Below, one piece after another: positions 1 to 64,000 of a DNA stretch of 64,000 nucleotides. Position 1 is the first letter of the stretch, and the number at the start of each line of letters is the position of its first letter. Source of the DNA: Thiothrix subterranea (GTDB lineage: Bacteria; Pseudomonadota; Gammaproteobacteria; Thiotrichales; Thiotrichaceae); assembly GCF_016772315.1 (NCBI RefSeq), contig NZ_CP053482.1, positions 1,798,001 through 1,862,000 on the forward strand. The letters are read 5' to 3'. The translations under genes were made by a program, and so were the position numbers. Under the pieces are notes generated by a model. That model did no database searches. It was not told the origin of the DNA and saw only the letters and a program-made list of their open reading frames with translations.

Positions 1-1
1 G

Positions 2-313
2 ATCAATGACTTGCTCATCACACTTTGCTAACACGTTTTGTGCTGTATCCGTTGCGACATCATCCGCCGCACCTAACAAATGGGAAAGAAAAACAGCAAA
101 GGACGATTTTCCAGAACCGTATGGCCCCATTAACGTCCACGCACGCGGCATACTGCTTACTGTTGTAATCGTATCGCCTATACGTGCCAACGTATCTAAA
201 GCGCGGGTTGTGGGAATATATGCCTTTACGACAGCGACGGAATCAGCGTCACGTTCGAGGTTAATGGATCGCGTGTAGTTGATATTTACCTGTATTTTTT
301 CAACCAAGCTCAT
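2..313 (-). CDS. P-loop ATPase, N-terminal part (cut by window edge)
   Basis: Only the first 104 residues are inside the window; the gene runs on to the left. A Walker A motif (GPYGSGKSS) lies at residues 63-71, after an N-terminal stretch rich in charged residues and an Ala/Thr-rich helix. The ATG overlaps the stop of the DUF4007 gene in an ATGA arrangement, so the two are almost certainly co-translated. The glycine-rich loop shows nucleotide binding; the substrate and the exact family cannot be told from this fragment. Next to DUF4007, and across a short gap from a phosphorothioate-reader-like gene, it is probably the motor or switch of a defence system. That role is inference from context. 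Confidence 0.75.
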   Translation of the reverse strand, partial: MSLVEKIQVNINYTRSINLERDADSVAVVKAYIPTTRALDTLARIGDTITTVSSMPRAWTLMGPYGSGKSSFAVFLSHLLGAADDVATDTAQNVLAKCDEQVID

Positions 314-1245
314 GCTGCTGCCTCATAAATATTGTATTGTGCATAGTATTCTTTCAAGAAAATCATAGGATCAATGATTATATCCTGTGTTTTGTAAAGC
401 CGATTCACACCTGCACTTTCACTGAAATAAAATACATTATTTTTCCGTTGTTTTAATTGTTCTAATTTGAATAGAAAAGCATTCTCAGTCAGGCAAAAAA
501 CTGCACCTGGTGCAGGATAATCGCTTTTGCCGTACATCAAATCTTCAATAGCTAAAGAGGTTTGCTTAGTGGCATTGAAAAGTGAAGCAACCGCATAAGC
601 CACTATTTCAATGGGTAGATGATCTTGCTCCCCAATTTGAACTTTGTGAGTTTTACCATCAGGCAATAGAGAAAGCAGTTTAAGCGTCGTAAAGGGTGCA
701 TCCAGCAATTCATCCGACACCTGCTTTGTCTTGCTAGGACGAGCATCCGAATACATCCGCAAAGTGACAACGGCATCGTTCTTCAGGGTATTTTTAGAGT
801 ATTTTCCGCTTGCCTGTTGCTTCAAAAAGTCTGCTAAGGCTTCGGTTGCCTCCGCTGTCGTAAACTCAGGCTTGTGGTAACGATTGAACAACCAATAGGA
901 ACAGGTCGCCACTTCGGGATTACTTGCCATCTGCCAATGAAGCAGCCAAATTGTTGCCTCATCTTCCAGATACGGGTCACAACCTGCATTCTCATCAAAA
1001 ATGAAGTCACCTAACGGCGTAGGTCGATAACCATCCTCACATTTTTCAAGAATCTGTGCTGCTTGCGCCCAATAGCGAATAGCATTCACCATATTCTTAC
1101 CAACGCCAAGCCTGACCGTTGCATCATCAGCGTCAAACACGCCAGCATCATTCTTCACTTCTTGATAGGCTTTCGTTAGCCAGCTATAGCGCATTGAAAA
1201 TGTTTCATGCCTGCCAAAAGCCACTCTTTTAGGATTAAATTTCAT
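310..1245 (-). CDS. DUF4007 family protein
   Basis: A 311-residue protein whose N-terminus (FGRHETFSMRYSWLTKAY, then the G-V-G-K-N-M-V block) matches my recollection of DUF4007. That family is of unknown biochemical function and from memory is often found near PAPS-reductase/DndC-like and other DNA-modification or defence genes. No catalytic motif is evident; the N-terminal part looks like a helical, wHTH-like fold. The start overlaps the upstream small gene by 4 bases and the stop overlaps the downstream ATPase by 4 bases, giving a tight three-gene operon. Membership is fairly sure; any role in phosphorothioation or its sensing is inference. Confidence 0.8.
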   Translation of the reverse strand: MKFNPKRVAFGRHETFSMRYSWLTKAYQEVKNDAGVFDADDATVRLGVGKNMVNAIRYWAQAAQILEKCEDGYRPTPLGDFIFDENAGCDPYLEDEATIWLLHWQMASNPEVATCSYWLFNRYHKPEFTTAEATEALADFLKQQASGKYSKNTLKNDAVVTLRMYSDARPSKTKQVSDELLDAPFTTLKLLSLLPDGKTHKVQIGEQDHLPIEIVAYAVASLFNATKQTSLAIEDLMYGKSDYPAPGAVFCLTENAFLFKLEQLKQRKNNVFYFSESAGVNRLYKTQDIIIDPMIFLKEYYAQYNIYEAAA

Positions 1246-1457
1246 GCAGATATTCGCTTTTCATTTACTTTTTCTTCTGGAATGACGGGTGTAGCCAGTG
1301 ATAACGTAAGCTGTTGCCTGCCTTTAAGGAAAGACTCGACATTTTCCAAAAACCAGCTTTTCAAACTGACATTATTCATCATAAGCTGTTCATATAGTTC
1401 TTGTTTTGTTTCTGGATTTATTTCAATGACAATCCTGCCACTCACACCTCTTGCCAT
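1242..1457 (-). CDS. Small putative DNA-binding protein (ribbon-helix-helix-like)
   Basis: Seventy-one residues beginning MARGVSGRIVIEINPETK. A short beta strand followed by two predicted helices fits a ribbon-helix-helix or antitoxin-like fold, but there is no firm family match. The start at 1457 is chosen because a GGAG Shine-Dalgarno sits about 9 bases upstream; a longer form starting at 1493 has no such site. It is the first gene of the operon with DUF4007 and the ATPase. A likely role is autoregulation of the divergent promoter region, where an inverted repeat lies at 1499-1512. Function is inferred only. Confidence 0.55.
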   Translation of the reverse strand: MARGVSGRIVIEINPETKQELYEQLMMNNVSLKSWFLENVESFLKGRQQLTLSLATPVIPEEKVNEKRISA

Positions 1458-1498
1458 ACTATTTTGCTCCATTGGCACTATGTCACATAACACGTTTA

Positions 1499-1512
1499 GT
1501 GTAACATTACAC
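1499..1512. promoter_or_regulatory. Inverted repeat, candidate operator
   Basis: GTGTAA and TTACAC arms separated by two bases lie between the divergent small DNA-binding gene (minus) and the SBD-like gene (plus). A second GTAACA half-site follows at about 1521-1526. Position and symmetry suggest an operator for both directions. No binding protein is proven. Confidence 0.4.
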
Positions 1513-1577
1513 AGATAACAGTAACATTCAAATTAGCTGTTTTTTTAACAAAAAATAAACCTTAAAAAGTGAAGCTA

Positions 1578-2060
1578 ATGATTCCACAAAGATTTCTCAA
1601 CTACGTTTCCGACATGAATACATGGTACGCCGATGGACGACGCGAACCACAAAAGCCACTTCTACTATTGCTGGCATTAGCACGGGTACAAGCCGGAAAA
1701 CCCCGCCTAATGGCTTTCGATGAAATCGAGGAAAAGCTGCAACAAGTCATTGAAGACTTCGGCCCCAACCGTCCACCTCATCCAGAATACCCTTTTTGGC
1801 ACTTACACTCAGAAAAAATCTGGGAAATTCCGCAAAGTCACACCGTCCCCACCACAAAATCCGGCAGTGCCAGCAGAAAATACCTCCGCGACCACAAAAT
1901 ACAAGGTGGCTTTAGCATGGAAGCATTTGACTTGCTCACCGCTGATCCTGAACTGCTGGAACAGGCGGCAATGATCTTGCTAGACGACAACTATCCCTCC
2001 TCAATCCACCAAGACGTGTTGGATGGCGTGGGGCTGGAAATAGACGTGACTTCGACTTAA
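1578..2060 (+). CDS. Phosphorothioated-DNA-binding (SBD) protein lacking the HNH nuclease
   Basis: About 160 residues resembling the sulfur-binding domain of ScoMcrA-type restriction enzymes: an N-terminal helix, KPLLLLLALARVQAG, then PEYPFWHL and IWEI, and a C-terminal block (LLDDNYPSSIHQDVLDGVGL) that in full enzymes leads directly into the HNH domain. Here the reading frame stops 11 residues later, with no Cys/His/Asn nuclease motif and none recognisable just downstream. Either it is a stand-alone reader of phosphorothioate DNA or a remnant. The frame is open and well kept, which favours a working protein. An in-frame GTG at 1569 is an alternative start. It is divergent from the DUF4007/ATPase operon. 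Confidence 0.65.
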   Translation: MIPQRFLNYVSDMNTWYADGRREPQKPLLLLLALARVQAGKPRLMAFDEIEEKLQQVIEDFGPNRPPHPEYPFWHLHSEKIWEIPQSHTVPTTKSGSASRKYLRDHKIQGGFSMEAFDLLTADPELLEQAAMILLDDNYPSSIHQDVLDGVGLEIDVTST

Positions 2061-2110
2061 GCCCAGCCCTTGGCGTATACTCATCCCATACACACAGACA
2101 GGTAAGTGCC

Positions 2111-2326
2111 ATGCAAACGTTTGACCAAATTATCCGCCAGACACGCACCTTGCCGGAGAATATCCAGCAAGAAATACTGCATTTCGTAGAATTCATGCTT
2201 GCTAAATATCAAGCACCTGTTACCGCCGCAAAGCCCGCGAGTTCCACCCCATTTGCTATCTACCAAACGCTAGATTTGGGAGTCGGTGGATACGCACAAT
2301 TTCCTTCCAACCGTGCCAAACGTTGA
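2111..2326 (+). CDS. DUF2281/VapB-like antitoxin, no partner toxin
   Basis: Seventy-one residues. The N-terminus (I-I-R-Q-T-R-T-L-P-E-N-I-Q-Q-E-I-L-H-F-V-E-F-M) is typical of the small DUF2281 helical antitoxins, which normally sit before a PIN toxin gene. The C-terminal half is low in structure, as expected for a toxin-binding tail. A purine-rich AGGTAAG lies just upstream of the ATG. No toxin follows: the next gene is the convergent HIT gene 3 bases away. It is therefore an orphan antitoxin, either a relic or an anti-addiction gene. Confidence 0.65.
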   Translation: MQTFDQIIRQTRTLPENIQQEILHFVEFMLAKYQAPVTAAKPASSTPFAIYQTLDLGVGGYAQFPSNRAKR

Positions 2327-2329
2327 CCG

Positions 2330-2716
2330 TCATTCCCAATACACCGCCTTTTCAGGAAAAATCCATCGCACCCCACCACGCGGATCAGCCTGATCGCCCA
2401 CATAACGCGGCATCACATGCACATGCAGGTGAAACACCGTTTGCCCTGCCGCCTCCCCAACATTCACCCCGATGTTATAGCCTGCGGGCTGGTGTTGGGT
2501 ATCCAATTGCTGCTTGGTGAGATGCAGCAATTCATGCAAAGCGTTGAATTCTTCAGCCGTGAGTTCAAACAGTGAAGCCACATGACGCTTCGGAATAATC
2601 AGCGAATGCCCCAACGACACCGGAAAACGGTCACGAATGACCACATGAAACGCATTTTCCGCCACAATATCCGCCGCCGCGAGTTGGCAGAACGGGCAAA
2701 AGGATGCAGTGGTCAT
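2330..2716 (-). CDS. HIT family nucleotide hydrolase
   Basis: A 128-residue histidine triad protein. The HIT signature HLHVHVMPR lies near residue 97 and supplies the catalytic histidines used to hydrolyse nucleotide phosphoramidates or dinucleoside polyphosphates. An N-terminal CPFC pair, common in the Hint/Fhit-like branch of bacterial HIT proteins, may bind zinc. The length is normal for the family. It is transcribed alone, converging on the orphan DUF2281 gene. The precise substrate cannot be read from the sequence. Confidence 0.9.
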   Translation of the reverse strand: MTTASFCPFCQLAAADIVAENAFHVVIRDRFPVSLGHSLIIPKRHVASLFELTAEEFNALHELLHLTKQQLDTQHQPAGYNIGVNVGEAAGQTVFHLHVHVMPRYVGDQADPRGGVRWIFPEKAVYWE

Positions 2717-2799
2717 GCGATTACTCCTTAGAAACCCAAAAGATTCCTGAAAAATAAGATGTTATACTTTTCACATAGCAGCAACCACAGGTGATGACC

Positions 2800-3018
2800 A
2801 TGAACGCACTCAGAAATCATGTATTGCAAGAAGTTGCCCGGCTTGACCTTAAAAGCCTGTTGGCAATCCAATCTGTTATGGATGCTTTGAAAAAACCAAC
2901 CACAGTTTCCATCCACAATAAACGCGGCGTTGCAGCAGCCCGTTGCCGCCAGATACTTGCCAAACTCCCCGGCAGTTTGAGCCAAACAATCCACGAAGAA
3001 CGGGAAGACCGCGTGTGA
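2800..3018 (+). CDS. Antitoxin of a PIN-domain toxin-antitoxin pair
   Basis: About 72 residues, mostly helical at the N-terminus (L-R-N-H-V-L-Q-E-V-A-R-L) with a basic central segment and a charged tail. The start at 2800 is favoured by AGGTG seven bases upstream; ATG 2794 and GTG 2791 are also possible. The last codon and stop overlap the start of the PIN toxin gene (GTGA), the usual arrangement for translational coupling in VapBC-type modules. It should bind and neutralise the toxin and repress the operon. The family of the antitoxin itself is not recognised with certainty. Confidence 0.7.
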   Translation: MNALRNHVLQEVARLDLKSLLAIQSVMDALKKPTTVSIHNKRGVAAARCRQILAKLPGSLSQTIHEEREDRV

Positions 3019-3455
3019 ACCTATTTTTTGACACTTCAGCTCTCGTCAAATATTTCCATCTCGAAGCAGGCACTGCCCAAGTCGTCAGCTTGATGGATGA
3101 CCCTACCAATGAAATCTGGGTATCCGATTTGGCAAGGATTGAGTTTATTAGTGCGCTTTACCGCAAGTTTCGCCGGGGCGATATTGACGATCTGCAACTT
3201 CAGGAAACGCTCTCGACATTTGATCTGGAATGGGTGCAAATGAACAGGCAACCCATAAGTGATGCAGTGATTGAGCAAGCAGACCAACTCATGCGACAAA
3301 AAGCTAGGCAGTACGGTTTACGCGCCCTAGATGCCATCCAGCTTGCCAGCTTCAAGCTATTGGCTGAAGATAATTGGTCATTCGTTGTTGCGGATGGAAT
3401 CTTAGCGGATACTGCGACATCTGAAAGCCTTGCCGTGATCAGAGTTGCCTGTTAA
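3015..3455 (+). CDS. PIN-domain ribonuclease toxin (VapC-like)
   Basis: A 146-residue PIN protein. It begins with a beta strand ending in the first catalytic aspartate (FFDTSALVK), and carries an acidic residue in ARIEF, the central aspartate in RALDAIQLA, and a final aspartate in FVVADG. This is the full acidic set expected of a Mg-dependent RNase. The GTG start overlaps the antitoxin stop. Such toxins cleave tRNA or rRNA when the labile antitoxin is lost. Nothing looks broken, so the pair is probably active. Confidence 0.85.
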   Translation: MNLFFDTSALVKYFHLEAGTAQVVSLMDDPTNEIWVSDLARIEFISALYRKFRRGDIDDLQLQETLSTFDLEWVQMNRQPISDAVIEQADQLMRQKARQYGLRALDAIQLASFKLLAEDNWSFVVADGILADTATSESLAVIRVAC

Positions 3456-3545
3456 TACCCATCGCACCGTTGAATTCTTCAGCCCTTTGCCTGAAAAGAT
3501 ACTACACTATGCTTTTTACCGACAAAGCATTAGAATAGTGTCTTT

Positions 3546-3869
3546 ATGAATGACTTGGCAGACCGGCGCAAAGCTATCCTCTTCCCCAAGCAGCAAAAAA
3601 TCCTGCGTACCTTGGGAGAAAATATCAAGTTGGCACGCAAACGCCGCCAGCTTACCCAGAAACTGATCAGCGAACGCACCGGTATCAGCCCCATCACCTT
3701 GCGTAAAATCGAAAAGGGAGATGCTGGAGTTTCCATCGGTCACTACCTGACTATGTTGGCAGCACTGAATCTGGCGGAAGACCTTGCCAACGTAGCGCAG
3801 GATGATGAATTTGGGCGCAAATTGCAGGACGCTAAATTGCTGGGTGCTGACAAGAAGGGCGGAAAATAA
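3546..3869 (+). CDS. XRE-family HTH regulator (HipB-like), orphan
   Basis: A 107-residue protein with one Cro/CI-type helix-turn-helix at about residues 24-75 (L-G-E-N-I-K-L-A-R-K-R-R, then Q-L-T-Q-K-L-I-S-E-R-T-G-I-S, then T-L-R-K-I-E-K-G). The layout, with a short flexible C-terminus ending in lysines and glycines, is like HipB-type antitoxins. No hipA follows; the next 370 bases are non-coding. It is either a solo regulator or the survivor of a lost toxin-antitoxin operon. Confidence 0.75.
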   Translation: MNDLADRRKAILFPKQQKILRTLGENIKLARKRRQLTQKLISERTGISPITLRKIEKGDAGVSIGHYLTMLAALNLAEDLANVAQDDEFGRKLQDAKLLGADKKGGK

Positions 3870-4243
3870 ATAGCCAAAAAAGTGAAAAGCGTTAGCCAAT
3901 AATAGCCATAATTAGCCAATACGCACACATTCCGTATCGTTAAGAAGCACCTGCACCTCCTAATTGTTTAATTAAAGACCATTATAGAGCTTTCCATTGC
4001 TGTGCTGTGTCGTTGATCTTCTCAAAAATCGCGTTTTTTGAGAAGATGCCAAAGAACATACACCAAAATCGCGTGTTTTTGAGAAGATGATTACCTGAAC
4101 AAAGCCTTGGTGGATTTGCTGTTCAATATTCCCAAAATGACAACCGACTAATACGCCCCAATCCGATAAGTACGGGAACTTGCAACGCCAACCGTTACCA
4201 GCCACATTGCACCCCAGCAAACCGATACAGGAAACCCCAGCTC
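3870..4243. other. AT-rich intergenic region with a long palindrome
   Basis: About 370 bases without a convincing gene. Near the start are three close copies of an AGCCA(A)TAAT-like word (about 3892-3920), possibly operator sites for the neighbouring XRE protein. The palindrome at 4016-4047 and a partial direct copy of its right half at about 4065-4089 fill the middle. The remainder leads to the DUF2237 gene and shows no clear feature. Confidence 0.5.
4016..4047. repeat. 13-bp perfect inverted repeat
   Basis: Arms ATCTTCTCAAAAA and TTTTTGAGAAGAT enclose a 6-base loop. The right arm and loop recur 41 bases further on at 4065-4089. A stem ending in A/T runs could act as a terminator in either direction, but no gene runs into it directly, so a miniature mobile-element relic is also possible. 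Confidence 0.5.
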
Positions 4244-4615
4244 ATGTACGAATCCCTCAATGTTTTAGGCACAGCACTGGAAGAATGCAGCACCCAACCC
4301 ATCACCGGCTTTTTCCGCGATGGCTCCTGCAATACCCACAAACAAGACGTTGGCTCGCACACCGTGTGCGCAGTCATGACGCAAGCCTTCCTCGAATTCA
4401 GCCGCTCACAAGGCAACGACCTAATGACACCCGTGCCAGAATACGGTTTCCCCGGCTTGAAACCGGGCGACCAATGGTGTTTGTGTGCCGCCCGTTGGCG
4501 CGAAGCTTTTGACGCGGGTAAAGCCCCACGGGTACGGGTGCTGGCAACCCATCAAGACTGCTTACGCATCCTCGATTTGGCAGACTTAAAACAACACGCG
4601 GTTGATTTGTCTTAA
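4244..4615 (+). CDS. DUF2237 family protein
   Basis: A 123-residue protein with the conserved pattern of DUF2237 (COG3651): NVLGTALEECS, TGFFRDGSC, GSHTVCAVMT, EFSRSQGNDLMTP, FPGLKPGDQWCLCAARW. The family is widespread, short and of unknown function; several conserved cysteines suggest metal or redox chemistry. Length and motifs look complete. It converges on the GIDE-type gene with a 4-base overlap at the stops. No operon partner gives a clue to its role. Confidence 0.85.
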   Translation: MYESLNVLGTALEECSTQPITGFFRDGSCNTHKQDVGSHTVCAVMTQAFLEFSRSQGNDLMTPVPEYGFPGLKPGDQWCLCAARWREAFDAGKAPRVRVLATHQDCLRILDLADLKQHAVDLS

Positions 4616-5544
4616 CGGATATGCGCCGCCGCCATCAGCCCCCACCAAGCCAGCGTATGCAACCACGCCGCCCACTGGTAACGCCGCGCTAATTGTTCCG
4701 GCGGAATATTCGTGATCAAAAAAAGCTGCCCTGCCTGCGCCCCTGACATCACGTGCGTACCCGGCAGGCGTTGTTGCGCACGAATATCCGCATCCACCCA
4801 CTGTTGTGCCGCAGCCAGCACAGTCTGCCATTCGTCTGGGTCGATTTGCCCATTGCCATCCGCATCGAAATTCTGCAATAAGGTGTGATCATCGCGTTTC
4901 CAATCCGCCAGCAATACCGCCAAGCGTTCACGCCGTTCTTGCGACACATTGCTGTGCGCATGGCGTTGGGTGCGCAATTCGCCCAAGGCATACAAGGTTT
5001 GTCCGGGGTAAATCGCGTGCAATAAAAACAGATGGTTGTCACCCGTGCGCGTCACAATTTCCGCCTCCTGCGGGTACAATAAACAGCGCCCAAACGCATC
5101 CTCCAACAAAAACGGCTGGTCTTCCACGTAACCCGGCAACCACACCGTCACCGGCAAATGCGGCAAACCACGGGAACTTTCACCCTCCGGCAATGCTGCC
5201 GTGCCGGACAATTCCACATAACCTTGCGCACTGCTGCTCAGCCGTGAAGTAGGCGTATCCACAATCAAGCGATAGCGCCGGTACAAGCCCAACGCAAACC
5301 ACAAACTCCCCAATGCAGGCAACAACAACCATTCCCGCCCCGCTTGCTCTGCCAGCAAAAAGCACCCCGCAGCCCCAAACAACGCGAACCGCCAGGTGCT
5401 GGCAAGGTTCATCAACCCGCCCTTGCGTAATACCGCAAAGCGCTGATTTTGCGCGACGTTATACCAATTGATGCCATCCGCATCGCCTGCAAATGGCGCA
5501 ACCGGTTCAGGTTCCGGCAGTAAATTGCGCAGCCACATCCACAT
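4612..5544 (-). CDS. GIDE-like membrane protein with an EF-hand
   Basis: A 310-residue protein with two hydrophobic segments near residues 53-88, a middle region like the GIDE domain of bacterial homologues of mitochondrial E3 ligase MULAN, and a hydrophobic C-terminal helix at about 288-305. A canonical EF-hand loop (D227, D229, N231, Q233, D235, E238) lies between them and should bind calcium. The gene overlaps the end of lemA by 38 bases, and LemA-GIDE pairing is common. The pair probably works at the cell envelope. The EF-hand is the unusual part. No RING domain is present, so ubiquitin-like activity is not implied. Confidence 0.7.
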   Translation of the reverse strand: MWMWLRNLLPEPEPVAPFAGDADGINWYNVAQNQRFAVLRKGGLMNLASTWRFALFGAAGCFLLAEQAGREWLLLPALGSLWFALGLYRRYRLIVDTPTSRLSSSAQGYVELSGTAALPEGESSRGLPHLPVTVWLPGYVEDQPFLLEDAFGRCLLYPQEAEIVTRTGDNHLFLLHAIYPGQTLYALGELRTQRHAHSNVSQERRERLAVLLADWKRDDHTLLQNFDADGNGQIDPDEWQTVLAAAQQWVDADIRAQQRLPGTHVMSGAQAGQLFLITNIPPEQLARRYQWAAWLHTLAWWGLMAAAHIR

Positions 5545-6088
5545 CCGCGATTTCCTCAGACTTGAAACTCAACAAACGGAAGGGCTTAAAACTGAACGAT
5601 TTGGCAATGATCAAATCAGGAAATTGTTCCATGCGGGTGTTATTGAGCGCGGCAGAATCGTTATAAAACTCGCGGCGATCCGCAATGCTGTCTTCCAAAC
5701 CGGTAATGCGTTCGCGCAAATGCTGGAATGACTCGCTGGCTTTGAGTTCGGGGTAAGCTTCTGCCACCGCAAACAAATTTCCCAACCCAATGCGCAAAGC
5801 ATTATCGGCGGCTTCCAACGCCCCCATATTGCCAAATTGCATCGCACTGACCACGCGGTTACGCGCTTCCATCACCGTTTGCAGCGTGGTTTGTTCGTAA
5901 GCCATGTGTTCTTTGCAGACTGCAATCAGCTTGGGTAACTCGGTATTGCGTTGCTTTAGCAATACTTCCATATTGCTCCACGCTTTTTCGGCATTGTTTT
6001 TGAGTAACACCAATTGGTTGTATAACAGGATGCCCCATAACAGCAGGCCACCCAACAGGGCGAAGAAGATAATGAGTCCGGTATTCAT
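5507..6088 (-). CDS. lemA: LemA family protein
   Basis: A 193-residue protein with one N-terminal membrane helix (residues 2-24) and the LemA core: YNQLVLLKNNAEKAWSNMEVLLKQRNTELPKL, followed by long helices and a conserved LRERITGLEDSIADRREFYNDSAALNN segment (shown in parts). LemA proteins are anchored helical-bundle proteins of uncertain role at the inner membrane. It is the first gene of a two-gene operon with the GIDE-like gene, whose start lies inside lemA. Confidence 0.9.
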   Translation of the reverse strand: MNTGLIIFFALLGGLLLWGILLYNQLVLLKNNAEKAWSNMEVLLKQRNTELPKLIAVCKEHMAYEQTTLQTVMEARNRVVSAMQFGNMGALEAADNALRIGLGNLFAVAEAYPELKASESFQHLRERITGLEDSIADRREFYNDSAALNNTRMEQFPDLIIAKSFSFKPFRLLSFKSEEIADVDVAAQFTAGT

Positions 6089-6202
6089 GGCGTTATTTTT
6101 ATCAATAGTTTTTCGGATTACCCCAGTCTAGCAGCTAGTGGCAGGTGCTCCAACGTGGTATAGATGAGCGGCTATCGTCACAGCAAAACCGAGGAGGACA
6201 TC

Positions 6203-6745
6203 ATGCAAACCCTATTGAAATTCTGGCTGGCCTTAGTGTGCCTACTACCGTTGGTCGGTCACAGCGCCGATCAGTTTCCCGCCCAACAAACCTTTGCCGG
6301 GCAAACCTTGACCTTGAATGGCAAAGGCGTGCGCACCAAGGCATTTTTCACCCTCTACAACGCCGGTTTGTATGTGCAGGAAAAAAGCACCGATGCCAAC
6401 GCCATCCTCAACAGCAATCTGCCCAGCGCCATGCGTTTAGAAATCACCTCCGCCATGATCACCAGTGAAAACATGGAATCGGCCGTGCGCGAAGGCTTTA
6501 AACACTCCAGCAATGACCCCGCTATCGAACCCCGCATCGAACAATTAATCGCCGTCTTCAAAGAGGCGATCAAGGAAGGCGATGTCTATGATTTGATCTA
6601 CACCCCCAACACGCTTGCCATTATCAAGAATGGGCAACCGGCTGCCACGATTGCTGGGCATGATTTCAAACGCGCACTGTTTGGCATTTGGTTGGGGGAA
6701 AGGCCAGTGCAAGCGGGTTTGAAAAAAGCGTTGTTGGGGAAGTAG
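6203..6745 (+). CDS. Secreted chalcone-isomerase-like protein
   Basis: A 180-residue protein with a signal peptide (MQTLLKFWLALVCLLPLVGHSA) and a chalcone-isomerase-fold domain: FAGQTLTLNGKGVRTKAFF, LYNAGLYV, then a C-terminal F-x-x-A-L-F-G-I-W-L-G motif. Bacterial members are periplasmic, probably bind fatty acids or other hydrophobic ligands, and are not plant-type isomerases. The start at 6203 is chosen for the strong GAGGAGG Shine-Dalgarno; an earlier in-frame ATG at 6164 would hide the signal peptide. It stands alone, convergent with relA. Confidence 0.8.
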   Translation: MQTLLKFWLALVCLLPLVGHSADQFPAQQTFAGQTLTLNGKGVRTKAFFTLYNAGLYVQEKSTDANAILNSNLPSAMRLEITSAMITSENMESAVREGFKHSSNDPAIEPRIEQLIAVFKEAIKEGDVYDLIYTPNTLAIIKNGQPAATIAGHDFKRALFGIWLGERPVQAGLKKALLGK

Positions 6746-6775
6746 CACGCGCTCAACCCCAACCTTACGCCTCAC

Positions 6776-8929
6776 TCACCCCTTGCGCTGCGCATCAATC
6801 ACCGATGGCAATTGCAACAGCTTTTCCAAGACCTCGCCGAGTTGTTGCACATCGCGGATTTCCAACGTGAAATCCATCACCGCCAGACAAGGGTCGTGCG
6901 TGTCACGGGTATGCAGGCTGTGAATATTCACCTTTTCCTTCGCCAGCAAACTGGCAATATCGCCTAACACCCCCGATTTATTGTACGTCGACACCGTGAT
7001 GTCGGCGGCATACGCGGCGGTGTGGCTACCCCAGTCCACCTCGATAATGCGTTCCTCACGTTCCTTGCGTAAGTTGGCAAAGTCGGGGCAATCGGTGCGG
7101 TGCACAATCACGCCACGCCCTTGCGACAAATACCCCGCAATCGGATCACCATTGACCGGGTGGCAACAGGTCGCCAACTGGGTATACAGCTTGCTGACCC
7201 CGCGTACCTCAATATCGCTGCTCACCGTATCGAGGCTACGGGTCTTGCGTAATTTGAATTCGGCCTCGTGGGTGCTCAGCAAAAAGCGGCGAATTTGCGC
7301 CGGAGACACTTCATTACGCCCGACCGCAATCAGGAAATCGCGCTCGCTAGGGCGACTGAATTGCCGTGCCAGTTCCGCGTAATCCAATTTACCCAAATTG
7401 AGCAAATGGCGTTCCTTCTCAAGGATGCGTTCGCCATCTTTGGCATTCTGTTCGTGGTTTTGCTGGCTAAACCATTGGCGTACTTTTTGGCGGGTACTGC
7501 CGGATTTGACGAAACCGAGTTCGGGTTTCATCCAATCCTGACGCGGGTGCTCGTTTTTACTGGTAAGAATTTCAACCTGATCGCCATTACGCAGCGCGTA
7601 ATTGAGCGGCACAATGTTGCCATTCACCTTTGCCCCTCGGCAACGGTGTCCGACGCTGGTATGCACATGGTAAGCAAAATCCACCGACGTTGAGCCTTTC
7701 GGCATGTCAATAATTCGACCCTTGGGCGTAATCACAAACACCCGGTCGCTGAAGACTTCCGTGCGGAAATCCTCCATCAAATCGCTGTCACTGTCGTTGC
7801 TATCCAATAAGCGCCGCATCGAATTGATCGCATCGCTCATGGCTTGATCTTGGCGTCCGCCTTCTTTGTAATACCAATGCGCCGCCATCCCTAGCTCGGC
7901 AAAACGGTGCATTTCGTGAGTACGGATTTGCACTTCCACAAATTTACTTTCCGGCCCCACCACCACGGTGTGAATCGACTCGTAACCGTTGGGCTTGGAA
8001 TTGCTAATATAATCATCGTATTCTTCGGGAATATGCCGCCAAGTATTGTGCACCGCATCCAGCGTGCGGTAGCAAGTACCGGTATCCGCCACCATCACCC
8101 GTACCGCGCGTAAATCGTAGAGTTCGTCAATCCCAATCTGCTTGCGGCTGATCTTTTTCCAAATGCTGTACAGGTGTTTGGGGCGACCGTACACCTCGGC
8201 CTGAATGTCATTTTTAACCAATAATTCTTTGAGGATGTGAATAAAATCAGCAATGTATTGCTCACGCTCAATGCGCTTATCGGCTAATGATTTGGCGATA
8301 CCCTTATAGATATCAGGGTGCAAAAACCGGAACGACAAATCCTCCAATTCCCATTTGACTTGGCTAATACCTAAACGGTTTGCCATCGGCGCGTACAAAT
8401 CCATGCTCATCCGCGCCACACAACGGTGCAAATCCGACAGCTCCTCCCGCGACAACAAGCGCAGGTGTTGCAAGCTCCACGCCAATTTAATCAGCACAGT
8501 GCGAATGTCTTTAATCATCGCCATCAACATGCGCCGCAACTGTTCGCCCTGCTCTTGACGCGAGCTGCTAGGGTCCGTGTTTTCCACGCAGTCACGGAAA
8601 CGTTGCAGATTGCGCATGTCTTCACACAAGCGCCGCACGGCTTGCCCGTACTCTTTTTCCACCTCATCCAAACTCAGGTTTTTCTGGAAACGGCTATCGC
8701 ACAGCAACGCCGCCATTAAGGTGGTTTGATCGACATCCAAATGGCGCAGGATTTCAGCGACATCCAAGCTACAAGGTTGTAAGGGGTCAGTCGGCGGCGG
8801 GGATTGCAACAAATTGTCGATGATTTGCCCAATCAGGTAAAAATCGCGCTCATTATCGGACACCCAAAAGCGCTCAATCCACGCCTGACGGGTTCGTGAC
8901 TCGGTATCGTTGGTTCGGCTATGTCGCAT
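6776..8929 (-). CDS. relA: GTP pyrophosphokinase RelA
   Basis: A 717-residue RelA/SpoT-family protein. The N-terminal HD domain is degenerate: where hydrolases have HDxxED this one has LCDSRFQ, so (p)ppGpp hydrolysis is not expected. The synthetase domain is intact, with the EYDDYI (EXDD) motif characteristic of RelA rather than the RXKD of bifunctional enzymes, and KPNGYESIHT. TGS, zinc-finger-like (TCCHPVNGDPI) and ACT domains follow. It makes (p)ppGpp on stalled ribosomes during amino acid starvation. It appears to be a single-gene unit. A separate SpoT is expected elsewhere in the genome. Confidence 0.93.
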   Translation of the reverse strand: MRHSRTNDTESRTRQAWIERFWVSDNERDFYLIGQIIDNLLQSPPPTDPLQPCSLDVAEILRHLDVDQTTLMAALLCDSRFQKNLSLDEVEKEYGQAVRRLCEDMRNLQRFRDCVENTDPSSSRQEQGEQLRRMLMAMIKDIRTVLIKLAWSLQHLRLLSREELSDLHRCVARMSMDLYAPMANRLGISQVKWELEDLSFRFLHPDIYKGIAKSLADKRIEREQYIADFIHILKELLVKNDIQAEVYGRPKHLYSIWKKISRKQIGIDELYDLRAVRVMVADTGTCYRTLDAVHNTWRHIPEEYDDYISNSKPNGYESIHTVVVGPESKFVEVQIRTHEMHRFAELGMAAHWYYKEGGRQDQAMSDAINSMRRLLDSNDSDSDLMEDFRTEVFSDRVFVITPKGRIIDMPKGSTSVDFAYHVHTSVGHRCRGAKVNGNIVPLNYALRNGDQVEILTSKNEHPRQDWMKPELGFVKSGSTRQKVRQWFSQQNHEQNAKDGERILEKERHLLNLGKLDYAELARQFSRPSERDFLIAVGRNEVSPAQIRRFLLSTHEAEFKLRKTRSLDTVSSDIEVRGVSKLYTQLATCCHPVNGDPIAGYLSQGRGVIVHRTDCPDFANLRKEREERIIEVDWGSHTAAYAADITVSTYNKSGVLGDIASLLAKEKVNIHSLHTRDTHDPCLAVMDFTLEIRDVQQLGEVLEKLLQLPSVIDAQRKG

Positions 8930-8965
8930 GTCAGCAATGCTTCCTCTCTAACAAATAGTTATTAT

Positions 8966-9649
8966 TTATAGTGTTGCAATAACAGCCTCCAGTTGCGCAA
9001 GGTGGTGAATGGTCGCATCCGGTTCCCTCCCACCCGGCCAAGTTTGGCGTTCGGGATTAAACCAGACGGTACGCAAGCCTGCACTGGCTGCCCCCTGAAT
9101 ATCCCGCACCGGATCATCGCCCACGTAGACGGCTTGGTGCGGAGAAATGCCTACACGTTCTAATGCTTGGTGGAAAATAGCCGGGTGTGGTTTGGCGACC
9201 CCGGCCTCGGCAGAACTGTGCGTAAATTGAAACAAATGCCCAACACCAATGTGATGGACACTGGCATTACCATTACTGATAACGCCAAGCAAAAAACGTG
9301 CCGAGAGTGACTCCAGCGCCTCCAACGCCCCTTCAAAGAAGGTCACTTCATTGCGTGCCAACCAAAACACTTCAAACCCCTCCGCCACCAAGGTATCGGG
9401 ATAAGCGTGTGCTTGCGCCAAGGTTGCCAGCCAGTTTTTGCGTAATTGGGTAAGATTATAGTGCAATTCAGGGTATTGCTGCATGTAGTTCATGCGATGT
9501 TTAATCAGTTCAGGTAGCGCATACTGCGCGGTGATCAGCGGGTAATGTTGCTGCAACCATCCATAAAAATGCCGTTCCGCTTGTTGAATCACCGGCTTTA
9601 CCGGCCACAAAGTGTCGTCAAGGTCAAAAGCAATACAGCGTATAGTCAT
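8966..9649 (-). CDS. HAD-superfamily hydrolase
   Basis: About 227 residues. The HAD nucleophile motif (FDLDDTLW) is at residues 8-15, motif II at GVISNGN, and motif III/IV as KPHPAIFHQAL and YVGDDPVRDIQGA. The cap between motifs I and II is helical (C1 type), as in YjjG and FMN/5'-nucleotide phosphatases. It probably dephosphorylates a small metabolite; the substrate is not determined. The ATG at 9649 is preferred over an upstream in-frame GTG at 9661 because it starts right before the core strand. Confidence 0.88.
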   Translation of the reverse strand: MTIRCIAFDLDDTLWPVKPVIQQAERHFYGWLQQHYPLITAQYALPELIKHRMNYMQQYPELHYNLTQLRKNWLATLAQAHAYPDTLVAEGFEVFWLARNEVTFFEGALEALESLSARFLLGVISNGNASVHHIGVGHLFQFTHSSAEAGVAKPHPAIFHQALERVGISPHQAVYVGDDPVRDIQGAASAGLRTVWFNPERQTWPGGREPDATIHHLAQLEAVIATL

Positions 9650-9728
9650 GATGCTACTCACGATATGGGTTAGAATTTAGGGGTAATATTAGCATTCGCT
9701 AACACAATCATCATCAAAGGAGGCTGAC

Positions 9729-10535
9729 ATGAAAATCCGTCATTTAATAGTACTGGCAGCAAGCCTGTTGTTATTCCCCGCGTCATTATGGGCGCAAACC
9801 GTGGTGCTGGTACACGGTTTCCAAAGCACCGGCATGGACTGGCGCAAACAAGGCGTTACCCCCGTATTGCAACAATACGGCTGGGTAGACGGCGGTAATG
9901 TGGTCATGACACCACAAGGCGCTTACAGCATCAGCAATCCCACCGTGAAACCAGAACGCATTTTCTACACGCTGGAATTACCCTCGCGTGCACCGATTAT
10001 GCTGCAAACGTATTGGTTGAACGCTTATTTGCAACACCTTCACACCCAACGCCAAGAGCCGCTGACTTTGGTCGGGCATTCGGCGGGTGGTTTAGTCGCA
10101 CGCGCTTGGCTGGTGAGCGCCAACAGTGTGCCGGTGGATACCTTGGTAACGCTGGCAACCCCGCACGTTGGCACACCCAGCGCGGATTTGGCGAGTTTAG
10201 CAACCGATACCCCAATGGGCTTTTTCGCGGACATGATGGGCTTTGATAAATGGAGCAGTGAGCCGGATGATTTGTACGATGATCTGCGCGTGGAACAGCC
10301 GGGGCGGTTTTTGTATTGGCTGAATCATCAGCCGCACCCGTCCATCCGTTATGTTTCAGTGGTGCGGGATAACCAAATGCGCCCCGACCGCTTTGATTTT
10401 GTGGTACCGACTTACAGCCAAGACATGAACAATACGTTTGCCCTGCGCGGTAAGTCCGAATATTGGACAGTGCCACGCTCGCACTTTTTGAGTATTCGGG
10501 ATGGTTATGTATTGGCGCGGATTTTGGGGCGCTAA
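9729..10535 (+). CDS. Secreted alpha/beta hydrolase (lipase-like)
   Basis: A 268-residue protein with a signal peptide (residues 1-22, cleaved after SLWA) and a lipase-type alpha/beta hydrolase fold. An HGF oxyanion segment follows the first strand (VVLVHGFQ), and the nucleophile elbow is GHSAGG near residue 116. A catalytic aspartate and histidine are expected near DRFDFVVPT and SHFLSI. A strong AAAGGAGG ribosome site lies 7 bases before the ATG. It probably hydrolyses lipid esters in the periplasm or outside the cell. No lipase chaperone gene is adjacent. Confidence 0.85.
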   Translation: MKIRHLIVLAASLLLFPASLWAQTVVLVHGFQSTGMDWRKQGVTPVLQQYGWVDGGNVVMTPQGAYSISNPTVKPERIFYTLELPSRAPIMLQTYWLNAYLQHLHTQRQEPLTLVGHSAGGLVARAWLVSANSVPVDTLVTLATPHVGTPSADLASLATDTPMGFFADMMGFDKWSSEPDDLYDDLRVEQPGRFLYWLNHQPHPSIRYVSVVRDNQMRPDRFDFVVPTYSQDMNNTFALRGKSEYWTVPRSHFLSIRDGYVLARILGR

Positions 10536-10649
10536 CAATTCGCCATAAACCCCCAATTTCCTACCGCACATTCGGTTAGAGTGCTGAATGCCACAGCAGC
10601 TTGCAGTATACTTGCCCCCTTTCAGGCATAAACGTAAAGCAAGTAAGTT

Positions 10650-11558
10650 ATGGCTAACTATGACCTTTCCACCTTTCAAGGGCTGATTCTGGCTCTGCAA
10701 GATTACTGGGCGCAACAGGGCTGCGTCATCATGCAACCGTATGACATGGAAATGGGCGCGGGGACGTTCCATCCAGCGACATTCCTGCGTTCCATCGGCC
10801 CTGAGCCGTGGCGTGCGGCGTATGTGCAACCCTCGCGCCGCCCCACGGACGGGCGTTACGGTGAAAACCCCAACCGGCTGCAACACTATTACCAGTTTCA
10901 GGTCTTGCTGAAACCGTCACCCGATAATATTCAGGAACTGTATCTCGGTTCACTGCAAATGCTCGGTTTTGACCCGCTGGTACATGACATCCGCTTCGTA
11001 GAAGACAACTGGGAATCGCCAACGCTGGGCGCATGGGGTTTGGGTTGGGAAGTATGGTTGAACGGCATGGAAGTCACCCAGTTCACCTACTTCCAGCAAG
11101 TCGGCGGCTTGGATTGCAAACCGGTCAGCGGCGAGATTACCTACGGTCTGGAACGCCTTGCGATGTACATGCAAAACGTGCAAAGCGTCTACGATCTGGT
11201 GTGGACAAAAGGCCCGCAAGGTGTTGTCACCTACGGCAATGTCTACCACCAGAACGAAGTCGAGCAATCCACTTACAACTTTGAACACGCCAATGTTGAA
11301 GAACTGTTCCACACCTTTGATGTGTGCGAACGCGAAAGCCAGCGCCTGATCGAAGCCGGATTGCCCTTGCCTGCTTACGAACAAATGCTCAAAGCCTCGC
11401 ACACCTTCAACTTGTTGGATGCGCGCAAAGCCATTTCTGTGACCGAACGCCAGCGCTTCATTTTGCGGGTGCGTACCTTGTCGCGAGCGATTGCCGAAGC
11501 CTATTACAACGTCCGTGAAGCGTTAGGCTTCCCGATGCTGTCCGCAGGAGAAAAATAA
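10650..11558 (+). CDS. glyQ: Glycine--tRNA ligase alpha subunit
   Basis: A 302-residue GlyQ, the class II catalytic alpha subunit of the heterotetrameric glycyl-tRNA synthetase. It shows the highly conserved start ([15 protein letters not shown]), [19 protein letters not shown], and [19 protein letters not shown] (shown in parts). The alpha2beta2 form is typical of most bacteria. The stop codon shares a base with the glyS start (TAATG), so the subunits are translationally coupled. Length and motifs are complete. Confidence 0.97.
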
Positions 11559-13618
11559 TGTTACACGATTTATTGGTGGAAATTGGCACCGAAGAGTTGC
11601 CACCCAAAGCCCTGAAAAAACTCTCCGACGCTTTCACGGCGGGTATTGTGGCGGGTCTAGCGGATGCGGGTCTGGTCGCAGCGGAAGTCTACCCTTATGC
11701 TGCGCCGCGCCGTTTAGCGGTATGGTTGAAAGGCGTGCCCAAGCAGCAAGCCGACCAAATTATCGAGCGCAAAGGCCCCGCGTTGGCAGCCGCGTTTGAC
11801 AAAGAAGGCAACCCCAGTAAAGCGGCGGAAGGATTTGCGCGGTCGTGCGGCGTGGCGTTCGCGGACTTGCAACAGATTGATACCGACAAAGGCGGCTGGC
11901 TGATCTTCCGCCAGCAACAAGTCGGGCAACAAACCACGGCACTTTTCCCTGCGATTGTGGAAAAGTCCCTCGCGGCACTGCCGATCCCGAAGCGGATGCG
12001 TTGGGGTAGCGGCACGGCGGAATTCGTGCGTCCCATTCATTGGATTGTGATGCTGGCGGATAGCGCCGTGATTGACGCGAATATTCTGAGCATTCAGACC
12101 GGACGCGAAACCCGTGGACACCGTTTTCACGCGCCTGCTCCCGTGGCGATTACCTCGCCTGCCGATTACGCCGTGCAATTGGGCGATGCGTATGTGGTCG
12201 CTCGCTTTGAAGCGCGGCGCGACATGATCAAGACTAAAGTTGAAGCCCTTGCGGCTGAACTCGGCGGCACAGCTATCATGCCGGAAGAGTTGCTGGATGA
12301 AGTCACCGGCTTGGTCGAATGGCCTGTTCCCGTGGCGGGGCGTTTTGAGGAACGTTTCCTCGACGTGCCGCAGGAAGCCTTGATTTCGACCATGCAGGAC
12401 AACCAAAAATATTTCGCACTGGTCGATGCTGACGGCAAATTGATGCCGAATTTCATCACTGTCGCCAATATCGAAAGCCGCGATGTTTCGCAAATTTCTA
12501 CCGGGAATGAGCGCGTGATTCGCCCGCGTTTCAGCGATGCCGAATTCTTTTGGACGCAAGACAAAAAGCAAACGTTGGAAAGTCGCCGCGAACAGCTCAA
12601 GAAAATGGTGTTCCAGCAAAAACTCGGCACGCTATACGACAAATCCGAGCGCGTCGCGCTGTTGGCAGCAGACATTGCCCAACGCATGGGCGGGGATGAA
12701 GCCTTAGCCATTCGCGCGGCGCAACTCGGCAAGTGTGACCTCGTGACCAGCATGGTGTTTGAATTCACCGAACTGCAAGGCACGATGGGGCGCTATTACG
12801 CCAACCACGACGGCGAAGCGGCAGAAGTTGCCAGTGCAATGGAAGAGCAATACATGCCGCGCTTTGCGGGTGACGAACTGCCATCCACCGCTACCGGACG
12901 TATTTTGGCGCTGGCGGAACGGCTGGATACACTTACAGGCATTTTCGGCATCGGGCAAAAACCGACGGGTGCAAAAGACCCATTCGCGTTGCGCCGAGCG
13001 GCGTTGGGCGTGTTGCGTATCTTAATCGAACTGCAATTACCGCTGGATTTGGCAGACTTGCTGGATAAAGCCGCTGACGGTTTAACCCCGCACCTTGGCA
13101 GCAAGCCGGATACGCAAGAAGCCTTGGATTATATCCTCGAACGCCTACGTGCTTACTATCAGGAGCAAGGCATTGGCGCGGAATTGGTCGAAGCGGTAGC
13201 TTCCCTCAAACCGACCCAGCCGTTGGATTTTGACCGTCGGGTGAAAGCGGTTGCTGCATTCCGCCAATTGACCGCTGCTGAAAGCCTTGCCGCTGCCAAC
13301 AAGCGTATCGGCAACATCTTGAAAAAGGTCGAAGGCAGTTTGCCGGAAAGCGTGAATCCGGCCTTGTTGCAGCTTGAGGCAGAACAAGCGCTTGCCAGTG
13401 CGGTGCAGTATCAGGAAAACAAAGTCGTGCCGTTGTTTGCAGCGGGGCAATACGAAGCCGCGTTGCTGTCATTGGCGGAATTGCGCGAACCTGTGGACAA
13501 GTTCTTCGATGATGTCATGGTCATGGCGGACGATGTGGATTTGAAAAACAACCGTTTGGCGTTGCTGAATCGCTTGCGTGGATTATTCCTGCGCGTGGCT
13601 GATTTGTCCGTGTTGTAA
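11558..13618 (+). CDS. glyS: Glycine--tRNA ligase beta subunit
   Basis: A 686-residue GlyS with the family start (LLVEIGTEELPPKALKKL) and the C-terminal HD-like and anticodon-binding regions (EQYMPRFAGDELP, FFDDVMVMADD). The beta subunit recognises tRNA-Gly and is needed for charging by GlyQ. The start overlaps the glyQ stop by one base. Length is normal for the family (about 690). It ends 40 bases before the EamA gene, which might be read through. Confidence 0.97.
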   Translation: MLHDLLVEIGTEELPPKALKKLSDAFTAGIVAGLADAGLVAAEVYPYAAPRRLAVWLKGVPKQQADQIIERKGPALAAAFDKEGNPSKAAEGFARSCGVAFADLQQIDTDKGGWLIFRQQQVGQQTTALFPAIVEKSLAALPIPKRMRWGSGTAEFVRPIHWIVMLADSAVIDANILSIQTGRETRGHRFHAPAPVAITSPADYAVQLGDAYVVARFEARRDMIKTKVEALAAELGGTAIMPEELLDEVTGLVEWPVPVAGRFEERFLDVPQEALISTMQDNQKYFALVDADGKLMPNFITVANIESRDVSQISTGNERVIRPRFSDAEFFWTQDKKQTLESRREQLKKMVFQQKLGTLYDKSERVALLAADIAQRMGGDEALAIRAAQLGKCDLVTSMVFEFTELQGTMGRYYANHDGEAAEVASAMEEQYMPRFAGDELPSTATGRILALAERLDTLTGIFGIGQKPTGAKDPFALRRAALGVLRILIELQLPLDLADLLDKAADGLTPHLGSKPDTQEALDYILERLRAYYQEQGIGAELVEAVASLKPTQPLDFDRRVKAVAAFRQLTAAESLAAANKRIGNILKKVEGSLPESVNPALLQLEAEQALASAVQYQENKVVPLFAAGQYEAALLSLAELREPVDKFFDDVMVMADDVDLKNNRLALLNRLRGLFLRVADLSVL

Positions 13619-13658
13619 TGTCTTGAACTGGGATTTTCAGGATTGAAGGATGGGCAGG

Positions 13659-14537
13659 ATGAAGAACGGATTTCCAATCCTGTTTGTGTTGCTGTGGAGT
13701 ACGGGCTTTATCGGTGCAAAATACGGGCTGCCGTATGCTGATCCGCTGACTTTTCTGGTGGCACGTTATGCGCTGGTGATTGTTGCCCTTTCCGTTTTGG
13801 CGTGGGCGGGTAAAGCCGTTTGGGAAACCAACCCTAAGCAATTATTCCATTTGATGGTGGCGGGCTTATTGTTGCAAGCGACGTATCTGGGTGGGGTATT
13901 TGTGGCGATTAGTCACGGTTTGCCCGCTGGCTTAACCAGTTTGATTGTGGGTTTGCAGCCGTTGCTCACGGCGCTGTTTGCGGGAATTTTGCTGGGCGAA
14001 ACGGTGCGGCGTTATCAATGGGTGGGGATTGCGACGGGTTTGCTGGGTGTTATTCTCGTGCTCGCGGAAAAAGCCAGTGCAGGGGCAGCGCATAGCTTTG
14101 GGTGGGAAGCGGTGATTCCGGCCTTATGTGCGTTGCTCGGCATTACGTTTGGGACGTTGTACCAGAAGCGCTTTTGCTCGCATTTTGATTTACGCACGGG
14201 GTCGGTGGTGCAGTTTGTGCCATCGTTACTCGTAACGGCGTTGTTTGTGCCGGTGATCGGTGAATGGCGAATTGAGTGGACGGGCGATTTCATGTTCGCG
14301 TTGGGATGGTTGGTAATCGTGCTGTCTTTGGGCGCAATCAGCTTGCTTAACCTGTTGATTCGGCATCAAGGCGCAACCAATGTTACCAGCTTGTTTTACC
14401 TGACACCGGCGGTGACAACGCTGATTGCGTGGTTGCTGTTTGATGAATGGTTAACCTTGCTGCAATGGTTCGGCATGGCGTTGACGATGCTGGGCGTATG
14501 GCTAGTGCGGCGCGTACCGCCAGTTGTGCAGGCGTAA
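13659..14537 (+). CDS. EamA/DMT-family transporter
   Basis: About 292 residues with ten predicted membrane helices in two repeated EamA units; the first has WSTGFIGAKYGLPYADPLTFL, seen in parts, and the second ends YLTPAVTTLIAWLLFDE. Proteins of this type export amino acids or other small metabolites. The start at 13659 is favoured by an AAGGA about 9 bases upstream; ATG 13650 is also in frame. It lies 40 bases after glyS, possibly in the same transcript, and is followed by a palindromic repeat at 14546 that may end transcription. The substrate is unknown. Confidence 0.88.
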   Translation: MKNGFPILFVLLWSTGFIGAKYGLPYADPLTFLVARYALVIVALSVLAWAGKAVWETNPKQLFHLMVAGLLLQATYLGGVFVAISHGLPAGLTSLIVGLQPLLTALFAGILLGETVRRYQWVGIATGLLGVILVLAEKASAGAAHSFGWEAVIPALCALLGITFGTLYQKRFCSHFDLRTGSVVQFVPSLLVTALFVPVIGEWRIEWTGDFMFALGWLVIVLSLGAISLLNLLIRHQGATNVTSLFYLTPAVTTLIAWLLFDEWLTLLQWFGMALTMLGVWLVRRVPPVVQA

Positions 14538-14545
14538 GCAACACC

Positions 14546-14573
14546 GTAGAGACGCAACATTTTGCGTCTCTAC
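14546..14573. repeat. 28-base palindrome, copy 1 of the GTAGAGACGCAA family
   Basis: Arms GTAGAGACGCAA and TTGCGTCTCTAC around a CATT loop, 8 bases after the EamA stop and 11 before the converging thiO end. The same arms occur at 31049, 57291 and 57338. It could serve as a bidirectional terminator here. Confidence 0.85.
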
Positions 14574-14584
14574 CAGCAGAAGCA

Positions 14585-15697
14585 TTAACCGAATTCAGCG
14601 GTGGGTGTACGCACTGCATCCAAACGGTAAGGTGTCGGATCAAGACCCGGCGTGCGCCCTAACATCACATCCGTCAGCAATTGCACCGATGCCAACGCCA
14701 TCGTCACCCCATAACGGTAATGCCCGGCATTCACATACAACCCCGCAATTTCCGGGTGCTCGTCAATATAGGGAACGCCATTCGGTGAGCCGGGGCGTAA
14801 ACCGCTCCAATGGTTATTGATCGGCAAATCGCGCAATGCAGGCATAATCGCATAAGCCGTTTCACGCAATTCATCCAAACCCTCGGTGGTGGTTTGCTTA
14901 TCAAACCCGCGCATTTCCAAGGTGGAACCGCACAAAATACGCCCATCTTGACGCGGGATCAGGTAACGCCCCTCATGCAATACAATGCGCTTAAGCAAAC
15001 CTTTCGGTCCTCGGAACAAAATCATTTGCCCCTGCACCGGGCGTATATCCACATGCAATGCCTGCATTTCCGGGAACAAGCCCGTCCACGCCCCCGTGGT
15101 GAGAATCACATTATTCGCTTTGAAAACTTCATTGCCCAACTTCACCCCAGTCACGCGCCCATTCGCCGTTTCCAACCCCGTAACGGGGTAATGTTCCGCG
15201 ATTTCAATCGGTAACAAGCGCAAGCTGGTGCGCAACGAGTCAGCAATCCGAGGGTTACGCATTTGGGCAATGTCAGGCATAAACATGCCTTGCGAGAAAA
15301 ATTCTGCCAATTGTGGTTCGCAAGTTTGCATTTCTGCTGTTGAGCTTAGCGGCTGCAAAGCGTAACCCCAAGTTTGCGCCCAGGCTTGTGCGCGGGCGGA
15401 TTCGTGCGCATCCGTCATCAATAAGCCAGAACGAATCCATTGCGGATCAATACCCGTAGCGGCCGTCAAGGTTTCACACAAGGCGGGGTAATGTTGCTGG
15501 CTGTATTGGCTCAGCCGTGAAATAGCATCCGGGTAACGCCACGGGTAAAGCGGGGACAAAATACCACCGCCCGCCCATGTCGATTCTTTACCCAATTCGC
15601 CTTGGTCGATGATCATGACTTTCAGACCCGCTTCGTGCAGGAAACGGGCTGTCAACATACCTAAAATGCCACCACCGACAATAATTGCGTCTTTCAT
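14585..15697 (-). CDS. thiO: Glycine oxidase ThiO (FAD-dependent)
   Basis: A 370-residue DAO-family flavoprotein. The N-terminal Rossmann motif is AIIVGGGILGMLTARFL with the following acidic residue (MIIDQGE). Conserved ESTWAGGGILSPLYPW and the C-terminal GLRPGSPNGVPYI and NAGHYRYG segments fit glycine oxidase. It oxidises glycine to the imine used for the thiazole ring of thiamine. No other thi gene is adjacent, so the role rests on family similarity; another small amine substrate is possible. Complete length. Confidence 0.85.
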   Translation of the reverse strand: MKDAIIVGGGILGMLTARFLHEAGLKVMIIDQGELGKESTWAGGGILSPLYPWRYPDAISRLSQYSQQHYPALCETLTAATGIDPQWIRSGLLMTDAHESARAQAWAQTWGYALQPLSSTAEMQTCEPQLAEFFSQGMFMPDIAQMRNPRIADSLRTSLRLLPIEIAEHYPVTGLETANGRVTGVKLGNEVFKANNVILTTGAWTGLFPEMQALHVDIRPVQGQMILFRGPKGLLKRIVLHEGRYLIPRQDGRILCGSTLEMRGFDKQTTTEGLDELRETAYAIMPALRDLPINNHWSGLRPGSPNGVPYIDEHPEIAGLYVNAGHYRYGVTMALASVQLLTDVMLGRTPGLDPTPYRLDAVRTPTAEFG

Positions 15698-15776
15698 GCG
15701 TCATCTCAACAACAGGGGGCTTAAAGTATACGGGAGACGCGGCGCGGTCATCTAGCGATGAATGCGCTTTAGGCGT

Positions 15777-17378
15777 TCATTCCGAAGCCGTCAAGGTATC
15801 CGTTGCGGTCGCGGTTGTCATTAATGCGCTGGATGTTGCCGGTTTTGGCGCATTCTGTTGAATATTTTCCCAGAAATCACTGGCAGGTAATGTGTTACGG
15901 CTAAGGTTGGCAGGCAATTTATCCACTGCTTGGCTCAGGGTTTGAATACAGCCTTTGCAATCATCCGCCCGGCAATGGCTAACCAAAGTACCGAAAGTTT
16001 CCCAACCACCAAGCGCGGCAAACTGAATGCTAGAACGCGCCGCTTTCGCAAATTCGCCTTGGCGAAAATAGAACAAGCAAGGCACCGCTCGCAACGGATC
16101 GGGGTAACGCGAATCCAGCCCCGCCACATCGCGTAACAAGGTGAATGCCAGCTCCCAATGCCGCAGGGCGCACAGCCCTACCGCCAACAAATGCCCGCCG
16201 GTGCGGTCAAACGGGTTTACTTGGCGGGCGGTTTCAATTTCCAGTTTGCCCATTTCATGATCGCCACGATGAAAGCATTCCAGCGCAAAAATGCTGTGCG
16301 CCAACGCATTGCCGGGGTTGAGTTCCAACGCACGCAGCGCCAAACGGTGCCACTGAATCTCTAAGGCAGCGGTCGGTTCGGCACGTAACATATAAGCGTA
16401 CAAACACCATACCGCGTAGTGCAAATGCGCCAAAGCATCGTCATGGTAACGCTGGGTACGGTCTTGGCAGGCATCCAAAAATGCTTGAAGATTTGTATCC
16501 CCCGCCTCATCCTGAAGAAAAGCGATGTGCTCGACCAATACCCGGTAATGACAGGGAATGTCAGCGTGCGTTTTCCAATAGCGGCTCCAATAAGCCATGG
16601 CAACGCCCCGGTGCAAACTAAAGGTTTCCAGTATCAACTGGCTAAACACCGCCTCTAAAGTGGCTTGCGCGTAATGAAGTGGCACTTGGACGTTATCCGA
16701 CCATAATTGTTCGCGCGTCAGGGTATGGAACAACACAAACTTAAGCACGAAACCGGTATCCACTCCTTCGGCGGTACATTGCAGCAAGAATTCCGCTTGA
16801 TGATGCCGCCATGCGGCTTCCAACTCATCCACCTTGTGACCTTTGGGTTGACTGACTCGCGCCAAAGCGATCCGGGTTTCACGGAAATTTCCCAATGTCA
16901 TCGGTAATAAGGAACGCAGGTTATACACCAAACCGCGCAAGGCATCATCGCGAATCAGCTCCGTATCGGGGTAACTAATATGCACTTTAGGGCCTAGCGA
17001 CTGGATACTTTTGGGGGCAAAGTATTGCACTGCCGGTAATGCACTGGGTTGGATACGCTCGAAACTGGGCTGGTAGCTGCCACTGGGCAAGACAATTCGG
17101 TATTTGCTGTGACGGCCTTCACTCGCGTAATACTCTTCCAGCAATTTGCGTACCCGACCGGCTTCCACCCGTACCGCTGGGCTATCGGTGGGGCAAAAAT
17201 CCGCTGGTTTGCCTAAGGCTTCAAGCGCAATGCCGTATTGCGTTATTTTTTCACCACGACCTGCCAATGTTTCTTCAATAATGTAGGTTAGAAAATTGCA
17301 GGCTTGTTTTTTATTCTCCAATAAGCGACTAGCTAATATTTGACTGAGTTCTTTTTGAATCCATTCTTTTTCTTCCAT
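15777..17378 (-). CDS. Winged-helix-like/TPR regulatory protein
   Basis: A 533-residue protein. Residues 1-110 (F-L-T-Y-I-I-E-E-T-L-A-G-R-G, I-T-Q-Y-G-I-A-L-E-A-L, V-R-V-E-A-G-R-V-R-K-L-L, LPSGSYQPSF) match the N-terminal domain seen in many large TPR and adenylate-cyclase-like proteins and thought to act as a winged-helix regulatory domain. The rest is helical with TPR-like repeats (about 310-480) and a Cys-rich patch CRADDCKGC. It has no signal peptide. It is divergent from the pseudokinase-like gene over a 410-base gap, so the two may share control. Confidence 0.65.
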   Translation of the reverse strand: MEEKEWIQKELSQILASRLLENKKQACNFLTYIIEETLAGRGEKITQYGIALEALGKPADFCPTDSPAVRVEAGRVRKLLEEYYASEGRHSKYRIVLPSGSYQPSFERIQPSALPAVQYFAPKSIQSLGPKVHISYPDTELIRDDALRGLVYNLRSLLPMTLGNFRETRIALARVSQPKGHKVDELEAAWRHHQAEFLLQCTAEGVDTGFVLKFVLFHTLTREQLWSDNVQVPLHYAQATLEAVFSQLILETFSLHRGVAMAYWSRYWKTHADIPCHYRVLVEHIAFLQDEAGDTNLQAFLDACQDRTQRYHDDALAHLHYAVWCLYAYMLRAEPTAALEIQWHRLALRALELNPGNALAHSIFALECFHRGDHEMGKLEIETARQVNPFDRTGGHLLAVGLCALRHWELAFTLLRDVAGLDSRYPDPLRAVPCLFYFRQGEFAKAARSSIQFAALGGWETFGTLVSHCRADDCKGCIQTLSQAVDKLPANLSRNTLPASDFWENIQQNAPKPATSSALMTTATATDTLTASE

Positions 17379-17789
17379 AAAATCTATTTTCCTCTTAATA
17401 AAAATAACTCACAAAGCACATCTATAACCATAACTGAACCACTGGGCGGCAATAGTTGCATGAAAGCCACATGCCAACAAGCCGTTAATTGTCACGCTTG
17501 GTCACGCTTAAGCTTTTTACCAAAATCGATCAAAATAATTCAATTACTTACAGGAAAACCCCACTGCTTTTGCCGAAAATTCGGGCTTATTCAATGTGTG
17601 AAAAACCACTTGCTGTTACGGGTAACACGCGGGTTTTACTTGGCTTGTATGAATATAACGTTAAGATAGTGTTAACGAGCTTAGGGTTATTGAGAGCTAT
17701 TCACAAAATCGGCAGCCGCAACGTCGCCGAACAGTTATTCAAGAGTTTTTTTATTTTCCGTATTTTTTCATGAGAAATGGAGTCGTGGC
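17379..17789. promoter_or_regulatory. Divergent promoter region with a direct repeat
   Basis: A 411-base gap between the winged-helix/TPR gene (minus) and the pseudokinase-like gene (plus). It is AT-rich and holds two direct copies of GTCACGCTT at 17491 and 17501, ten bases apart, which is one helical turn and suits a winged-helix dimer. No open frame in it resembles a protein. Exact promoters cannot be fixed. Confidence 0.45.
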
Positions 17790-19064
17790 ATGGGGGCTTT
17801 GATTGAGTCGGGCAAACACCTTGTCCTGAATAATCGCTATGCATTGTTAAGTTGCATAGCGGTATCGGGTGCAGGGAAAATCTACCGTGGGCGGGATCTG
17901 GAACAGGTCAAACACCAAGGGCTAGAATCCCGCATTTTGATTCATGTGTTGCCGAATGAAGCATCCGCTTGGGCATTGGATGCGCTGTTCCAACACATTA
18001 CCATCACCAGTCAGCGCCTCGCGTTGCCGTGGATTCTGACGCCATTGGCTTACGGGCATGACAACGGGCAGGCTTATGTTGTGTTGGCAAGCCCGGATAC
18101 TTGGGAAGTGCAAAGCCTGCTCGCACAAGCCGGGCAACCATCCCCTTGCCAACGCAATGCTTCAAAAAATCTCAAGCCATTGATAAAAAATCGGTATCTG
18201 GATGAGCACATTGACCCCGCTTTACTGCTGTGCGTCGCCGGAACAGATGTACACATCCTAGCAACGGCCTTATCCCCCCAAGTTCAGCAATTGGAAAAAC
18301 GCGGCTCGCACCGTGTAATACCGCGCAAACACGTCAGTCATGCCCTGATGACGGGTTCGTTGCTGACCTTGTTTGGTATTTTTACCGCCGTGGCAGGCAA
18401 TGCTGTTTTGGAAACCGTGGCAGCCCCTTACCCAGTGTCAGCCAGCGTGTCTGAACCGAGCGAACCCTTGTCGCCGACGGCACTGACACCGCCATCACGC
18501 GCAAGTGTTTTAACCGTTAATCACGGGCAGCAAACGCATCACGACACGCCACTCGTTGAAATTGCCGAGTCCACTGCCACTAAACCTAAGCCACGCGCCG
18601 TAACGGATACCAAGAAAAAAAAATCCGCCGTCCTTGCCTCGACTGCTCCCAAAAAATCACCGGCGGTTGCGGCAGCCAAACCTAAAGTAACACCGCCACC
18701 GGTGCAAGCAACCGCACCACCACAAACAACAGCAGCGGCGGATGACAACAACAGTCTTGAGAGCTTGATCGCACAAGCCTATGCCGCGCTAAATGCAGGC
18801 AATTTAGGGTCAGACGGTGCGCTGCATTTCACCCGACAATTGCGTGGTAAAGCGCCTCAACACCCGCAAGTCGCACGGCTGGGGCAAGAAATCACGGCGG
18901 CGTACTTACGCCAAGTACGAGTAGCCTTAATCCACAATCTGACGGATGCCGAGAGGATTCTGCCGCTTAGCCGTCAACTCATCCAAGAATTCGGCTTAAA
19001 CCATCTGGAGAGGGCGCAGCGCACACTGGAAGACAAGACACTGGAACTGCGTAACCATTGGTAA
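17790..19064 (+). CDS. Pseudokinase-like single-pass membrane protein
   Basis: A 424-residue protein. The N-terminus resembles the N-lobe of a Hanks-type Ser/Thr kinase: a glycine-rich stretch (SGAGKIYRGRDL, residues 26-37) and a strand ending IHVLP where kinases have the VALKVLP lysine. The lysine is replaced, and no HRD or DFG motif follows, so it should not phosphorylate. One membrane helix spans about 185-207, followed by a Pro/Lys/Ala-rich linker (about 215-325) and a helical, probably periplasmic domain. It likely senses or scaffolds something across the inner membrane. The kinase link is my reading and needs structure prediction. Confidence 0.55.
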   Translation: MGALIESGKHLVLNNRYALLSCIAVSGAGKIYRGRDLEQVKHQGLESRILIHVLPNEASAWALDALFQHITITSQRLALPWILTPLAYGHDNGQAYVVLASPDTWEVQSLLAQAGQPSPCQRNASKNLKPLIKNRYLDEHIDPALLLCVAGTDVHILATALSPQVQQLEKRGSHRVIPRKHVSHALMTGSLLTLFGIFTAVAGNAVLETVAAPYPVSASVSEPSEPLSPTALTPPSRASVLTVNHGQQTHHDTPLVEIAESTATKPKPRAVTDTKKKKSAVLASTAPKKSPAVAAAKPKVTPPPVQATAPPQTTAAADDNNSLESLIAQAYAALNAGNLGSDGALHFTRQLRGKAPQHPQVARLGQEITAAYLRQVRVALIHNLTDAERILPLSRQLIQEFGLNHLERAQRTLEDKTLELRNHW

Positions 19065-19107
19065 ACCCGACTACCCCATTCATTACTTTAGGAAAAGACC
19101 AATCGCG

Positions 19108-19638
19108 ATGACACATTCTGTTGCTATTGTTAAAGCTGCTCGTTATTGCAGACAGGCTTTGTTGCTGATCACCTTATCGTTGACCAGCACGGGGCTATCG
19201 GCTGAACCGGATACCGCCACTCCTCCTTTACCCGTAGGTGCTTGCCCGCTGAACAGCGGTGGCTCATCGTTATTGGGAACCCAATGGCGTTTACTGTCGG
19301 TGTATGGCACGCCCGTACCGGCTGAATTAGACATCAGCCTCAGCGTTGGCGAAGATGAATTGAAGGGTTTCGCTGGGTGCAACCAATACTCCACCACCTT
19401 TAAACGGGTAGGACACAGCGGCTTCATGATGACAGGGCTGGAAAGAGGCAACGACATTTGCCGGGTATTGCCCACCACACCGGGCGGCCCGACGATTAAT
19501 GTTGGCAATTGGGAAGGCAGCTATTTGCGCACCCTGCAACGAGCAGGCAGCGTACAACAAGAAGGCAACACCCTGCATTTCTATAACCGCAATGGTGAAT
19601 CGTCAGTGGTGTTTGGGAAAAAATACGGCAGTTTGTAA
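19108..19638 (+). CDS. Secreted META-domain protein (HslJ-like)
   Basis: A 176-residue protein with an N-terminal hydrophobic export segment (about residues 15-31) and one META domain: LLGTQWRLLSVYG, then ELKGFAGCNQYSTTF. META domains occur in HslJ and other envelope stress or motility-related proteins; their ligand is unknown. A cysteine in FAGCNQY is typical of the family. It lies 43 bases after the pseudokinase-like gene and is probably co-transcribed with it. The combination hints at an envelope-sensing role. Confidence 0.78.
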   Translation: MTHSVAIVKAARYCRQALLLITLSLTSTGLSAEPDTATPPLPVGACPLNSGGSSLLGTQWRLLSVYGTPVPAELDISLSVGEDELKGFAGCNQYSTTFKRVGHSGFMMTGLERGNDICRVLPTTPGGPTINVGNWEGSYLRTLQRAGSVQQEGNTLHFYNRNGESSVVFGKKYGSL

Positions 19639-19818
19639 AGGATAATGCTATGGAAAACCCTTTTTTTACTATGGGTTACTATAGGTGACTCCCGTGGCAG
19701 GAAGTGTCTGCTTCAACTATGCTATGGCAAGCTGATTGCATGTATTTTTGAATAGTAGTAGCCCTATTCAGGTGTGATAGTCAGTGGCAGATAGTATTCC
19801 GAGGGAGACCATTAGCAC
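19639..19818. promoter_or_regulatory. Intergenic region before the AfsR-like regulator
   Basis: A 180-base gap. It contains two CTATGGG/CTATAGG-like words and two GTGGCAG words (near 19695 and 19783). A GAGGGAG ribosome site lies about 12 bases before the regulator start. No clear terminator or promoter consensus was found. Confidence 0.3.
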
Positions 19819-22344
19819 ATGGGATGTGAGTATTACCCCAGCTTCGCAGAAACTATTGGGGAACCGGTAGCTATGGTAAGTAGCTTAGTATTAGGTTGCC
19901 ACCATTACCACTTGAGTGAACAATTATTACTTGATACGCAAGGAGCTTCCTGCACCTTACGCTCTCAGTCACTCAGTGTTTTGCACTATTTAGCGCTTAA
20001 TGCCAATAAAACGGTTTCTAAAGCCGAGTTATTCGCCTATGTGTGGAAAGATGCCTATGTCACGGATGATTCGTTGGTGCAGTGTATCGCTGATATTCGC
20101 CGTGTTTTGCAGGATAACAAACACGAAATCGTCAAGACCGTACCACGCAAGGGTTACTTATTGGTGGCGCACTTGCCTGTCACCGATTTACCCGCCTCAG
20201 AAGGTTTGCTGCCTTTTATCGGACGGCACAAGGAATTGCACGAGTTAACTACCATGCTCCATGATGCCTCCTGCCGTTTGATTACGGTAGTGGGCTTGGG
20301 CGGTGTAGGCAAATCCAGACTGGTCAAAACGTTAGCGCAACGCCTTGCTGAATACTTCAGGCATGGCATTGGCTGCGTTGAACTGGCTTCTGTGCAACAC
20401 CCCGATCTCATTGCGAATGCCATTGGGGCAAGTCTTGGTATTGCGTTACAAGGCTCACGCCCGCCCATTGAGCAATTGCACATGGCTTTATCTTCTCAGC
20501 ACAAATTGTTGATTCTGGATAATTTGGAGCATTTGCTGCCGGATGTGGGCATTTGTGAGGCTTTGCTGGAACACTGCCCGACGTTGAAGATTTTGGCTAC
20601 CTCACGCTTGCCTTTGCAAGTGTATGGTGAGTGGCGTTATCAGTTGCAGGGGTTATTGCCGCCATCAGGTGAAATAGCCCCCGAATGCGCGGCGTTTTCG
20701 TTGTTTGTGCAGTCAGCTCGCCAAGTGGATTATACCTTTGCACCTGATGAAACCGATCAGCAGACGATTTTGGAGATTTGCCGTTTGGTTGATGGTTTGC
20801 CGTTAGGGATTGAAATGGCAGCAAGGTGGATCAGGCAGCTTTCCTGCGAGGAAATCTTGCAGGAGTTGCGCTCATCGCTATTGCCGACTGCGCTCAATGC
20901 CAATAGCAAGGAGAACGCCAGCACCATGCCTGCTGTCACCAATGTGGTGCAGCAAAGTTGGCAGATGCTCACTGCCCGCGAACAGCAGATTATGCAAGCC
21001 TTGGCTTTATTCCAAGGAAAATTTACCCGAGAAGCAGCATCTGCGGTTGCGGGGGCTGGTTTGGCTGATTACGGTGGTTTGCTCGACAAGTCGATGCTGT
21101 ATCGTAAAGAGAACGGTCATTACGTCATTCACGAAGTGATGCGCCAGTATGCCAATGAAGTACGCTTTGCCAAGCAATCCCATTGCCCGACGACCCAGCG
21201 TTTTGTTGAGTATCATCTTGAGGTGGCAGAACGTGTGGATGCGGGGATTCTCGGTGGGCAGCAATTACCCGGCCTTGCGCATTTGGAAGGTGAACACGAT
21301 AATTTCCGGGCGTGTTTGGCCTTGTGTCATTCCGATACCAACCCACAGGCGATGAGTTCTGAGATAGGTTTACGTTTGGTGGGTTCACTCGGCATGTTCT
21401 GGTTTATGGCAAACCATTGGCAGGAAGGGTATCGCTGGGCTGAATCTTTTCTGGCTATCCACCGTCATGCTCAACCTTCGTTAGCTCAGGCAATGGCGAT
21501 GTTGACGGCGGGGGGCATTTCCGCATTATTGGATAATCATGGCGTTGCCGAACAGTATTTGAGTCGTGGAACGGAAATGGCGGCGCATTTTGGAGGGGAT
21601 TGGCAAACGGCGCGGGGCTTGATGGCGTTGAGTGTATTCCGGCGCTTACAGGGGCGGTATGACGAATCGCTCCAGTGCGGGCAACAGAGTATGCAGCTTT
21701 TTGCGACTGTTTATGATGAGGGGGGCTATCAATTCAATCTCGCCAATAGCGGGCATGTATTGCTGCGGTTGGGGCGTTACGATGAGGCTGTGCAAGCCTT
21801 GGAGCAGTGTATTGACTTGAATCAGAAGATCGGTTTGACCATTAGTATGCCTTACGCTTTGGTGAATCTGGGGCGGCTACATTGGCAGTTGCGGCAATTA
21901 GGTTATGCCCGTGAATACTTGCATCAAAGCATCCAGATTGCCGAGAAATTGGGGATTGCGCTGTATCGGGCGCAAGCCTTGTGTAAATTGGGCTGGATCG
22001 AATTGAGTGATGCCAATATTGCGTTGGGGTTGCAACACCTCAATAGCAGCATGGAAGCTTACTTGCATCTGGGCGACCGTGAGGGGCAGATTGAGGTGAT
22101 GCGGGGGATTGGGGTTGCCAGTGCTTTGCAAGGCAATCTGGCTCAGGCTTGGCAATGCATTGCAGCGGCAGACAATTTATCCCAACACCTGAAGCTGTCA
22201 CCCTCACCGGATACGCTCGTGTTGTTGGAGGAGGTCAAACAGCGTATCCAGCAAGGGTTGACGACAAGTGAGTTGGCGCTGCACCGTCATATGGGGTTGG
22301 TGAGTGGTTTGGAGTCGTTGTATACGGATTTGGTAAAAAGCTAA
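19819..22344 (+). CDS. AfsR-like regulator: winged helix, NB-ARC ATPase, TPR
   Basis: An 841-residue STAND-type regulator. Residues 30-118 form an OmpR/CadC-type winged helix (SVLHYLALNANKTVSKAEL, then LVQCIADIRRVL, ending in the wing VPRKGYLL). An NB-ARC-like ATPase follows, with Walker A GLGGVGKS at 159-166 and Walker B-like LLILDNLEHLL, then ILATSRLPL. The C-terminal half is TPR repeats, presumably for ligand or protein sensing. Such proteins switch genes on after ATP-dependent assembly. It is convergent with the DUF1566 cluster and next to the pseudokinase/META pair, which are candidate targets. No membrane helix is seen. Confidence 0.85.
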   Translation: MGCEYYPSFAETIGEPVAMVSSLVLGCHHYHLSEQLLLDTQGASCTLRSQSLSVLHYLALNANKTVSKAELFAYVWKDAYVTDDSLVQCIADIRRVLQDNKHEIVKTVPRKGYLLVAHLPVTDLPASEGLLPFIGRHKELHELTTMLHDASCRLITVVGLGGVGKSRLVKTLAQRLAEYFRHGIGCVELASVQHPDLIANAIGASLGIALQGSRPPIEQLHMALSSQHKLLILDNLEHLLPDVGICEALLEHCPTLKILATSRLPLQVYGEWRYQLQGLLPPSGEIAPECAAFSLFVQSARQVDYTFAPDETDQQTILEICRLVDGLPLGIEMAARWIRQLSCEEILQELRSSLLPTALNANSKENASTMPAVTNVVQQSWQMLTAREQQIMQALALFQGKFTREAASAVAGAGLADYGGLLDKSMLYRKENGHYVIHEVMRQYANEVRFAKQSHCPTTQRFVEYHLEVAERVDAGILGGQQLPGLAHLEGEHDNFRACLALCHSDTNPQAMSSEIGLRLVGSLGMFWFMANHWQEGYRWAESFLAIHRHAQPSLAQAMAMLTAGGISALLDNHGVAEQYLSRGTEMAAHFGGDWQTARGLMALSVFRRLQGRYDESLQCGQQSMQLFATVYDEGGYQFNLANSGHVLLRLGRYDEAVQALEQCIDLNQKIGLTISMPYALVNLGRLHWQLRQLGYAREYLHQSIQIAEKLGIALYRAQALCKLGWIELSDANIALGLQHLNSSMEAYLHLGDREGQIEVMRGIGVASALQGNLAQAWQCIAAADNLSQHLKLSPSPDTLVLLEEVKQRIQQGLTTSELALHRHMGLVSGLESLYTDLVKS

Positions 22345-22376
22345 CTAAACCCAGTGAACACGATAACGACTGTACC

Positions 22377-22904
22377 TCACTCATCGACGCGCACTAGACG
22401 CACATACTTCTGCTCATCTCTAAAAACACTGCCATTGTAAGCAACATCAAAGTTGAGAAACCACGCAAAACCTCCACCCGCTATAGAAGATGACCAGAAA
22501 TCTGCCAAGGGACTATCGGGAAAGGCTGTGGCATTGATAGCCGGAGCATAACAGCGGGTTTCAATAATCGATTCCAGTTCCTTTATATTAGCTAAACGCC
22601 AACCTATCTTGCCCGCAAATGGGGTTTGATTAGCAATCGCTGCTCTATCAAACATGGCTTGCCAGTTGTAAGCAACCGCAGTGCCGTTACACTTTTTGTT
22701 GACAGAATCCCACGCTTGTCCTTCTGCACACCTTTTCCACATTAAGCCAGTTTGTTTATCGGTAACTGTACCGTTTTGATCATCTACATTAAAGCTAGTG
22801 TCGGGCGTGTTGGCAACGATGGCGTTATTGCACACCTGAGAATAACCGATGACTGGCAACACTAATAAAATACCTGCCATCAGGGTATGGGTTACGTTTC
22901 GCAT
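22377..22904 (-). CDS. Secreted DUF1566 (Lcl C-terminal-like) protein
   Basis: A 175-residue protein with a signal peptide (residues 1-22) and a DUF1566 domain: NGTVTDKQTGLMWKRC, GWRLANIKELESI, DFWSSS and the closing KYVRLVRV. The fold is a C-type-lectin-like module in Legionella collagen-like protein and many exported proteins of sulfur and metal bacteria, and probably binds ligands at the surface. Cysteines at CNNA, KRC, KKC and TRC may form disulfides. It is the last gene of a minus-strand cluster and a paralogue of the genes at 22953, 25455 and 26031. Confidence 0.85.
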   Translation of the reverse strand: MRNVTHTLMAGILLVLPVIGYSQVCNNAIVANTPDTSFNVDDQNGTVTDKQTGLMWKRCAEGQAWDSVNKKCNGTAVAYNWQAMFDRAAIANQTPFAGKIGWRLANIKELESIIETRCYAPAINATAFPDSPLADFWSSSIAGGGFAWFLNFDVAYNGSVFRDEQKYVRLVRVDE

Positions 22905-22952
22905 TGAATACCTCCTGGTTGTCTATCAAGATAGTGAAATAGTGAACACCCG

Positions 22953-23804
22953 TTATTTGCCATCACGCACTAAACGCACATACCTCGCAATATCTTTATC
23001 AGATTGAAAGACGAAGATTGTTCCACCTCCTGTAACCCACACCTCCTGAGGATTAAAGGCATACGTTGATGAGGTTGTAAAACGTGTCTGTGTGTTTGGA
23101 AAATATTCGGGGATTGGTGTTTTAGAAACATCCATTAGATTCACCATTTCTTCGCGTGTGGGTAATCGCCAGTCTTTCGCACCACACCAACCTTCTGTAT
23201 TCACTTTCTGCACATAAGCATTAGTATCACATGGGCTAGTATTACCACACGCCCCACCATTTTGTTTACCACTGTTACCCCCATTTTTAGTGGCATCTGG
23301 CTCATACCATGTGTATGTCCAATCCCAGTCATGCAGTCCATTATCGTCGGTTTTGACCTCCCAAATCAGCCCGGTCACATTATCTTTAACACAAGACCAC
23401 TGGTTTGCATTAGCCTCTAACGCCTGGCCTGTGCTACTGATTTTGGTGAAATCAAAGCCTGCATGACCATTGCTACTATCATTAGCCGCAACATCTCGCC
23501 CAACATGACCATCCTGCCCAATAGCATCTATCCGATTGATCGGAGGAATAGGGTCGTTATCCATATCCATGAATAAGCTACAATTTAGGTCATCATTGGA
23601 GTTAACTGCATTAGGATTACCGTAAGCATAATCGCCACAAGATGTAATACCAGTATCGTTAAGTTTTCCCGTAGGAGATGGTTGCACAGAACTGTTATTA
23701 GGAGGTGGACTACCACCGCCGCCTCCACCGCCACTACCAATTATCATGGTTACTCCCATGACGACAACGAAAGAAACCTGAAGTGGTTTAAGTAATGTTT
23801 TCAT
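22953..23804 (-). CDS. Secreted DUF1566 protein with poly-Gly linker, lipobox cysteine lost
   Basis: A 283-residue DUF1566 protein. After an N-terminal hydrophobic segment comes SGGGGGGGGS, then a Pro/Ser linker, GKLNDTGITSCGDYAYG, and the DUF1566 core (CVKDNVTGLIWEVKTDD, WRLPTREEMVNL, ending ARYVRLVRDG). Its close paralogue at 26031-26947 has ACGGGGGGG at the same place, a lipobox; here the cysteine codon is AGT (serine), so lipid anchoring should be lost. Two calcium-site-like segments (NSNDDLN, DMDNDP) are visible. Its start overlaps the end of the 4-TM gene by 17 bases. Confidence 0.82.
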   Translation of the reverse strand: MKTLLKPLQVSFVVVMGVTMIIGSGGGGGGGSPPPNNSSVQPSPTGKLNDTGITSCGDYAYGNPNAVNSNDDLNCSLFMDMDNDPIPPINRIDAIGQDGHVGRDVAANDSSNGHAGFDFTKISSTGQALEANANQWSCVKDNVTGLIWEVKTDDNGLHDWDWTYTWYEPDATKNGGNSGKQNGGACGNTSPCDTNAYVQKVNTEGWCGAKDWRLPTREEMVNLMDVSKTPIPEYFPNTQTRFTTSSTYAFNPQEVWVTGGGTIFVFQSDKDIARYVRLVRDGK

Positions 23805-24291
23805 TTTTATCCTCCTTTATGAAAACAGTCAGTAGAAAAACAAATAACACCCCAATCCATATAGAAACAATATCTAATTTATTATAAACACCTAAATTCA
23901 AATAGTTTATGGCCTGCTCCATAATGTAGCTATGAACCGTAGATGTTGTTTCTATCATTCCGTCTATTTGATAAAATTCAAAAACCGAATCTATTACTCC
24001 CCATGTTACTCCCCATGACATCATTATTTTGGGGGTGATGTGAGTTGAGATAACTGAACAAAACAAGGTCATAAAAATAACATGTAGAAAAGATGTAAAG
24101 GAATAAATAAATACCATTAGGGTTTGATTGTTAATCATGATTTTCTTGGGAAAAATCACGCCGATGAAAGGAATGGTTATACTTTGAAACTTATTAGGAT
24201 AAAGAAATAAATATACTGCAATCCCTAATAACAGACAGATTGTCGCCATTATCAATAAATTACGTTTAATCTCTGAGCTTTCTGCAATCAT
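23788..24291 (-). CDS. Four-helix membrane protein of unknown family
   Basis: A 167-residue hydrophobic protein with four predicted membrane helices (about 11-30, 57-80, 84-100 and 138-160). I do not recognise a family. Its arrangement loosely recalls VanZ-like proteins, without a clear motif. It is very AT-rich, like the rest of this cluster, and its 3' end overlaps the start of the downstream DUF1566 gene by 17 bases, so they are probably translated together. Position suggests a membrane partner for the exported proteins of the cluster, which is inference only. Confidence 0.6.
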   Translation of the reverse strand: MIAESSEIKRNLLIMATICLLLGIAVYLFLYPNKFQSITIPFIGVIFPKKIMINNQTLMVFIYSFTSFLHVIFMTLFCSVISTHITPKIMMSWGVTWGVIDSVFEFYQIDGMIETTSTVHSYIMEQAINYLNLGVYNKLDIVSIWIGVLFVFLLTVFIKEDKNENIT

Positions 24292-24364
24292 TATTGATGA
24301 TCCTTAACTTTTTCAAAGTTATTTCACCATCGGGTTTTCAATTATTGTAATTAATATTTTTATC

Positions 24365-24976
24365 TTAATGCCCTCCTATCATGAGTAAACCATAAAGCGG
24401 CCCCAGTATTATTCCCGCCAGTGCTAAAGTAACTCCATCTGCTGCCAGTGTTAACGGTGTCAATGCAGCTTTTGCAGCAGTATCCGCAACACCATCAGGC
24501 AAAACCAGCGTTATTGCATAAGGCTGACGGAAAAAGGCGGTTTGCGGTACATTGACGTTACCCGCCAGATAACGTGTCCCCTGAATACTGGCTTTATGCG
24601 TTAATGTTGTTCCTTGACGACTAAAGCCGTGTGCCACGAGAAATTGCTGTTCTGATGTATTTAACTGGTCAATATTAGCTTCTAGTATATAAGCACCATT
24701 AACTTTTTGGCTTGAATCCACTGTGAATTCGCTAAATGTCGGGTTTAGTTTAGTGCGACCTGACCACTCCAAAATGGAAGTCAACGGATCATTCAATGGG
24801 AAAATAAAATGATACCGTTCGCCTGCTACAACCAATGTGGATTTATTCTGAGTAATCAAAAAGCTTTTGATTTTTTCAGTGCTTACATTTTTACTGGAAT
24901 GTAAAGCATGAGTAGCACAACTGCTCGTTGTTATAGTTATTGCTAAAATTAGAAAGTAATGAAGAATAGTACGCAT
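24365..24976 (-). CDS. Putative lipoprotein
   Basis: About 203 residues with a lipoprotein signal (MRTILHYFLILAITITTSSC, lipobox TSSC). The start at 24976 is chosen for an AAGGAG site; the in-frame upstream start would precede it by 13 residues without a signal. The middle is beta-rich and the C-terminus (about 165-200) is strongly hydrophobic and Gly/Leu-rich, possibly a second membrane segment. No known family is recognised. It lies between the exported GIY-YIG gene and the 4-TM gene in the same orientation. Confidence 0.6.
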   Translation of the reverse strand: MRTILHYFLILAITITTSSCATHALHSSKNVSTEKIKSFLITQNKSTLVVAGERYHFIFPLNDPLTSILEWSGRTKLNPTFSEFTVDSSQKVNGAYILEANIDQLNTSEQQFLVAHGFSRQGTTLTHKASIQGTRYLAGNVNVPQTAFFRQPYAITLVLPDGVADTAAKAALTPLTLAADGVTLALAGIILGPLYGLLMIGGH

Positions 24977-25021
24977 AATAACTCCTTTGGTGACAGAAAT
25001 AACGCAAAAAATCATTGGCTA

Positions 25022-25414
25022 TTATTCCCAGTCTGCTGGGTCTGTTTCCCTTCTGAGATTTCCAAAGTTTGTTGTTCCCAACGCATCAATAAGCTGTGAT
25101 TCCATTTGTTCTACAGAATCGAGACATTCATATGCCATAGTAAGCTTATAGTCACCATCCAATATTTCGGCAATTTTCTTACTACCATTTCCATTAAGGT
25201 GGCGATACAGTCGCTGATAAATATTGACACGAGATCTTCCAACATAATAAGGGGTGTCATCCTTATATATGATATAAACACCGGCGCATTGTGGAACCCT
25301 AGCAACACCAGCATCGTCAAATGAACCTGATGGCCAGCCATCGACAGCAATTGCTTCTTGTGCAACTATTGATACGGACATAATTGTTGCTATTAACATT
25401 AATCTGATTTTCAT
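25022..25414 (-). CDS. Exported GIY-YIG domain protein
   Basis: A 130-residue protein. The start at 25414 is set by a GGAGG ribosome site. Residues 1-23 are a clear signal peptide (cleavage AIA before VDG). The rest is one GIY-YIG nuclease-like domain: GVY at 45-47, YVG at 57-59, Arg68 and His72 in RLYRHL, and a metal-binding-type Glu near 105 (EQMESQ). All key positions are kept, so nuclease activity is plausible, but the protein is exported. GIY-YIG enzymes are normally cytoplasmic. It sits among secreted DUF1566 proteins; it may degrade extracellular DNA or have become a binding domain. Confidence 0.8.
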   Translation of the reverse strand: MKIRLMLIATIMSVSIVAQEAIAVDGWPSGSFDDAGVARVPQCAGVYIIYKDDTPYYVGRSRVNIYQRLYRHLNGNGSKKIAEILDGDYKLTMAYECLDSVEQMESQLIDALGTTNFGNLRRETDPADWE

Positions 25415-25454
25415 AACATCCTCCAAATATTAACTATGATTTACTGATTTCTAA

Positions 25455-25991
25455 TCAATTGCGCACTAGACGCACATAACCTGTGTTGTTATCTTTTGGG
25501 AAATAAGTGATGCTGCCGTAATTGAAGTCAACGTATAGTGCTGAACTGGCTGCAATAGCAGATGGGGATGATGACCAATACAGTGAACCTACAGCACCAT
25601 CCAATGTTTTTGGAAAAATCGTCAAATTAATATCAGGTTCCTTACACGCGCTTTCCGTGATGGACAGTAATTCCTTGACGTTAGGCAAGCGCCAATCAAC
25701 CTGATTGGCAAACATAGCCGTATTATTGGCTTGCGCCTGATCTAAAGCACCTTTCCAGGTATATTGGGTCAAGGTTCCCGTAGCGCAGTCTGTGCCACTT
25801 TGACCTTCGCTGCATTTTTTCCACATCAAGCCGGTTTTAAGATGCGTTACTGTTCCATCACCATTATCTTTGAAATCAGCCGTTGGTGTAGACGTTGGCA
25901 ACTGTACGTTATCACATACCTGAGCAGCAGATGTCATCACAGGAAACAATACAACCAGTGATACAGCTATTACATTAATCTTTTTAAACAT
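25455..25991 (-). CDS. Secreted DUF1566 protein
   Basis: A 178-residue protein with a signal peptide (about residues 1-22, ending TSAAQ) and a DUF1566 domain (NGDGTVTHLKTGLMWKKC, WRLPNVKELLSI, LYWSSSPS, GYVRLVRN). It is a paralogue of the 22377 protein; both share CDN/CNN near the mature start and a KKC/KRC cysteine. The stretch between WSSS and YVRLVR differs strongly between paralogues. Same orientation as its neighbours and 40 bases from the frameshifted DUF1566 gene. Confidence 0.85.
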   Translation of the reverse strand: MFKKINVIAVSLVVLFPVMTSAAQVCDNVQLPTSTPTADFKDNGDGTVTHLKTGLMWKKCSEGQSGTDCATGTLTQYTWKGALDQAQANNTAMFANQVDWRLPNVKELLSITESACKEPDINLTIFPKTLDGAVGSLYWSSSPSAIAASSALYVDFNYGSITYFPKDNNTGYVRLVRN

Positions 25992-26030
25992 GATTCTTCA
26001 CTCCACTAAAATCATTTAAACATTAACCCT

Positions 26031-26947
26031 TTATTGGCTACGCACCAACATTACAGGCAAACCGTCATTGGGTGATGGGCCTAATGATGATTTTGATAGG
26101 TTGGAGCTGAAAAAAACATTGAACAAAGAGACTGTTTGAACATCACCCTTATCGTCAGACGATGATGTCCAATACAATTTTTGACTTATATTTGGGAAGA
26201 AACTTCCATCAATGGATGGTTGTGCATCTGTATAGATCGCAATACTTAACAGCTCACTGCGCGTTGGCATTCTCCAGTTTTTACTGCCGCACCAACCTTC
26301 TGTATTAACACGAGCAACATAAGCCTCCGTGTTGCAGAATTTTTTTTCATCAGTGATCGTGGCATCATAGCAGACATTATCTAACCCGCCCGGTATTGCC
26401 AAGGTTGGACGTTTGTAGCCGGGGAAACCGCCATTCGTTGAGTTGTCAGTACTATGCCAAGTATAGCCATCATCCTTGTCATGTAACTTGCCATCATCTG
26501 TTTTGACTTCCCAAATCAACCCTGTCACGTTGTCTTTCACGCATGACCAAGGGCTTGTTGCATAAGTCGCATTTTGATCAGCCAATGCTTTGCCATCAGC
26601 GCCTATTTTGGTAAAGCTGAATCCCGCATACCCATCACTGTTATCGAAATGAGTAACATCTCTGCCGAATATAGCATCTTGTCCGTTTGGAATAGGATCG
26701 TTATCCGCATCGGTTGGTAAGGCACATGAAACATTATTGTTATGGGTGTTATTAACCGAATAATCACCGCATAAGGTAATGCCTGTATCATTGAGTTTTC
26801 CTGTGGGGCTTGCGTTGATGACTCCCGTGGAAATACTGGTATTGGGGGATTACTACCACCGCCACCGCCGCCACCACAGGCAACAAGCAGTAAGGGGGTG
26901 AGAAATGTCACATAAAGTGGAACGGCAATATAAGACGGCTTGGTCAT
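26031..26947 (-). pseudogene. DUF1566 lipoprotein gene with a frameshift
   Basis: The 5' part (from 26947) encodes a lipoprotein signal and LLVACGGGGGGGSNPP, after which the frame turns to nonsense and stops at 26603. The correct downstream frame resumes immediately as ...STGVINASPTGKLNDTG and continues through a full DUF1566 domain (CVKDNVTGLIWEVKTDD, WRMPTRSELLSI, LYWTSSSDD) to 26031. One extra base in the five-base G run at 26844-26848 (C run on the coding strand) would join the two frames. It may be a true pseudogene, a phase-variable gene, or a sequencing error in a homopolymer. Confidence 0.75.
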
Positions 26948-27056
26948 ATAAAATCCTCCAAGTTGTTTATAAGTATCTATTGTTTTTTATCGTTATGTAG
27001 ATATGTTTTTGAGCAATTGATGACTGGGGTTTTTGCTCGGTTGTCAGGGGCTAAGC

Positions 27057-27133
27057 GTCATTGCTTGTTGAGTAGAATCTGATAAAACTGAAAATTTGTC
27101 CTGAAATTTTTACGAAAGATACACGAAAATTCA
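27057..27133. repeat. 77-base upstream repeat, copy A
   Basis: Imperfect direct repeat of 27873-27949 (about 10 mismatches in 77). It lies about 110 bases upstream of the frameshifted DUF1566 gene. Inside are two ACGAAA words starting at 27112 and 27123, exactly 11 bases apart, in the pattern bound by OmpR/SARP-type winged-helix proteins. Probably a shared control element. Confidence 0.65.
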
Positions 27134-27193
27134 TGTTAGTAATTTCTGATGAGATTAATAGTAAATTTTATAAAAAAGACTTGTAAGTTCGTT

Positions 27194-27784
27194 TTAACAG
27201 GGTTCCTCTGTATCTGCATTGCTGGGTATATCTTCAGGAGGAGTGCCTGATTTTAACTGGTGGTAATAGTCTTTGAAGCTACCTTCCCGATGGTGTTTCC
27301 CTTCCACGTAATCCAAGGCTGGTTCAAATTTGGCGGGAGGGTAATAACCGTTAATACGCAGTACTTCTGTTCCCGTTTCATCCAGAAACAATAAAACAGG
27401 AGTAGCCAACACGTCTTTTTCAGCGGCAAAATCTGCCTCATTAAATACCACTCCAGATATATCAGTGACGGGTTTGGTTCCCTTCATATTGATGGGGATC
27501 ACCTCAAAATATTGACGGGTCTTGTTAGCGATGTCGGGGTTGCCGAAGTCGTGTTTTAGCAGTTTTGCACAGAATGGGCAGCTATCTTGATAAAAATACA
27601 AGATGATTTGCTTATTATTACGTGTTGCAGTGGTGATATTCTGAGGCAGATTTGCGGGTGGTTGTTTAAACCAATCAGGCTTTTTAACAATGGTTGTGGG
27701 TGATGGGACGGTAGTTTGCTCTGCAAAGACCACCGGTGTTTCTAAAAAACAAATAATCAAACCAATGAGGACTAGTGCTTTCAT
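27194..27784 (-). CDS. Periplasmic thioredoxin-like protein (SoxW/DsbD-gamma-like)
   Basis: About 196 residues with a signal peptide (MKALVLIGLIICFLETPVVFA) and a thioredoxin fold: ILYFYQDSCPFCAKL with the CPFC active site, and the cis-proline segment ATPVLLFLD. It ends in a cysteine. The start at 27784 has GAGG eight bases upstream; an in-frame TTG at 27799 is less likely. Single-domain periplasmic thioredoxins of this type reduce disulfides, in some sulfur oxidisers for the Sox system. Next to the Cys-bearing DUF1566 proteins and sharing their upstream repeat, it may help fold or reduce them. Confidence 0.82.
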   Translation of the reverse strand: MKALVLIGLIICFLETPVVFAEQTTVPSPTTIVKKPDWFKQPPANLPQNITTATRNNKQIILYFYQDSCPFCAKLLKHDFGNPDIANKTRQYFEVIPINMKGTKPVTDISGVVFNEADFAAEKDVLATPVLLFLDETGTEVLRINGYYPPAKFEPALDYVEGKHHREGSFKDYYHQLKSGTPPEDIPSNADTEEPC

Positions 27785-27872
27785 GTTGAAGTACCTCAAC
27801 TATTGACAATAGAACGGAGTTCATGACCTGTTGTGAGCCACTATACTTGATGAAACAGGGTGTATTTTTATC

Positions 27873-27949
27873 GTTATTGCTTATTGAGTAGCATCTAATA
27901 AAGCTGAGAATTTGTCCTGAAGTTTTTACGAAAGATGCACGAAAATTTA
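27873..27949. repeat. 77-base upstream repeat, copy B
   Basis: Second copy of the element at 27057-27133, about 90 bases upstream of the thioredoxin-like gene. The two ACGAAA words start at 27928 and 27939, again 11 bases apart. Keeping that spacing while other bases change supports a protein-binding site. Confidence 0.65.
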
Positions 27950-28039
27950 GGCGGGAAATTTCTTGATGATTTTCATGGAAAAGCGGTATAAACAAGTAAG
28001 GGCTACATTCTGATGAATACAGAATACAGCCCTGATACC

Positions 28040-29890
28040 TTATTTTTCCAATTGGGTAACATCGCGCACCGCACCGCGCGAAGCTGATGTGGTCATGGCC
28101 GCATACGCTTTCAACGCCGCACTCACGTAACGTTCACGGTTCACTGGCTTCCAACCCACTTTGCCTTGTGCATCCATCGCCGCACGTCGGGTTGCCAGCA
28201 CTTCATCACTGATGCGCACATTGATGGTACGGTTGGGGATGTCGATGTCGATCATATCGCCTTCTTCCACCAAACCAATCGCGCCGCCTTCCGCCGCTTC
28301 GGGGGAAACGTGACCGATGGACAAGCCCGATGTGCCGCCGGAAAAACGCCCGTCAGTGATCAGTGCACATGCCTTGCCCAAGCCTTTTGACTTGATGTAC
28401 GAGGTGGGGTAAAGCATTTCCTGCATTCCGGGGCCACCGCGTGGGCCTTCATAGCGAATCAATACGATGTCGCCCGCGACGATTTTATCGCCGAGAATGC
28501 CTGCCACCGCGTCATCTTGCGATTCAAAAAGTCGCGCAGGGCCAGAGAATTTGAGGATGCTGTCATCCACTCCAGCGGTTTTGACCACACAACCATCCAG
28601 CGCGATATTACCGAACAATACCGCCAAGCCACCCTCAAGGCTGTAAGCGTGCGCTTTGTCCCGAATGCAGCCGTTTTCGCGGTCAATATCCAAGGTGTCC
28701 CAGCGTTTGCTTTGGCTAAACGCCACTTGTGTCGGCACATTGCCAGGGCCTGCGCGGAAAAATTCATGGCGTTTGGCATCGTCGGTCAGGCGCACATCCC
28801 ACAATGACAAGGCTTCCGCCATATTCGTTGCGTGAACTGTGCCGACTTCGCGGTGCAATAAGCCAGCGCGGTCGAGTTCGCCGAGAATGCCGAATACCCC
28901 GCCCGCACGGTGTACGTCTTCCATGTGGTAAAGCTGGGTGGAAGGTGCAACTTTGCACAATTGCGGCACTTTGCGGCTCAAACGGTCGATGTCGTTCATG
29001 GTGAAATTGACACCCGCCTCTTCCGCCGCAGCCAGCAAGTGCAGGATGGTATTGGTCGAGCCACCCATGGCAATGTCCAAACACATTGCGTTTTCAAACG
29101 CTTCCATGGTCGCAATCGAGCGCGGCAACACGGATGCATCGTCTTGTTCGTAGTACCGTTTTGCCAAACCGACAATGATGCGCCCGGCTTCAAGGAACAA
29201 ACGCTTGCGGTCGGAATGCGTCGCCAGCGTCGAACCGTTCCCCGGCAAGCTCAAGCCCAGTGCTTCGGTCAAGCAGTTCATCGAGTTGGCAGTAAACATG
29301 CCGGAACACGAACCGCAGGTAGGGCAGGCGGAACGTTCCATCGTTTCCACATTTTCGTCGCTTTCGGCACTGTTGGCGGCGGAAACCATCGCATCCACCA
29401 AATCCAATTTCACCAGCTTGCCGCCAATGACCGCTTTGCCAGATTCCATCGGCCCGCCGGAAACGAAAATGGTGGGAATGTTCAAGCGCAGCGCGGCATT
29501 CAACATCCCCGGCGTGATTTTGTCGCAGTTGGAAATGCACACCAGCGCGTCGGCGCAATGCGCGTTAACCATATATTCCACCGCATCGGCAATCAGCTCG
29601 CGCGAGGGCAGCGAATACAACATCCCGCCATGCCCCATCGCAATGCCGTCATCCACCGCAATGGTGTTGAATTCTTTCGCAACACCGCCAGCGGCTTCGA
29701 TTTCCCGTGCCACCAATTGCCCCATGTCTTTGAGGTGGACATGCCCGGGGACAAATTGGGTGAAGGAATTGGCAATCGCGATGATGGGTTTCTGGAAATC
29801 CGCATCGGTCATGCCGGTCGCACGCCACAAAGCGCGTGCGCCAGCCATATTGCGACCGCCAGTAGAGGTGCGGGAACGGTAAACGGGCAT
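28040..29890 (-). CDS. ilvD: Dihydroxy-acid dehydratase
   Basis: A 616-residue IlvD. It catalyses dehydration of 2,3-dihydroxy-isovalerate and 2,3-dihydroxy-3-methylvalerate in valine and isoleucine synthesis. The Fe-S ligand cysteines are visible in [14 protein letters not shown] and [12 protein letters not shown], and conserved [18 protein letters not shown] is near the C-terminus. The length equals the enterobacterial enzyme. It is a single-gene unit, with no ilv neighbour. The sequence is more GC-rich than the adjacent DUF1566 cluster, marking return to core genome. Confidence 0.96.
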
Positions 29891-30041
29891 GGTGTACTCC
29901 TAAACGAAAATCGGTATAAAAAAGCATTCTAACGCGGGGCGGGCAGCGCGTCATATATTGTATCGTATCCGTAGGGCGGGCAATCTGCCTTGCGCCCATG
30001 ATTTTGCGTTACACTTTAAGCCAATCATTGTTTTTTCAATC

Positions 30042-31052
30042 ATGACGGATTGCAATATGCCAAGCGCTACAAACAAAAACACCGCAAACTGGCTGGCACG
30101 CTGGTATTTCAATCAATATCCACCCCATGTTTGGGCAGACCAGCACGGGCAACGGCAAGTGCATTTGGTGTTTGCCGGTTTCAGCCCTTTGGTCGAAGCC
30201 TTGCTGTGCCAATACGCCAAAATTTCACCCTACAAAGATTTTGCCCCGCCCGTTTTTACACTGCTTGATCAGAATGCGGAAGCGCACCGCCAAGCCTTGA
30301 TCGCCCGTTACCCGGTGTTTGCGAATGGCAGAACCGGCGCAGAACAAGTGATCACTGGATTGTATGCGCTGAAATGCGACACCGATTGCCATCTGGAAGC
30401 CGTGCAATTGGTCGACATACCCGTGACTGCGGTGTTGTGTTGCGCTGCCGATGCTGATTGGAATGCCCGTTGCGCGATCAATCTGCGTGAAGCACTACCG
30501 CAAGATGTGCCGTATTACGTTTACCAAGCACATGCCGGTGCAGCGGTGTTACCTGCTGGATTAATTCCCTTCGGTATGGAAGAACAAGTACACGATCAAG
30601 TACAAATTGCAGCCGTCGAGCGCAATGCGCGTGCCGTACACGAAGCTTACCGGCAAACCTTGTTGTTGACGGATCCTGAAGCGGTGGCCACATCAGAAAG
30701 CCTGAAGCCATGGGAAGAATTGGCGGAAACTTATCGCGAAGCCAACCGCCGCGCCGGTGATCATTTTGCGGTAAAGCTCGCAAGTCTTGGGTATGTCCCC
30801 GAACCGGGCAAACCGTTGGTATTGGATGAAAACTTTCGGTTGGATGAACCACCCGCCCGGCGGGAGTTGTTGAGCCGTTTAGAACACCGTTCGTGGCGTT
30901 ACGAACGGCTGCTGAATGGCTGGCGCTATGCAAAAGTGCGTGATAATGAACGAAAGCTACACCCATCCCTCGTATTGTGGGAAGCATTGTCGGCAAGTGA
31001 ACGCGATAAAGATGTGAATCAGATGGAAACTGTGCGCCGGGTACTGTCGTAG
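30042..31052 (+). CDS. RyR-domain protein with a Rossmann-like N-terminus
   Basis: About 336 residues. The N-terminal half (V-H-L-V-F-A-G-F-S-P-L-V-E-A-L-L) looks like a TrkA-N/RCK-type nucleotide-binding fold. The C-terminal 45 residues match the RyR repeat first known from ryanodine receptors: WRYERLLNGWRYAKVRDNE followed by LHPSLVLWEALSASERDKD (shown in two parts). Bacterial RyR proteins are of unknown function; some are linked to ion or nucleotide sensing and defence contexts. Start uncertain (29958, 30042 and 30057 are in frame). The stop codon lies within a copy of the dispersed palindrome. Confidence 0.7.
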   Translation: MTDCNMPSATNKNTANWLARWYFNQYPPHVWADQHGQRQVHLVFAGFSPLVEALLCQYAKISPYKDFAPPVFTLLDQNAEAHRQALIARYPVFANGRTGAEQVITGLYALKCDTDCHLEAVQLVDIPVTAVLCCAADADWNARCAINLREALPQDVPYYVYQAHAGAAVLPAGLIPFGMEEQVHDQVQIAAVERNARAVHEAYRQTLLLTDPEAVATSESLKPWEELAETYREANRRAGDHFAVKLASLGYVPEPGKPLVLDENFRLDEPPARRELLSRLEHRSWRYERLLNGWRYAKVRDNERKLHPSLVLWEALSASERDKDVNQMETVRRVLS

Positions 31053-31076
31053 AGACGCAAAATCTTGCGTCTCTAC
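31049..31076. repeat. 28-base palindrome, copy 2 of the GTAGAGACGCAA family
   Basis: Perfect 12-base arms around an AATC loop. Its second to fourth bases (TAG) are the stop codon of the RyR-domain gene. It lies 13 bases before the converging end of the M23-like gene. Confidence 0.85.
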
Positions 31077-31088
31077 CGCGAGGTTAAA

Positions 31089-31637
31089 TCAATGCGCGGC
31101 TTTGTCTTCGTTCTGGTAAGACGTCAAAAATTCATGCGGATTCACGTAAAACACCTGATCTAAACCCAGAGGCTGTTCCGCTTTCCACTCTGTGACCAGC
31201 GGTGGCAAGCTGCGAATCGAGTAATACAGGTTAGCCGCTGCTTGCTTGGTTGGTTTAGCTTGTTTAGGCGTACCAATTGTGCCAATTTTTTCACCCGTTT
31301 TAACCCAAGAAGCGGGTCTCACCTCAACGTTGTCAAGGTTGGCATAGTGGTGTAACCGCCATTTGGCACCCAATACCCATACGGAATTATCGCCTTTGGG
31401 GGTATCTTCGCGGTAAAGCACCAAGCCGCTGGTAACAGCTTCGACAGCCGCACCTTGGTCGGCAAAAATAGTAATGCCTTTTTGCGCATGGATGCCGCCA
31501 ACTTTATAACCGTATACGGTAGGACTACCTGCGTAAGGTTTGGCGTTAGCAACGGGTACGTGGCGGTCTTCGGGTATCCAATACCCAATCATAAAAATGG
31601 TAAGTGCTAATAAAAGTAGCAGAGGTTTTTTGTTCAT
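31089..31637 (-). CDS. M23-peptidase-like membrane protein, probably inactive
   Basis: About 182 residues with an N-terminal membrane anchor or signal (MNKKPLLLLLALTIFMIGYW) and a LytM/M23-like beta domain: IHAQKGITIFADQGAAVEAV, SGLVLY, LHHYANLD, VKTGEKIGTIG. In active M23 enzymes the first motif is H-x3-G-x-D and the end carries HLHF; here the aspartate is threonine and the final motif reads NLYYS. It likely binds rather than cuts peptidoglycan or partner proteins, as EnvC/NlpD-type regulators do. The start at 31637 is chosen for AGGGTG upstream. Confidence 0.65.
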   Translation of the reverse strand: MNKKPLLLLLALTIFMIGYWIPEDRHVPVANAKPYAGSPTVYGYKVGGIHAQKGITIFADQGAAVEAVTSGLVLYREDTPKGDNSVWVLGAKWRLHHYANLDNVEVRPASWVKTGEKIGTIGTPKQAKPTKQAAANLYYSIRSLPPLVTEWKAEQPLGLDQVFYVNPHEFLTSYQNEDKAAH

Positions 31638-31780
31638 TACATACACCCTAGTATCCCTTCCTGTCTGCTGTTGTTAATTTTTATGACAGGCAGTCAGTTT
31701 GAAAGTTCATATTTTTGTATAGAGTATAATAAAATAATTTATTCGCACAAAAAACCTTTTTCCGAAGAGCGGCTTGTTGC

Positions 31781-32599
31781 TTAGCTCTTTATTAGAATTT
31801 GCTTAATTTCTTGAATCGTTGGCTGCCAAGTAGACGGTACATTGTTTTCCCAATCCGTTAGGTATTTATCCAGTGTTTTATCCCCACTATCTTCACCAAG
31901 GTTTAAATAATTAAGGGTTATCCACGTCTCTGGTTTTGCCGCAAAAATAGGTAACAATTGGTTGGCAACCAATTCGTTCAGGTCACGATCTTGCGCATAA
32001 GGGTCAGCACTGAGCGTTTTGGCGTAAGCTTGATACCATTTGGGTAATTTCATGCTTTTGGGAAGCTGGCGATGGGTTTGCTTGAACATATCTTGCTGGT
32101 ATTCGCGGAATTTGGGGGCATATTCCTGCCAATGCGGGTAAGGCGGATTGGCTTCCCAGTGTTGTGCCATTTTTTCCAAGGCAAACAAACTGAACGCTTC
32201 GCACAACGATTCTTCAAACCATTGCTGGTGGGTGATGTTATTGGGGGCAAGGTCGTAATTGGAGATCAAATGGCACATTTCGTGGGAAAACTGGTAAGCC
32301 AATTGCGCCCAGTAACGCCCACCGACATTGAGCATGACGATGTATTCATCATTCGAGCTTTTTTCATACAGCGCAATCGGGCCGCTTTTGTCATTCCTGA
32401 CGATCACGTTGCCGAAGGTGCGCCCCGCCATGTAGGGTGAAATGACCTCGATGACTGAATTCAACACCGCTTTGACGTCATCGGGGTTGGCTTCGCCCCA
32501 CTCGCTTTCCACCTGAACTTGGGCAGGTGCGGTGAATGCCCAGAGCTGCAAAGGCAGACAAGTGAGCAATACCAATAACAAGGCTTTGAGGTAACGCAT
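31781..32599 (-). CDS. Secreted gluzincin-type metallopeptidase
   Basis: A 272-residue protein with a signal peptide (residues 1-21, cleaved after LWA) and a zinc motif HEMCH at 106-110, followed about 20 residues later by WFEESLCEAF, whose glutamate (E129 or E130) would be the third zinc ligand. This is the gluzincin arrangement. No known peptidase family is certain. It should act in the periplasm or outside. It is transcribed in the same direction as the two-component system upstream and the M23-like gene downstream, but with gaps, so co-regulation is only a suggestion. Confidence 0.72.
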   Translation of the reverse strand: MRYLKALLLVLLTCLPLQLWAFTAPAQVQVESEWGEANPDDVKAVLNSVIEVISPYMAGRTFGNVIVRNDKSGPIALYEKSSNDEYIVMLNVGGRYWAQLAYQFSHEMCHLISNYDLAPNNITHQQWFEESLCEAFSLFALEKMAQHWEANPPYPHWQEYAPKFREYQQDMFKQTHRQLPKSMKLPKWYQAYAKTLSADPYAQDRDLNELVANQLLPIFAAKPETWITLNYLNLGEDSGDKTLDKYLTDWENNVPSTWQPTIQEIKQILIKS

Positions 32600-32702
32600 A
32601 CGCTGATCCCGATACTATTGTGAAGTCACGGCTATTCTGTAACGCCAGGCGCTAATAAAGGAAAATGCACCGGGGTTAGCGGTAGTGGAAAAACGATAGC
32701 CG

Positions 32703-34346
32703 TTATTTGCCCTCGCTTTTTTCCAGCGACAATAGCAGGATAAATTCCGCCCCTTGGGTCACATCCCCCAGCCGAATGCTGCCGTTGTAAGCTTTTAGAA
32801 TGGAGGCAACGATTTCCAACCCTAAACCCGTCCCGCCTTTGGTGCGTTTGGTGGTGAAAAATGGGGTGAAAATCTTGTCACGATTTGCCGCTGAAATGCC
32901 TTCCCCGTTGTCGTGCAAACGCAAGCGCAACTGATCCCCTGAAGCATGGGTGTACACATCCACGCGCTTGGCACCGTGTTGCAAGCTGTTATCGAATAGG
33001 TTGATGACAATGGTTTCCAACGCATCCGGTGCAATCGCCAGCGGTGTATTGGGCAGGGCATTGTGAATGCGCACCTGCAAACCCCGCTCCAGATAACGGT
33101 TGTGCAAGGCTTTGAACAAAGCAGGCAATGTGCTGGTTTCTTTGCGGGTTTCGAGTGAATCCGCACGCGCTAATTCCAACAAACGATTCACCAATTGTTT
33201 GAGGCGCTGGGTATCCGCCAATAAGTTTTGAATGAATTTTTCACGGCGCTCGGTGGGCATGGTGTCAATGTGATCATGCAGCAATTCCAATGCGCCTTGC
33301 ATCGCTGTCAACGGTGTTTTGAATTCGTGGGAAACGTGGGTAGCAAAGCGGCGGATGTAGTCGGAACGTTCCGCCAGCGCGTGGGACATGCCTGCAAAAC
33401 TTTCTGATAATTGGGCAATTTCTTTGGTGACAGGGTTATGGATGGGTTCTACTTCACGCTGTTCGCCTTGGCGTACCCGTTCGGTTTGCCGCAATAACTC
33501 GCGAATGGGGCGCGAAATGGTGGATGACACCAATAAAATCAATAACACCGCCAGCACCAGCAAGCTCAACGTGGCGAGAAACACCACGCCCTTATTCGCA
33601 TACAAGTGTTTGATAATATTATTGGGAGTGCGCGACAGCAGCAGGACGCCTTGCAAGCGTTCGTCTTCAATAATCGGAAACGCGGTAAACACCCGAATCT
33701 GGCTACCTCGGCTAATCGAATACAACGGCGGTGGCGGTTCGTCAGAAATGCGCTGACGGATAACGCTGGCGTATTTCCCTTGCATGGCCTGCTTGACTTC
33801 GGGAATGTGAGCGAGTGACAAACCGACTTCTTCACGCCCCGCAATCACCGTGCCATTGGGGTCGAGCAGGCGCATCCCGGATAGGGTTATTTGCTGGGTA
33901 TCGCGCAATATTTGATTCATTTGCTCGCCAATATTGCGGGCTAAGGGGTCGACTGCTTGCGTGCTAGGGCGGGCTTCCGGGCGCGGTGGCGCGATTGGGG
34001 CAATCAAATCCACGCTAGGCGTCACGGGCGTGTAAAACGGGTCGTTTAGCGGTGGTTCTTCCGTATACGGCGGGTCAGGTTGTGTCAGGGAGGTGGAAAA
34101 TTGAATGTAACCGTAATCGCCCTCTTGCTGCTGATTTCGTACCAATTGCCGAAAGCTTGCCGCGAGTGCCGCCGATTGCGAAATCAGTTCCAATTCGGTT
34201 TGCTGGACTAATTCATTTTCATAAATACGGAAAAAATACAGCCCGCCCAATGGCAATGCCAATACCGCCAACATCACCAATAGCAAAATGCTCCGCAAGC
34301 GGAATAGCGTTTTGCGTGGAAAAGGCAGGCGGGCATTTATTGGCAT
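32703..34346 (-). CDS. Sensor histidine kinase
   Basis: A 547-residue membrane kinase. Two membrane helices (about 17-37 and 256-276) enclose a long periplasmic sensor with Pro-rich segments. A HAMP domain follows, then HisKA with the phospho-accepting histidine in SHEFKTPL, and HATPase with N-box NLFDNSLQHGA and DNGEGI and GTGLGL boxes. It overlaps the response regulator stop by 10 bases. The pair resembles CreBC-like or sortase-associated systems, but the signal is not identifiable. All catalytic boxes are intact. Confidence 0.9.
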   Translation of the reverse strand: MPINARLPFPRKTLFRLRSILLLVMLAVLALPLGGLYFFRIYENELVQQTELELISQSAALAASFRQLVRNQQQEGDYGYIQFSTSLTQPDPPYTEEPPLNDPFYTPVTPSVDLIAPIAPPRPEARPSTQAVDPLARNIGEQMNQILRDTQQITLSGMRLLDPNGTVIAGREEVGLSLAHIPEVKQAMQGKYASVIRQRISDEPPPPLYSISRGSQIRVFTAFPIIEDERLQGVLLLSRTPNNIIKHLYANKGVVFLATLSLLVLAVLLILLVSSTISRPIRELLRQTERVRQGEQREVEPIHNPVTKEIAQLSESFAGMSHALAERSDYIRRFATHVSHEFKTPLTAMQGALELLHDHIDTMPTERREKFIQNLLADTQRLKQLVNRLLELARADSLETRKETSTLPALFKALHNRYLERGLQVRIHNALPNTPLAIAPDALETIVINLFDNSLQHGAKRVDVYTHASGDQLRLRLHDNGEGISAANRDKIFTPFFTTKRTKGGTGLGLEIVASILKAYNGSIRLGDVTQGAEFILLLSLEKSEGK

Positions 34347-35035
34347 GTGGCAAGTTTATAACCGACTCCATGCACCGTTTCAATCACATTTTCACAGCCG
34401 ATGTCCGCAAATTTCTGGCGAATGTGGCGAATATGGCTATCAATGGTGCGGTCACTGACATACACATTGCCGTCGTAAGCGTTGCCCATAATGCTGTCGC
34501 GGCTGAAAACGCGGGTGGGTTGACGGGCAAATAATTGCAGCATGGCAAATTCGGTAGCGGTTAGGTTCAGCGCTTTGCTATCCCAACTCGCGGTGTGCTG
34601 TTCGGGCTGAATACTGAGCTTGCCGTAACGGAGTGAGCCTTGCTCTGGCTCTGGCGCGGGTTTGCTCTGTTGTTGCGTGCGTTTGAGGATGACATTAATC
34701 CGTGCCACCAATTCACGCGGGCTGAATGGCTTGGTCACGTAATCATCGCCACCGATTTCCAAGCCTAGAATCCGGTCAATTTCGTCATCGCGGGACGAAA
34801 GAAACAAAATCGGTACTTCCGAAAACTTGCGGATTTCACGGCAAACTTCCAGCCCGTCGAGTTCCGGCATATTAATGTCGAGTACGATTAAATCAGCGGC
34901 ATGACGGCGGAAGGTATCGAGGGCTTGGCGACCGTCCTCGGTTTGCGTCACTTGCATCCCGGCTTTTTCCAGCGCAAAGCTAATCACATCGCGGATATGG
35001 GGGTCGTCGTCGGCAATGAGGATATGTTTATTCAT
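34337..35035 (-). CDS. OmpR-family response regulator
   Basis: A 232-residue regulator. The receiver has acidic residues at DDD (10-12), the phosphorylation aspartate in LIVLDINMP (residue 54) and the KPF lysine. The C-terminal winged helix is typical of OmpR/PhoB (LTATEFAMLQLFARQP, DRTIDSHIRHIRQKF, VHGVGYKL). It is the first gene of the operon and its product is presumably phosphorylated by the downstream kinase. Targets are unknown; the secreted peptidase genes downstream are candidates by position only. Confidence 0.92.
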   Translation of the reverse strand: MNKHILIADDDPHIRDVISFALEKAGMQVTQTEDGRQALDTFRRHAADLIVLDINMPELDGLEVCREIRKFSEVPILFLSSRDDEIDRILGLEIGGDDYVTKPFSPRELVARINVILKRTQQQSKPAPEPEQGSLRYGKLSIQPEQHTASWDSKALNLTATEFAMLQLFARQPTRVFSRDSIMGNAYDGNVYVSDRTIDSHIRHIRQKFADIGCENVIETVHGVGYKLATCQ

Positions 35036-35064
35036 GGGAGTATTGTAGCAAAAAATAGAAAACT

Positions 35065-35094
35065 CCGATCAACGGGTGTCGCGCCGTCGATCGG
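35065..35094. repeat. 11-bp hairpin in the response-regulator leader
   Basis: CCGATCAACGG and CCGTCGATCGG can pair (one G-T wobble) around an 8-base loop. On the minus strand it is followed by a T-rich stretch, 30 bases before the regulator start. It could be a weak attenuator or the end of an upstream transcript. Confidence 0.4.
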
Positions 35095-35437
35095 AATCCA
35101 GGAGTCTACGGATTTGTGTAAACCCGCCGGGAAAACTGACCGTAATCTGAAGATTATTGTTGTCATCGTCAGTACCCGTTTCGGTGAGTAGTGTCAGGAA
35201 TGTATGCTACCGAGGCGATGTGCAGGCTTTATCCCCATAATGTGGAGATCCGTCGGAAATCATTTGCAGATTCTGTGCAGCGCTGCAAGTCGAATGCCGT
35301 TGTTCCGCGTGTGATAACAGAAAAATCATGGGTTTCTGCAATTCCTGCTTGAATTTCCCCTTACTCCATGCTCCAAGATGGATTACAATCGCCCCCTTAT
35401 CCGCAGTTCCTGCGCTTATTCTTAGAGATTTGGACAC
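35095..35437. other. Intergenic region upstream of the elongation factor gene
   Basis: About 340 bases with no credible gene. The promoter-like pair at 35361-35389 is the clearest element. The rest, between the divergent response-regulator and EF-G genes, shows no repeat or known RNA motif that I can recognise. Confidence 0.4.
35361..35389 (+). promoter_or_regulatory. Sigma-70-type promoter for the EF-G gene
   Basis: TTACTC at 35361-35366 and TACAAT at 35384-35389, spaced 17 bases, end 48 bases before the EF-G ATG. The -10 is near consensus and the -35 matches three of six. A plausible main promoter. Confidence 0.5.
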
Positions 35438-37534
35438 ATGACTGACTTAACACTTTACCGGAATATCGGCATTTTTGCCCACGTTGACGCGGGCAAAACC
35501 ACCACCACAGAACGTATCCTGAAATTAACAGGTAAAATCCATAAAATTGGTGAAGTGCATGATGGTGCGACTACCACTGACTTCATGGTGCAAGAACGTG
35601 AACGCGGGATCACCATCCAGTCGGCTGCGACTACCTGTTTCTGGAAAGACCACCGCTTTAACATCATCGACACCCCTGGGCACGTTGACTTCACTATCGA
35701 AGTTTACCGTTCACTGAAAGTGTTAGATGGCGGTGTGGGCGTATTCTGCGGTTCTGGCGGTGTTGAACCACAATCAGAAACCAACTGGCGTTATGCCAAT
35801 GATTCTGGCGTTGCCCGTGTCATTTTAGTTAACAAACTCGACCGTTTAGGTGCTGATTTCTACCGCGTTGTAAAACAGGTTGAAGACGTACTCGGCGCAC
35901 GCCCATTAGTCATGGTGCTGCCAATCGGTACAGAAGACAACTTCTCCGGCGTGGTTGACCTGTTGACCCGTAAAGCATGGGTCTGGGATAACTCCAGCGA
36001 CCCACTCAACTACGTGATCCAAGACCCGCCAGCAGACATGGCTGAATTGGTTGAAACTTGGCGCGAAAAGCTGATCGAAACTGCCGTTGAGCAAGACGAT
36101 GATGCAATGGAAATGTACCTCGGTGGTGAAGAGCCGCCAATGGATGTTATCAAGCGTTGCATTCGCAAAGGCACTATCGGTCTGGACTTCTTCCCAACGT
36201 TTGCAGGTTCTGCCTTCAAAAACAAAGGCATCCAGTTGGTATTGGACGGGGTTATTGACTACCTGCCTAGCCCGATTGAAGTCAAACCACAGCCTGAAGT
36301 TGATCTGGAAGGCAACCCAACGGGTGAATTCGCTATCGTTGATGCGAACCGTCCACTGCGTGCTTTGGCGTTCAAAATCATGGATGACAAATACGGCGCG
36401 TTGACCTTTACCCGTATTTATTCTGGTACGCTGAAAACCGGCGACACCATCCTCAACACTTTCACCGGCAAAACCGAACGGGTTGGGCGTATGGTGGAAA
36501 TGCACGCGGATGATGCAAACTCCATTGACTTCGCGCAAGCCGGTGACATTATCGCACTGGTTGGCCTGAAAAACGTACAGACTGGTCATACTTTGTGTGA
36601 CCCGAAAAACCCAGCGACACTTGAACCGATGGTCTTCCCAGATCCGGTCATCTCCATCGCTATCTCACCGAAGAACAAAGCCGGTGCAGAAAAAATGGGT
36701 ATCGCCCTCAACAAAATGGCGAAAGAAGACCCATCTTTCCGCATTGAAACTGACCAAGAAACCAATGAAACCATCCTCAAAGGCATGGGCGAATTGCACT
36801 TGGACATCAAAGTCGACATCTTGCTGCGTACTCACGGGGTAGAAGTTAACGTGGGTAAACCACAGGTTGCTTACCGCGAATCCATTACCCAGCGCGTTGA
36901 AGACAGCTACACCCACAAGAAGCAGTCCGGTGGTTCTGGTCAATACGGTAAAATCGACTACACCATCGAACCGGGTGAACCGGGTACGGGTTATGTGTTT
37001 GAATCCGTGGTCGTTGGTGGTTCCGTACCACGCGAATTCTGGCCTGCGGTCGACAAAGGTTTCAAAGACAGCATGGGCAAAGGCCCACTCGCTGGCTACC
37101 CTGTGGTTGACGTGAAATTCACCTTGCGCGAAGGTGGTTTCCACGCGGTTGACTCCTCAGCCATTGCGTTTGAAATTGCGGCGAAAGGCGGCTTCCGTCA
37201 AACCATGCCGAAAGCTGGCCCGCAAATTCTTGAGCCGATCATGAAAGTTGACGTATTCGCACCGGATTCCCACGTGGGTGACGTAATCGGTGACTTGAAC
37301 CGTCGCCGTGCGATGATCAAATCCCAAGATGCCGCGCCTATCGGTGCACGTATCAAGGCAGAAGCTCCGTTGTCTGAAATGTTTGGTTACATCGGTTCAC
37401 TGCGTACCATGACTTCCGGTCGCGGTCAGTTCTCGATGGAATTCTCACATTATGCGGCTTGCCCGAAATCGGTTTCCGATCAGGTTATCAAAGAAGCGCA
37501 AGAGCGTAAGAAAGCGTTGGAAGCTGAGAAGTAA
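35438..37534 (+). CDS. fusA2: Elongation factor G, FusA2 type
   Basis: A 698-residue translational GTPase. The G1 motif [16 protein letters not shown]3 DTPGHVDF and G4 NKLD are intact, followed by EF-G domains II-V. Departures from canonical EF-G (start [19 protein letters not shown] in place of the usual RNIGI context, [16 protein letters not shown]) fit the second EF-G of Vibrio and other gammaproteobacteria. It is alone rather than in the str operon (no rpsL, rpsG or tufA nearby), supporting a second EF-G. It would act in translocation or ribosome recycling. Followed by a strong terminator at 37558. Confidence 0.88.
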
Positions 37535-37557
37535 GATTCTCGGTTTTTGACAGCATT

Positions 37558-37591
37558 AAAAAGGGTGAGGCGGTAACGTCTCACCCTTTTT
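37558..37591 (+). terminator. Rho-independent terminator after EF-G
   Basis: AAAAAGGGTGAG and CTCACCCTTTTT form a 12-bp stem around a 10-base loop, ending in a T run, 24 bases after the EF-G stop. The A-rich left flank means it could also stop transcripts from the ybiT remnant on the other strand. Confidence 0.85.
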
Positions 37592-37610
37592 CACATCAGG
37601 CCAACTGGCG

Positions 37611-38778
37611 TTAGTCTAAGCCTTGGCTGCTCAAGTAGTCTTCGTAAGTCCCCCGATAATCCACAATCGTGCCGTCACCTTTCATGTCAAAAATGCGCGT
37701 CGCCAATGAGCCAACGAACACACGGTCATGCGAGACAAACATTAATGTACCGTCGTAACGATCCAGACCACCGTTGAGGGATTCGATGGATTCCATGTCC
37801 AAGTGGTTAGTCGGTTCGTCCATCAGCATGACATTGGTGCGCGACAACATCATTTTGCCGAAAATCATCCGCCCTTTTTCACCACCCGACAGTACGCGCA
37901 CTGGCTTTTTCACGGTATCGCCGCCGAACAGCAAACGCCCCAATGTGCCACGGTTTTGGGTTTCAGCGTCTTCACCTTCGTAGCCGCTTTTGCGCACGTA
38001 ATCCGCCATCCAATCGGTGAGGCTGATGTCGCTTTTGAAATCGTCTTCGTGGTCTTGCTCATAGCTAGAAATGCGTACTTTTTCAGCCCATTTAATGCTG
38101 CCTTTCTGCGGTTGCAATTTGCCTTCGAGCAATTTGAGCAGGGTGGTTTTACCCACGCCATTTTCGCCGATAATGCCGACTTTTTCACCCGCTTCAATCG
38201 CAAAGCTGAAGTTATTGATCAGTGGCTTATCCATGCCGTCATAAGCAAACGTGAGGTTGTTGACCTCGACGGCGAAACGGTGCAAGCGTTCTTTTTCGTC
38301 GTACTCGAAGCGAATCCACGGGTATTGGCGGCTGGAGGGCTTGATGTCTTCGGGCTTGAGTTTGTCGATCAACTTGCGGCGGCTAGTGGCTTGTTTTGCC
38401 TTGGATTTGTTGGCAGAGAAGCGCCGCACGAAGTCTTGCAATTCCAAAATGCGGTCTTTCGCCTTGGCGTTGGCATTGGCTTGGCGTTCACGCGCTTGGG
38501 TGGAGGCTTCCATGAAGTCGTCGTAGTTGCCGGAGTAAATCTGGATTTTACCGAAGTCCAAATCCGCCGTATGCGTACACACTTGGTTCAAAAAGTGGCG
38601 GTCATGCGAGATAATGATCATGGTGGAATCGCGGTTATTGAGCGTTTCTTCCAACCAGCGGATGGTGTTGATGTCGAGGTTGTTGGTCGGTTCGTCCAGC
38701 AACAAAATGTCAGGGTTGGCGAACAGGGCTTGGCACAGCAAGACGCGCAATTTCCAGCCGGGGCGACTTGGCTCATCG
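37611..38778 (-). pseudogene. ybiT: 5'-truncated copy of ybiT (ABC-F ATPase)
   Basis: Colinear over about 1168 bases with the 3' 1169 bases of the intact gene at 41019-42641, from the stop codon to the codons around residue 150. It includes the end of ABC domain 1 ([11 protein letters not shown]) and all of domain 2 ([11 protein letters not shown]). The start and first Walker A are missing, one base is deleted near 38765, and homology ends at GCTCATCG (38771-38778). Its 379 readable residues differ from the intact copy at only five positions although silent differences are many. It abuts the restriction-modification genes and marks their left border. Confidence 0.88.
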
Positions 38779-38834
38779 CGGGAATAATTATCTAAGGTCA
38801 GTATTCATTCATTGTGTAATAATTCCACTTTTAT

Positions 38835-39617
38835 ATGAATGGATTATTTATCATGGCGAATGACTCAAAACGTCTAATTATTGAACTCTTCAATCGAAAC
38901 GTCAGAGGAAAATATGCCGATATTAGCAATGCAAATAGTTCTCACGATGGGAGTGAAGGGCATTGGTTAGAGCGTCAAATGGACATTTCTCCCAATTCTA
39001 ATAATGATGCTGATTTATTTGGATATGAAATGAAAAAACAGACCAAAAGTAAAACAACTTTCGGCGATTGGTCAGCCGATTATTATCTTTTCAAAGATGA
39101 TGAGAAATATCCTAAATTTTCGAGAGATGATCATTTTCTACCTATTTTTGGCAAGCCTAATATAGAGAAAAATAATCGTTATTCTTGGTCTGGTGAACCT
39201 TGTCCAAAAATATCAAAATACAATTCATTTGGTCAAAGATTAACTGTTGATGCTGGCAGCAATATTATTGCTGAATATCATTATCAATATGACCAGCGAT
39301 CAAATAAAAATAAAATAGTTCCTATTGATATGCAGGTGAATAATTTGAAAATAGCACAATGGAGTAAACTAAATTTAAAAAGAAAGGTTGAAAATAAATT
39401 CAATCAAAATGGCTGGTTTCGTTGCGAAAAAAATGAACAAGGTTGTTATCAATCAATAGCTTTTGGCAAGCCTATTAATTTCGACTCTTGGATAGCCTTA
39501 GTTAAATCTGGCATTATTTTTTTTGATAGTGGAATGTATCAAGGAAATAAGCGCCATTACTCACAATGGCGTGCTAATAATAACTTATGGGATAGCTTAA
39601 TTATTGATAGAATATAG
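38835..39617 (+). CDS. Type II restriction endonuclease, MutH/MvaI-BcnI-like
   Basis: A 260-residue AT-rich gene. The catalytic motif is D58-x6-E65-x-K67 (DADLFGYEMKK), with a preceding GSEGHWLE at 40-46, the spacing of MutH and the monomeric enzymes MvaI and BcnI (LlaMI/ScrFI-like). Such enzymes cut CC(N)GG-type sites, so a similar target is likely, but it is not proven. It is 38 bases before the C5 methyltransferase in the same direction. An internal ATG at 38853 is an alternative start. Base composition is unlike the flanking ybiT copies, a sign of transfer. Confidence 0.78.
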   Translation: MNGLFIMANDSKRLIIELFNRNVRGKYADISNANSSHDGSEGHWLERQMDISPNSNNDADLFGYEMKKQTKSKTTFGDWSADYYLFKDDEKYPKFSRDDHFLPIFGKPNIEKNNRYSWSGEPCPKISKYNSFGQRLTVDAGSNIIAEYHYQYDQRSNKNKIVPIDMQVNNLKIAQWSKLNLKRKVENKFNQNGWFRCEKNEQGCYQSIAFGKPINFDSWIALVKSGIIFFDSGMYQGNKRHYSQWRANNNLWDSLIIDRI

Positions 39618-39654
39618 TAAATTCTAAGCAATGGATTGTTTATAATATAATTCA

Positions 39655-40965
39655 ATGTTAGTATCGCAGGGACTAAAACCGGATAAGTGGTGCGATATGG
39701 AATATGAACAGCGTATAGACAATCCTAGTTTGGATATTCAACATAAGCGTGAAGCGTTAGGATTAAGTTACACTGAGTTTGCAGCATTAATAGATTTAAA
39801 GAGTAATGGCGAACGTACTATTCGTGGATGGGAAAAGGGTGAACATAAGCCTTTTCCTAATAAATTAAAAGAAATCAATAACTTGAATATTGATGCACCT
39901 TTTGGTTTTTTGGAAGGCAAGGAAACATTTCGCTTCATTGATTTATTCGCGGGTATTGGAGGTATTCGTTTACCCTTTCAAGAGTTGGGTGGTAAGTGTG
40001 TGTTTACTTCAGAATGGGATAAATTTGCCCAAAAAACCTATGCAGCCAATTTTGGTGAAATGCCACAGGGCGATATTACGCAAATTGCATCTGAAAATAT
40101 TCCAGATCATGATGTTTTGTTGGCTGGTTTTCCTTGCCAAACTTTTTCTCAGGCAGGTTTGAAAAAAGGTTTTAATGATACACGCGGTACGATGTTTTTT
40201 GAAATACAACGTATTTTGGTTGCAAAACGTCCTAAAATGTTTTTATTAGAAAATGTTAAGCAATTACGTGGACACGATAAAGGTAGAACACTAAGAACCA
40301 TTTTAGACATATTGGAAGGAAAACATGAGCAAGAGATTCCTCATGACGTTCCTTTGAGTAAAGATGCTCGTGATGCACTTTCACAAAAACTCAATTATAA
40401 AGTTGAAATGCGCGTATTGCGTGCGGCTGATTTTGGCATTCCTCAAAATAGAGAACGTGTATTTATTGTTGGTTTCGATCGTGATTATTTTAAAAGTGAT
40501 ATTGATTCAGCCAGTTTTTTTGAATGGTGTAAGCCAGCATTAGTACCAACAAGGGTAGGTAGTATCCTCGAAAATAATAATGAGCTTTTGCATCGAGAAG
40601 ATACCTATACCATTTCAGATAAATTATGGGCAGGGCATCAAAAGAGAAAAGCAGAGCATAAAGTCAAGGGTAATGGCTTTGGTTATTCATTAGTAAAAAA
40701 AGATACTGCATATACCAATACGATTAGTGCTCGTTATTATAAAGATGGTTCAGAAATTCTGGTTGATCAATCACATTTAAATAAAAACCCACGTAAACTT
40801 ACACCGCGTGAATGTGCCAGATTACAAGGGTTTCCTGAAAATTTTATTGTGGATGCTGTGTCTCAAGGGCAGATTTATAAACAATTTGGTAATTCTGTTT
40901 GTGTTTCCGTGGTACGCGCCGTTGCTCAACAAATGATAAAAAGCTTGCAGAATACCGTATTGTGA
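39655..40965 (+). CDS. DNA (cytosine-5) methyltransferase with N-terminal HTH
   Basis: A 436-residue m5C methylase. Residues 28-75 form an XRE-like helix-turn-helix (K-R-E-A-L-G-L-S-Y-T-E-F-A-A-L-I). Motif I FIDLFAGIGG is at 94-103, motif IV GFPCQTFSQAG with catalytic Cys161, motif VI LENVKQL, motif VIII QNRERVF, motif IX RECARLQGFP and motif X KQFGNSV. It resembles Dcm/M.EcoRII/M.ScrFI enzymes. The HTH probably lets it repress its own promoter, protecting the cell before the nuclease builds up. An ATG at 39691 is an alternative start. Confidence 0.92.
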   Translation: MLVSQGLKPDKWCDMEYEQRIDNPSLDIQHKREALGLSYTEFAALIDLKSNGERTIRGWEKGEHKPFPNKLKEINNLNIDAPFGFLEGKETFRFIDLFAGIGGIRLPFQELGGKCVFTSEWDKFAQKTYAANFGEMPQGDITQIASENIPDHDVLLAGFPCQTFSQAGLKKGFNDTRGTMFFEIQRILVAKRPKMFLLENVKQLRGHDKGRTLRTILDILEGKHEQEIPHDVPLSKDARDALSQKLNYKVEMRVLRAADFGIPQNRERVFIVGFDRDYFKSDIDSASFFEWCKPALVPTRVGSILENNNELLHREDTYTISDKLWAGHQKRKAEHKVKGNGFGYSLVKKDTAYTNTISARYYKDGSEILVDQSHLNKNPRKLTPRECARLQGFPENFIVDAVSQGQIYKQFGNSVCVSVVRAVAQQMIKSLQNTVL

Positions 40966-40977
40966 TAGTGGAAAACT

Positions 40978-41012
40978 GGCTGGCAGTGGTATTAATAACT
41001 TCACTGCCAGCC
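40978..41012. terminator. Hairpin at the end of the R-M operon
   Basis: GGCTGGCAGTG and CACTGCCAGCC form a perfect 11-bp stem, 13 bases after the methylase stop and just before the ybiT stop. It lacks a long T tail, so it may act in both directions or stabilise RNA ends. It is not present beside the truncated ybiT copy. Confidence 0.55.
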
Positions 41013-41018
41013 CGTGAA

Positions 41019-42641
41019 TTAATCCAACCCTTGGCTGCTCAAATAATCTTCGTAAGTACCACGGTAATCCACAATCGTGCCGTCGCCTTTCATGTCGAAA
41101 ATGCGCGTCGCCAATGAGCCAACGAACACACGGTCATGCGAGACAAACATTAATGTGCCGTCGTAACGATCCAGCCCGCCGTTGAGGGATTCGATGGATT
41201 CCATGTCCAAGTGGTTAGTCGGTTCGTCCATCAGCATGACGTTGGTACGGGAGAGCATCATTTTGCCGAAAATCATCCGCCCTTTTTCACCACCCGACAG
41301 CACGCGCACCGGCTTTTTCACGGTATCGCCGCCGAACAGCAAGCGCCCCAATGTGCCCCGGTTTTGGGTTTCCGCATCTTCACCTTCGTAGCCGCTTTTG
41401 CGCACATAGTCCGCCATCCAATCGGTGAGGCTGATGTTGCTTTTAAAATCGTCTTCGTGGTCTTGCTCGTAAGTCGAAATACGTACTTTTTCCGCCCACT
41501 TGATGCTGCCTTTTTGCGGCTGCAATTTGCCTTCGAGCAGTTTCAGCAGGGTGGTTTTACCCACGCCGTTTTCGCCGATAATGCCGACTTTTTCACCCGC
41601 CTCAATGGCGAACGTGAAGTTTTTGATCAGTGGTTTGTCCATACCGTCGTAGCCGAAAGTGAGGTTGTTGACCTCGACGGCGAAACGGTGCAGGCGTTCT
41701 TTTTCGTCGTACTCGAAACGAATCCACGGGTATTGGCGGCTGGAAGGCTTAATGTCTTCCGGCTTGAGTTTGTCGATCAGCTTGCGGCGGCTAGTGGCTT
41801 GTTTTGCTTTGGATTTGTTGGCAGAGAAGCGCCGCACGAAGTCTTGCAATTCCAGAATGCGGTCTTTCGCCTTGGCGTTGGCATTGGCTTGGCGTTCACG
41901 CGCTTGAGTGGATGCTTCCATAAAGTCGTCGTAGTTGCCGGAGTAAATCTGGATTTTACCGAAGTCCAAATCCGCCGTATGCGTACACACTTGGTTCAAA
42001 AAGTGGCGGTCATGCGAGATGATGATCATGGTGGAATCGCGGTTATTGAGCGTTTCTTCCAACCAGCGGATGGTGTTGATGTCGAGGTTGTTGGTCGGTT
42101 CGTCCAGCAACAAAATGTCGGGGTTGGCGAACAGGGCTTGGCACAGCAAGACACGCAATTTCCAACCGGGGGCAACTTGGCTCATCGGGCCATTGTGCTG
42201 TTCAATAGGGATGCCCACCGCCATCAGCAATTCACCGGCACGCGATTCGGCGGTGTAGCCGTCCATTTCCGCGAACTGCCCTTCGAGTTCCGCCGCCCGC
42301 ATGTAATCGTCTTCGGTGGCTTCCATATTGGCGTAAATCGCGTCCTTGGCGGACATGACTTTCCACATTTCCTCGTGCCCCATCAGCACCACGTCCAGCA
42401 CGCGCACGTCTTCAAAACCGAACTGGTCTTGGCGCAAATAGGCGATGCGTTCGTGCGGGTCTTTGGACACGTTACCCGCTGTTGGCTCTAATTGCCCACA
42501 GAGGATTTTCATGAAGGTGGATTTGCCGGAGCCGTTTGCCCCGATCAAGCCATAGCGGTTGCCGTCGCCGAATTTGACGGAAACGTTATCGAATAGCGGT
42601 TTAGCACCGAACTGAATGGTGACATTGGCAGCAACTAGCAC
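41019..42641 (-). CDS. ybiT: ABC-F family ATPase YbiT, intact copy
   Basis: A 540-residue ABC-F protein close to E. coli YbiT. It has two ABC domains: Walker [10 protein letters not shown] near 35-43 and GENGVGKTT in domain 2, DEPTNNLD and DEPTNHLD Walker B motifs, and the charged linker ([11 protein letters not shown]) between. ABC-F proteins act on the ribosome and regulate translation rather than transport. This is the functional copy, with its own start; its last 1169 bases are duplicated at 37611-38778. It is 39 bases from the Fic gene in the same direction. Confidence 0.93.
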
Positions 42642-42680
42642 TGGGAATCCTCGTAAAATCTGATGGGGCGTAATGGGGTG

Positions 42681-43439
42681 TTACTGTAGCACTTTTGGCG
42701 TTCCTAAAACATGCCAGTAGGGGGAGAAACTTGCTTTCACGCACGCACTAATCAGGGCAATGAAGTGGCTGTAATCGTGGTCAACGTGCGCCTGATCAAG
42801 GGCTTCGTAGTACGCCAAGCGTTTTTCGACGGGTAAGACGGCGGGTGGAAAACCGGACTTCATCAGCTCAAGGTTCATCAAGAGACGTGCGGTGCGCCCG
42901 TTACCGTCAACAAATGGGTGAATTTTTACAAAATCGCCGTGCAAACGTGCCGCGCGTTCGACGGGGTGTAGGGTCGTTGCCGCCGTTTCATACCAATGGA
43001 TCAATGCCTGCATCTGTTCGGGGACTTGCAAGCAATCGGGTGGGGTGTGGCGTGCGCCGCTGATAATCACATTCAAACTGCGATAACGTCCGGCGTTGTC
43101 GTCGTCGATATTTTTGAGCACCAAGCGGTGAATATTGCGGATTTGCCATTCGGAAAATGGCTCGGCATTGGCGACGATTGCCATGACGTAATCAATCGCA
43201 TCCCGATGATTGATCGCCTCAAAATGTTCGCGTAATAGCTTGCCACCAATAGTAATGCCTTCCAGCACCACTTTGGTTTCCAACAGAGTCAGCGTGTTGC
43301 CTTCGATAGCGTTGGAATGGTATGTCCAACGCAACACTAAGTCCTCTTGCAGGTTGCGCAGCAGGAATTGCGGCAGTGGACGATAGGTGTCTAGCCGCGC
43401 TTTGAGTGCATCGAGTTCGGTGAAATCCAAGCTATTCAT
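42681..43439 (-). CDS. Fic family protein (class II, self-inhibited AMPylase)
   Basis: About 252 residues. The Fic motif HPFVDGNGRTAR starts at residue 174 and has the catalytic His and the anion-binding GNGR. An N-terminal inhibitory motif SNAIEG is at 42-47, so it is class II, held off by its own helix. It should transfer AMP to a protein hydroxyl; the target is unknown. The start at 43439 is chosen as the Fic fold begins there; an earlier in-frame start at 43514 would add a 25-residue tail. It is upstream of ybiT. Confidence 0.88.
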   Translation of the reverse strand: MNSLDFTELDALKARLDTYRPLPQFLLRNLQEDLVLRWTYHSNAIEGNTLTLLETKVVLEGITIGGKLLREHFEAINHRDAIDYVMAIVANAEPFSEWQIRNIHRLVLKNIDDDNAGRYRSLNVIISGARHTPPDCLQVPEQMQALIHWYETAATTLHPVERAARLHGDFVKIHPFVDGNGRTARLLMNLELMKSGFPPAVLPVEKRLAYYEALDQAHVDHDYSHFIALISACVKASFSPYWHVLGTPKVLQ

Positions 43440-43514
43440 GGTTTGCTCGCATGGGATATAACATTCACTGCATATGAGAGCGTGGTTCGCAGCTAAAATT
43501 GAGAAATCAGGCAC

Positions 43515-43912
43515 TTGTAGAGGTCAAATGGTCGTAATCAATTCTTCACCATAAAACGAAGCGTTACTTTAGCATTTTCTGGATTTCTGAACCATGCTTG
43601 ATGCGCTGCGTTAGCGTTTAGTTTCACGGCACGGTTTTAAGAGTTGTCCACACTGTAACCTTACTTTCATATTTACGCTTAGTTTGTCAAGAACTGCGTG
43701 AAAAAATAATTTAAGTTATTGATATTTATATATTAAAGCAATGTAGATTAATTTTTATTCAAAGTGCATAAGTGCTTATTTGACAAGGCGTAGCCGCCAC
43801 TTTTTGCCGTTCATCCACAGAGTTATCCACAGGTTCTGTGCATAACCCGAATTTCCGCTTATGTAGCAAGTAGTTGTTAAGGTTTGGGCAAGCTTCCGCT
43901 AAACTTGCCCGC
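43515..43912. other. 398-base divergent intergenic region with DnaA boxes
   Basis: Non-coding region between fic (minus) and priA (plus). It holds five DnaA-box-like 9-mers, detailed under the 43644-43845 feature, and an AT-rich tract at about 43700-43765. No terminator or tRNA is seen. The sequence upstream of the boxes (43540-43640) shows nothing recognisable. Confidence 0.5.
43644..43845. other. DnaA-box cluster with AT-rich tract, oriC-like
   Basis: Boxes: TTGTCCACA (43644), the reverse of TTATGCACT (43763), TCATCCACA (43811), the perfect TTATCCACA (43823), and the reverse of TTATGCACA (43837). The last three lie within 35 bases. The segment ACAGAGTTATCCACAG also occurs in E. coli oriC. 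An AT-rich tract at about 43700-43765 could be the unwinding element. It is either a replication origin or a DnaA-controlled promoter; priA next door fits replication but is not proof. Confidence 0.5.
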
Positions 43913-45952
43913 ATGAGTCAAACCGCCTACACCCTCCAAATTGCAGTGCCACGCCCACTCCGCACCTTGCTCAGTTACTCCCATCATGCCGATGCCGCGC
44001 TACCGGTCGGGACGCGCGTTCTCGTGCCGTTTGGCAAGCAACAGTCCGTCGGCTTGGTGATCAGTGCCGAATGTACGCCGGAGACTGACAACCCCGATGC
44101 ACCGTTTACCATCAAGCCCGTGGATGCCGTGCTTGATGCGATGCCACTGCCCGATGCGCACTTGCTGGAATTGTTGCAATGGGCAGCGCGTTATTACCAC
44201 CACCCGGTGGGCGAAGTGATTTTTTCCGCCTTGCCCGTCGCGTTGCGCAAACCAAAACCACTTTCCACGCGCCTGCAAAAATTGCTGGTGTCGTCGACCC
44301 CGACCGCTGCAACATCACCCAACACCGCCCGCTTGCAATTGACGGACGAACAACAACAATGCCTGCACCACATCCAGCAATGGAATGCACAAACCCCGCG
44401 TCGCCCAATTCTATTGCACGGCATTACCGGCAGCGGCAAAACCGAAATTTACCTGCGCCTGATTGCGCCACTGTTTGCAGCGGGAAAACAAGTGCTGGTC
44501 ATCGTGCCCGAAATCGGCTTGACCCCACAATTGCTGTTACGTTTTGCCCATTTTTTTGGCGATACCCCGATGGCGTGTTTGCATTCCGGTTTGAGTGATG
44601 GCGACCGCCTCAAAGCGTGGTTGCAAGCCCGCAGCGGCGCGGCGCAAATCATTATTGGCACGCGCTCGGCGATTTTCACCCCTGCACCCCACCTCGCGCT
44701 GATTGTGATTGACGAAGAACACGATGCTTCCCTCAAGCAACAGGAAGGTTTTCGCTATCACGCCCGTGATCTGGCGATTAAACGCGCCCAAATGTTGGAT
44801 ATTCCCATCCTCATGGGAACCGCCACGCCGTCGTTGGAAGCGCTGTACAATGCCCAAACCTCGCGCTTTCATTACGCCCGCCTCGAACGTCGCCCCGGCA
44901 CCACGCGCAAACCCGATTTACAAATTCAGGATACCCGCCCGTTTGAATTGCAAGCCGGTTTAACCCCGCAAAGCCTGCAAGCCATTCGCGGCACCTTAGC
45001 GCGGGGCGAACAAATCATGGTATTCCTGAATCGGCGCGGGTTTGCGCCCACCCTGTTTTGCCCTTCCTGCGGCTGGCACGCCAATTGCGACCATTGCAGC
45101 GTGAAAATGACTTGGCACGCACGGCGTAACCGCTTGGTTTGCCACCATTGCGGCGCTGAACAAACCACGCCAATGCAATGCCCAGTGTGCAAAAATCCCC
45201 AACTCACCACCCAAGGCCAAGGCACGGAACGGCTGGAACTCACCCTGCAAACCACGTTTCCCGACGCCCTCGTGGTGCGCATTGACCGCGATAGCACCAG
45301 CCGCAAAGGGCAGCTCGAAGACAAGCTCAGCACGGTGCGCAGCAATGACCCGCTGATTCTGGTCGGCACGCAAATGCTGGCGAAAGGTCACGATTTCCCC
45401 AATCTCACCTTGGTGGTGATTATTGACATTGACCAATCGCTGCTCAGCACCGATTACCGCGCTTTGGAACGCTTGGGGCAATTGCTGGTGCAAGTCGCGG
45501 GGCGTGCGGGGCGTGCCGACAAACCGGGGCGGGTGATTTTGCAAACCAGTCAGCCGGATCACCCCTTATTGCACCAACTGGTCGGGCATGGTTACACCCC
45601 GTTTGCGCGGCAATTGCTGGAAGATCGCAAACGCTGGCATTTCCCGCCCTTCGGCTACCAAGCCTTGATTCGTGCCAGCAGCACCGTGAGCATGGAAAAA
45701 GCCTTGGAATTTTTGGAGCACGTTAGTCAACGTTTGTTAGCAGCGGATGGCGCGGGGATTCAGCGTTTGGGGCCGATTCCCGCACCATTGGAAAAACGCG
45801 CCAACCGTTACCGGGCGCAATTGCTGTTGGGGAGTCAGCAACGCGCCGCATTGCACAACGCTTTGCACCAATTGCTGCAACACGCCGCCAGTTTGCCGGG
45901 ACGTTCGTGCGTGCGCTGGTCGATTGATATTGATCCGATTGAGTTTAGCTAG
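43913..45952 (+). CDS. priA: Primosomal protein N' (replication restart helicase PriA)
   Basis: A 679-residue PriA. It has the N-terminal 3'-DNA-binding domain (Y-T-L-Q-I-A-V-P-R-P-L-R-T-L), Walker A GITGSGKTE, DEEHD helicase box, and a zinc region with paired cysteines (CPSCGWHANCDHC and CHHCGAEQTTPMQCPVC) between the helicase lobes. It reloads the replisome at stalled forks. The start at 43913 is preferred over an in-frame upstream ATG at 43874, which lacks the family start. Its stop overlaps the stop of the PIN toxin gene at CTAG. Confidence 0.96.
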   Translation: MSQTAYTLQIAVPRPLRTLLSYSHHADAALPVGTRVLVPFGKQQSVGLVISAECTPETDNPDAPFTIKPVDAVLDAMPLPDAHLLELLQWAARYYHHPVGEVIFSALPVALRKPKPLSTRLQKLLVSSTPTAATSPNTARLQLTDEQQQCLHHIQQWNAQTPRRPILLHGITGSGKTEIYLRLIAPLFAAGKQVLVIVPEIGLTPQLLLRFAHFFGDTPMACLHSGLSDGDRLKAWLQARSGAAQIIIGTRSAIFTPAPHLALIVIDEEHDASLKQQEGFRYHARDLAIKRAQMLDIPILMGTATPSLEALYNAQTSRFHYARLERRPGTTRKPDLQIQDTRPFELQAGLTPQSLQAIRGTLARGEQIMVFLNRRGFAPTLFCPSCGWHANCDHCSVKMTWHARRNRLVCHHCGAEQTTPMQCPVCKNPQLTTQGQGTERLELTLQTTFPDALVVRIDRDSTSRKGQLEDKLSTVRSNDPLILVGTQMLAKGHDFPNLTLVVIIDIDQSLLSTDYRALERLGQLLVQVAGRAGRADKPGRVILQTSQPDHPLLHQLVGHGYTPFARQLLEDRKRWHFPPFGYQALIRASSTVSMEKALEFLEHVSQRLLAADGAGIQRLGPIPAPLEKRANRYRAQLLLGSQQRAALHNALHQLLQHAASLPGRSCVRWSIDIDPIEFS

Positions 45953-46353
45953 ATAGCCGCTTGCCAATCAGTCAACCGCAAGTTTGTAACGCGCTCAAAT
46001 TCATGGGTGTTATTCGTTACTAGCACAGCATCATGTGTGCGGGCAATTGCTGCAATTAATAGGTCATTCGGACCGATCAGTTTGCCTTGGCGTGCCAAGT
46101 CAGCACGAATTTGCGCATATTCTGCGGCACAGCGATCATCAAACGGCAGGCTTGCCAGCGGTGCGAAAAACAAGGTTAGTTTTTGCAGATTGGCTTCGAC
46201 TCGCTGGCTATGGCGTGCGCCAAACAGCAATTCTGCTTTCACAACGCTGCATACGGCAATTTCACCGGGTGAACATTGCTGGAAGTGGCGTTTGACTGCT
46301 TGCGAGGTGCCATTCATGAACTGAATGCAGGTGTTGGTATCCAGCAAGTACAT
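45949..46353 (-). CDS. vapC: PIN-domain toxin VapC
   Basis: A 134-residue PIN toxin. The first catalytic aspartate is in MYLLDTNTCI, the glutamate in VVKAELLFGA, the second aspartate in GPNDLLIAAIA and a final one near NNTHEFERV. These fit VapC-type RNases. The ATG shares a base with the antitoxin stop (TGATG), coupling their translation. The 3' end overlaps the priA stop by 4 bases on the other strand. The gene looks intact and is probably active. Confidence 0.88.
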   Translation of the reverse strand: MYLLDTNTCIQFMNGTSQAVKRHFQQCSPGEIAVCSVVKAELLFGARHSQRVEANLQKLTLFFAPLASLPFDDRCAAEYAQIRADLARQGKLIGPNDLLIAAIARTHDAVLVTNNTHEFERVTNLRLTDWQAAI

Positions 46354-46577
46354 CAAAACAACATCTCGCGCAATTCGTGTTCGCCTTGTTCTGGGCGTTG
46401 CAAAGCGTCGCCTTCCCAAGCGCCGAATAAGTCAAAATAGCCTTCAGGCCATTGTGTACCAACGTCTTTTTGAATCAGCAACGCAAGATACTTAGAGATG
46501 GAAAGGTGTAGCTGTTCGGCTTTATGTTGAAGCTGAATTGCGACTTCTTCAGCAACGTAGCAGTGGAGCTGCGGCAT
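46353..46577 (-). CDS. Antitoxin of the VapBC pair
   Basis: A 74-residue protein beginning MPQLHCYVAEEVA, with a central helical segment (A-E-Q-L-H-L-S-I-S-K-Y-L-A-L-L-I) like ribbon-helix-helix antitoxins and an acidic tail. The start at 46577 follows a GAGGCAGAC stretch; an in-frame ATG at 46649 lies upstream. Its stop overlaps the toxin start by one base. It should bind and silence the PIN toxin and repress the operon. Confidence 0.75.
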   Translation of the reverse strand: MPQLHCYVAEEVAIQLQHKAEQLHLSISKYLALLIQKDVGTQWPEGYFDLFGAWEGDALQRPEQGEHELREMLF

Positions 46578-46670
46578 GTCTGCCTCCAAATATATGTGGT
46601 GTATGTGTTTTTCACTATTACACAAATTTGATTGACTGTCAGTTGGCATTTTAACTTTTTGGCGCTAATT

Positions 46671-48011
46671 TCAGTGCAACTTAATGCGCGGCGTGGTACT
46701 GCGGTGAATCAGCGCTGACAATGAATTCAGGGCGACTTTCCAAACGCCGTGTAAACCCACTTGGTGCTTTTTGTAGAGCATGTTGTACATAAAACGCGCA
46801 ATATAGCCTTCCACAAACAACGTTCCCTTGGCAAGATTGCCCATCAAACCGCCAACGGCCAAGTTTTCCCCCAACGACACCAATGAACCGAAATCCTGGT
46901 AGTGAAAGTCGGCCAGCGGTTTGCCGTTTATACGTTGGCGTAACTGCTTGGCGAGGTGTACCGCTTGCTGATGCGCGGCTTGGGCGCGAGGTGGAATCAT
47001 GGTTTCGGCGGCTGCGTCCAGCCAAGGTGCAGCGGCACAATCGCCGAAGGCAAACACATTATCATCGCGCGTCGTTTGCAAGGTCGGTTTGACGAGCAAT
47101 TGGTTGATGCCATTGCTTTCCAAGCCATCTAGGTCTTGTAAACACGCCGGGGCGCGAATCCCCGCCGCCCACACTACCAATTCGGCAGGCAAAAATTCAC
47201 CCGTTGCCAATTGCACCCCAAACGGCGTGACGCCGGAGACGCGAGCATTGGTGCGGATTTTCACATCCAGCTTTTCCAAGATGCGGGTCGCTTCACTGGC
47301 AATGCGTTCGGGCAATACCGGCAAAATGCGCGGGGCGGCTTCGATCAGGGTGAGGGTAACGTCTTGATCGGCTTCGATGCGTTCCAAGCCATACGACACC
47401 AAGGTGCGAATGCTGCGGTACAATTCAGCCGAGAGTTCCACGCCGGTAGCGCCTGCGCCGATAATCGCGACTTGCAACTGATTCGGGAATAAGGGTTCGG
47501 GTTGAGCATGAGCGCGAATGCAAGCATTCACCAACTTACGGTGGAAACGTTGCGCCTGTTCAGGGGTATCCAATTGAATCGCGTGTTCCGCCACGCCCGG
47601 AATTTTGAAGTCGTTGGTACGGCTGCCAACCGCAATCACCAGCGTATCGTAAGGGAAGCTGCGTTCTTGGGTGACGGATTTGCCATCCTCATCTTGGTGG
47701 GAGGCGACATGCACCAGTTGTTGCGCACGGTCAATGCCAGTCATTGCGCCAATGCGGTAGCGGAAGTGATGCCAATGCGCTTGGGCAAGGTAGTCGACTT
47801 CGTGCAGGCTGTAATCCATGCTACCGGAGGCAATCTCGTGCAGCATCGGTTTCCAGATATGGGTACGGCTTTTGTCGATCAGGGTAATGTGGGCGTGTTG
47901 CTTTTTACCTAAGCTATCGCCCAGCAAGGTTGCCAGTTCCAGCCCACCAGCACCGCCGCCGACAATCACAATGCGGTGCATACCTTCGCCATCGGGGATA
48001 TGAATTTGCAT
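46671..48011 (-). CDS. ndh: Type II NADH dehydrogenase (NDH-2)
   Basis: A 446-residue FAD-dependent oxidoreductase. The FAD Rossmann motif is IVIVGGGAGGLELA (residues 14-27), the NADH-binding motif VAIIGAGATGVELSAEL, and a conserved FAFGDCAA near 315. The hydrophobic C-terminus would attach it to the inner membrane. It moves electrons from NADH to quinone without pumping protons. A GGTGAGAAG site lies before the start at 48011. Single gene; complete length. Confidence 0.92.
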   Translation of the reverse strand: MQIHIPDGEGMHRIVIVGGGAGGLELATLLGDSLGKKQHAHITLIDKSRTHIWKPMLHEIASGSMDYSLHEVDYLAQAHWHHFRYRIGAMTGIDRAQQLVHVASHQDEDGKSVTQERSFPYDTLVIAVGSRTNDFKIPGVAEHAIQLDTPEQAQRFHRKLVNACIRAHAQPEPLFPNQLQVAIIGAGATGVELSAELYRSIRTLVSYGLERIEADQDVTLTLIEAAPRILPVLPERIASEATRILEKLDVKIRTNARVSGVTPFGVQLATGEFLPAELVVWAAGIRAPACLQDLDGLESNGINQLLVKPTLQTTRDDNVFAFGDCAAAPWLDAAAETMIPPRAQAAHQQAVHLAKQLRQRINGKPLADFHYQDFGSLVSLGENLAVGGLMGNLAKGTLFVEGYIARFMYNMLYKKHQVGLHGVWKVALNSLSALIHRSTTPRIKLH

Positions 48012-48092
48012 AACAACTTCTCACCATTAAGGATATTGCAGTGCAGCATATCCTAGCGGAAACAGGTTAGCAAAAAGTCGGAGGGATAGAGG

Positions 48093-49085
48093 TTATTGGA
48101 AATTGATGGGTAAGGAGACTTCTTGACCATTACGGGTGATGTTTAAATTCACCTGTGAAGCCGTTGCAGCTTCCTGTAATAAGCGCATCGCAATCGCAGG
48201 GTTTTCCAACACAGTGCCATTCACCGCCGTCACAATATCGCCCGGTTGCAAACCCAATTGGTTAAACATTGCCACATTGCTGCCGGGGCTTAATTGAAAC
48301 CCTAAAAATTTGCCGTCACGTTCGTAAGGCTGAGGGCTGGCGACTTCCAGCAAACGCATATTATTGTTCATCACAGACTGGCGAAATTCACCCAAATTAG
48401 CCTGGGGTTCTGCTGCCACCGGTTCTGGCTGGGGCGCTTCTTCCGGTAATGGCGGCGGAACCGCGCCTTCGCTAGGGGTAAACATTTCTGGCGGGGGCAT
48501 CATCTCAGGGGGAGGCTGGGTGTAGTCGGTTGGCGGCATATCCATCGGCGCGTTATCGGCAAAACCTGCCGCCGCTGCATTGCTGCCACCGCTTAACTCT
48601 GCCTTGGGCAATGGCAATTTTTCCAGCAAACCATTGCGCCGTAATAACACATGATCGCCTAAAATCTGTTCTAATACTGCCCCGGAATTCCCAATGGTGC
48701 TACCCGCTGCGTAGATTTTTTGCTGCGCATTTTCCTCAATCACTGCGTAACCGCTGTCATTGGGCGGGGCGTAAACCCCCTGAAGTTTGAGCGCCAATTG
48801 GGTATTTTGAATATTCGTCGGCGCGGGTTTACCGCTATCCGCTTGATACACCCCAAACAAATGGTAGCCTGCCAAGGTATCGCCCAGATTGGGTTGCGCT
48901 TGGGTGGCGCTGTTTACCACACCGCTATCATTGCTGGTGAGTAAGGGGCGCGGCGCGGCGGGAAATAACATCCACGCCAAGCGTGCCAGCAAAAAACCCG
49001 CCAGAATCACCAACACAAAACTGGCGTAGTCCGGGGCGCGGCTTAGCAGTTGCTCAACGAAACGCGCACGTTGCGTACCTTGCAT
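48093..49085 (-). CDS. gspC: Type II secretion system protein GspC
   Basis: A 330-residue inner-membrane protein. One membrane helix at about 20-43, a periplasmic HR domain (Y-H-L-F-G-V-Y, then LALKLQGVYA, VLEQILGDHVLLRRNGLLEKL in parts), a long Pro-rich linker (about 190-245), and a PDZ domain at the C-terminus (LGLQPGDIVTAVNG). GspC links the inner-membrane platform to the GspD secretin and selects substrates. No other gsp gene is adjacent, so it is separated from its operon. Confidence 0.88.
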   Translation of the reverse strand: MQGTQRARFVEQLLSRAPDYASFVLVILAGFLLARLAWMLFPAAPRPLLTSNDSGVVNSATQAQPNLGDTLAGYHLFGVYQADSGKPAPTNIQNTQLALKLQGVYAPPNDSGYAVIEENAQQKIYAAGSTIGNSGAVLEQILGDHVLLRRNGLLEKLPLPKAELSGGSNAAAAGFADNAPMDMPPTDYTQPPPEMMPPPEMFTPSEGAVPPPLPEEAPQPEPVAAEPQANLGEFRQSVMNNNMRLLEVASPQPYERDGKFLGFQLSPGSNVAMFNQLGLQPGDIVTAVNGTVLENPAIAMRLLQEAATASQVNLNITRNGQEVSLPINFQ

Positions 49086-49119
49086 GGGAAAGCCTCATTC
49101 GTTAATGGCCGTTAATGGC

Positions 49120-50136
49120 TCAAACCTGATAATAATCACGATACCACTGCACAAAGCGGCGCGTCCCTTCGTCAACCGACATGCTCGGACGATAGCCCAC
49201 ATCTTGCACCAACGCCCCCACATCCGCGTAAGTATCCGGCACATCACCGGGTTGCAGCGGCAGCAAATTCAACTCGGCTTTCATCCCCAACGCCTCTTCA
49301 ATGGCACGAATGTAATCCATCAATTCCACCGGGTTCTGATTACCAATATTATAGACGCGCCACGGCGCTTTGCTCGTGCCGGGATCGGGTTGCATCCCGC
49401 TCCAATCGGGGTTGCCCGTCGCGGTATGATCCAAGGTGCGAATCACGCCTTCCACAATATCGTCAATATAGGTGAAATCGCGGCGGTGTTTGCCGTAGTT
49501 GAACACATCAATCGGCTTACCTGCCAAAATGGCTTTGGTGAACTTAAACATCGCCATATCCGGGCGACTCCACGGGCCATACACCGTAAAGAAGCGCAAC
49601 CCCGTGGTCGGCAAACCATACAAATGCGAATACGTGTGCGCCATCAACTCATTGGCTTTCTTGGAAGCAGCATACAGTGACAGCGGGTGATCCACGTTAT
49701 CATGCACCGAAAACGGCATGGATTCGTTTGCGCCGTACACCGAACTGGACGATGCATACACCAAATGCTTCACCCCATTATGACGGCAACCTTCCAGAAT
49801 ATGCCCAAACCCCACCAGATTACTGTCGATGTAAGCCAGCGGATTGTCGATGGAATAACGCACACCCGCTTGCGCGGCAAGGTTCACCACCGCATCCAAG
49901 CCTTCTTCGGCAAACAGTTTCGCCATGCCAGCACGGTCGGCTAAATCCAAACGGATGAACTTGAATTTACCTGCGGCATCCGCGTCGATCACCCGCTGCA
50001 AACGGCGTTCTTTCAAGGTGACATCGTAGTAATCGTTGAAATTGTCGATACCGACGACTTCATCGCCGCGTTGCAATAATTGCAAGGCGAGGTGCATCCC
50101 GATGAATCCCGCAACCCCTGTGATCAATACGCGCAT
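49120..50136 (-). CDS. UDP-glucuronate 4-epimerase-like SDR protein
   Basis: A 338-residue extended SDR. The NAD motif [14 protein letters not shown] is near residue 7, followed by the acidic residue in [12 protein letters not shown]. The catalytic YAASKKANE motif provides Tyr and Lys, with Ser in YASSSSVYG. The sequence is close to CapI/LpsL-type UDP-glucuronate 4-epimerases that make UDP-galacturonate for capsule or LPS. Exact substrate is inferred. It lies between gspC and purC without a clear operon. Confidence 0.85.
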
Positions 50137-50164
50137 GGCTTATTCCTGTGTTGTTAGTTTTTGG

Positions 50165-51064
50165 TTATTTCGTGAGTAAGTCGGCAACTTCGCGGTACTT
50201 AGCCGCTGTTTTTTCCATAATCTCCGCTGGCAATTCTGGCCCCGGCGCGACCTTGCCCCAATCTAGCGTTTCTAAATAATCCCGCACGAATTGTTTGTCA
50301 AACGATGGCGGACTAATGCCGGGTTTGTACTGATCAGCAGGCCAGAAACGCGAAGAATCCGGCGTGAGGATTTCGTCGATCAACACCAGCTTGCCATCCG
50401 CATCCAGCCCGAATTCAAACTTGGTGTCAGCGATAATAATGCCGCGTTTGAGGGCGTATTCCGCCGCTTGGCGGTACAGTTCCAAACTCACGCTGCGCAC
50501 TTGCTCGGCAAGGTCTGCGCCAATGCGGGTTTGCATCTCGGCAAAGCTGATATTGATGTCGTGATCGCCCACGTCGGCTTTGCTGGAAGGCGTGAAAATC
50601 GGTTCAGGCAAACGATCAGCCATTTGCAAACCGGCTGGCAATTCGATACCGCACACTGCGCCGGTTTGCTGGTAATCTTTCCAGCCCGAACCGATCAAGT
50701 AACCGCGCACAATCGCTTCCACCGGCAAGGGCTTGAGGCGTTTCACGATAATGCTGCGCCCTTGCAATTGCGCTTTCTCGTCTGCCGTCAGCGGCAAATC
50801 ATCCAGCGTCAAGTTGCTCAAGTGATTCGGGATCACGTCATGCAGCAAGCCAAACCAGAAATTCGCCACTTGGGTGAGGATAACGCCCTTCTGCGGAATC
50901 GGGGTCGGCATGATCACATCGAATGCCGATAAACGATCGGTGGTCACGATCAGCATGTGCTGGTCATCGACGGCGTAAATATCGCGGACTTTGCCCCGTG
51001 CAATCAGTGGCAGGGAGGTGATGTGCGTCTCAAGAACGCTGCTTGGGTGACTGTTTGTATTCAT
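50165..51064 (-). CDS. purC: SAICAR synthase (phosphoribosylaminoimidazole-succinocarboxamide synthase)
   Basis: A 299-residue PurC. It adds aspartate to CAIR in purine synthesis. Motifs include [13 protein letters not shown], the ATP-binding [24 protein letters not shown] (in parts) and the [10 protein letters not shown] and [14 protein letters not shown] segments. The length fits the longer form common in non-enteric bacteria and yeast. It is divergent from purE over a 77-base gap, so two pur promoters probably sit there. Confidence 0.95.
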
Positions 51065-51141
51065 TCGCTTGCGGTTAGTTAGTGCGTAAAAGGTACATCA
51101 CGTTATAATATCAGATTTTGCAGAGAAATAAGGGGAGCATC

Positions 51142-51648
51142 GTGACTCAACCCAATTCGGCGGTAGTGGTAGGAGTTGTCATGGGTAGCAACAGCGATTG
51201 GAACGTGATGTCCAAAGCCGTTGAACAACTGGAAAAATTCGGTATCGCACACGAATACCGCGTCGTTTCCGCCCATCGCACACCCGATTTACTGTTTGAA
51301 TACGCAGAAACCGCACGCGAACGCGGTTTGAAATGCATTATCGCCGGTGCTGGCGGCGCAGCGCATTTGCCCGGCATGTTAGCGGCAAAAACCACCTTGC
51401 CGATTTTAGGCGTGCCCGTCACCAGCCGTGCCTTGAACGGCATTGATTCGCTGTATTCGATTGTGCAAATGCCCAAAGGTGTGCCCGTGGCAACGTTTGC
51501 GATTGGCGAGGCAGGTGCGGCGAATGCAGCGCTGTTTGCCGTGGCAATGTTGGCGAATGACGACCCGGTGTTGGCGGAAAAGTTGGCGCAATTCCGTGAA
51601 GAACAACGCCAGTGTGCGATGGCGATGCAGCTTCCACCGGATAACTGA
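51142..51648 (+). CDS. purE: N5-carboxyaminoimidazole ribonucleotide mutase
   Basis: A 168-residue PurE. It converts N5-CAIR to CAIR. The signature [14 protein letters not shown] is near the start, followed by [14 protein letters not shown] and [17 protein letters not shown]. The GTG start at 51142 follows AAGGGGAG; an upstream TTG is unlikely. It normally lies directly before purK; here a 3.5-kb AT-rich island separates the two. Confidence 0.96.
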
Positions 51649-51712
51649 AAATCAGCCACTGCGTGGTTGACTTTCTTAAGTTATTATTTCATAAAATATA
51701 AATAATTCAAGT

Positions 51713-51856
51713 GGTTATGAAATTTACAAGATACAAGAAACCAAACCAGAAGCGTTCCAACATGGAATTGTGCTGTATAGCGGGCGCGAAGTTGCGCCGT
51801 TTGGTGAGTGGCTATTTGCTGTGCCATTGTCGATGTGGTGGGGTAGTAGCCTCTAG
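51713..51856 (+). pseudogene. 3' fragment of a DUF4143-type AAA ATPase gene
   Basis: In-frame residues read ETKPEAFQHGIVLYSGREVA and then PFGEWLFAVPLSMWW before a stop. These match the C-terminal end (LYSGREVxPFG, then AVPLSxLW) of the common AAA ATPases carrying DUF4143. No start and no ATPase part exists upstream, so only the last 40-odd codons survive. It marks an older insertion at the same purE-purK spot. This is too short for family searches to score well. Confidence 0.6.
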
Positions 51857-51925
51857 TCGGCTCGAATTGGTATTTGTGTGCATTTCTGATAAGTTAATTC
51901 TATCGAGCAGCTTACGAGATAAATT

Positions 51926-52048
51926 ATGAAAAAGGCTTTACTGGCAACCCTATTTGATTTCCTACCTATGCTTGCCAGCACTAATGGTAAAGGTGTCAAA
52001 CAAGATTTCGCTAAAGCCGAACTGTGGTATAAAAAATTCACTGCTTAA
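51926..52048 (+). pseudogene. Small Sel1-repeat remnant
   Basis: A 40-codon frame. It begins like a signal peptide (MKKALLATLFDFLPMLA) and then reads GKGVKQDFAKAELWYKKFTA, the end of a Sel1 repeat. A working Sel1 protein would have several repeats, so most of the gene seems deleted. A short expressed peptide is possible. It lies just before another Sel1-type gene, suggesting a decayed tandem copy. Confidence 0.5.
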
Positions 52049-52113
52049 TGCGATTAATTGGCAAAAGCCATATTGAACTATATGACCTCAAAAAACAGAA
52101 GAATCAATAGAGT

Positions 52114-52848
52114 ATGATTAAATTTCAAAAGCCGTTCTTCAAGAGCGTGGCAGAGGGCGTTGAAGCCGAATATGTTGCTGGCGTTGTTGCTTTACAGAAT
52201 GGTGATTTCAACGCTGCAAGCAGGTATTTCAGTAATGCTGCACAAGGGGAGCATATTTCGGCAATATTCAATCTATCTCTTCTTTGGGGTGGGGGAAACA
52301 TAACGCCTTATGACTTCGACTTGGCGGCAAACTGTTGGTATAAAGCTGCTGCATTAGGTCATTCCCATGCCAAAAATGCACTATGGCAGTTAGAGGCAGC
52401 AGACAGAGGCGGATTTGGGACAAACAATCTAGCTAAACTTGTCGAAGAAGCGAACTCCGGGGGTATGCTAATACCTTCGATAATGATTTGTGCGGCTCGT
52501 TTTTATGATGTGATCTGTCGTCAAAGCGGTGCTTTAGTGGATGTTATCGCTTATGAATTGGATGCGGCTGCGATGAGTGATTTTGATTTCGTCCATTCGT
52601 TCATCAGTCGAACGGGTATTGGCAAGGATTTCTACGGGGGAGGCTTGAAACACCTGAAACCCGGATCAGCAGCAGACCAAATCACGGACGGACTGAATAA
52701 GTTACATATCGCGATGAGGCGTTCAGGTGTAAGCGACAAGCTCGCTGTCATGGCTCGTTGCTCTATCGTGGGCTATATCATAGCAAAATCACCCTATGGG
52801 GGGCGATCTGAACCACTTCGCGGGATAGATACGTTTTTTCAGAAATAA
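52114..52848 (+). CDS. Sel1-repeat-like protein
   Basis: A 244-residue protein with two or more Sel1/TPR-like helical pairs near the start: G-D-F-N-A-A-S-R-Y-F-S-N-A-A-Q-G and FDLAANCWYKAAALGHSHA. The C-terminal part lacks a known motif. No signal peptide. Sel1 repeats usually hold protein complexes together. It is the first intact gene of the accessory island between purE and purK and has the island's AT-rich composition. No function can be assigned. Confidence 0.65.
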   Translation: MIKFQKPFFKSVAEGVEAEYVAGVVALQNGDFNAASRYFSNAAQGEHISAIFNLSLLWGGGNITPYDFDLAANCWYKAAALGHSHAKNALWQLEAADRGGFGTNNLAKLVEEANSGGMLIPSIMICAARFYDVICRQSGALVDVIAYELDAAAMSDFDFVHSFISRTGIGKDFYGGGLKHLKPGSAADQITDGLNKLHIAMRRSGVSDKLAVMARCSIVGYIIAKSPYGGRSEPLRGIDTFFQK

Positions 52849-52868
52849 TCTTAAAGCAGGGACATATT

Positions 52869-53456
52869 TTGGCTTTATTTAAAGGCATCATTTTTGATAA
52901 AACAAATGCAGATATAGGCTGGATGAATAATCAATCTGCTTTTTATTCTCATGGCTATAGAACGGCTGCTGAAAAATTAATTAATGAGTATGACAAATTA
53001 GGAATGCCAGAAAAAGACGCAATAGTTTTTCCAGTTATATTTCTTTATAGACATTGCCTTGAAATAGAAATGAAGGATTTAATATACAGAACCGACCGCT
53101 GCTCTGGGAATACACCATCAGAAATTACACATCATGAATTGTTAAAAGTTTGGGATGAGTTGGATAATAAATATTCAAAACTATCTGAATACATTTACCC
53201 TGACTATAACTTTTCTCCTATCGAAGACAGAAAGGAAATCAGGGGAATAATTAAAGAATTTAATGAAATAGATGGACAGTCTTTTACATTTCGCTACCCA
53301 AGAAATAAAAAAGGGAATGGCTCAATAAAAAGTATTGATTATATAAGTTTGAATAATTTTAAAATCGAGATAAATAGAGTGCTTAATGTAATTGATAACA
53401 TCAATGAAACTATATGTCATTACGAGGTGCATTTGGAAGAAGTTTCCTCTGCTTAG
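52869..53456 (+). CDS. Hypothetical protein, HEPN-like
   Basis: A 195-residue, AT-rich, helix-rich protein. The segment FLYRHCLEIEMKDLIYR and a later HHELLKVWDEL recall HEPN-type helical domains (R-H-x-x-E pattern), but the match is weak and no RxxxxH RNase motif is certain. A TTG start at 52869 is used, with CAGGGAC upstream; a later ATG at residue 19 is possible. It lies 20 bases after the Sel1 gene. I do not recognise a family. Confidence 0.5.
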   Translation: MALFKGIIFDKTNADIGWMNNQSAFYSHGYRTAAEKLINEYDKLGMPEKDAIVFPVIFLYRHCLEIEMKDLIYRTDRCSGNTPSEITHHELLKVWDELDNKYSKLSEYIYPDYNFSPIEDRKEIRGIIKEFNEIDGQSFTFRYPRNKKGNGSIKSIDYISLNNFKIEINRVLNVIDNINETICHYEVHLEEVSSA

Positions 53457-53494
53457 TCGTAATAAAGAACCAACACCCCCAAAAAAATAAAAAT

Positions 53495-54136
53495 ATGACT
53501 AATAAACTTGTTATTAAAGATAGCAATCAACACCAGCTTTTGTTAGAACAATCAAAACGCTTATTTTCTGTCACGCACAAAATTTTTTCTCACAGCTTAG
53601 TAACCGATAATGCGTGGATGCAACGATTATGGGCATGGGCGAATGAATTTGGTATTGAAGATGAATATCTTCCCAGAAATAAAAAGGATTTGCTCGCTAA
53701 AAAAGAACTTTACCTTCACCATAATAATCTAACTAAACTTCCTGCTGAAATTGGCAACTTAACGAACCTAAGGCATCTTAATCTTTGGGAAAATAATCTG
53801 ACTGAACTTCCTGCTGAAATTGGCAATTTGACGAACCTAACATTACTTAACCTTACAGGTAATCGCCTGACTGAACTTCCTGCTGAAATTGGCAGTTTGA
53901 CGAATTTAATATATCTTGACCTTCAGCATAATACACTGACTGAACTTCCTGTTAAAATTGGCAATTTGACGAACTTAACGTATCTTGACCTTCAGCATAA
54001 TACACTGACTGAACTTCCTGCTGAAATTGGCAACTTGACGAACCTAACGCATCTTAACATTCAGCATAATGAACTGACTGAACTTTCTGATGAAATCAGA
54101 AATTGGGCAGATTGCATTACTCATGTGTATTACTGA
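53495..54136 (+). CDS. Leucine-rich repeat protein
   Basis: A 213-residue protein. After an 80-residue helical N-terminus come five full 23-residue LRRs and a partial sixth, of the form LTELPAEIGNLTNLxxLxL, at about residues 74-200. The DNA repeats at a 69-base period from about 53720 to 54090, so copy number can change by slippage. LRRs form a curved binding surface. No signal peptide, so probably cytoplasmic. The ATG at 53495 is favoured over an upstream in-frame start at 53414 that overlaps the previous gene. Confidence 0.8.
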   Translation: MTNKLVIKDSNQHQLLLEQSKRLFSVTHKIFSHSLVTDNAWMQRLWAWANEFGIEDEYLPRNKKDLLAKKELYLHHNNLTKLPAEIGNLTNLRHLNLWENNLTELPAEIGNLTNLTLLNLTGNRLTELPAEIGSLTNLIYLDLQHNTLTELPVKIGNLTNLTYLDLQHNTLTELPAEIGNLTNLTHLNIQHNELTELSDEIRNWADCITHVYY

Positions 54137-54146
54137 GGACTAGAGG

Positions 54147-55103
54147 ATGAATGAAGTAATCAACCGTTTGGAGATGGTAAAAGCTGCCATTCTGCTTGAA
54201 GATGATGATATTGTTGGGTTGCAAATCCAAAAATTGTCGCAGTTAGCATTAGATGCCGATGCAGTCAATATTCTATCGCTACTAAAAAGTCATTCATTTG
54301 CAACGATCATTAGCTTGATTGAAAATTATTGCCACCGTAAAAAAGGGCTGGTCAGTTACAATGACAAAGAGGTATATGGTCTGCGCTTAGAGCTTAAAAT
54401 GCTGGAGGCGGAATATGAAGAGCTACTACTTAATAAATCATCCATTGAGTCAATGATTTATGATTTCAATCATCAATACTACCATGCTTGCGGAAAATTA
54501 ATTGATGCAGTGTTGCTATACCGCGTTAAACTTCAACTAAAACGTGCTAAAGAGACTCCTGACGATTCTGAAACACGGGATGCTTTCAAAGAAGCCAAAC
54601 AAGATTACGAAGACTTCCGCAAGGACTATGAAGAAAAAACAGAAGAGCCGTTAGTCGTATTGGATGAAGCCGATGAAAAGGAACTCAAAACAGCATACCG
54701 TAAAGCCAGCAGATTGTGTCACCCCGATAAAGTCAGCGACGAATTCAAAGAACAGACCACTGAGATATTCAAGCAACTCAATGCTGCCAACAAAGCGAAA
54801 GATGTAAAGAAAGTTCGCGAGATATTAGCAACACTTCAGTCAGGAAAAGGTTTTAGCATATTTTCAGACACAGTTAGTGATGCGGATAAACTACGCTTAC
54901 GCATAACCAGCATAAAAGAAAAAATGGCAATTATCAGTGAGCAAATCGAACAAGCCAAACAAGATGAGACTTACCAGATGATTGAAGTCATCGGTGACTG
55001 GAATACCTATTTCAACGACATGAAACTTAAGTTGCGCGAAGAGCTAATTAAATTGAAAGAAGCTCTTGAAGAAGTTGCTGAAAAAGGTGAATACGTATCA
55101 TAA
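54147..55103 (+). CDS. J-domain (DnaJ-like) coiled-coil protein
   Basis: A 318-residue protein. A helical N-terminal half with predicted coiled coil (about 78-165), then a J-domain with LKTAYRKASRLCHPDKV: HPD at 192-194 and a following helix III. A second coiled coil (about 255-315) ends the protein. The J-domain should stimulate a DnaK-type Hsp70. It is 10 bases after the LRR gene, probably the same operon. The J-domain lies in the middle, not at the N-terminus as in classical DnaJ. Confidence 0.75.
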   Translation: MNEVINRLEMVKAAILLEDDDIVGLQIQKLSQLALDADAVNILSLLKSHSFATIISLIENYCHRKKGLVSYNDKEVYGLRLELKMLEAEYEELLLNKSSIESMIYDFNHQYYHACGKLIDAVLLYRVKLQLKRAKETPDDSETRDAFKEAKQDYEDFRKDYEEKTEEPLVVLDEADEKELKTAYRKASRLCHPDKVSDEFKEQTTEIFKQLNAANKAKDVKKVREILATLQSGKGFSIFSDTVSDADKLRLRITSIKEKMAIISEQIEQAKQDETYQMIEVIGDWNTYFNDMKLKLREELIKLKEALEEVAEKGEYVS

Positions 55104-55187
55104 TTGTCGCTGTGATGGGGTATGGCAAAGCAAGGCTTTCCTGTATCCTTGCCTGTTATTTCGTAACCCCAGCTTACTCGACACTTT

Positions 55188-56315
55188 ATGACACTACTTC
55201 CCGGATCAACCATCGGAATGCTCGGCGGCGGGCAACTCGGACGCATGTTTACCGTCGCCGCCCGCACCCTCGGCTACCGCGTGCTTATTCTCGAACCCGA
55301 TTTTCACAGCCCCGCTGCGCAACTCTCTGACGACCACATTATTGCCGCCTACGACGACGAAGCCGCACTTACCGCATTCGGTAAACGTTGCGATGTGATC
55401 ACCACCGAATTCGAGAATATTCCTGCGCAGACGCTGGAATTCCTCGCGCAATTCTGCCCCGTGCGCCCATCAGCCCATGCCGTGAAAATGGCGCAAGACC
55501 GCATTGTGGAAAAGGAATTCGTGCGAGCGTGTGGCTTGCAGCCTGTGCCGTTTGCAGCGATTCACACCGCAGCGGACATTGCGGCTGCACCCCACAGCAT
55601 TCAATTCCCCGCCATCCTCAAAACCACCCGCATGGGTTACGATGGCAAAGGGCAAGTCACTGTGCATTCGGTTGCCGAAGCGCAAGCAGCGTTTGCCCAA
55701 TTGCACGGTGTCGCGTGTGTGCTGGAACAGCGCGTGGAATTGGAACGCGAAATTTCGGTCATTCTCGCCCGCAGTGTCGGCGGTGAAGTACGCTGTTTTC
55801 CCGTTGCCGAAAACGAACACCGCAATGGCATCCTGCACCAAAGCATTGTGCCTGCCCGCATTGATGCCGCACTCGCCACCGCCGCGCAAGCCGCCGCCAC
55901 GCGCATGGCGGATAAGCTAGAGTTCGTCGGCGTGATGGCGGTGGAATTCTTCGTCACCCGTCAAGGCGAATTGCTCATCAACGAAATGGCTCCGCGTACC
56001 CACAATAGCGGGCATTACACCCTCGATGCGTGCATCACCTCGCAATTCGAGCAGCAAGTGCGCATGGTCTGCGAATTGCCGTTCGGCGCAACCGACCTGC
56101 TGTCCCCCGTGGTCATGGTCAATATGTTGGGCGATTTATGGCACGATGCGCAACCTAACTGGTTGGCGTTGCTGCAAAGTACCAATACCAAGCTACACTT
56201 GTACGGCAAACACGAAGCCCGCCCCGGTCGTAAAATGGGGCATTACTGCACACTAGCGCCGCAGCTTGACGATGCATTAACTGAAGCAGCACATATTTTC
56301 CAACAATTGCAATAA
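55188..56315 (+). CDS. purK: 5-(carboxyamino)imidazole ribonucleotide synthase
   Basis: A 375-residue ATP-grasp enzyme. It has STIGMLGGGQLGRMF at the start, ATP-binding residues in FPAILKTTRMGYDGKGQ, and metal-binding INEMAPRTHNSGHYT. It carboxylates AIR with ATP to give N5-CAIR, the substrate of PurE. PurE is 3.5 kb away on the same strand; in most gammaproteobacteria they overlap or touch. The gene itself looks intact. Confidence 0.96.
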   Translation: MTLLPGSTIGMLGGGQLGRMFTVAARTLGYRVLILEPDFHSPAAQLSDDHIIAAYDDEAALTAFGKRCDVITTEFENIPAQTLEFLAQFCPVRPSAHAVKMAQDRIVEKEFVRACGLQPVPFAAIHTAADIAAAPHSIQFPAILKTTRMGYDGKGQVTVHSVAEAQAAFAQLHGVACVLEQRVELEREISVILARSVGGEVRCFPVAENEHRNGILHQSIVPARIDAALATAAQAAATRMADKLEFVGVMAVEFFVTRQGELLINEMAPRTHNSGHYTLDACITSQFEQQVRMVCELPFGATDLLSPVVMVNMLGDLWHDAQPNWLALLQSTNTKLHLYGKHEARPGRKMGHYCTLAPQLDDALTEAAHIFQQLQ

Positions 56316-56326
56316 GGACACACCAC

Positions 56327-56704
56327 ATGGATATGAACACTTTAATTTTGAAAGTACACGCGATTATCGCCCTGCTTTCCGTGGTTATTTACCTCATTCG
56401 GGGGGTATGGATGTTGACCAACAACCCCGCCGTTACCGGTAAGGCAGCGTTGGCGAGTGCTTCCTTGACCATGTTGATTTTGCTGGGAACGGGCTTGTGG
56501 CTGGCCTTCGTTACCACTGCACACGGTGTGGATAATTTTGTCATCATTAAAGCCGTTGGCTTGATTGTGTACGTAGTGTTGGGCGTGATTGCGCTGAAAC
56601 CGGGCTTGGGCAAAGCAGCAGCGGTCATCTTATGGTTGGCGGGTGCGGCGACGTTTGCCTACACCTTCTTGTATGCGAAAAATCTTGCACCGGCGATTCT
56701 CTAA
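56327..56704 (+). CDS. SirB-like integral membrane protein
   Basis: A 125-residue protein with four predicted membrane helices, matching the SirB (PF04247) family: K-V-H-A-I-I-A-L-L-S, IRGVWML, GTGLWLAF, and a Gly-rich third helix. Function is not firmly known; in enterics it is linked to invasion gene expression. An AAGGA ribosome site lies before the ATG. Its stop overlaps the methyltransferase start by one base (TAATG). Confidence 0.82.
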   Translation: MDMNTLILKVHAIIALLSVVIYLIRGVWMLTNNPAVTGKAALASASLTMLILLGTGLWLAFVTTAHGVDNFVIIKAVGLIVYVVLGVIALKPGLGKAAAVILWLAGAATFAYTFLYAKNLAPAIL

Positions 56705-57294
56705 TGGCTGATATTCCTTACACCAAAAGCCTGCGCGACGACATCCGTTTTGATACGGAACTGTGCGGACAGCCTTTCACCTTTCTATCAACCTGGGGGA
56801 TTTTTTCACCGCGTGAAATTGATGACGGCACGGATTTGCTGCTGAAATACCTGAAAATCAACCCGACCGATGATTGCTTTGACCTCGGCTGTGGCTATGG
56901 CCCCGTCGGTTTGGTGATGGCAAGACTCGCTCCACAAGGTCAAACCCTGATGGTGGATAAGGATTTCATGGCAGTGGAATACGCCAACCGCAATGCAGGC
57001 GTGAACAAGCTGGCGAATGCCCGCGCCATGCTCAGCAACGGTTTCCAGCACCTCGACAAAGATGCGCGGTTTGACGTGATTGCATCCAACCTACCCGCAA
57101 AAGTGGGCAAAGAAATGATGAGCATTTTGCTGCACGACATGAAACACCACCTCAAACCGGGCGGGCGCGTGTATATCGTGACGATTAATGGCTTGCGCGA
57201 ATACATGAAACGCAATCTAAAGGAAGTGTTCGGCAATTTCGACAAGCTCAAACAAGGGCAGTCGTACACCGTGTCGTATGCCGAAAAACAGTAG
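56704..57294 (+). CDS. Class I SAM methyltransferase, RsmC/MTS-like
   Basis: A 196-residue protein. The SAM motif is CFDLGCGYGPVGLVMA, with the acidic residue in MVDKD and the active loop SNLPAKVG, where classical N-modifying enzymes have NPPF. It is close to small MTS-domain methyltransferases that act on rRNA or tRNA guanines. The start at 56704 shares a base with the SirB stop; an in-frame ATG at 56632 inside the SirB gene is unlikely. The stop codon lies in the dispersed palindrome (copy 3). Confidence 0.78.
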   Translation: MADIPYTKSLRDDIRFDTELCGQPFTFLSTWGIFSPREIDDGTDLLLKYLKINPTDDCFDLGCGYGPVGLVMARLAPQGQTLMVDKDFMAVEYANRNAGVNKLANARAMLSNGFQHLDKDARFDVIASNLPAKVGKEMMSILLHDMKHHLKPGGRVYIVTINGLREYMKRNLKEVFGNFDKLKQGQSYTVSYAEKQ

Positions 57295-57318
57295 AGACGC
57301 AAAATTTTGCGCCTTCTT
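57291..57318. repeat. Palindrome copy 3, right arm decayed
   Basis: Left arm GTAGAGACGCAA intact; right arm reads TTGCGCCTTCTT, with several changes. Its TAG gives the stop of the methyltransferase gene. A full copy (copy 4) follows 20 bases later. Confidence 0.75.
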
Positions 57319-57337
57319 TAACAGGTTGGCGGGGTGG

Positions 57338-57365
57338 GTAGAGACGCAAGATTTTGCGTCTCTAC
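57338..57365. repeat. 28-base palindrome, copy 4 of the GTAGAGACGCAA family
   Basis: Perfect 12-base arms around a GATT loop, between the methyltransferase gene and the converging fbp gene. Together with copy 3 it forms a tandem pair, as REP/BIME elements often do. Confidence 0.85.
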
Positions 57366-57386
57366 GGGGACATCGGGGAATCGCTG

Positions 57387-58397
57387 TTAAGCGTTATGAT
57401 AACCCGTGACTAATTCCACCTCATTACGTGACCCCATTACCACCGGCACACGCTGGTGCAAGTCGGTCGGTTGGAGTTCCATAATGCGTGAATAAGCCGT
57501 GGTTGCCATGCCGCCCGCTTGTTCAACGATGAAACCCATTGGGTTAGCTTCGTACAACAAGCGCAACTTGCCGGTTTTGCCCGATGCCTTCATTTTGCTA
57601 TCCATCGGATAGATGAAAATGCCGCCACGAGTCAAAATGCGGTGAATTTCAGCCACCATTGACGCGACCCAACGCATATTGAAGTCTTTGCCACGCGGCC
57701 CTTCGACACCTTGCAAACATTCGCTGATGTAACGCTGCATCGGTGGTTCCCAGTAACGTTGGTTGGAGACGTTGATCGCAAACTCTTTAGTGTCAGCAGG
57801 GATTTTCACGTCTTCGCGGGTCAGCAAGAATTCGCCGCAATCCTTATCCAACGTGAACATATTCACGCCTTTGCCGGTGGTCAAGACCATAATGGCTGAA
57901 GGGCCATACAAGCAGTAACCTGCCGCGACTTGCTTCGTACCCGGCTGCATAAAATCGGCAGCGGTCGGGTTTTCCACACCTTCGGGGGCTTTGATGATGG
58001 AGAAAATCGTACCAACCGATACATTCACATCCATATTAGAGGAGCCATCCAGCGGGTCGAATGTCACCAGATAGTGGCCGCGTGGCACATTGCTGGGCAG
58101 GTTATAGACCTCATCCATTTCTTCAGAGGCTAAGGCCGCTGCGTGACCACGCGAAAGGGCTTCGATCATCACGTCATTGGTGATAATGTCCATTTTTTTC
58201 TGCTCTTCGCCCTGAACGTTTTCAGAGCCAGCAGAACCCAGCACGCCGATGAGGTCGCCCTTGCTGGTTAATGCAGCAATTTTTTTGCACGCGAGTGCGA
58301 TGTCATTCAGTACGCAGCTAAATTCGCCGGTTGCGCCTGCATGTTTACGTTGTTCTTCGAGGATAAATTGTGTCAGTGTGGTGCCAATTTGATACAT
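57387..58397 (-). CDS. fbp: Class I fructose-1,6-bisphosphatase
   Basis: A 336-residue FBPase. The metal-binding [20 protein letters not shown] is present, together with EEMDEVY and [20 protein letters not shown] (in parts). It removes the 1-phosphate of fructose-1,6-bisphosphate in gluconeogenesis and the Calvin cycle. Length is normal for the bacterial class I enzyme. A strong terminator-like hairpin on the same strand lies 75 bases upstream of its start, possibly part of its leader. Confidence 0.96.
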
Positions 58398-58471
58398 ACC
58401 CAGCTTCCAAGGTTAGAAAGAAAAAATCGTGTATCAGTGGATTATGATATGCTAATAGATGGATTGTAAAC

Positions 58472-58499
58472 AAAAAAAAGGCGGATCCGAAGACCCGCC
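58472..58499 (-). terminator. UUCG hairpin terminator upstream of fbp
   Basis: On the minus strand, GGCGGGTC and GATCCGCC pair (one wobble) around a TTCG loop and run into eight T bases. A perfect TATAAT box lies at 58516-58521 on the same strand. This could be a short terminated leader in front of fbp, or the end of a small RNA coming from 58520-58680. Confidence 0.7.
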
Positions 58500-58679
58500 A
58501 GACTTGCGAGGGAGTATTATAACTTTTAAGGATTACTAGTTGAGTGTGTAGTGTTAACGCTTAGTCGTTGCTGCTCGTCGAGTGGTTCAAGAAAAGTTGA
58601 AAAAAAAGTGTATTTATTATTTTTTTGAGTATTGGCTCAAATTAATTAGAACCAAACCCGTAATGAGAGCGACATAGAA

Positions 58680-59288
58680 ATGGAAGGCCACTCACAAGGC
58701 AGCAAACAACAGACTGAACTGGTAAGCAAGCTCAGTGATGAAGCTCTGATGGAACGCATCAGTCAGGGCGATCAGCAAGCATTCAGTCAGTTATACCTGA
58801 GATACCAGCCCAAATTGGTAAAGTATTGTTCGCGCGTATTGCGTGATGATATGGCTCAGGCTGCTGATTTAGTAGACGAGGCTATGTTTGATGTTTGGCG
58901 GTCAGCGGAAAATTTTGCAGGCAGGTCAAAGGTGTCGACCTGGATTTATTCCATTACCCGCAACAAAATGGTGTCGTGGTTGCGCAAAACCTCGGAAATG
59001 ACGTTGGAGGATGAGTCGATACTCGATGCCATGATTGACCCAGCCGCCAGCCCTCACGAGGAATTGGCATTGGATGACATGAAACAGCAGTTGTTACGTC
59101 TGATGGATCAGCTAACGGAAGAACACCGTGAAGTGATCAGACTAACGTATTTTGAAGACAAGTCCGTCAAAGAAGTGGCGATTGTTCTGGATATTTCGGA
59201 AAACACCGTCAAAACAAGGATGTTTTATGCGCGTAAGCGTTTGGCACAGTTACTGGAAAAAGCCGGTATCGTTGGTGTTGATTTTTAG
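58680..59288 (+). CDS. ECF-type RNA polymerase sigma factor
   Basis: A 202-residue sigma-70-family factor. Region 2 has A-F-S-Q-L-Y-L-R-Y-Q-P-K-L-V and the -10-binding DLVDEAMFDVWRSAENFAGRS (in parts), region 4 has HREVIRLTYFEDKSVKEVA and TVKTRMFYARKRL. There is no region 1.1. It is the first of three tightly spaced genes with a membrane anti-sigma and a subtilisin-like lipoprotein, so it is probably released in response to an envelope signal. Confidence 0.9.
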   Translation: MEGHSQGSKQQTELVSKLSDEALMERISQGDQQAFSQLYLRYQPKLVKYCSRVLRDDMAQAADLVDEAMFDVWRSAENFAGRSKVSTWIYSITRNKMVSWLRKTSEMTLEDESILDAMIDPAASPHEELALDDMKQQLLRLMDQLTEEHREVIRLTYFEDKSVKEVAIVLDISENTVKTRMFYARKRLAQLLEKAGIVGVDF

Positions 59289-59322
59289 TTGATTTTTAAA
59301 TGGCAGTTGAGACTATTGCGAT

Positions 59323-60069
59323 ATGAGCCTGTACCCACATGGCGATCCAGTTGAAGAAGCACGGTTATTATTGCCTTGGTATATCACGGGCAAATTAACG
59401 GAATCCGAGCGCAAATTGGTAGAGCGGATACTGGAAACTCACCCTGAGTTGGCGGCTGAATACCAGCGTGAACTGAAGTTGGTGGATATGATCCGCGCTA
59501 ATACGGCGTTGTTGGAATTATCTGCCGTGGATACGACCCAACAGCGTTTAGAGAAACTGATGAAGCGTATCGGGCGCGAAGAGCGGGACAATTCGGTGGT
59601 GTCACCAACCGCTGCCCTCGCACTTGCACCACAGCGTAATTGGCTGGGCGAAGCCAAACAATGGCTGCGGCATTTGTTGATCCCAAAATGGGAAGGTTTA
59701 ACCCCTGCCAATGCCATATTTGCCTTATTACTGCTGATTCAGGCAGGCTTTTTAGGGTGGTTTGCACACTCGGCGGGCAGTAAACCCGAAGGCATTTATG
59801 TCAGCGCTACGGTCGCAGGTGATGCCAGCGCGGTTCCGGTAGTTAAAGGCATGGTATTGCTGGTAGACTTCAATGGCGATGCACGAATACAGCAAGTTAA
59901 AGAATTTTTGCTGCATTGGAATGCTCGCATCTTGGATGGGCCAAACGATACCGGTTATTTCAAAATTGAAATGAAGGATGTCCTTTCATCCGACCCGCAA
60001 GCGGGTACTATTTTACAGCAGATGCAGCAAGATAATGCTGTGATTGCTTTTATCGGACGAGAATACTGA
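59323..60069 (+). CDS. Single-pass membrane anti-sigma factor
   Basis: A 248-residue protein 34 bases after the sigma gene. The cytoplasmic N-terminus (about 8-60) is helical and similar to anti-sigma domains (LLLPWYITGKLTESERKLVE) but lacks the HxxxCxxC zinc motif. One membrane helix lies at about 129-149. The periplasmic part (about 155-248) ends ARILDGPNDTG and DNAVIAFIGREY, a pattern that recalls I9-type protease propeptides. It probably holds the sigma factor at the membrane; the adjacent subtilase may act on it. Inference in part. Confidence 0.75.
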   Translation: MSLYPHGDPVEEARLLLPWYITGKLTESERKLVERILETHPELAAEYQRELKLVDMIRANTALLELSAVDTTQQRLEKLMKRIGREERDNSVVSPTAALALAPQRNWLGEAKQWLRHLLIPKWEGLTPANAIFALLLLIQAGFLGWFAHSAGSKPEGIYVSATVAGDASAVPVVKGMVLLVDFNGDARIQQVKEFLLHWNARILDGPNDTGYFKIEMKDVLSSDPQAGTILQQMQQDNAVIAFIGREY

Positions 60070-60074
60070 GTGTC

Positions 60075-61301
60075 ATGCCAGCCGTGTTACGCCCCCTTGC
60101 TTTCATTTCCATCATCGGATTCCTCAGCGCTTGCAGCCCCGCAGAATACAAAGTAATTGGCAAAGCCAGCGATTCCCCCGCGTGCCACCTCAGCAGCAGT
60201 ATTTGTGTGGAAACGCCAGTCTTTCGGCGCGTGGATTACGAAAAAGATGAAATGTTGATTGCTTATGATCAACAAAAGCCCACCGAAATCGCGGATGCGG
60301 TACTGAAAAAGTATAAATTACAAGCGAAACGCACTGACAGCTTAGATTCCATCAGCACAACCATGATCACGGCAGCGACCAATGGGCAAGATCCTTATGA
60401 TCTGGTCAAGTCAATTAAAGCCAATGAAACCGATGTGGATGCAGCAACCAGCAATTTCTACGTCTCCGCCAGCCTTAACGGTGCGCCAATCGGTGAGTAT
60501 CCATTAGGGTTAACCGGGGCGGATGCGATGCGCCAACGTACCACCGGGCGCGGCGTGGTGGTGGGAATGATCGACACCCCGATTGACATTAACCACGATT
60601 CCTTTCGTTCCACCATTGACCGGGTGGAATTGATTCCGCAAGGCGATGAACGTAACCGCTTGCACGGCACGGAAGTAGCCGGTGTGATTATCAGCCAAAA
60701 TGCCCGCATTGGCATTGCGCCCGATACCAAATTGATTGCGATCAGCGCGTTTAGCACGAATCCTGCGAACCCGGACGAGCGTCGCAGCAATTCCAGCTTA
60801 GTGGCACGCGCTTTGGAGCGAGCCATGTTGGAAGGGGTGCAAGTCCTCAACCTCAGTTTTGCTGGCAATGCCGACCCAATAGTCGACAAATTGGTCGAAG
60901 CGGCTATTCAAAAAGGCATTGTGGTGGTGGCTTCGGCGGGTAATGGTGGGCCGGGAGCGCCGCCTGCTTACCCGGCAGCATTACCGGGCGTGATTGCCGT
61001 GACAGCGGTTGATAAGAACGAACAGGTATTTAATCACGCCAATCGTGGCAATTACATTGACCTGTCTGCACCCGGCGTGGGCATTTTGACCACCGCGCCG
61101 CGCAGTTCCTTTCAGGTATCCAGCGGTACATCGCTGGCAACGGCGCACGTGACCGGCGCTATCGCTTTATTGAAAGCACTCAATCCAAACTTCAATCCAG
61201 AATCGCTGAAACACACGGCTACCGATTTAGGGCCACCGGGTCTTGACCAAGACTATGGGCATGGCTTGATCAACGTCGAGCGGGCGTTGGCAGCGCAATA
61301 A
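60075..61301 (+). CDS. Subtilisin-like (S8) serine protease lipoprotein
   Basis: A 408-residue protease. Lipoprotein signal with Cys20 (GFLSAC), a prodomain-like segment (about 65-130), then the S8 catalytic domain: Asp167 (GMIDTPID), His197 (RLHGTEVAG), oxyanion Asn290 (ASAGN) and Ser353 (SSGTSLATAHV). All catalytic residues are present. It should be anchored in the periplasm facing the anti-sigma. It lies 5 bases after that gene, so it is the third gene of the operon. Target unknown. Confidence 0.92.
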   Translation: MPAVLRPLAFISIIGFLSACSPAEYKVIGKASDSPACHLSSSICVETPVFRRVDYEKDEMLIAYDQQKPTEIADAVLKKYKLQAKRTDSLDSISTTMITAATNGQDPYDLVKSIKANETDVDAATSNFYVSASLNGAPIGEYPLGLTGADAMRQRTTGRGVVVGMIDTPIDINHDSFRSTIDRVELIPQGDERNRLHGTEVAGVIISQNARIGIAPDTKLIAISAFSTNPANPDERRSNSSLVARALERAMLEGVQVLNLSFAGNADPIVDKLVEAAIQKGIVVVASAGNGGPGAPPAYPAALPGVIAVTAVDKNEQVFNHANRGNYIDLSAPGVGILTTAPRSSFQVSSGTSLATAHVTGAIALLKALNPNFNPESLKHTATDLGPPGLDQDYGHGLINVERALAAQ

Positions 61302-61435
61302 TGAAACCTTGCCAAAACTTGATTTACAGCAAGAAAACATCACGTTGGCCTAGCGCTATTTGATTTTGCTCAACGTCGCCTTGTGCCTCAGCCCTTACGA
61401 TGACTGCATCAAGTTACCGTAAGGGAGTGAACACC

Positions 61436-61582
61436 ATGTTGAATTTCTTCACCAGTTTTGAAGGCATTATTTTTATGTCGGTCTCGACTATTATTTTCAT
61501 TTTCGGCTTTTTGGGCTATTTGGCTTGGAAATTCTACAAACTGTCTGGTCACAAGCCAGTGCCGGGTGAAAAAAGCTGGTGA
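61436..61582 (+). CDS. Small single-pass membrane protein
   Basis: Forty-eight residues, with a single membrane helix (about 10-32) and a short charged tail ending VPGEKSW. The start at 61436 is set by AAGGGAG eight bases upstream; a longer in-frame start at 61400 has no such site. No family is recognised; its size recalls small subunits of oxidases or other membrane complexes. It lies between the subtilase and the converging hemF gene. Confidence 0.55.
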   Translation: MLNFFTSFEGIIFMSVSTIIFIFGFLGYLAWKFYKLSGHKPVPGEKSW

Positions 61583-61590
61583 GGTGTCGC

Positions 61591-62538
<948 letters not shown>

Positions 62539-62566
62539 CTATTGTAGCGGGAAATGGCGCGTGGCT

Positions 62567-63130
62567 CTAATACGGTTTTAACCCGATGTAATTACCGGGT
62601 GGATTGTAATTGCACACCCAAATCTGGCCTTTATCGGGGCAAATCGCCATCGCACACCCTACTTCGGTGGTGGTATTCCACACCATTTGCGTGTAATGCC
62701 CGCAGGCTTTGCCTGGCGCACAGCTATTGCTGGCGTAATCGTAGTCGACTTTTTCATCTGCCCACTCGGTGGCAACTTCGGTTGGGGTGATAGCTTGTAT
62801 TTCGGTACGCCCGTCACTGAATTTCACCGCACTGCCCCAGAAAAGATTTTCGCCAACATTTAAGGGATTAATGCCAGCAACGGAGCGGTGTTTCATCACA
62901 CAGTTGTTGTTAGTCGCAAGGTAGGTTGCCCATTCCTGCGCGTAATTGGTCATTTGGCTTGACCATGTAAGCGGCATAACCGCGACCGCTGCCCGTACTT
63001 GGTTATGGGTTTCCAGCATTCCATCCATGCTGATCGGTTCTGAAGCGGGGGAAATGGGAGTAGATGCTGAACCGCCGCCGCCACACGCGGTCAGCAGGGT
63101 TACGCCAAGAATGGCTAGTAGATTACGCAC
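62567..63130 (-). CDS. CAP-domain (SCP/PR-1) lipoprotein
   Basis: A 187-residue lipoprotein (lipobox LLTAC, residues 12-16) with a short GGGGS linker and a CAP domain: HNQVRAAV, GHYTQMVW, and the C-terminal WVCNYNPPGNYIG. CAP proteins occur in eukaryotes and bacteria; the bacterial ones are exported and of mostly unknown role, some with protease- or sterol-related activity. The ACGGGGS start resembles the lipoprotein of the DUF1566 cluster. It is 15 bases from the MBL gene in the same direction. Confidence 0.88.
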   Translation of the reverse strand: MRNLLAILGVTLLTACGGGGSASTPISPASEPISMDGMLETHNQVRAAVAVMPLTWSSQMTNYAQEWATYLATNNNCVMKHRSVAGINPLNVGENLFWGSAVKFSDGRTEIQAITPTEVATEWADEKVDYDYASNSCAPGKACGHYTQMVWNTTTEVGCAMAICPDKGQIWVCNYNPPGNYIGLKPY

Positions 63131-63145
63131 TTTATCGTCCTCGCA

Positions 63146-63775
63146 TTATGGGATAAAGGGGTTGTGGAGGCGTTCGTGACCGATGGTTGTATTCGGTCCA
63201 TGCCCCGGAATGACGATAACATCATCACCCAGTGACCACAACTTAGCCTTTATAGACTGGAGTAGTTGCTGATGGTTCCCGCCGGGAAAGTCGCTGCGCC
63301 CGATTGAACCGTTGAACAACACATCCCCCACAAACGCAATGCCCTGCTCGCGGTGGAATAAGACGACGTGACCGGGGGTATGACCGGGCGTGTGGATGAT
63401 TTCTAGCGTTTGTTGCCCCAGCGTTAAACTATCGCCTTCGTGCAACCAAGTATCCGGCACAAAGGCATCGCAATGCGGTAAGCCAAATTGCTTCGCTTGC
63501 ACCGGCAGCGCATCCAGCCAATACTTATCAGCCGCGTGCGGCCCGATGATCGGCATGTGGTAATGCTTGGCTAAGGCTACCGTTCCTCCCACATGATCCA
63601 GATGGGCGTGAGTCAGAAATACACCGATGGGTTGCAAACCGTGTTGCTTGACGACCGCAATCAATTTGTCGGTATCGCCACCGGGGTCGACAAAGGCGCA
63701 TTCCAAGGTGGTTTCACACCAAATAATGCTGCAATTTTGCTGAAAGGCCGTGACAGGAATGGTCAGATATTGCAT
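63146..63775 (-). CDS. Metallo-beta-lactamase-fold hydrolase (GloB/YcbL-like)
   Basis: A 209-residue protein with the MBL zinc motif HAHLDH near residue 56, HTPGHTPGHVV, FVGDVLF and the closing VIPGHGP. The set fits the glyoxalase II-like branch (YcbL). It probably hydrolyses a thioester such as a glutathione conjugate; the natural substrate is not known. Conserved metal ligands are complete. It is the upstream gene of a pair with the CAP lipoprotein. Confidence 0.9.
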   Translation of the reverse strand: MQYLTIPVTAFQQNCSIIWCETTLECAFVDPGGDTDKLIAVVKQHGLQPIGVFLTHAHLDHVGGTVALAKHYHMPIIGPHAADKYWLDALPVQAKQFGLPHCDAFVPDTWLHEGDSLTLGQQTLEIIHTPGHTPGHVVLFHREQGIAFVGDVLFNGSIGRSDFPGGNHQQLLQSIKAKLWSLGDDVIVIPGHGPNTTIGHERLHNPFIP

Positions 63776-63829
63776 AACTTTGCCCTAAGTCTGAAGGTTT
63801 GCATACGAATTTAAGCGGGAGATTATAGC

Positions 63830-64000
63830 TTGGAATGGTATTTACTGGTTTCTTTTCTGGCACTGGGTTTGGTGGTGGGGTTTGCGGCGGGGCTGCTGGG
63901 GATTGGCGGTGGTGGCATTATGGTGCCGGTGCTGACGGCGTTATTTGTGGCGCAAGGGTTTCCCACTGAACATGTGGTACACATTGCGCTGGCAACCTCG
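63830..64000 (+). CDS. TauE/SafE-family permease, N-terminal part (cut by window edge)
   Basis: The first 57 codons are inside the window. They encode one long hydrophobic helix followed by GFAAGLLGIGGGGIMVPVL, the signature start of TauE/SafE sulfite or organosulfonate exporters. The TTG start at 63830 follows GGGAG. In a sulfur-oxidising bacterium a sulfite-type exporter would fit, but substrate cannot be told from this part. Divergent from the MBL gene. Confidence 0.78.
   Translation, partial: MEWYLLVSFLALGLVVGFAAGLLGIGGGGIMVPVLTALFVAQGFPTEHVVHIALATS

Follow-up and report, generated by a model that had tools for sequence, protein, structure and literature searches.

The locus and its parts

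The window, by which we mean the whole 64,000-nucleotide stretch analysed (G000:C1:1798001-1862000), belongs to a Thiothrix subterranea genome of 4.08 Mb in 4 contigs. At the locus a restriction-modification (R-M) pair is flanked by two copies of a gene that we take to be ybiT, 5'-truncated on the left (37611-38778) and intact on the right (41019-42641), both on the minus strand. A gene that is presumably EF-G (35438-37534, plus strand) precedes them, followed by the EF-G/ybiT intergenic terminator region (37535-37610) and by the truncated copy, a stump made up of the 3' 1168 bases of ybiT. At the left junction (38778-38779) ybiT sequence (..GCTCATCG) meets the DNA upstream of the R-M genes (CGGGAATAATT..). 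The endonuclease gene (38835-39617, plus strand, GC 0.32) and a gene for a C5-cytosine DNA methyltransferase with an N-terminal extension (39655-40965, plus strand, GC 0.37) come next, and a hairpin-like spacer (40966-41018) runs from the methylase stop to the stop of the intact ybiT. In the intact copy, positions 41019-42187 match the stump and 42188-42641 form the 5' part; fic (42681-43514, minus strand) lies beyond.

The segment shared by the two copies has sharp edges on both sides, the stop codon at one and GCTCATCG at the other; coordinates, gene order, colinearity and edges are all as the initial annotation described them. The change from ybiT to R-M sequence is abrupt after GCTCATCG, and we tentatively read it as a non-homologous join. 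Placement of ybiT is further supported by the ABC-F ATPase model PRK15064, which the intact copy matches with 912 bits (curated cut-off 762). The host retains a whole ybiT, as had been proposed. Long ybiT matches in the genome are limited to these two copies (2 of 12 matches), the other 10 being 33-108 bases long with E-values from 8e-11 to 9e-4. No integrase or recombinase was found between the copies, where the endonuclease and the methylase are the only ORFs of at least 100 aa that lie wholly inside. This speaks against an island placed by an integrase at the 3' end of a gene.

The restriction-modification pair

The endonuclease matches the LlaMI family (PF09562, E-value 4e-64) over nearly the full profile, as well as the PADLOC REase_II model, while a search of solved structures with it gave no match. 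The methylase matches PF00145 and HhaI-like structures. Hence the restriction-methylase pair recognized initially proves to be a LlaMI-family endonuclease adjoining a C5 methylase, as in Type II R-M systems of the LlaMI type. Related endonucleases were located in named genomes at 23 loci, and the DNA retrieved at 22 of them encodes a homologous methylase, which indicates that endonuclease and methylase travel as a unit. GC content of the R-M segment is 0.35 versus 0.49 for the window. Judged from its sequence, the pair is an intact one of LlaMI-like Type II. For a related Psychrobacter pair, recognition of CCNGG is predicted in the available part of the source (PMC3346939). By analogy, the pair described here has a putative CCNGG specificity, taken from a system for which it is itself only a prediction.

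An empty site in the sister species

The initial annotation predicted that an empty site should read EF-G terminator, one ybiT and fic. We found this arrangement in the sister species G009, where EF-G, the terminator gap (97% identity over 76 bases), a single ybiT, fic (98.6% identity) and priA follow one another. The interval between EF-G and ybiT contains the terminator only, and the 5' flank of ybiT is nearly the same as here. Both outer flanks of the locus are thus resident, including the left neighbour EF-G, with an identity to its G009 counterpart of only 87.9%. One ybiT match per genome was found in all 15 congeners (E-value 1e-50), so the two ybiT copies in R-M-less genomes that would have spoken against an insertion were not seen.

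The R-M genes themselves are sparsely distributed. No endonuclease match was found in any of the 15 congeners, G009 included, at an E-value of 1e-8. Matches to the methylase at an E-value of 1e-60 occur in 4 of the 15; they are 48-55% identical and sited elsewhere. G009 has no match to the methylase of this locus at that threshold and has three other C5-methylase matches. The gene past the ybiT stop is variable outside G000 and G009; by inspection, four of the 15 congeners (G005, G011, G012, G015) have a gene of 603-610 aa in common at this place.

The two ybiT copies as probable resident and donor alleles

The shared segment measures 1168 bases in the truncated copy and 1169 in its intact counterpart, and their alignment has a single 1-bp gap. 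This colinearity is no sign of near-identity, since 71 of the 1168 aligned sites differ (93.9% identity), 62 of them at third codon positions. Differences are nearly all synonymous (dN 0.0073, dS 0.31). The truncated copy differs from the G009 ybiT at 43 sites (96.3% identity, dS 0.19), and the intact copy at 68 sites of the shared segment (dS 0.31). Divergence at an interspecies level under purifying selection shows that the two copies were functional and belonged to separate lineages while they drew apart. The longest identical run between them does not exceed 98 bases, so the stretch expected from a recent duplication in this genome is missing, and the copies still differ near the end of the stump (positions 1102, 1135, 1147 and 1156 of the segment).

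We compared the three sequences site by site. The truncated copy agrees with G009 against the intact copy at 47 sites, the intact copy with G009 at 22, the two copies with each other at 19, and all differ at 2. With ancestral states taken from 5 near congeners, the truncated copy and G009 have 5 shared-derived sites (4, 7, 496, 604 and 616) and the other pairings have none; with 13 outgroups the counts were 2 for truncated plus G009, 0 and 0. Of 17 rows (G004 is gapped here), only the truncated copy and G009 have a G at position 4 next to the stop codon; the intact copy lacks it. Trees were built from 16 of the 17 rows, leaving out the most distant congener, G008. They join the truncated copy with G009 (99/99) and place the intact copy inside a clade of near congeners (100/99, ten-row group), which points to a congener as the donor of the intact ybiT part.

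A clade of truncated and intact copy is rejected over positions 1-1168 (AU test, P-value 0.0063) and is unrejected within segments (P-value 0.20 for 1-750, 0.48 for 751-1168 and 0.30 for 905-1168). Within bases 1-750, bootstrap support for truncated plus G009 is 100/98 despite the AU P-value of 0.20. The evidence for this assignment of alleles is good in sum and comes mainly from the first 750 bases; shared-derived sites show the stump to be of G009 type as far as about base 616. These comparisons are best explained by a resident stump and a foreign origin of both the R-M pair and the intact ybiT 3' part. The latter part, the presumed donor allele, stands out most clearly in its first 750 bases (92.8% identity to G009), and the spacer between it and the methylase differs from the flank of the resident allele. 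Very probably this 3' part and the R-M genes arrived together from another lineage. Difference between the intact copy and G009 is 7.2% over 1-750, 3.3% over 751-1169 and 4.0% over 1170-1623, compared to 1.4% for fic; these segment-wise values do not place the crossover back to resident DNA.

The truncation itself left few traces. At positions 1-1145, private changes number 46 in the intact copy versus 21 in the stump, and the latter comprise 20 synonymous and 1 non-synonymous change. For unselected changes, with transitions weighted twofold, 75.5% are expected to be non-synonymous; the 20:1 ratio thus marks the cut as recent, and the stump is nearly without decay. By our estimate, no more than about 3-4 substitutions can have followed the truncation, which is therefore young relative to the split from G009.

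Origin of the arrangement

We suggest that the R-M genes probably entered this genome in a single anchored recombination step, not as a unit that had been assembled beforehand. The donor fragment would have come from a congener outside our sample, whose R-M genes presumably lay immediately past the ybiT stop. On the fic side, this fragment would have recombined homologously with the host ybiT; followed from its R-M end, the intact copy continues as a complete homologue of the resident ybiT, which gives long homology at this one edge. On the EF-G side, it would have been joined inside the host ybiT, 1168 bases from the stop, without long homology. Such a step would provide the host with the R-M genes and a complete in-frame ybiT with a donor 3' part, and would leave the host's own 3' 1168 bases behind as the stump. 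Duplication of host DNA would not be needed. Uptake may have occurred by transformation or by another route. ComEC and DprA homologues are encoded in the genome, but of 14 control genomes 10 have matches to the ComEC family and 11 to the DprA family, and their presence does not demonstrate competence.

No donor with R-M genes beside ybiT was found. An endonuclease match at an E-value of 1e-8 occurs in one of 56 other genomes (G027, 62% identity over 83 residues). Identity to the 23 related endonucleases mentioned above is 49-61%, apart from one at 71% over only 41 residues, and none was recognized as coming from this genus. The donor search gave four plasmid records and no phage record.

A donor could already have held a unit of truncated ybiT, R-M genes and ybiT, created there by a true insertion with long target duplication, and this unit could then have moved in by ordinary homologous recombination within ybiT, either whole or as a circle excised between its repeats. 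We regard this history as unlikely, though it accounts for both sharp edges and dispenses with a non-homologous step in this host. Much depends on the last 166 bases of the stump. Here G009 agrees with the intact copy at 1003, 1102, 1147 and the gap, and with the truncated copy at 1135 and 1156, so a switch of origin near the stump end may be conceivable, and the AU tests on 751-1168 and 905-1168 do not reject a clade of the two copies. Against a ready-made unit, the stump is of G009 type across at least its first ~616 bases by shared-derived sites. Moreover, 5 differences, without exception in third codon positions, separate its last 166 bases from the intact copy, which indicates that the ends of the copies too had diverged as coding sequence, and our search found no such unit.

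Still less probable is a true long target duplication in this lineage, after which the intact 3' part was replaced from another lineage or diverged unusually fast. The architecture fits the pattern described in the accessible portions of PMC3031569 and PMC1643837, and the AU test leaves a clade of the two copies unrejected on sub-segments. However, replacement would require a second event ending between the R-M genes and the ybiT stop, and fast divergence a functional copy changing at about double the rate of the stump (46 versus 21 over 1-1145). The whole shared segment speaks against such a clade, with the AU P-value of 0.0063 given above. A local target duplication in this genome was set aside as disfavoured by the divergence, the tree and this test, the sub-segments again being unrejected. 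The proposal of R-M insertion with long target duplication is supported for the insertion, given the empty site of G009, and is not supported for the second copy as a duplicate of the target, given that the stump is sister to G009 over the shared segment. An assembly artefact or a chimaera of two strains is highly improbable. Contamination is listed at 1.57%, but the chromosome is one 4.04-Mb contig, the outer flanks match G009 on both sides, and 8 of 16 genomes have comparable partial gene copies at uvrA. With 71 site differences between the copies, their identity of 93.9% makes a doubled assembly unlikely.

Other methylase loci and uvrA in the genus

It had been proposed to search other R-M loci of the genus for similar flanking duplications. 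We examined 60 methylase loci (40 C5 and 20 N4/N6) hand-chosen on large contigs from 67 and 50 match rows, with the ybiT locus excluded; two pairs of them overlap (2.5 and 5.5 kb). Direct repeats of at least 150 bp across the centre were found at 8 of 60 methylase loci versus 3 of 40 control loci. Repeats of at least 80 bp with a gap of 0.8-6 kb were found at 6 of 60 methylase loci, two of which are one ancestral locus in two species, versus 16 of 200 control centres, which lie in 6 of the 40 control loci. There is no enrichment over controls, and flanking repeats at R-M loci are not supported as a rule for the genus. At one more R-M-like locus (G000 L129, G009 L135) a gene end is repeated as well; its 5' tree does not resolve and speaks neither for nor against the reading given for ybiT.

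One hit of the methylase-locus scan led to a gene that we presume to be uvrA. Partial copies lie near the intact gene in 8 of 16 genomes, with up to four pieces per genome. Fourteen pieces pass our filters (at least 150 bp and at least 79% identity, weaker self-similar stretches dropped), and 10 of them start at most 5 bases from the 3' end, with varying lengths. Identity to the intact copy of the same genome ranges from 83.5% to 98.7%. For 9 of the 14 pieces a better match than this copy exists, by less than 0.3 points in two cases and with a stump of the same genome as the best match in one; another piece gives a tie. The remaining four (one in G004, three in G013) match their own intact copy best, as local duplicates would. 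Two adjacent G013 pieces probably represent one stump. Three of the four G005 pieces are inverted and lie across uvrA from the fourth, outside this simple picture.

The cargo at uvrA varies. G003 and G006 share the same C5 methylase and a 362-aa protein (91% identity over 2546 bases), G005 and G009 have a block of other genes in common, and G013 carries YD-repeat genes (by inspection). The uvrA of G006 is 92.4% identical to that of G003 and 94.5% to that of G012, whereas identity of its ybiT to that of the window is only 85%, which suggests that the G006 uvrA was imported. Tentatively, and with rather less confidence than for the ybiT locus, we propose that the 3' ends of conserved single-copy genes such as ybiT and uvrA serve in this genus as integrase-free docking sites. 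Each cargo would bring the donor end of the gene and leave a resident stump, so that layers of stumps would record one acquisition after another. Some of the R-M loci published as 'long target duplications' would then be pairs of donor and resident alleles.

Comparison of both flanking copies with the allele of an empty site provides a sequence test for the entry of mobile R-M genes. Where the two turn out to be alleles of donor and resident and not duplicates, a long target duplication need not reflect a special mechanism of R-M transposition and may be a by-product of ordinary DNA exchange between relatives. The partial uvrA copies suggest that other cargo may use the same route.

Comparison with known systems

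Insertion of R-M genes with long target duplication was reportedly described for Helicobacter pylori by Nobusato et al. in 2000. It is a published pattern of R-M systems, as far as the available text of PMC3031569 and PMC1643837 goes. As in H. pylori, the R-M genes described here lie between direct, colinear copies of host sequence, and a relative has the empty site. Unlike a duplicated target, the copies are ~6% apart and one of them groups with the gene of the sister species. Publications on this locus were absent among the matches listed, which says little, as the searches were made without the organism name. PMC3784515, in its accessible part, deals with duplications much larger than this one and was set aside.

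One-sided homologous recombination coupled to non-homologous joining is known as homology-facilitated illegitimate recombination (PMC3240628, see also PMC5361080, both as available in excerpt). For ybiT the process is deduced from the genome, the event itself being unobserved. The closest parallel is a PabI-family R-M locus of H. pylori strain ELS37, for which the accessible sections of PMC4615327 infer one homologous and one non-homologous junction and give a duplication of 1577 bp. As far as these sections describe it, the ELS37 locus has the same pair of junction types, while in our case a housekeeping gene flanks the R-M pair. The anchored mechanism has thus been published already and was inferred once before for an R-M locus; what is new here is the phylogenetic case, not the mechanism. 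Anchored import has also been proposed for the orphan immunity arrays of the Vibrio cholerae T6SS, where displaced old genes stay in layers and the alleles do not cluster by genome (PMC5361080, in the portion available). The V. cholerae cargo, as presented there, consists of effector/immunity pairs, whereas the cargo in the present genus is an R-M pair at ybiT and varied genes at uvrA.

Gene copies and methylase loci in Thiothrix genomes

Next to the R-M locus, the EF-G gene (window 35438-37534) shares only 87.9% identity between T. subterranea (G000) and G009, the sister species with an empty site, whereas the nearby fic and priA genes are 97-99% identical. The difference suggests that EF-G has recombined separately.

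Partial copies of uvrA are present in 8 of the 16 genomes (G005, G009, G004, G013, G002, G006, G012 and G003; loci L231-L239 and L212), with at most four pieces per genome. The majority are 3'-end stumps of differing lengths, and the cargo between partial and intact copies differs in kind. Three pieces in G005 are inverted.

Two C5 methylase genes of T. subterranea (G000:C1:1990720-1995873, L106) lie within ∼5 kb of a DprA homologue. In the congener G003, a C5 methylase region (L116:3999-12385) is bounded on both sides by 1140-bp direct repeats, 100% identical, which are possibly insertion sequences.

A putative second R-M-like pair, common to G000 (L129:7713-10043) and G009 (L135:7582-9952), comprises an N4/N6 methylase of 415 aa and a 230-aa gene that we guess to be its R-M partner. 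The pair is flanked by an intact gene, presumably sulfotransferase-like, and a 205-219-bp copy of that gene's 5' end. In the congener G015, the same presumed sulfotransferase-like gene is split (G015:C1:507945-511325; L202, L205, L206); its two parts, separated by ∼2.8 kb, share 9 bases of the query, an overlap that would resemble the aftermath of transposition.
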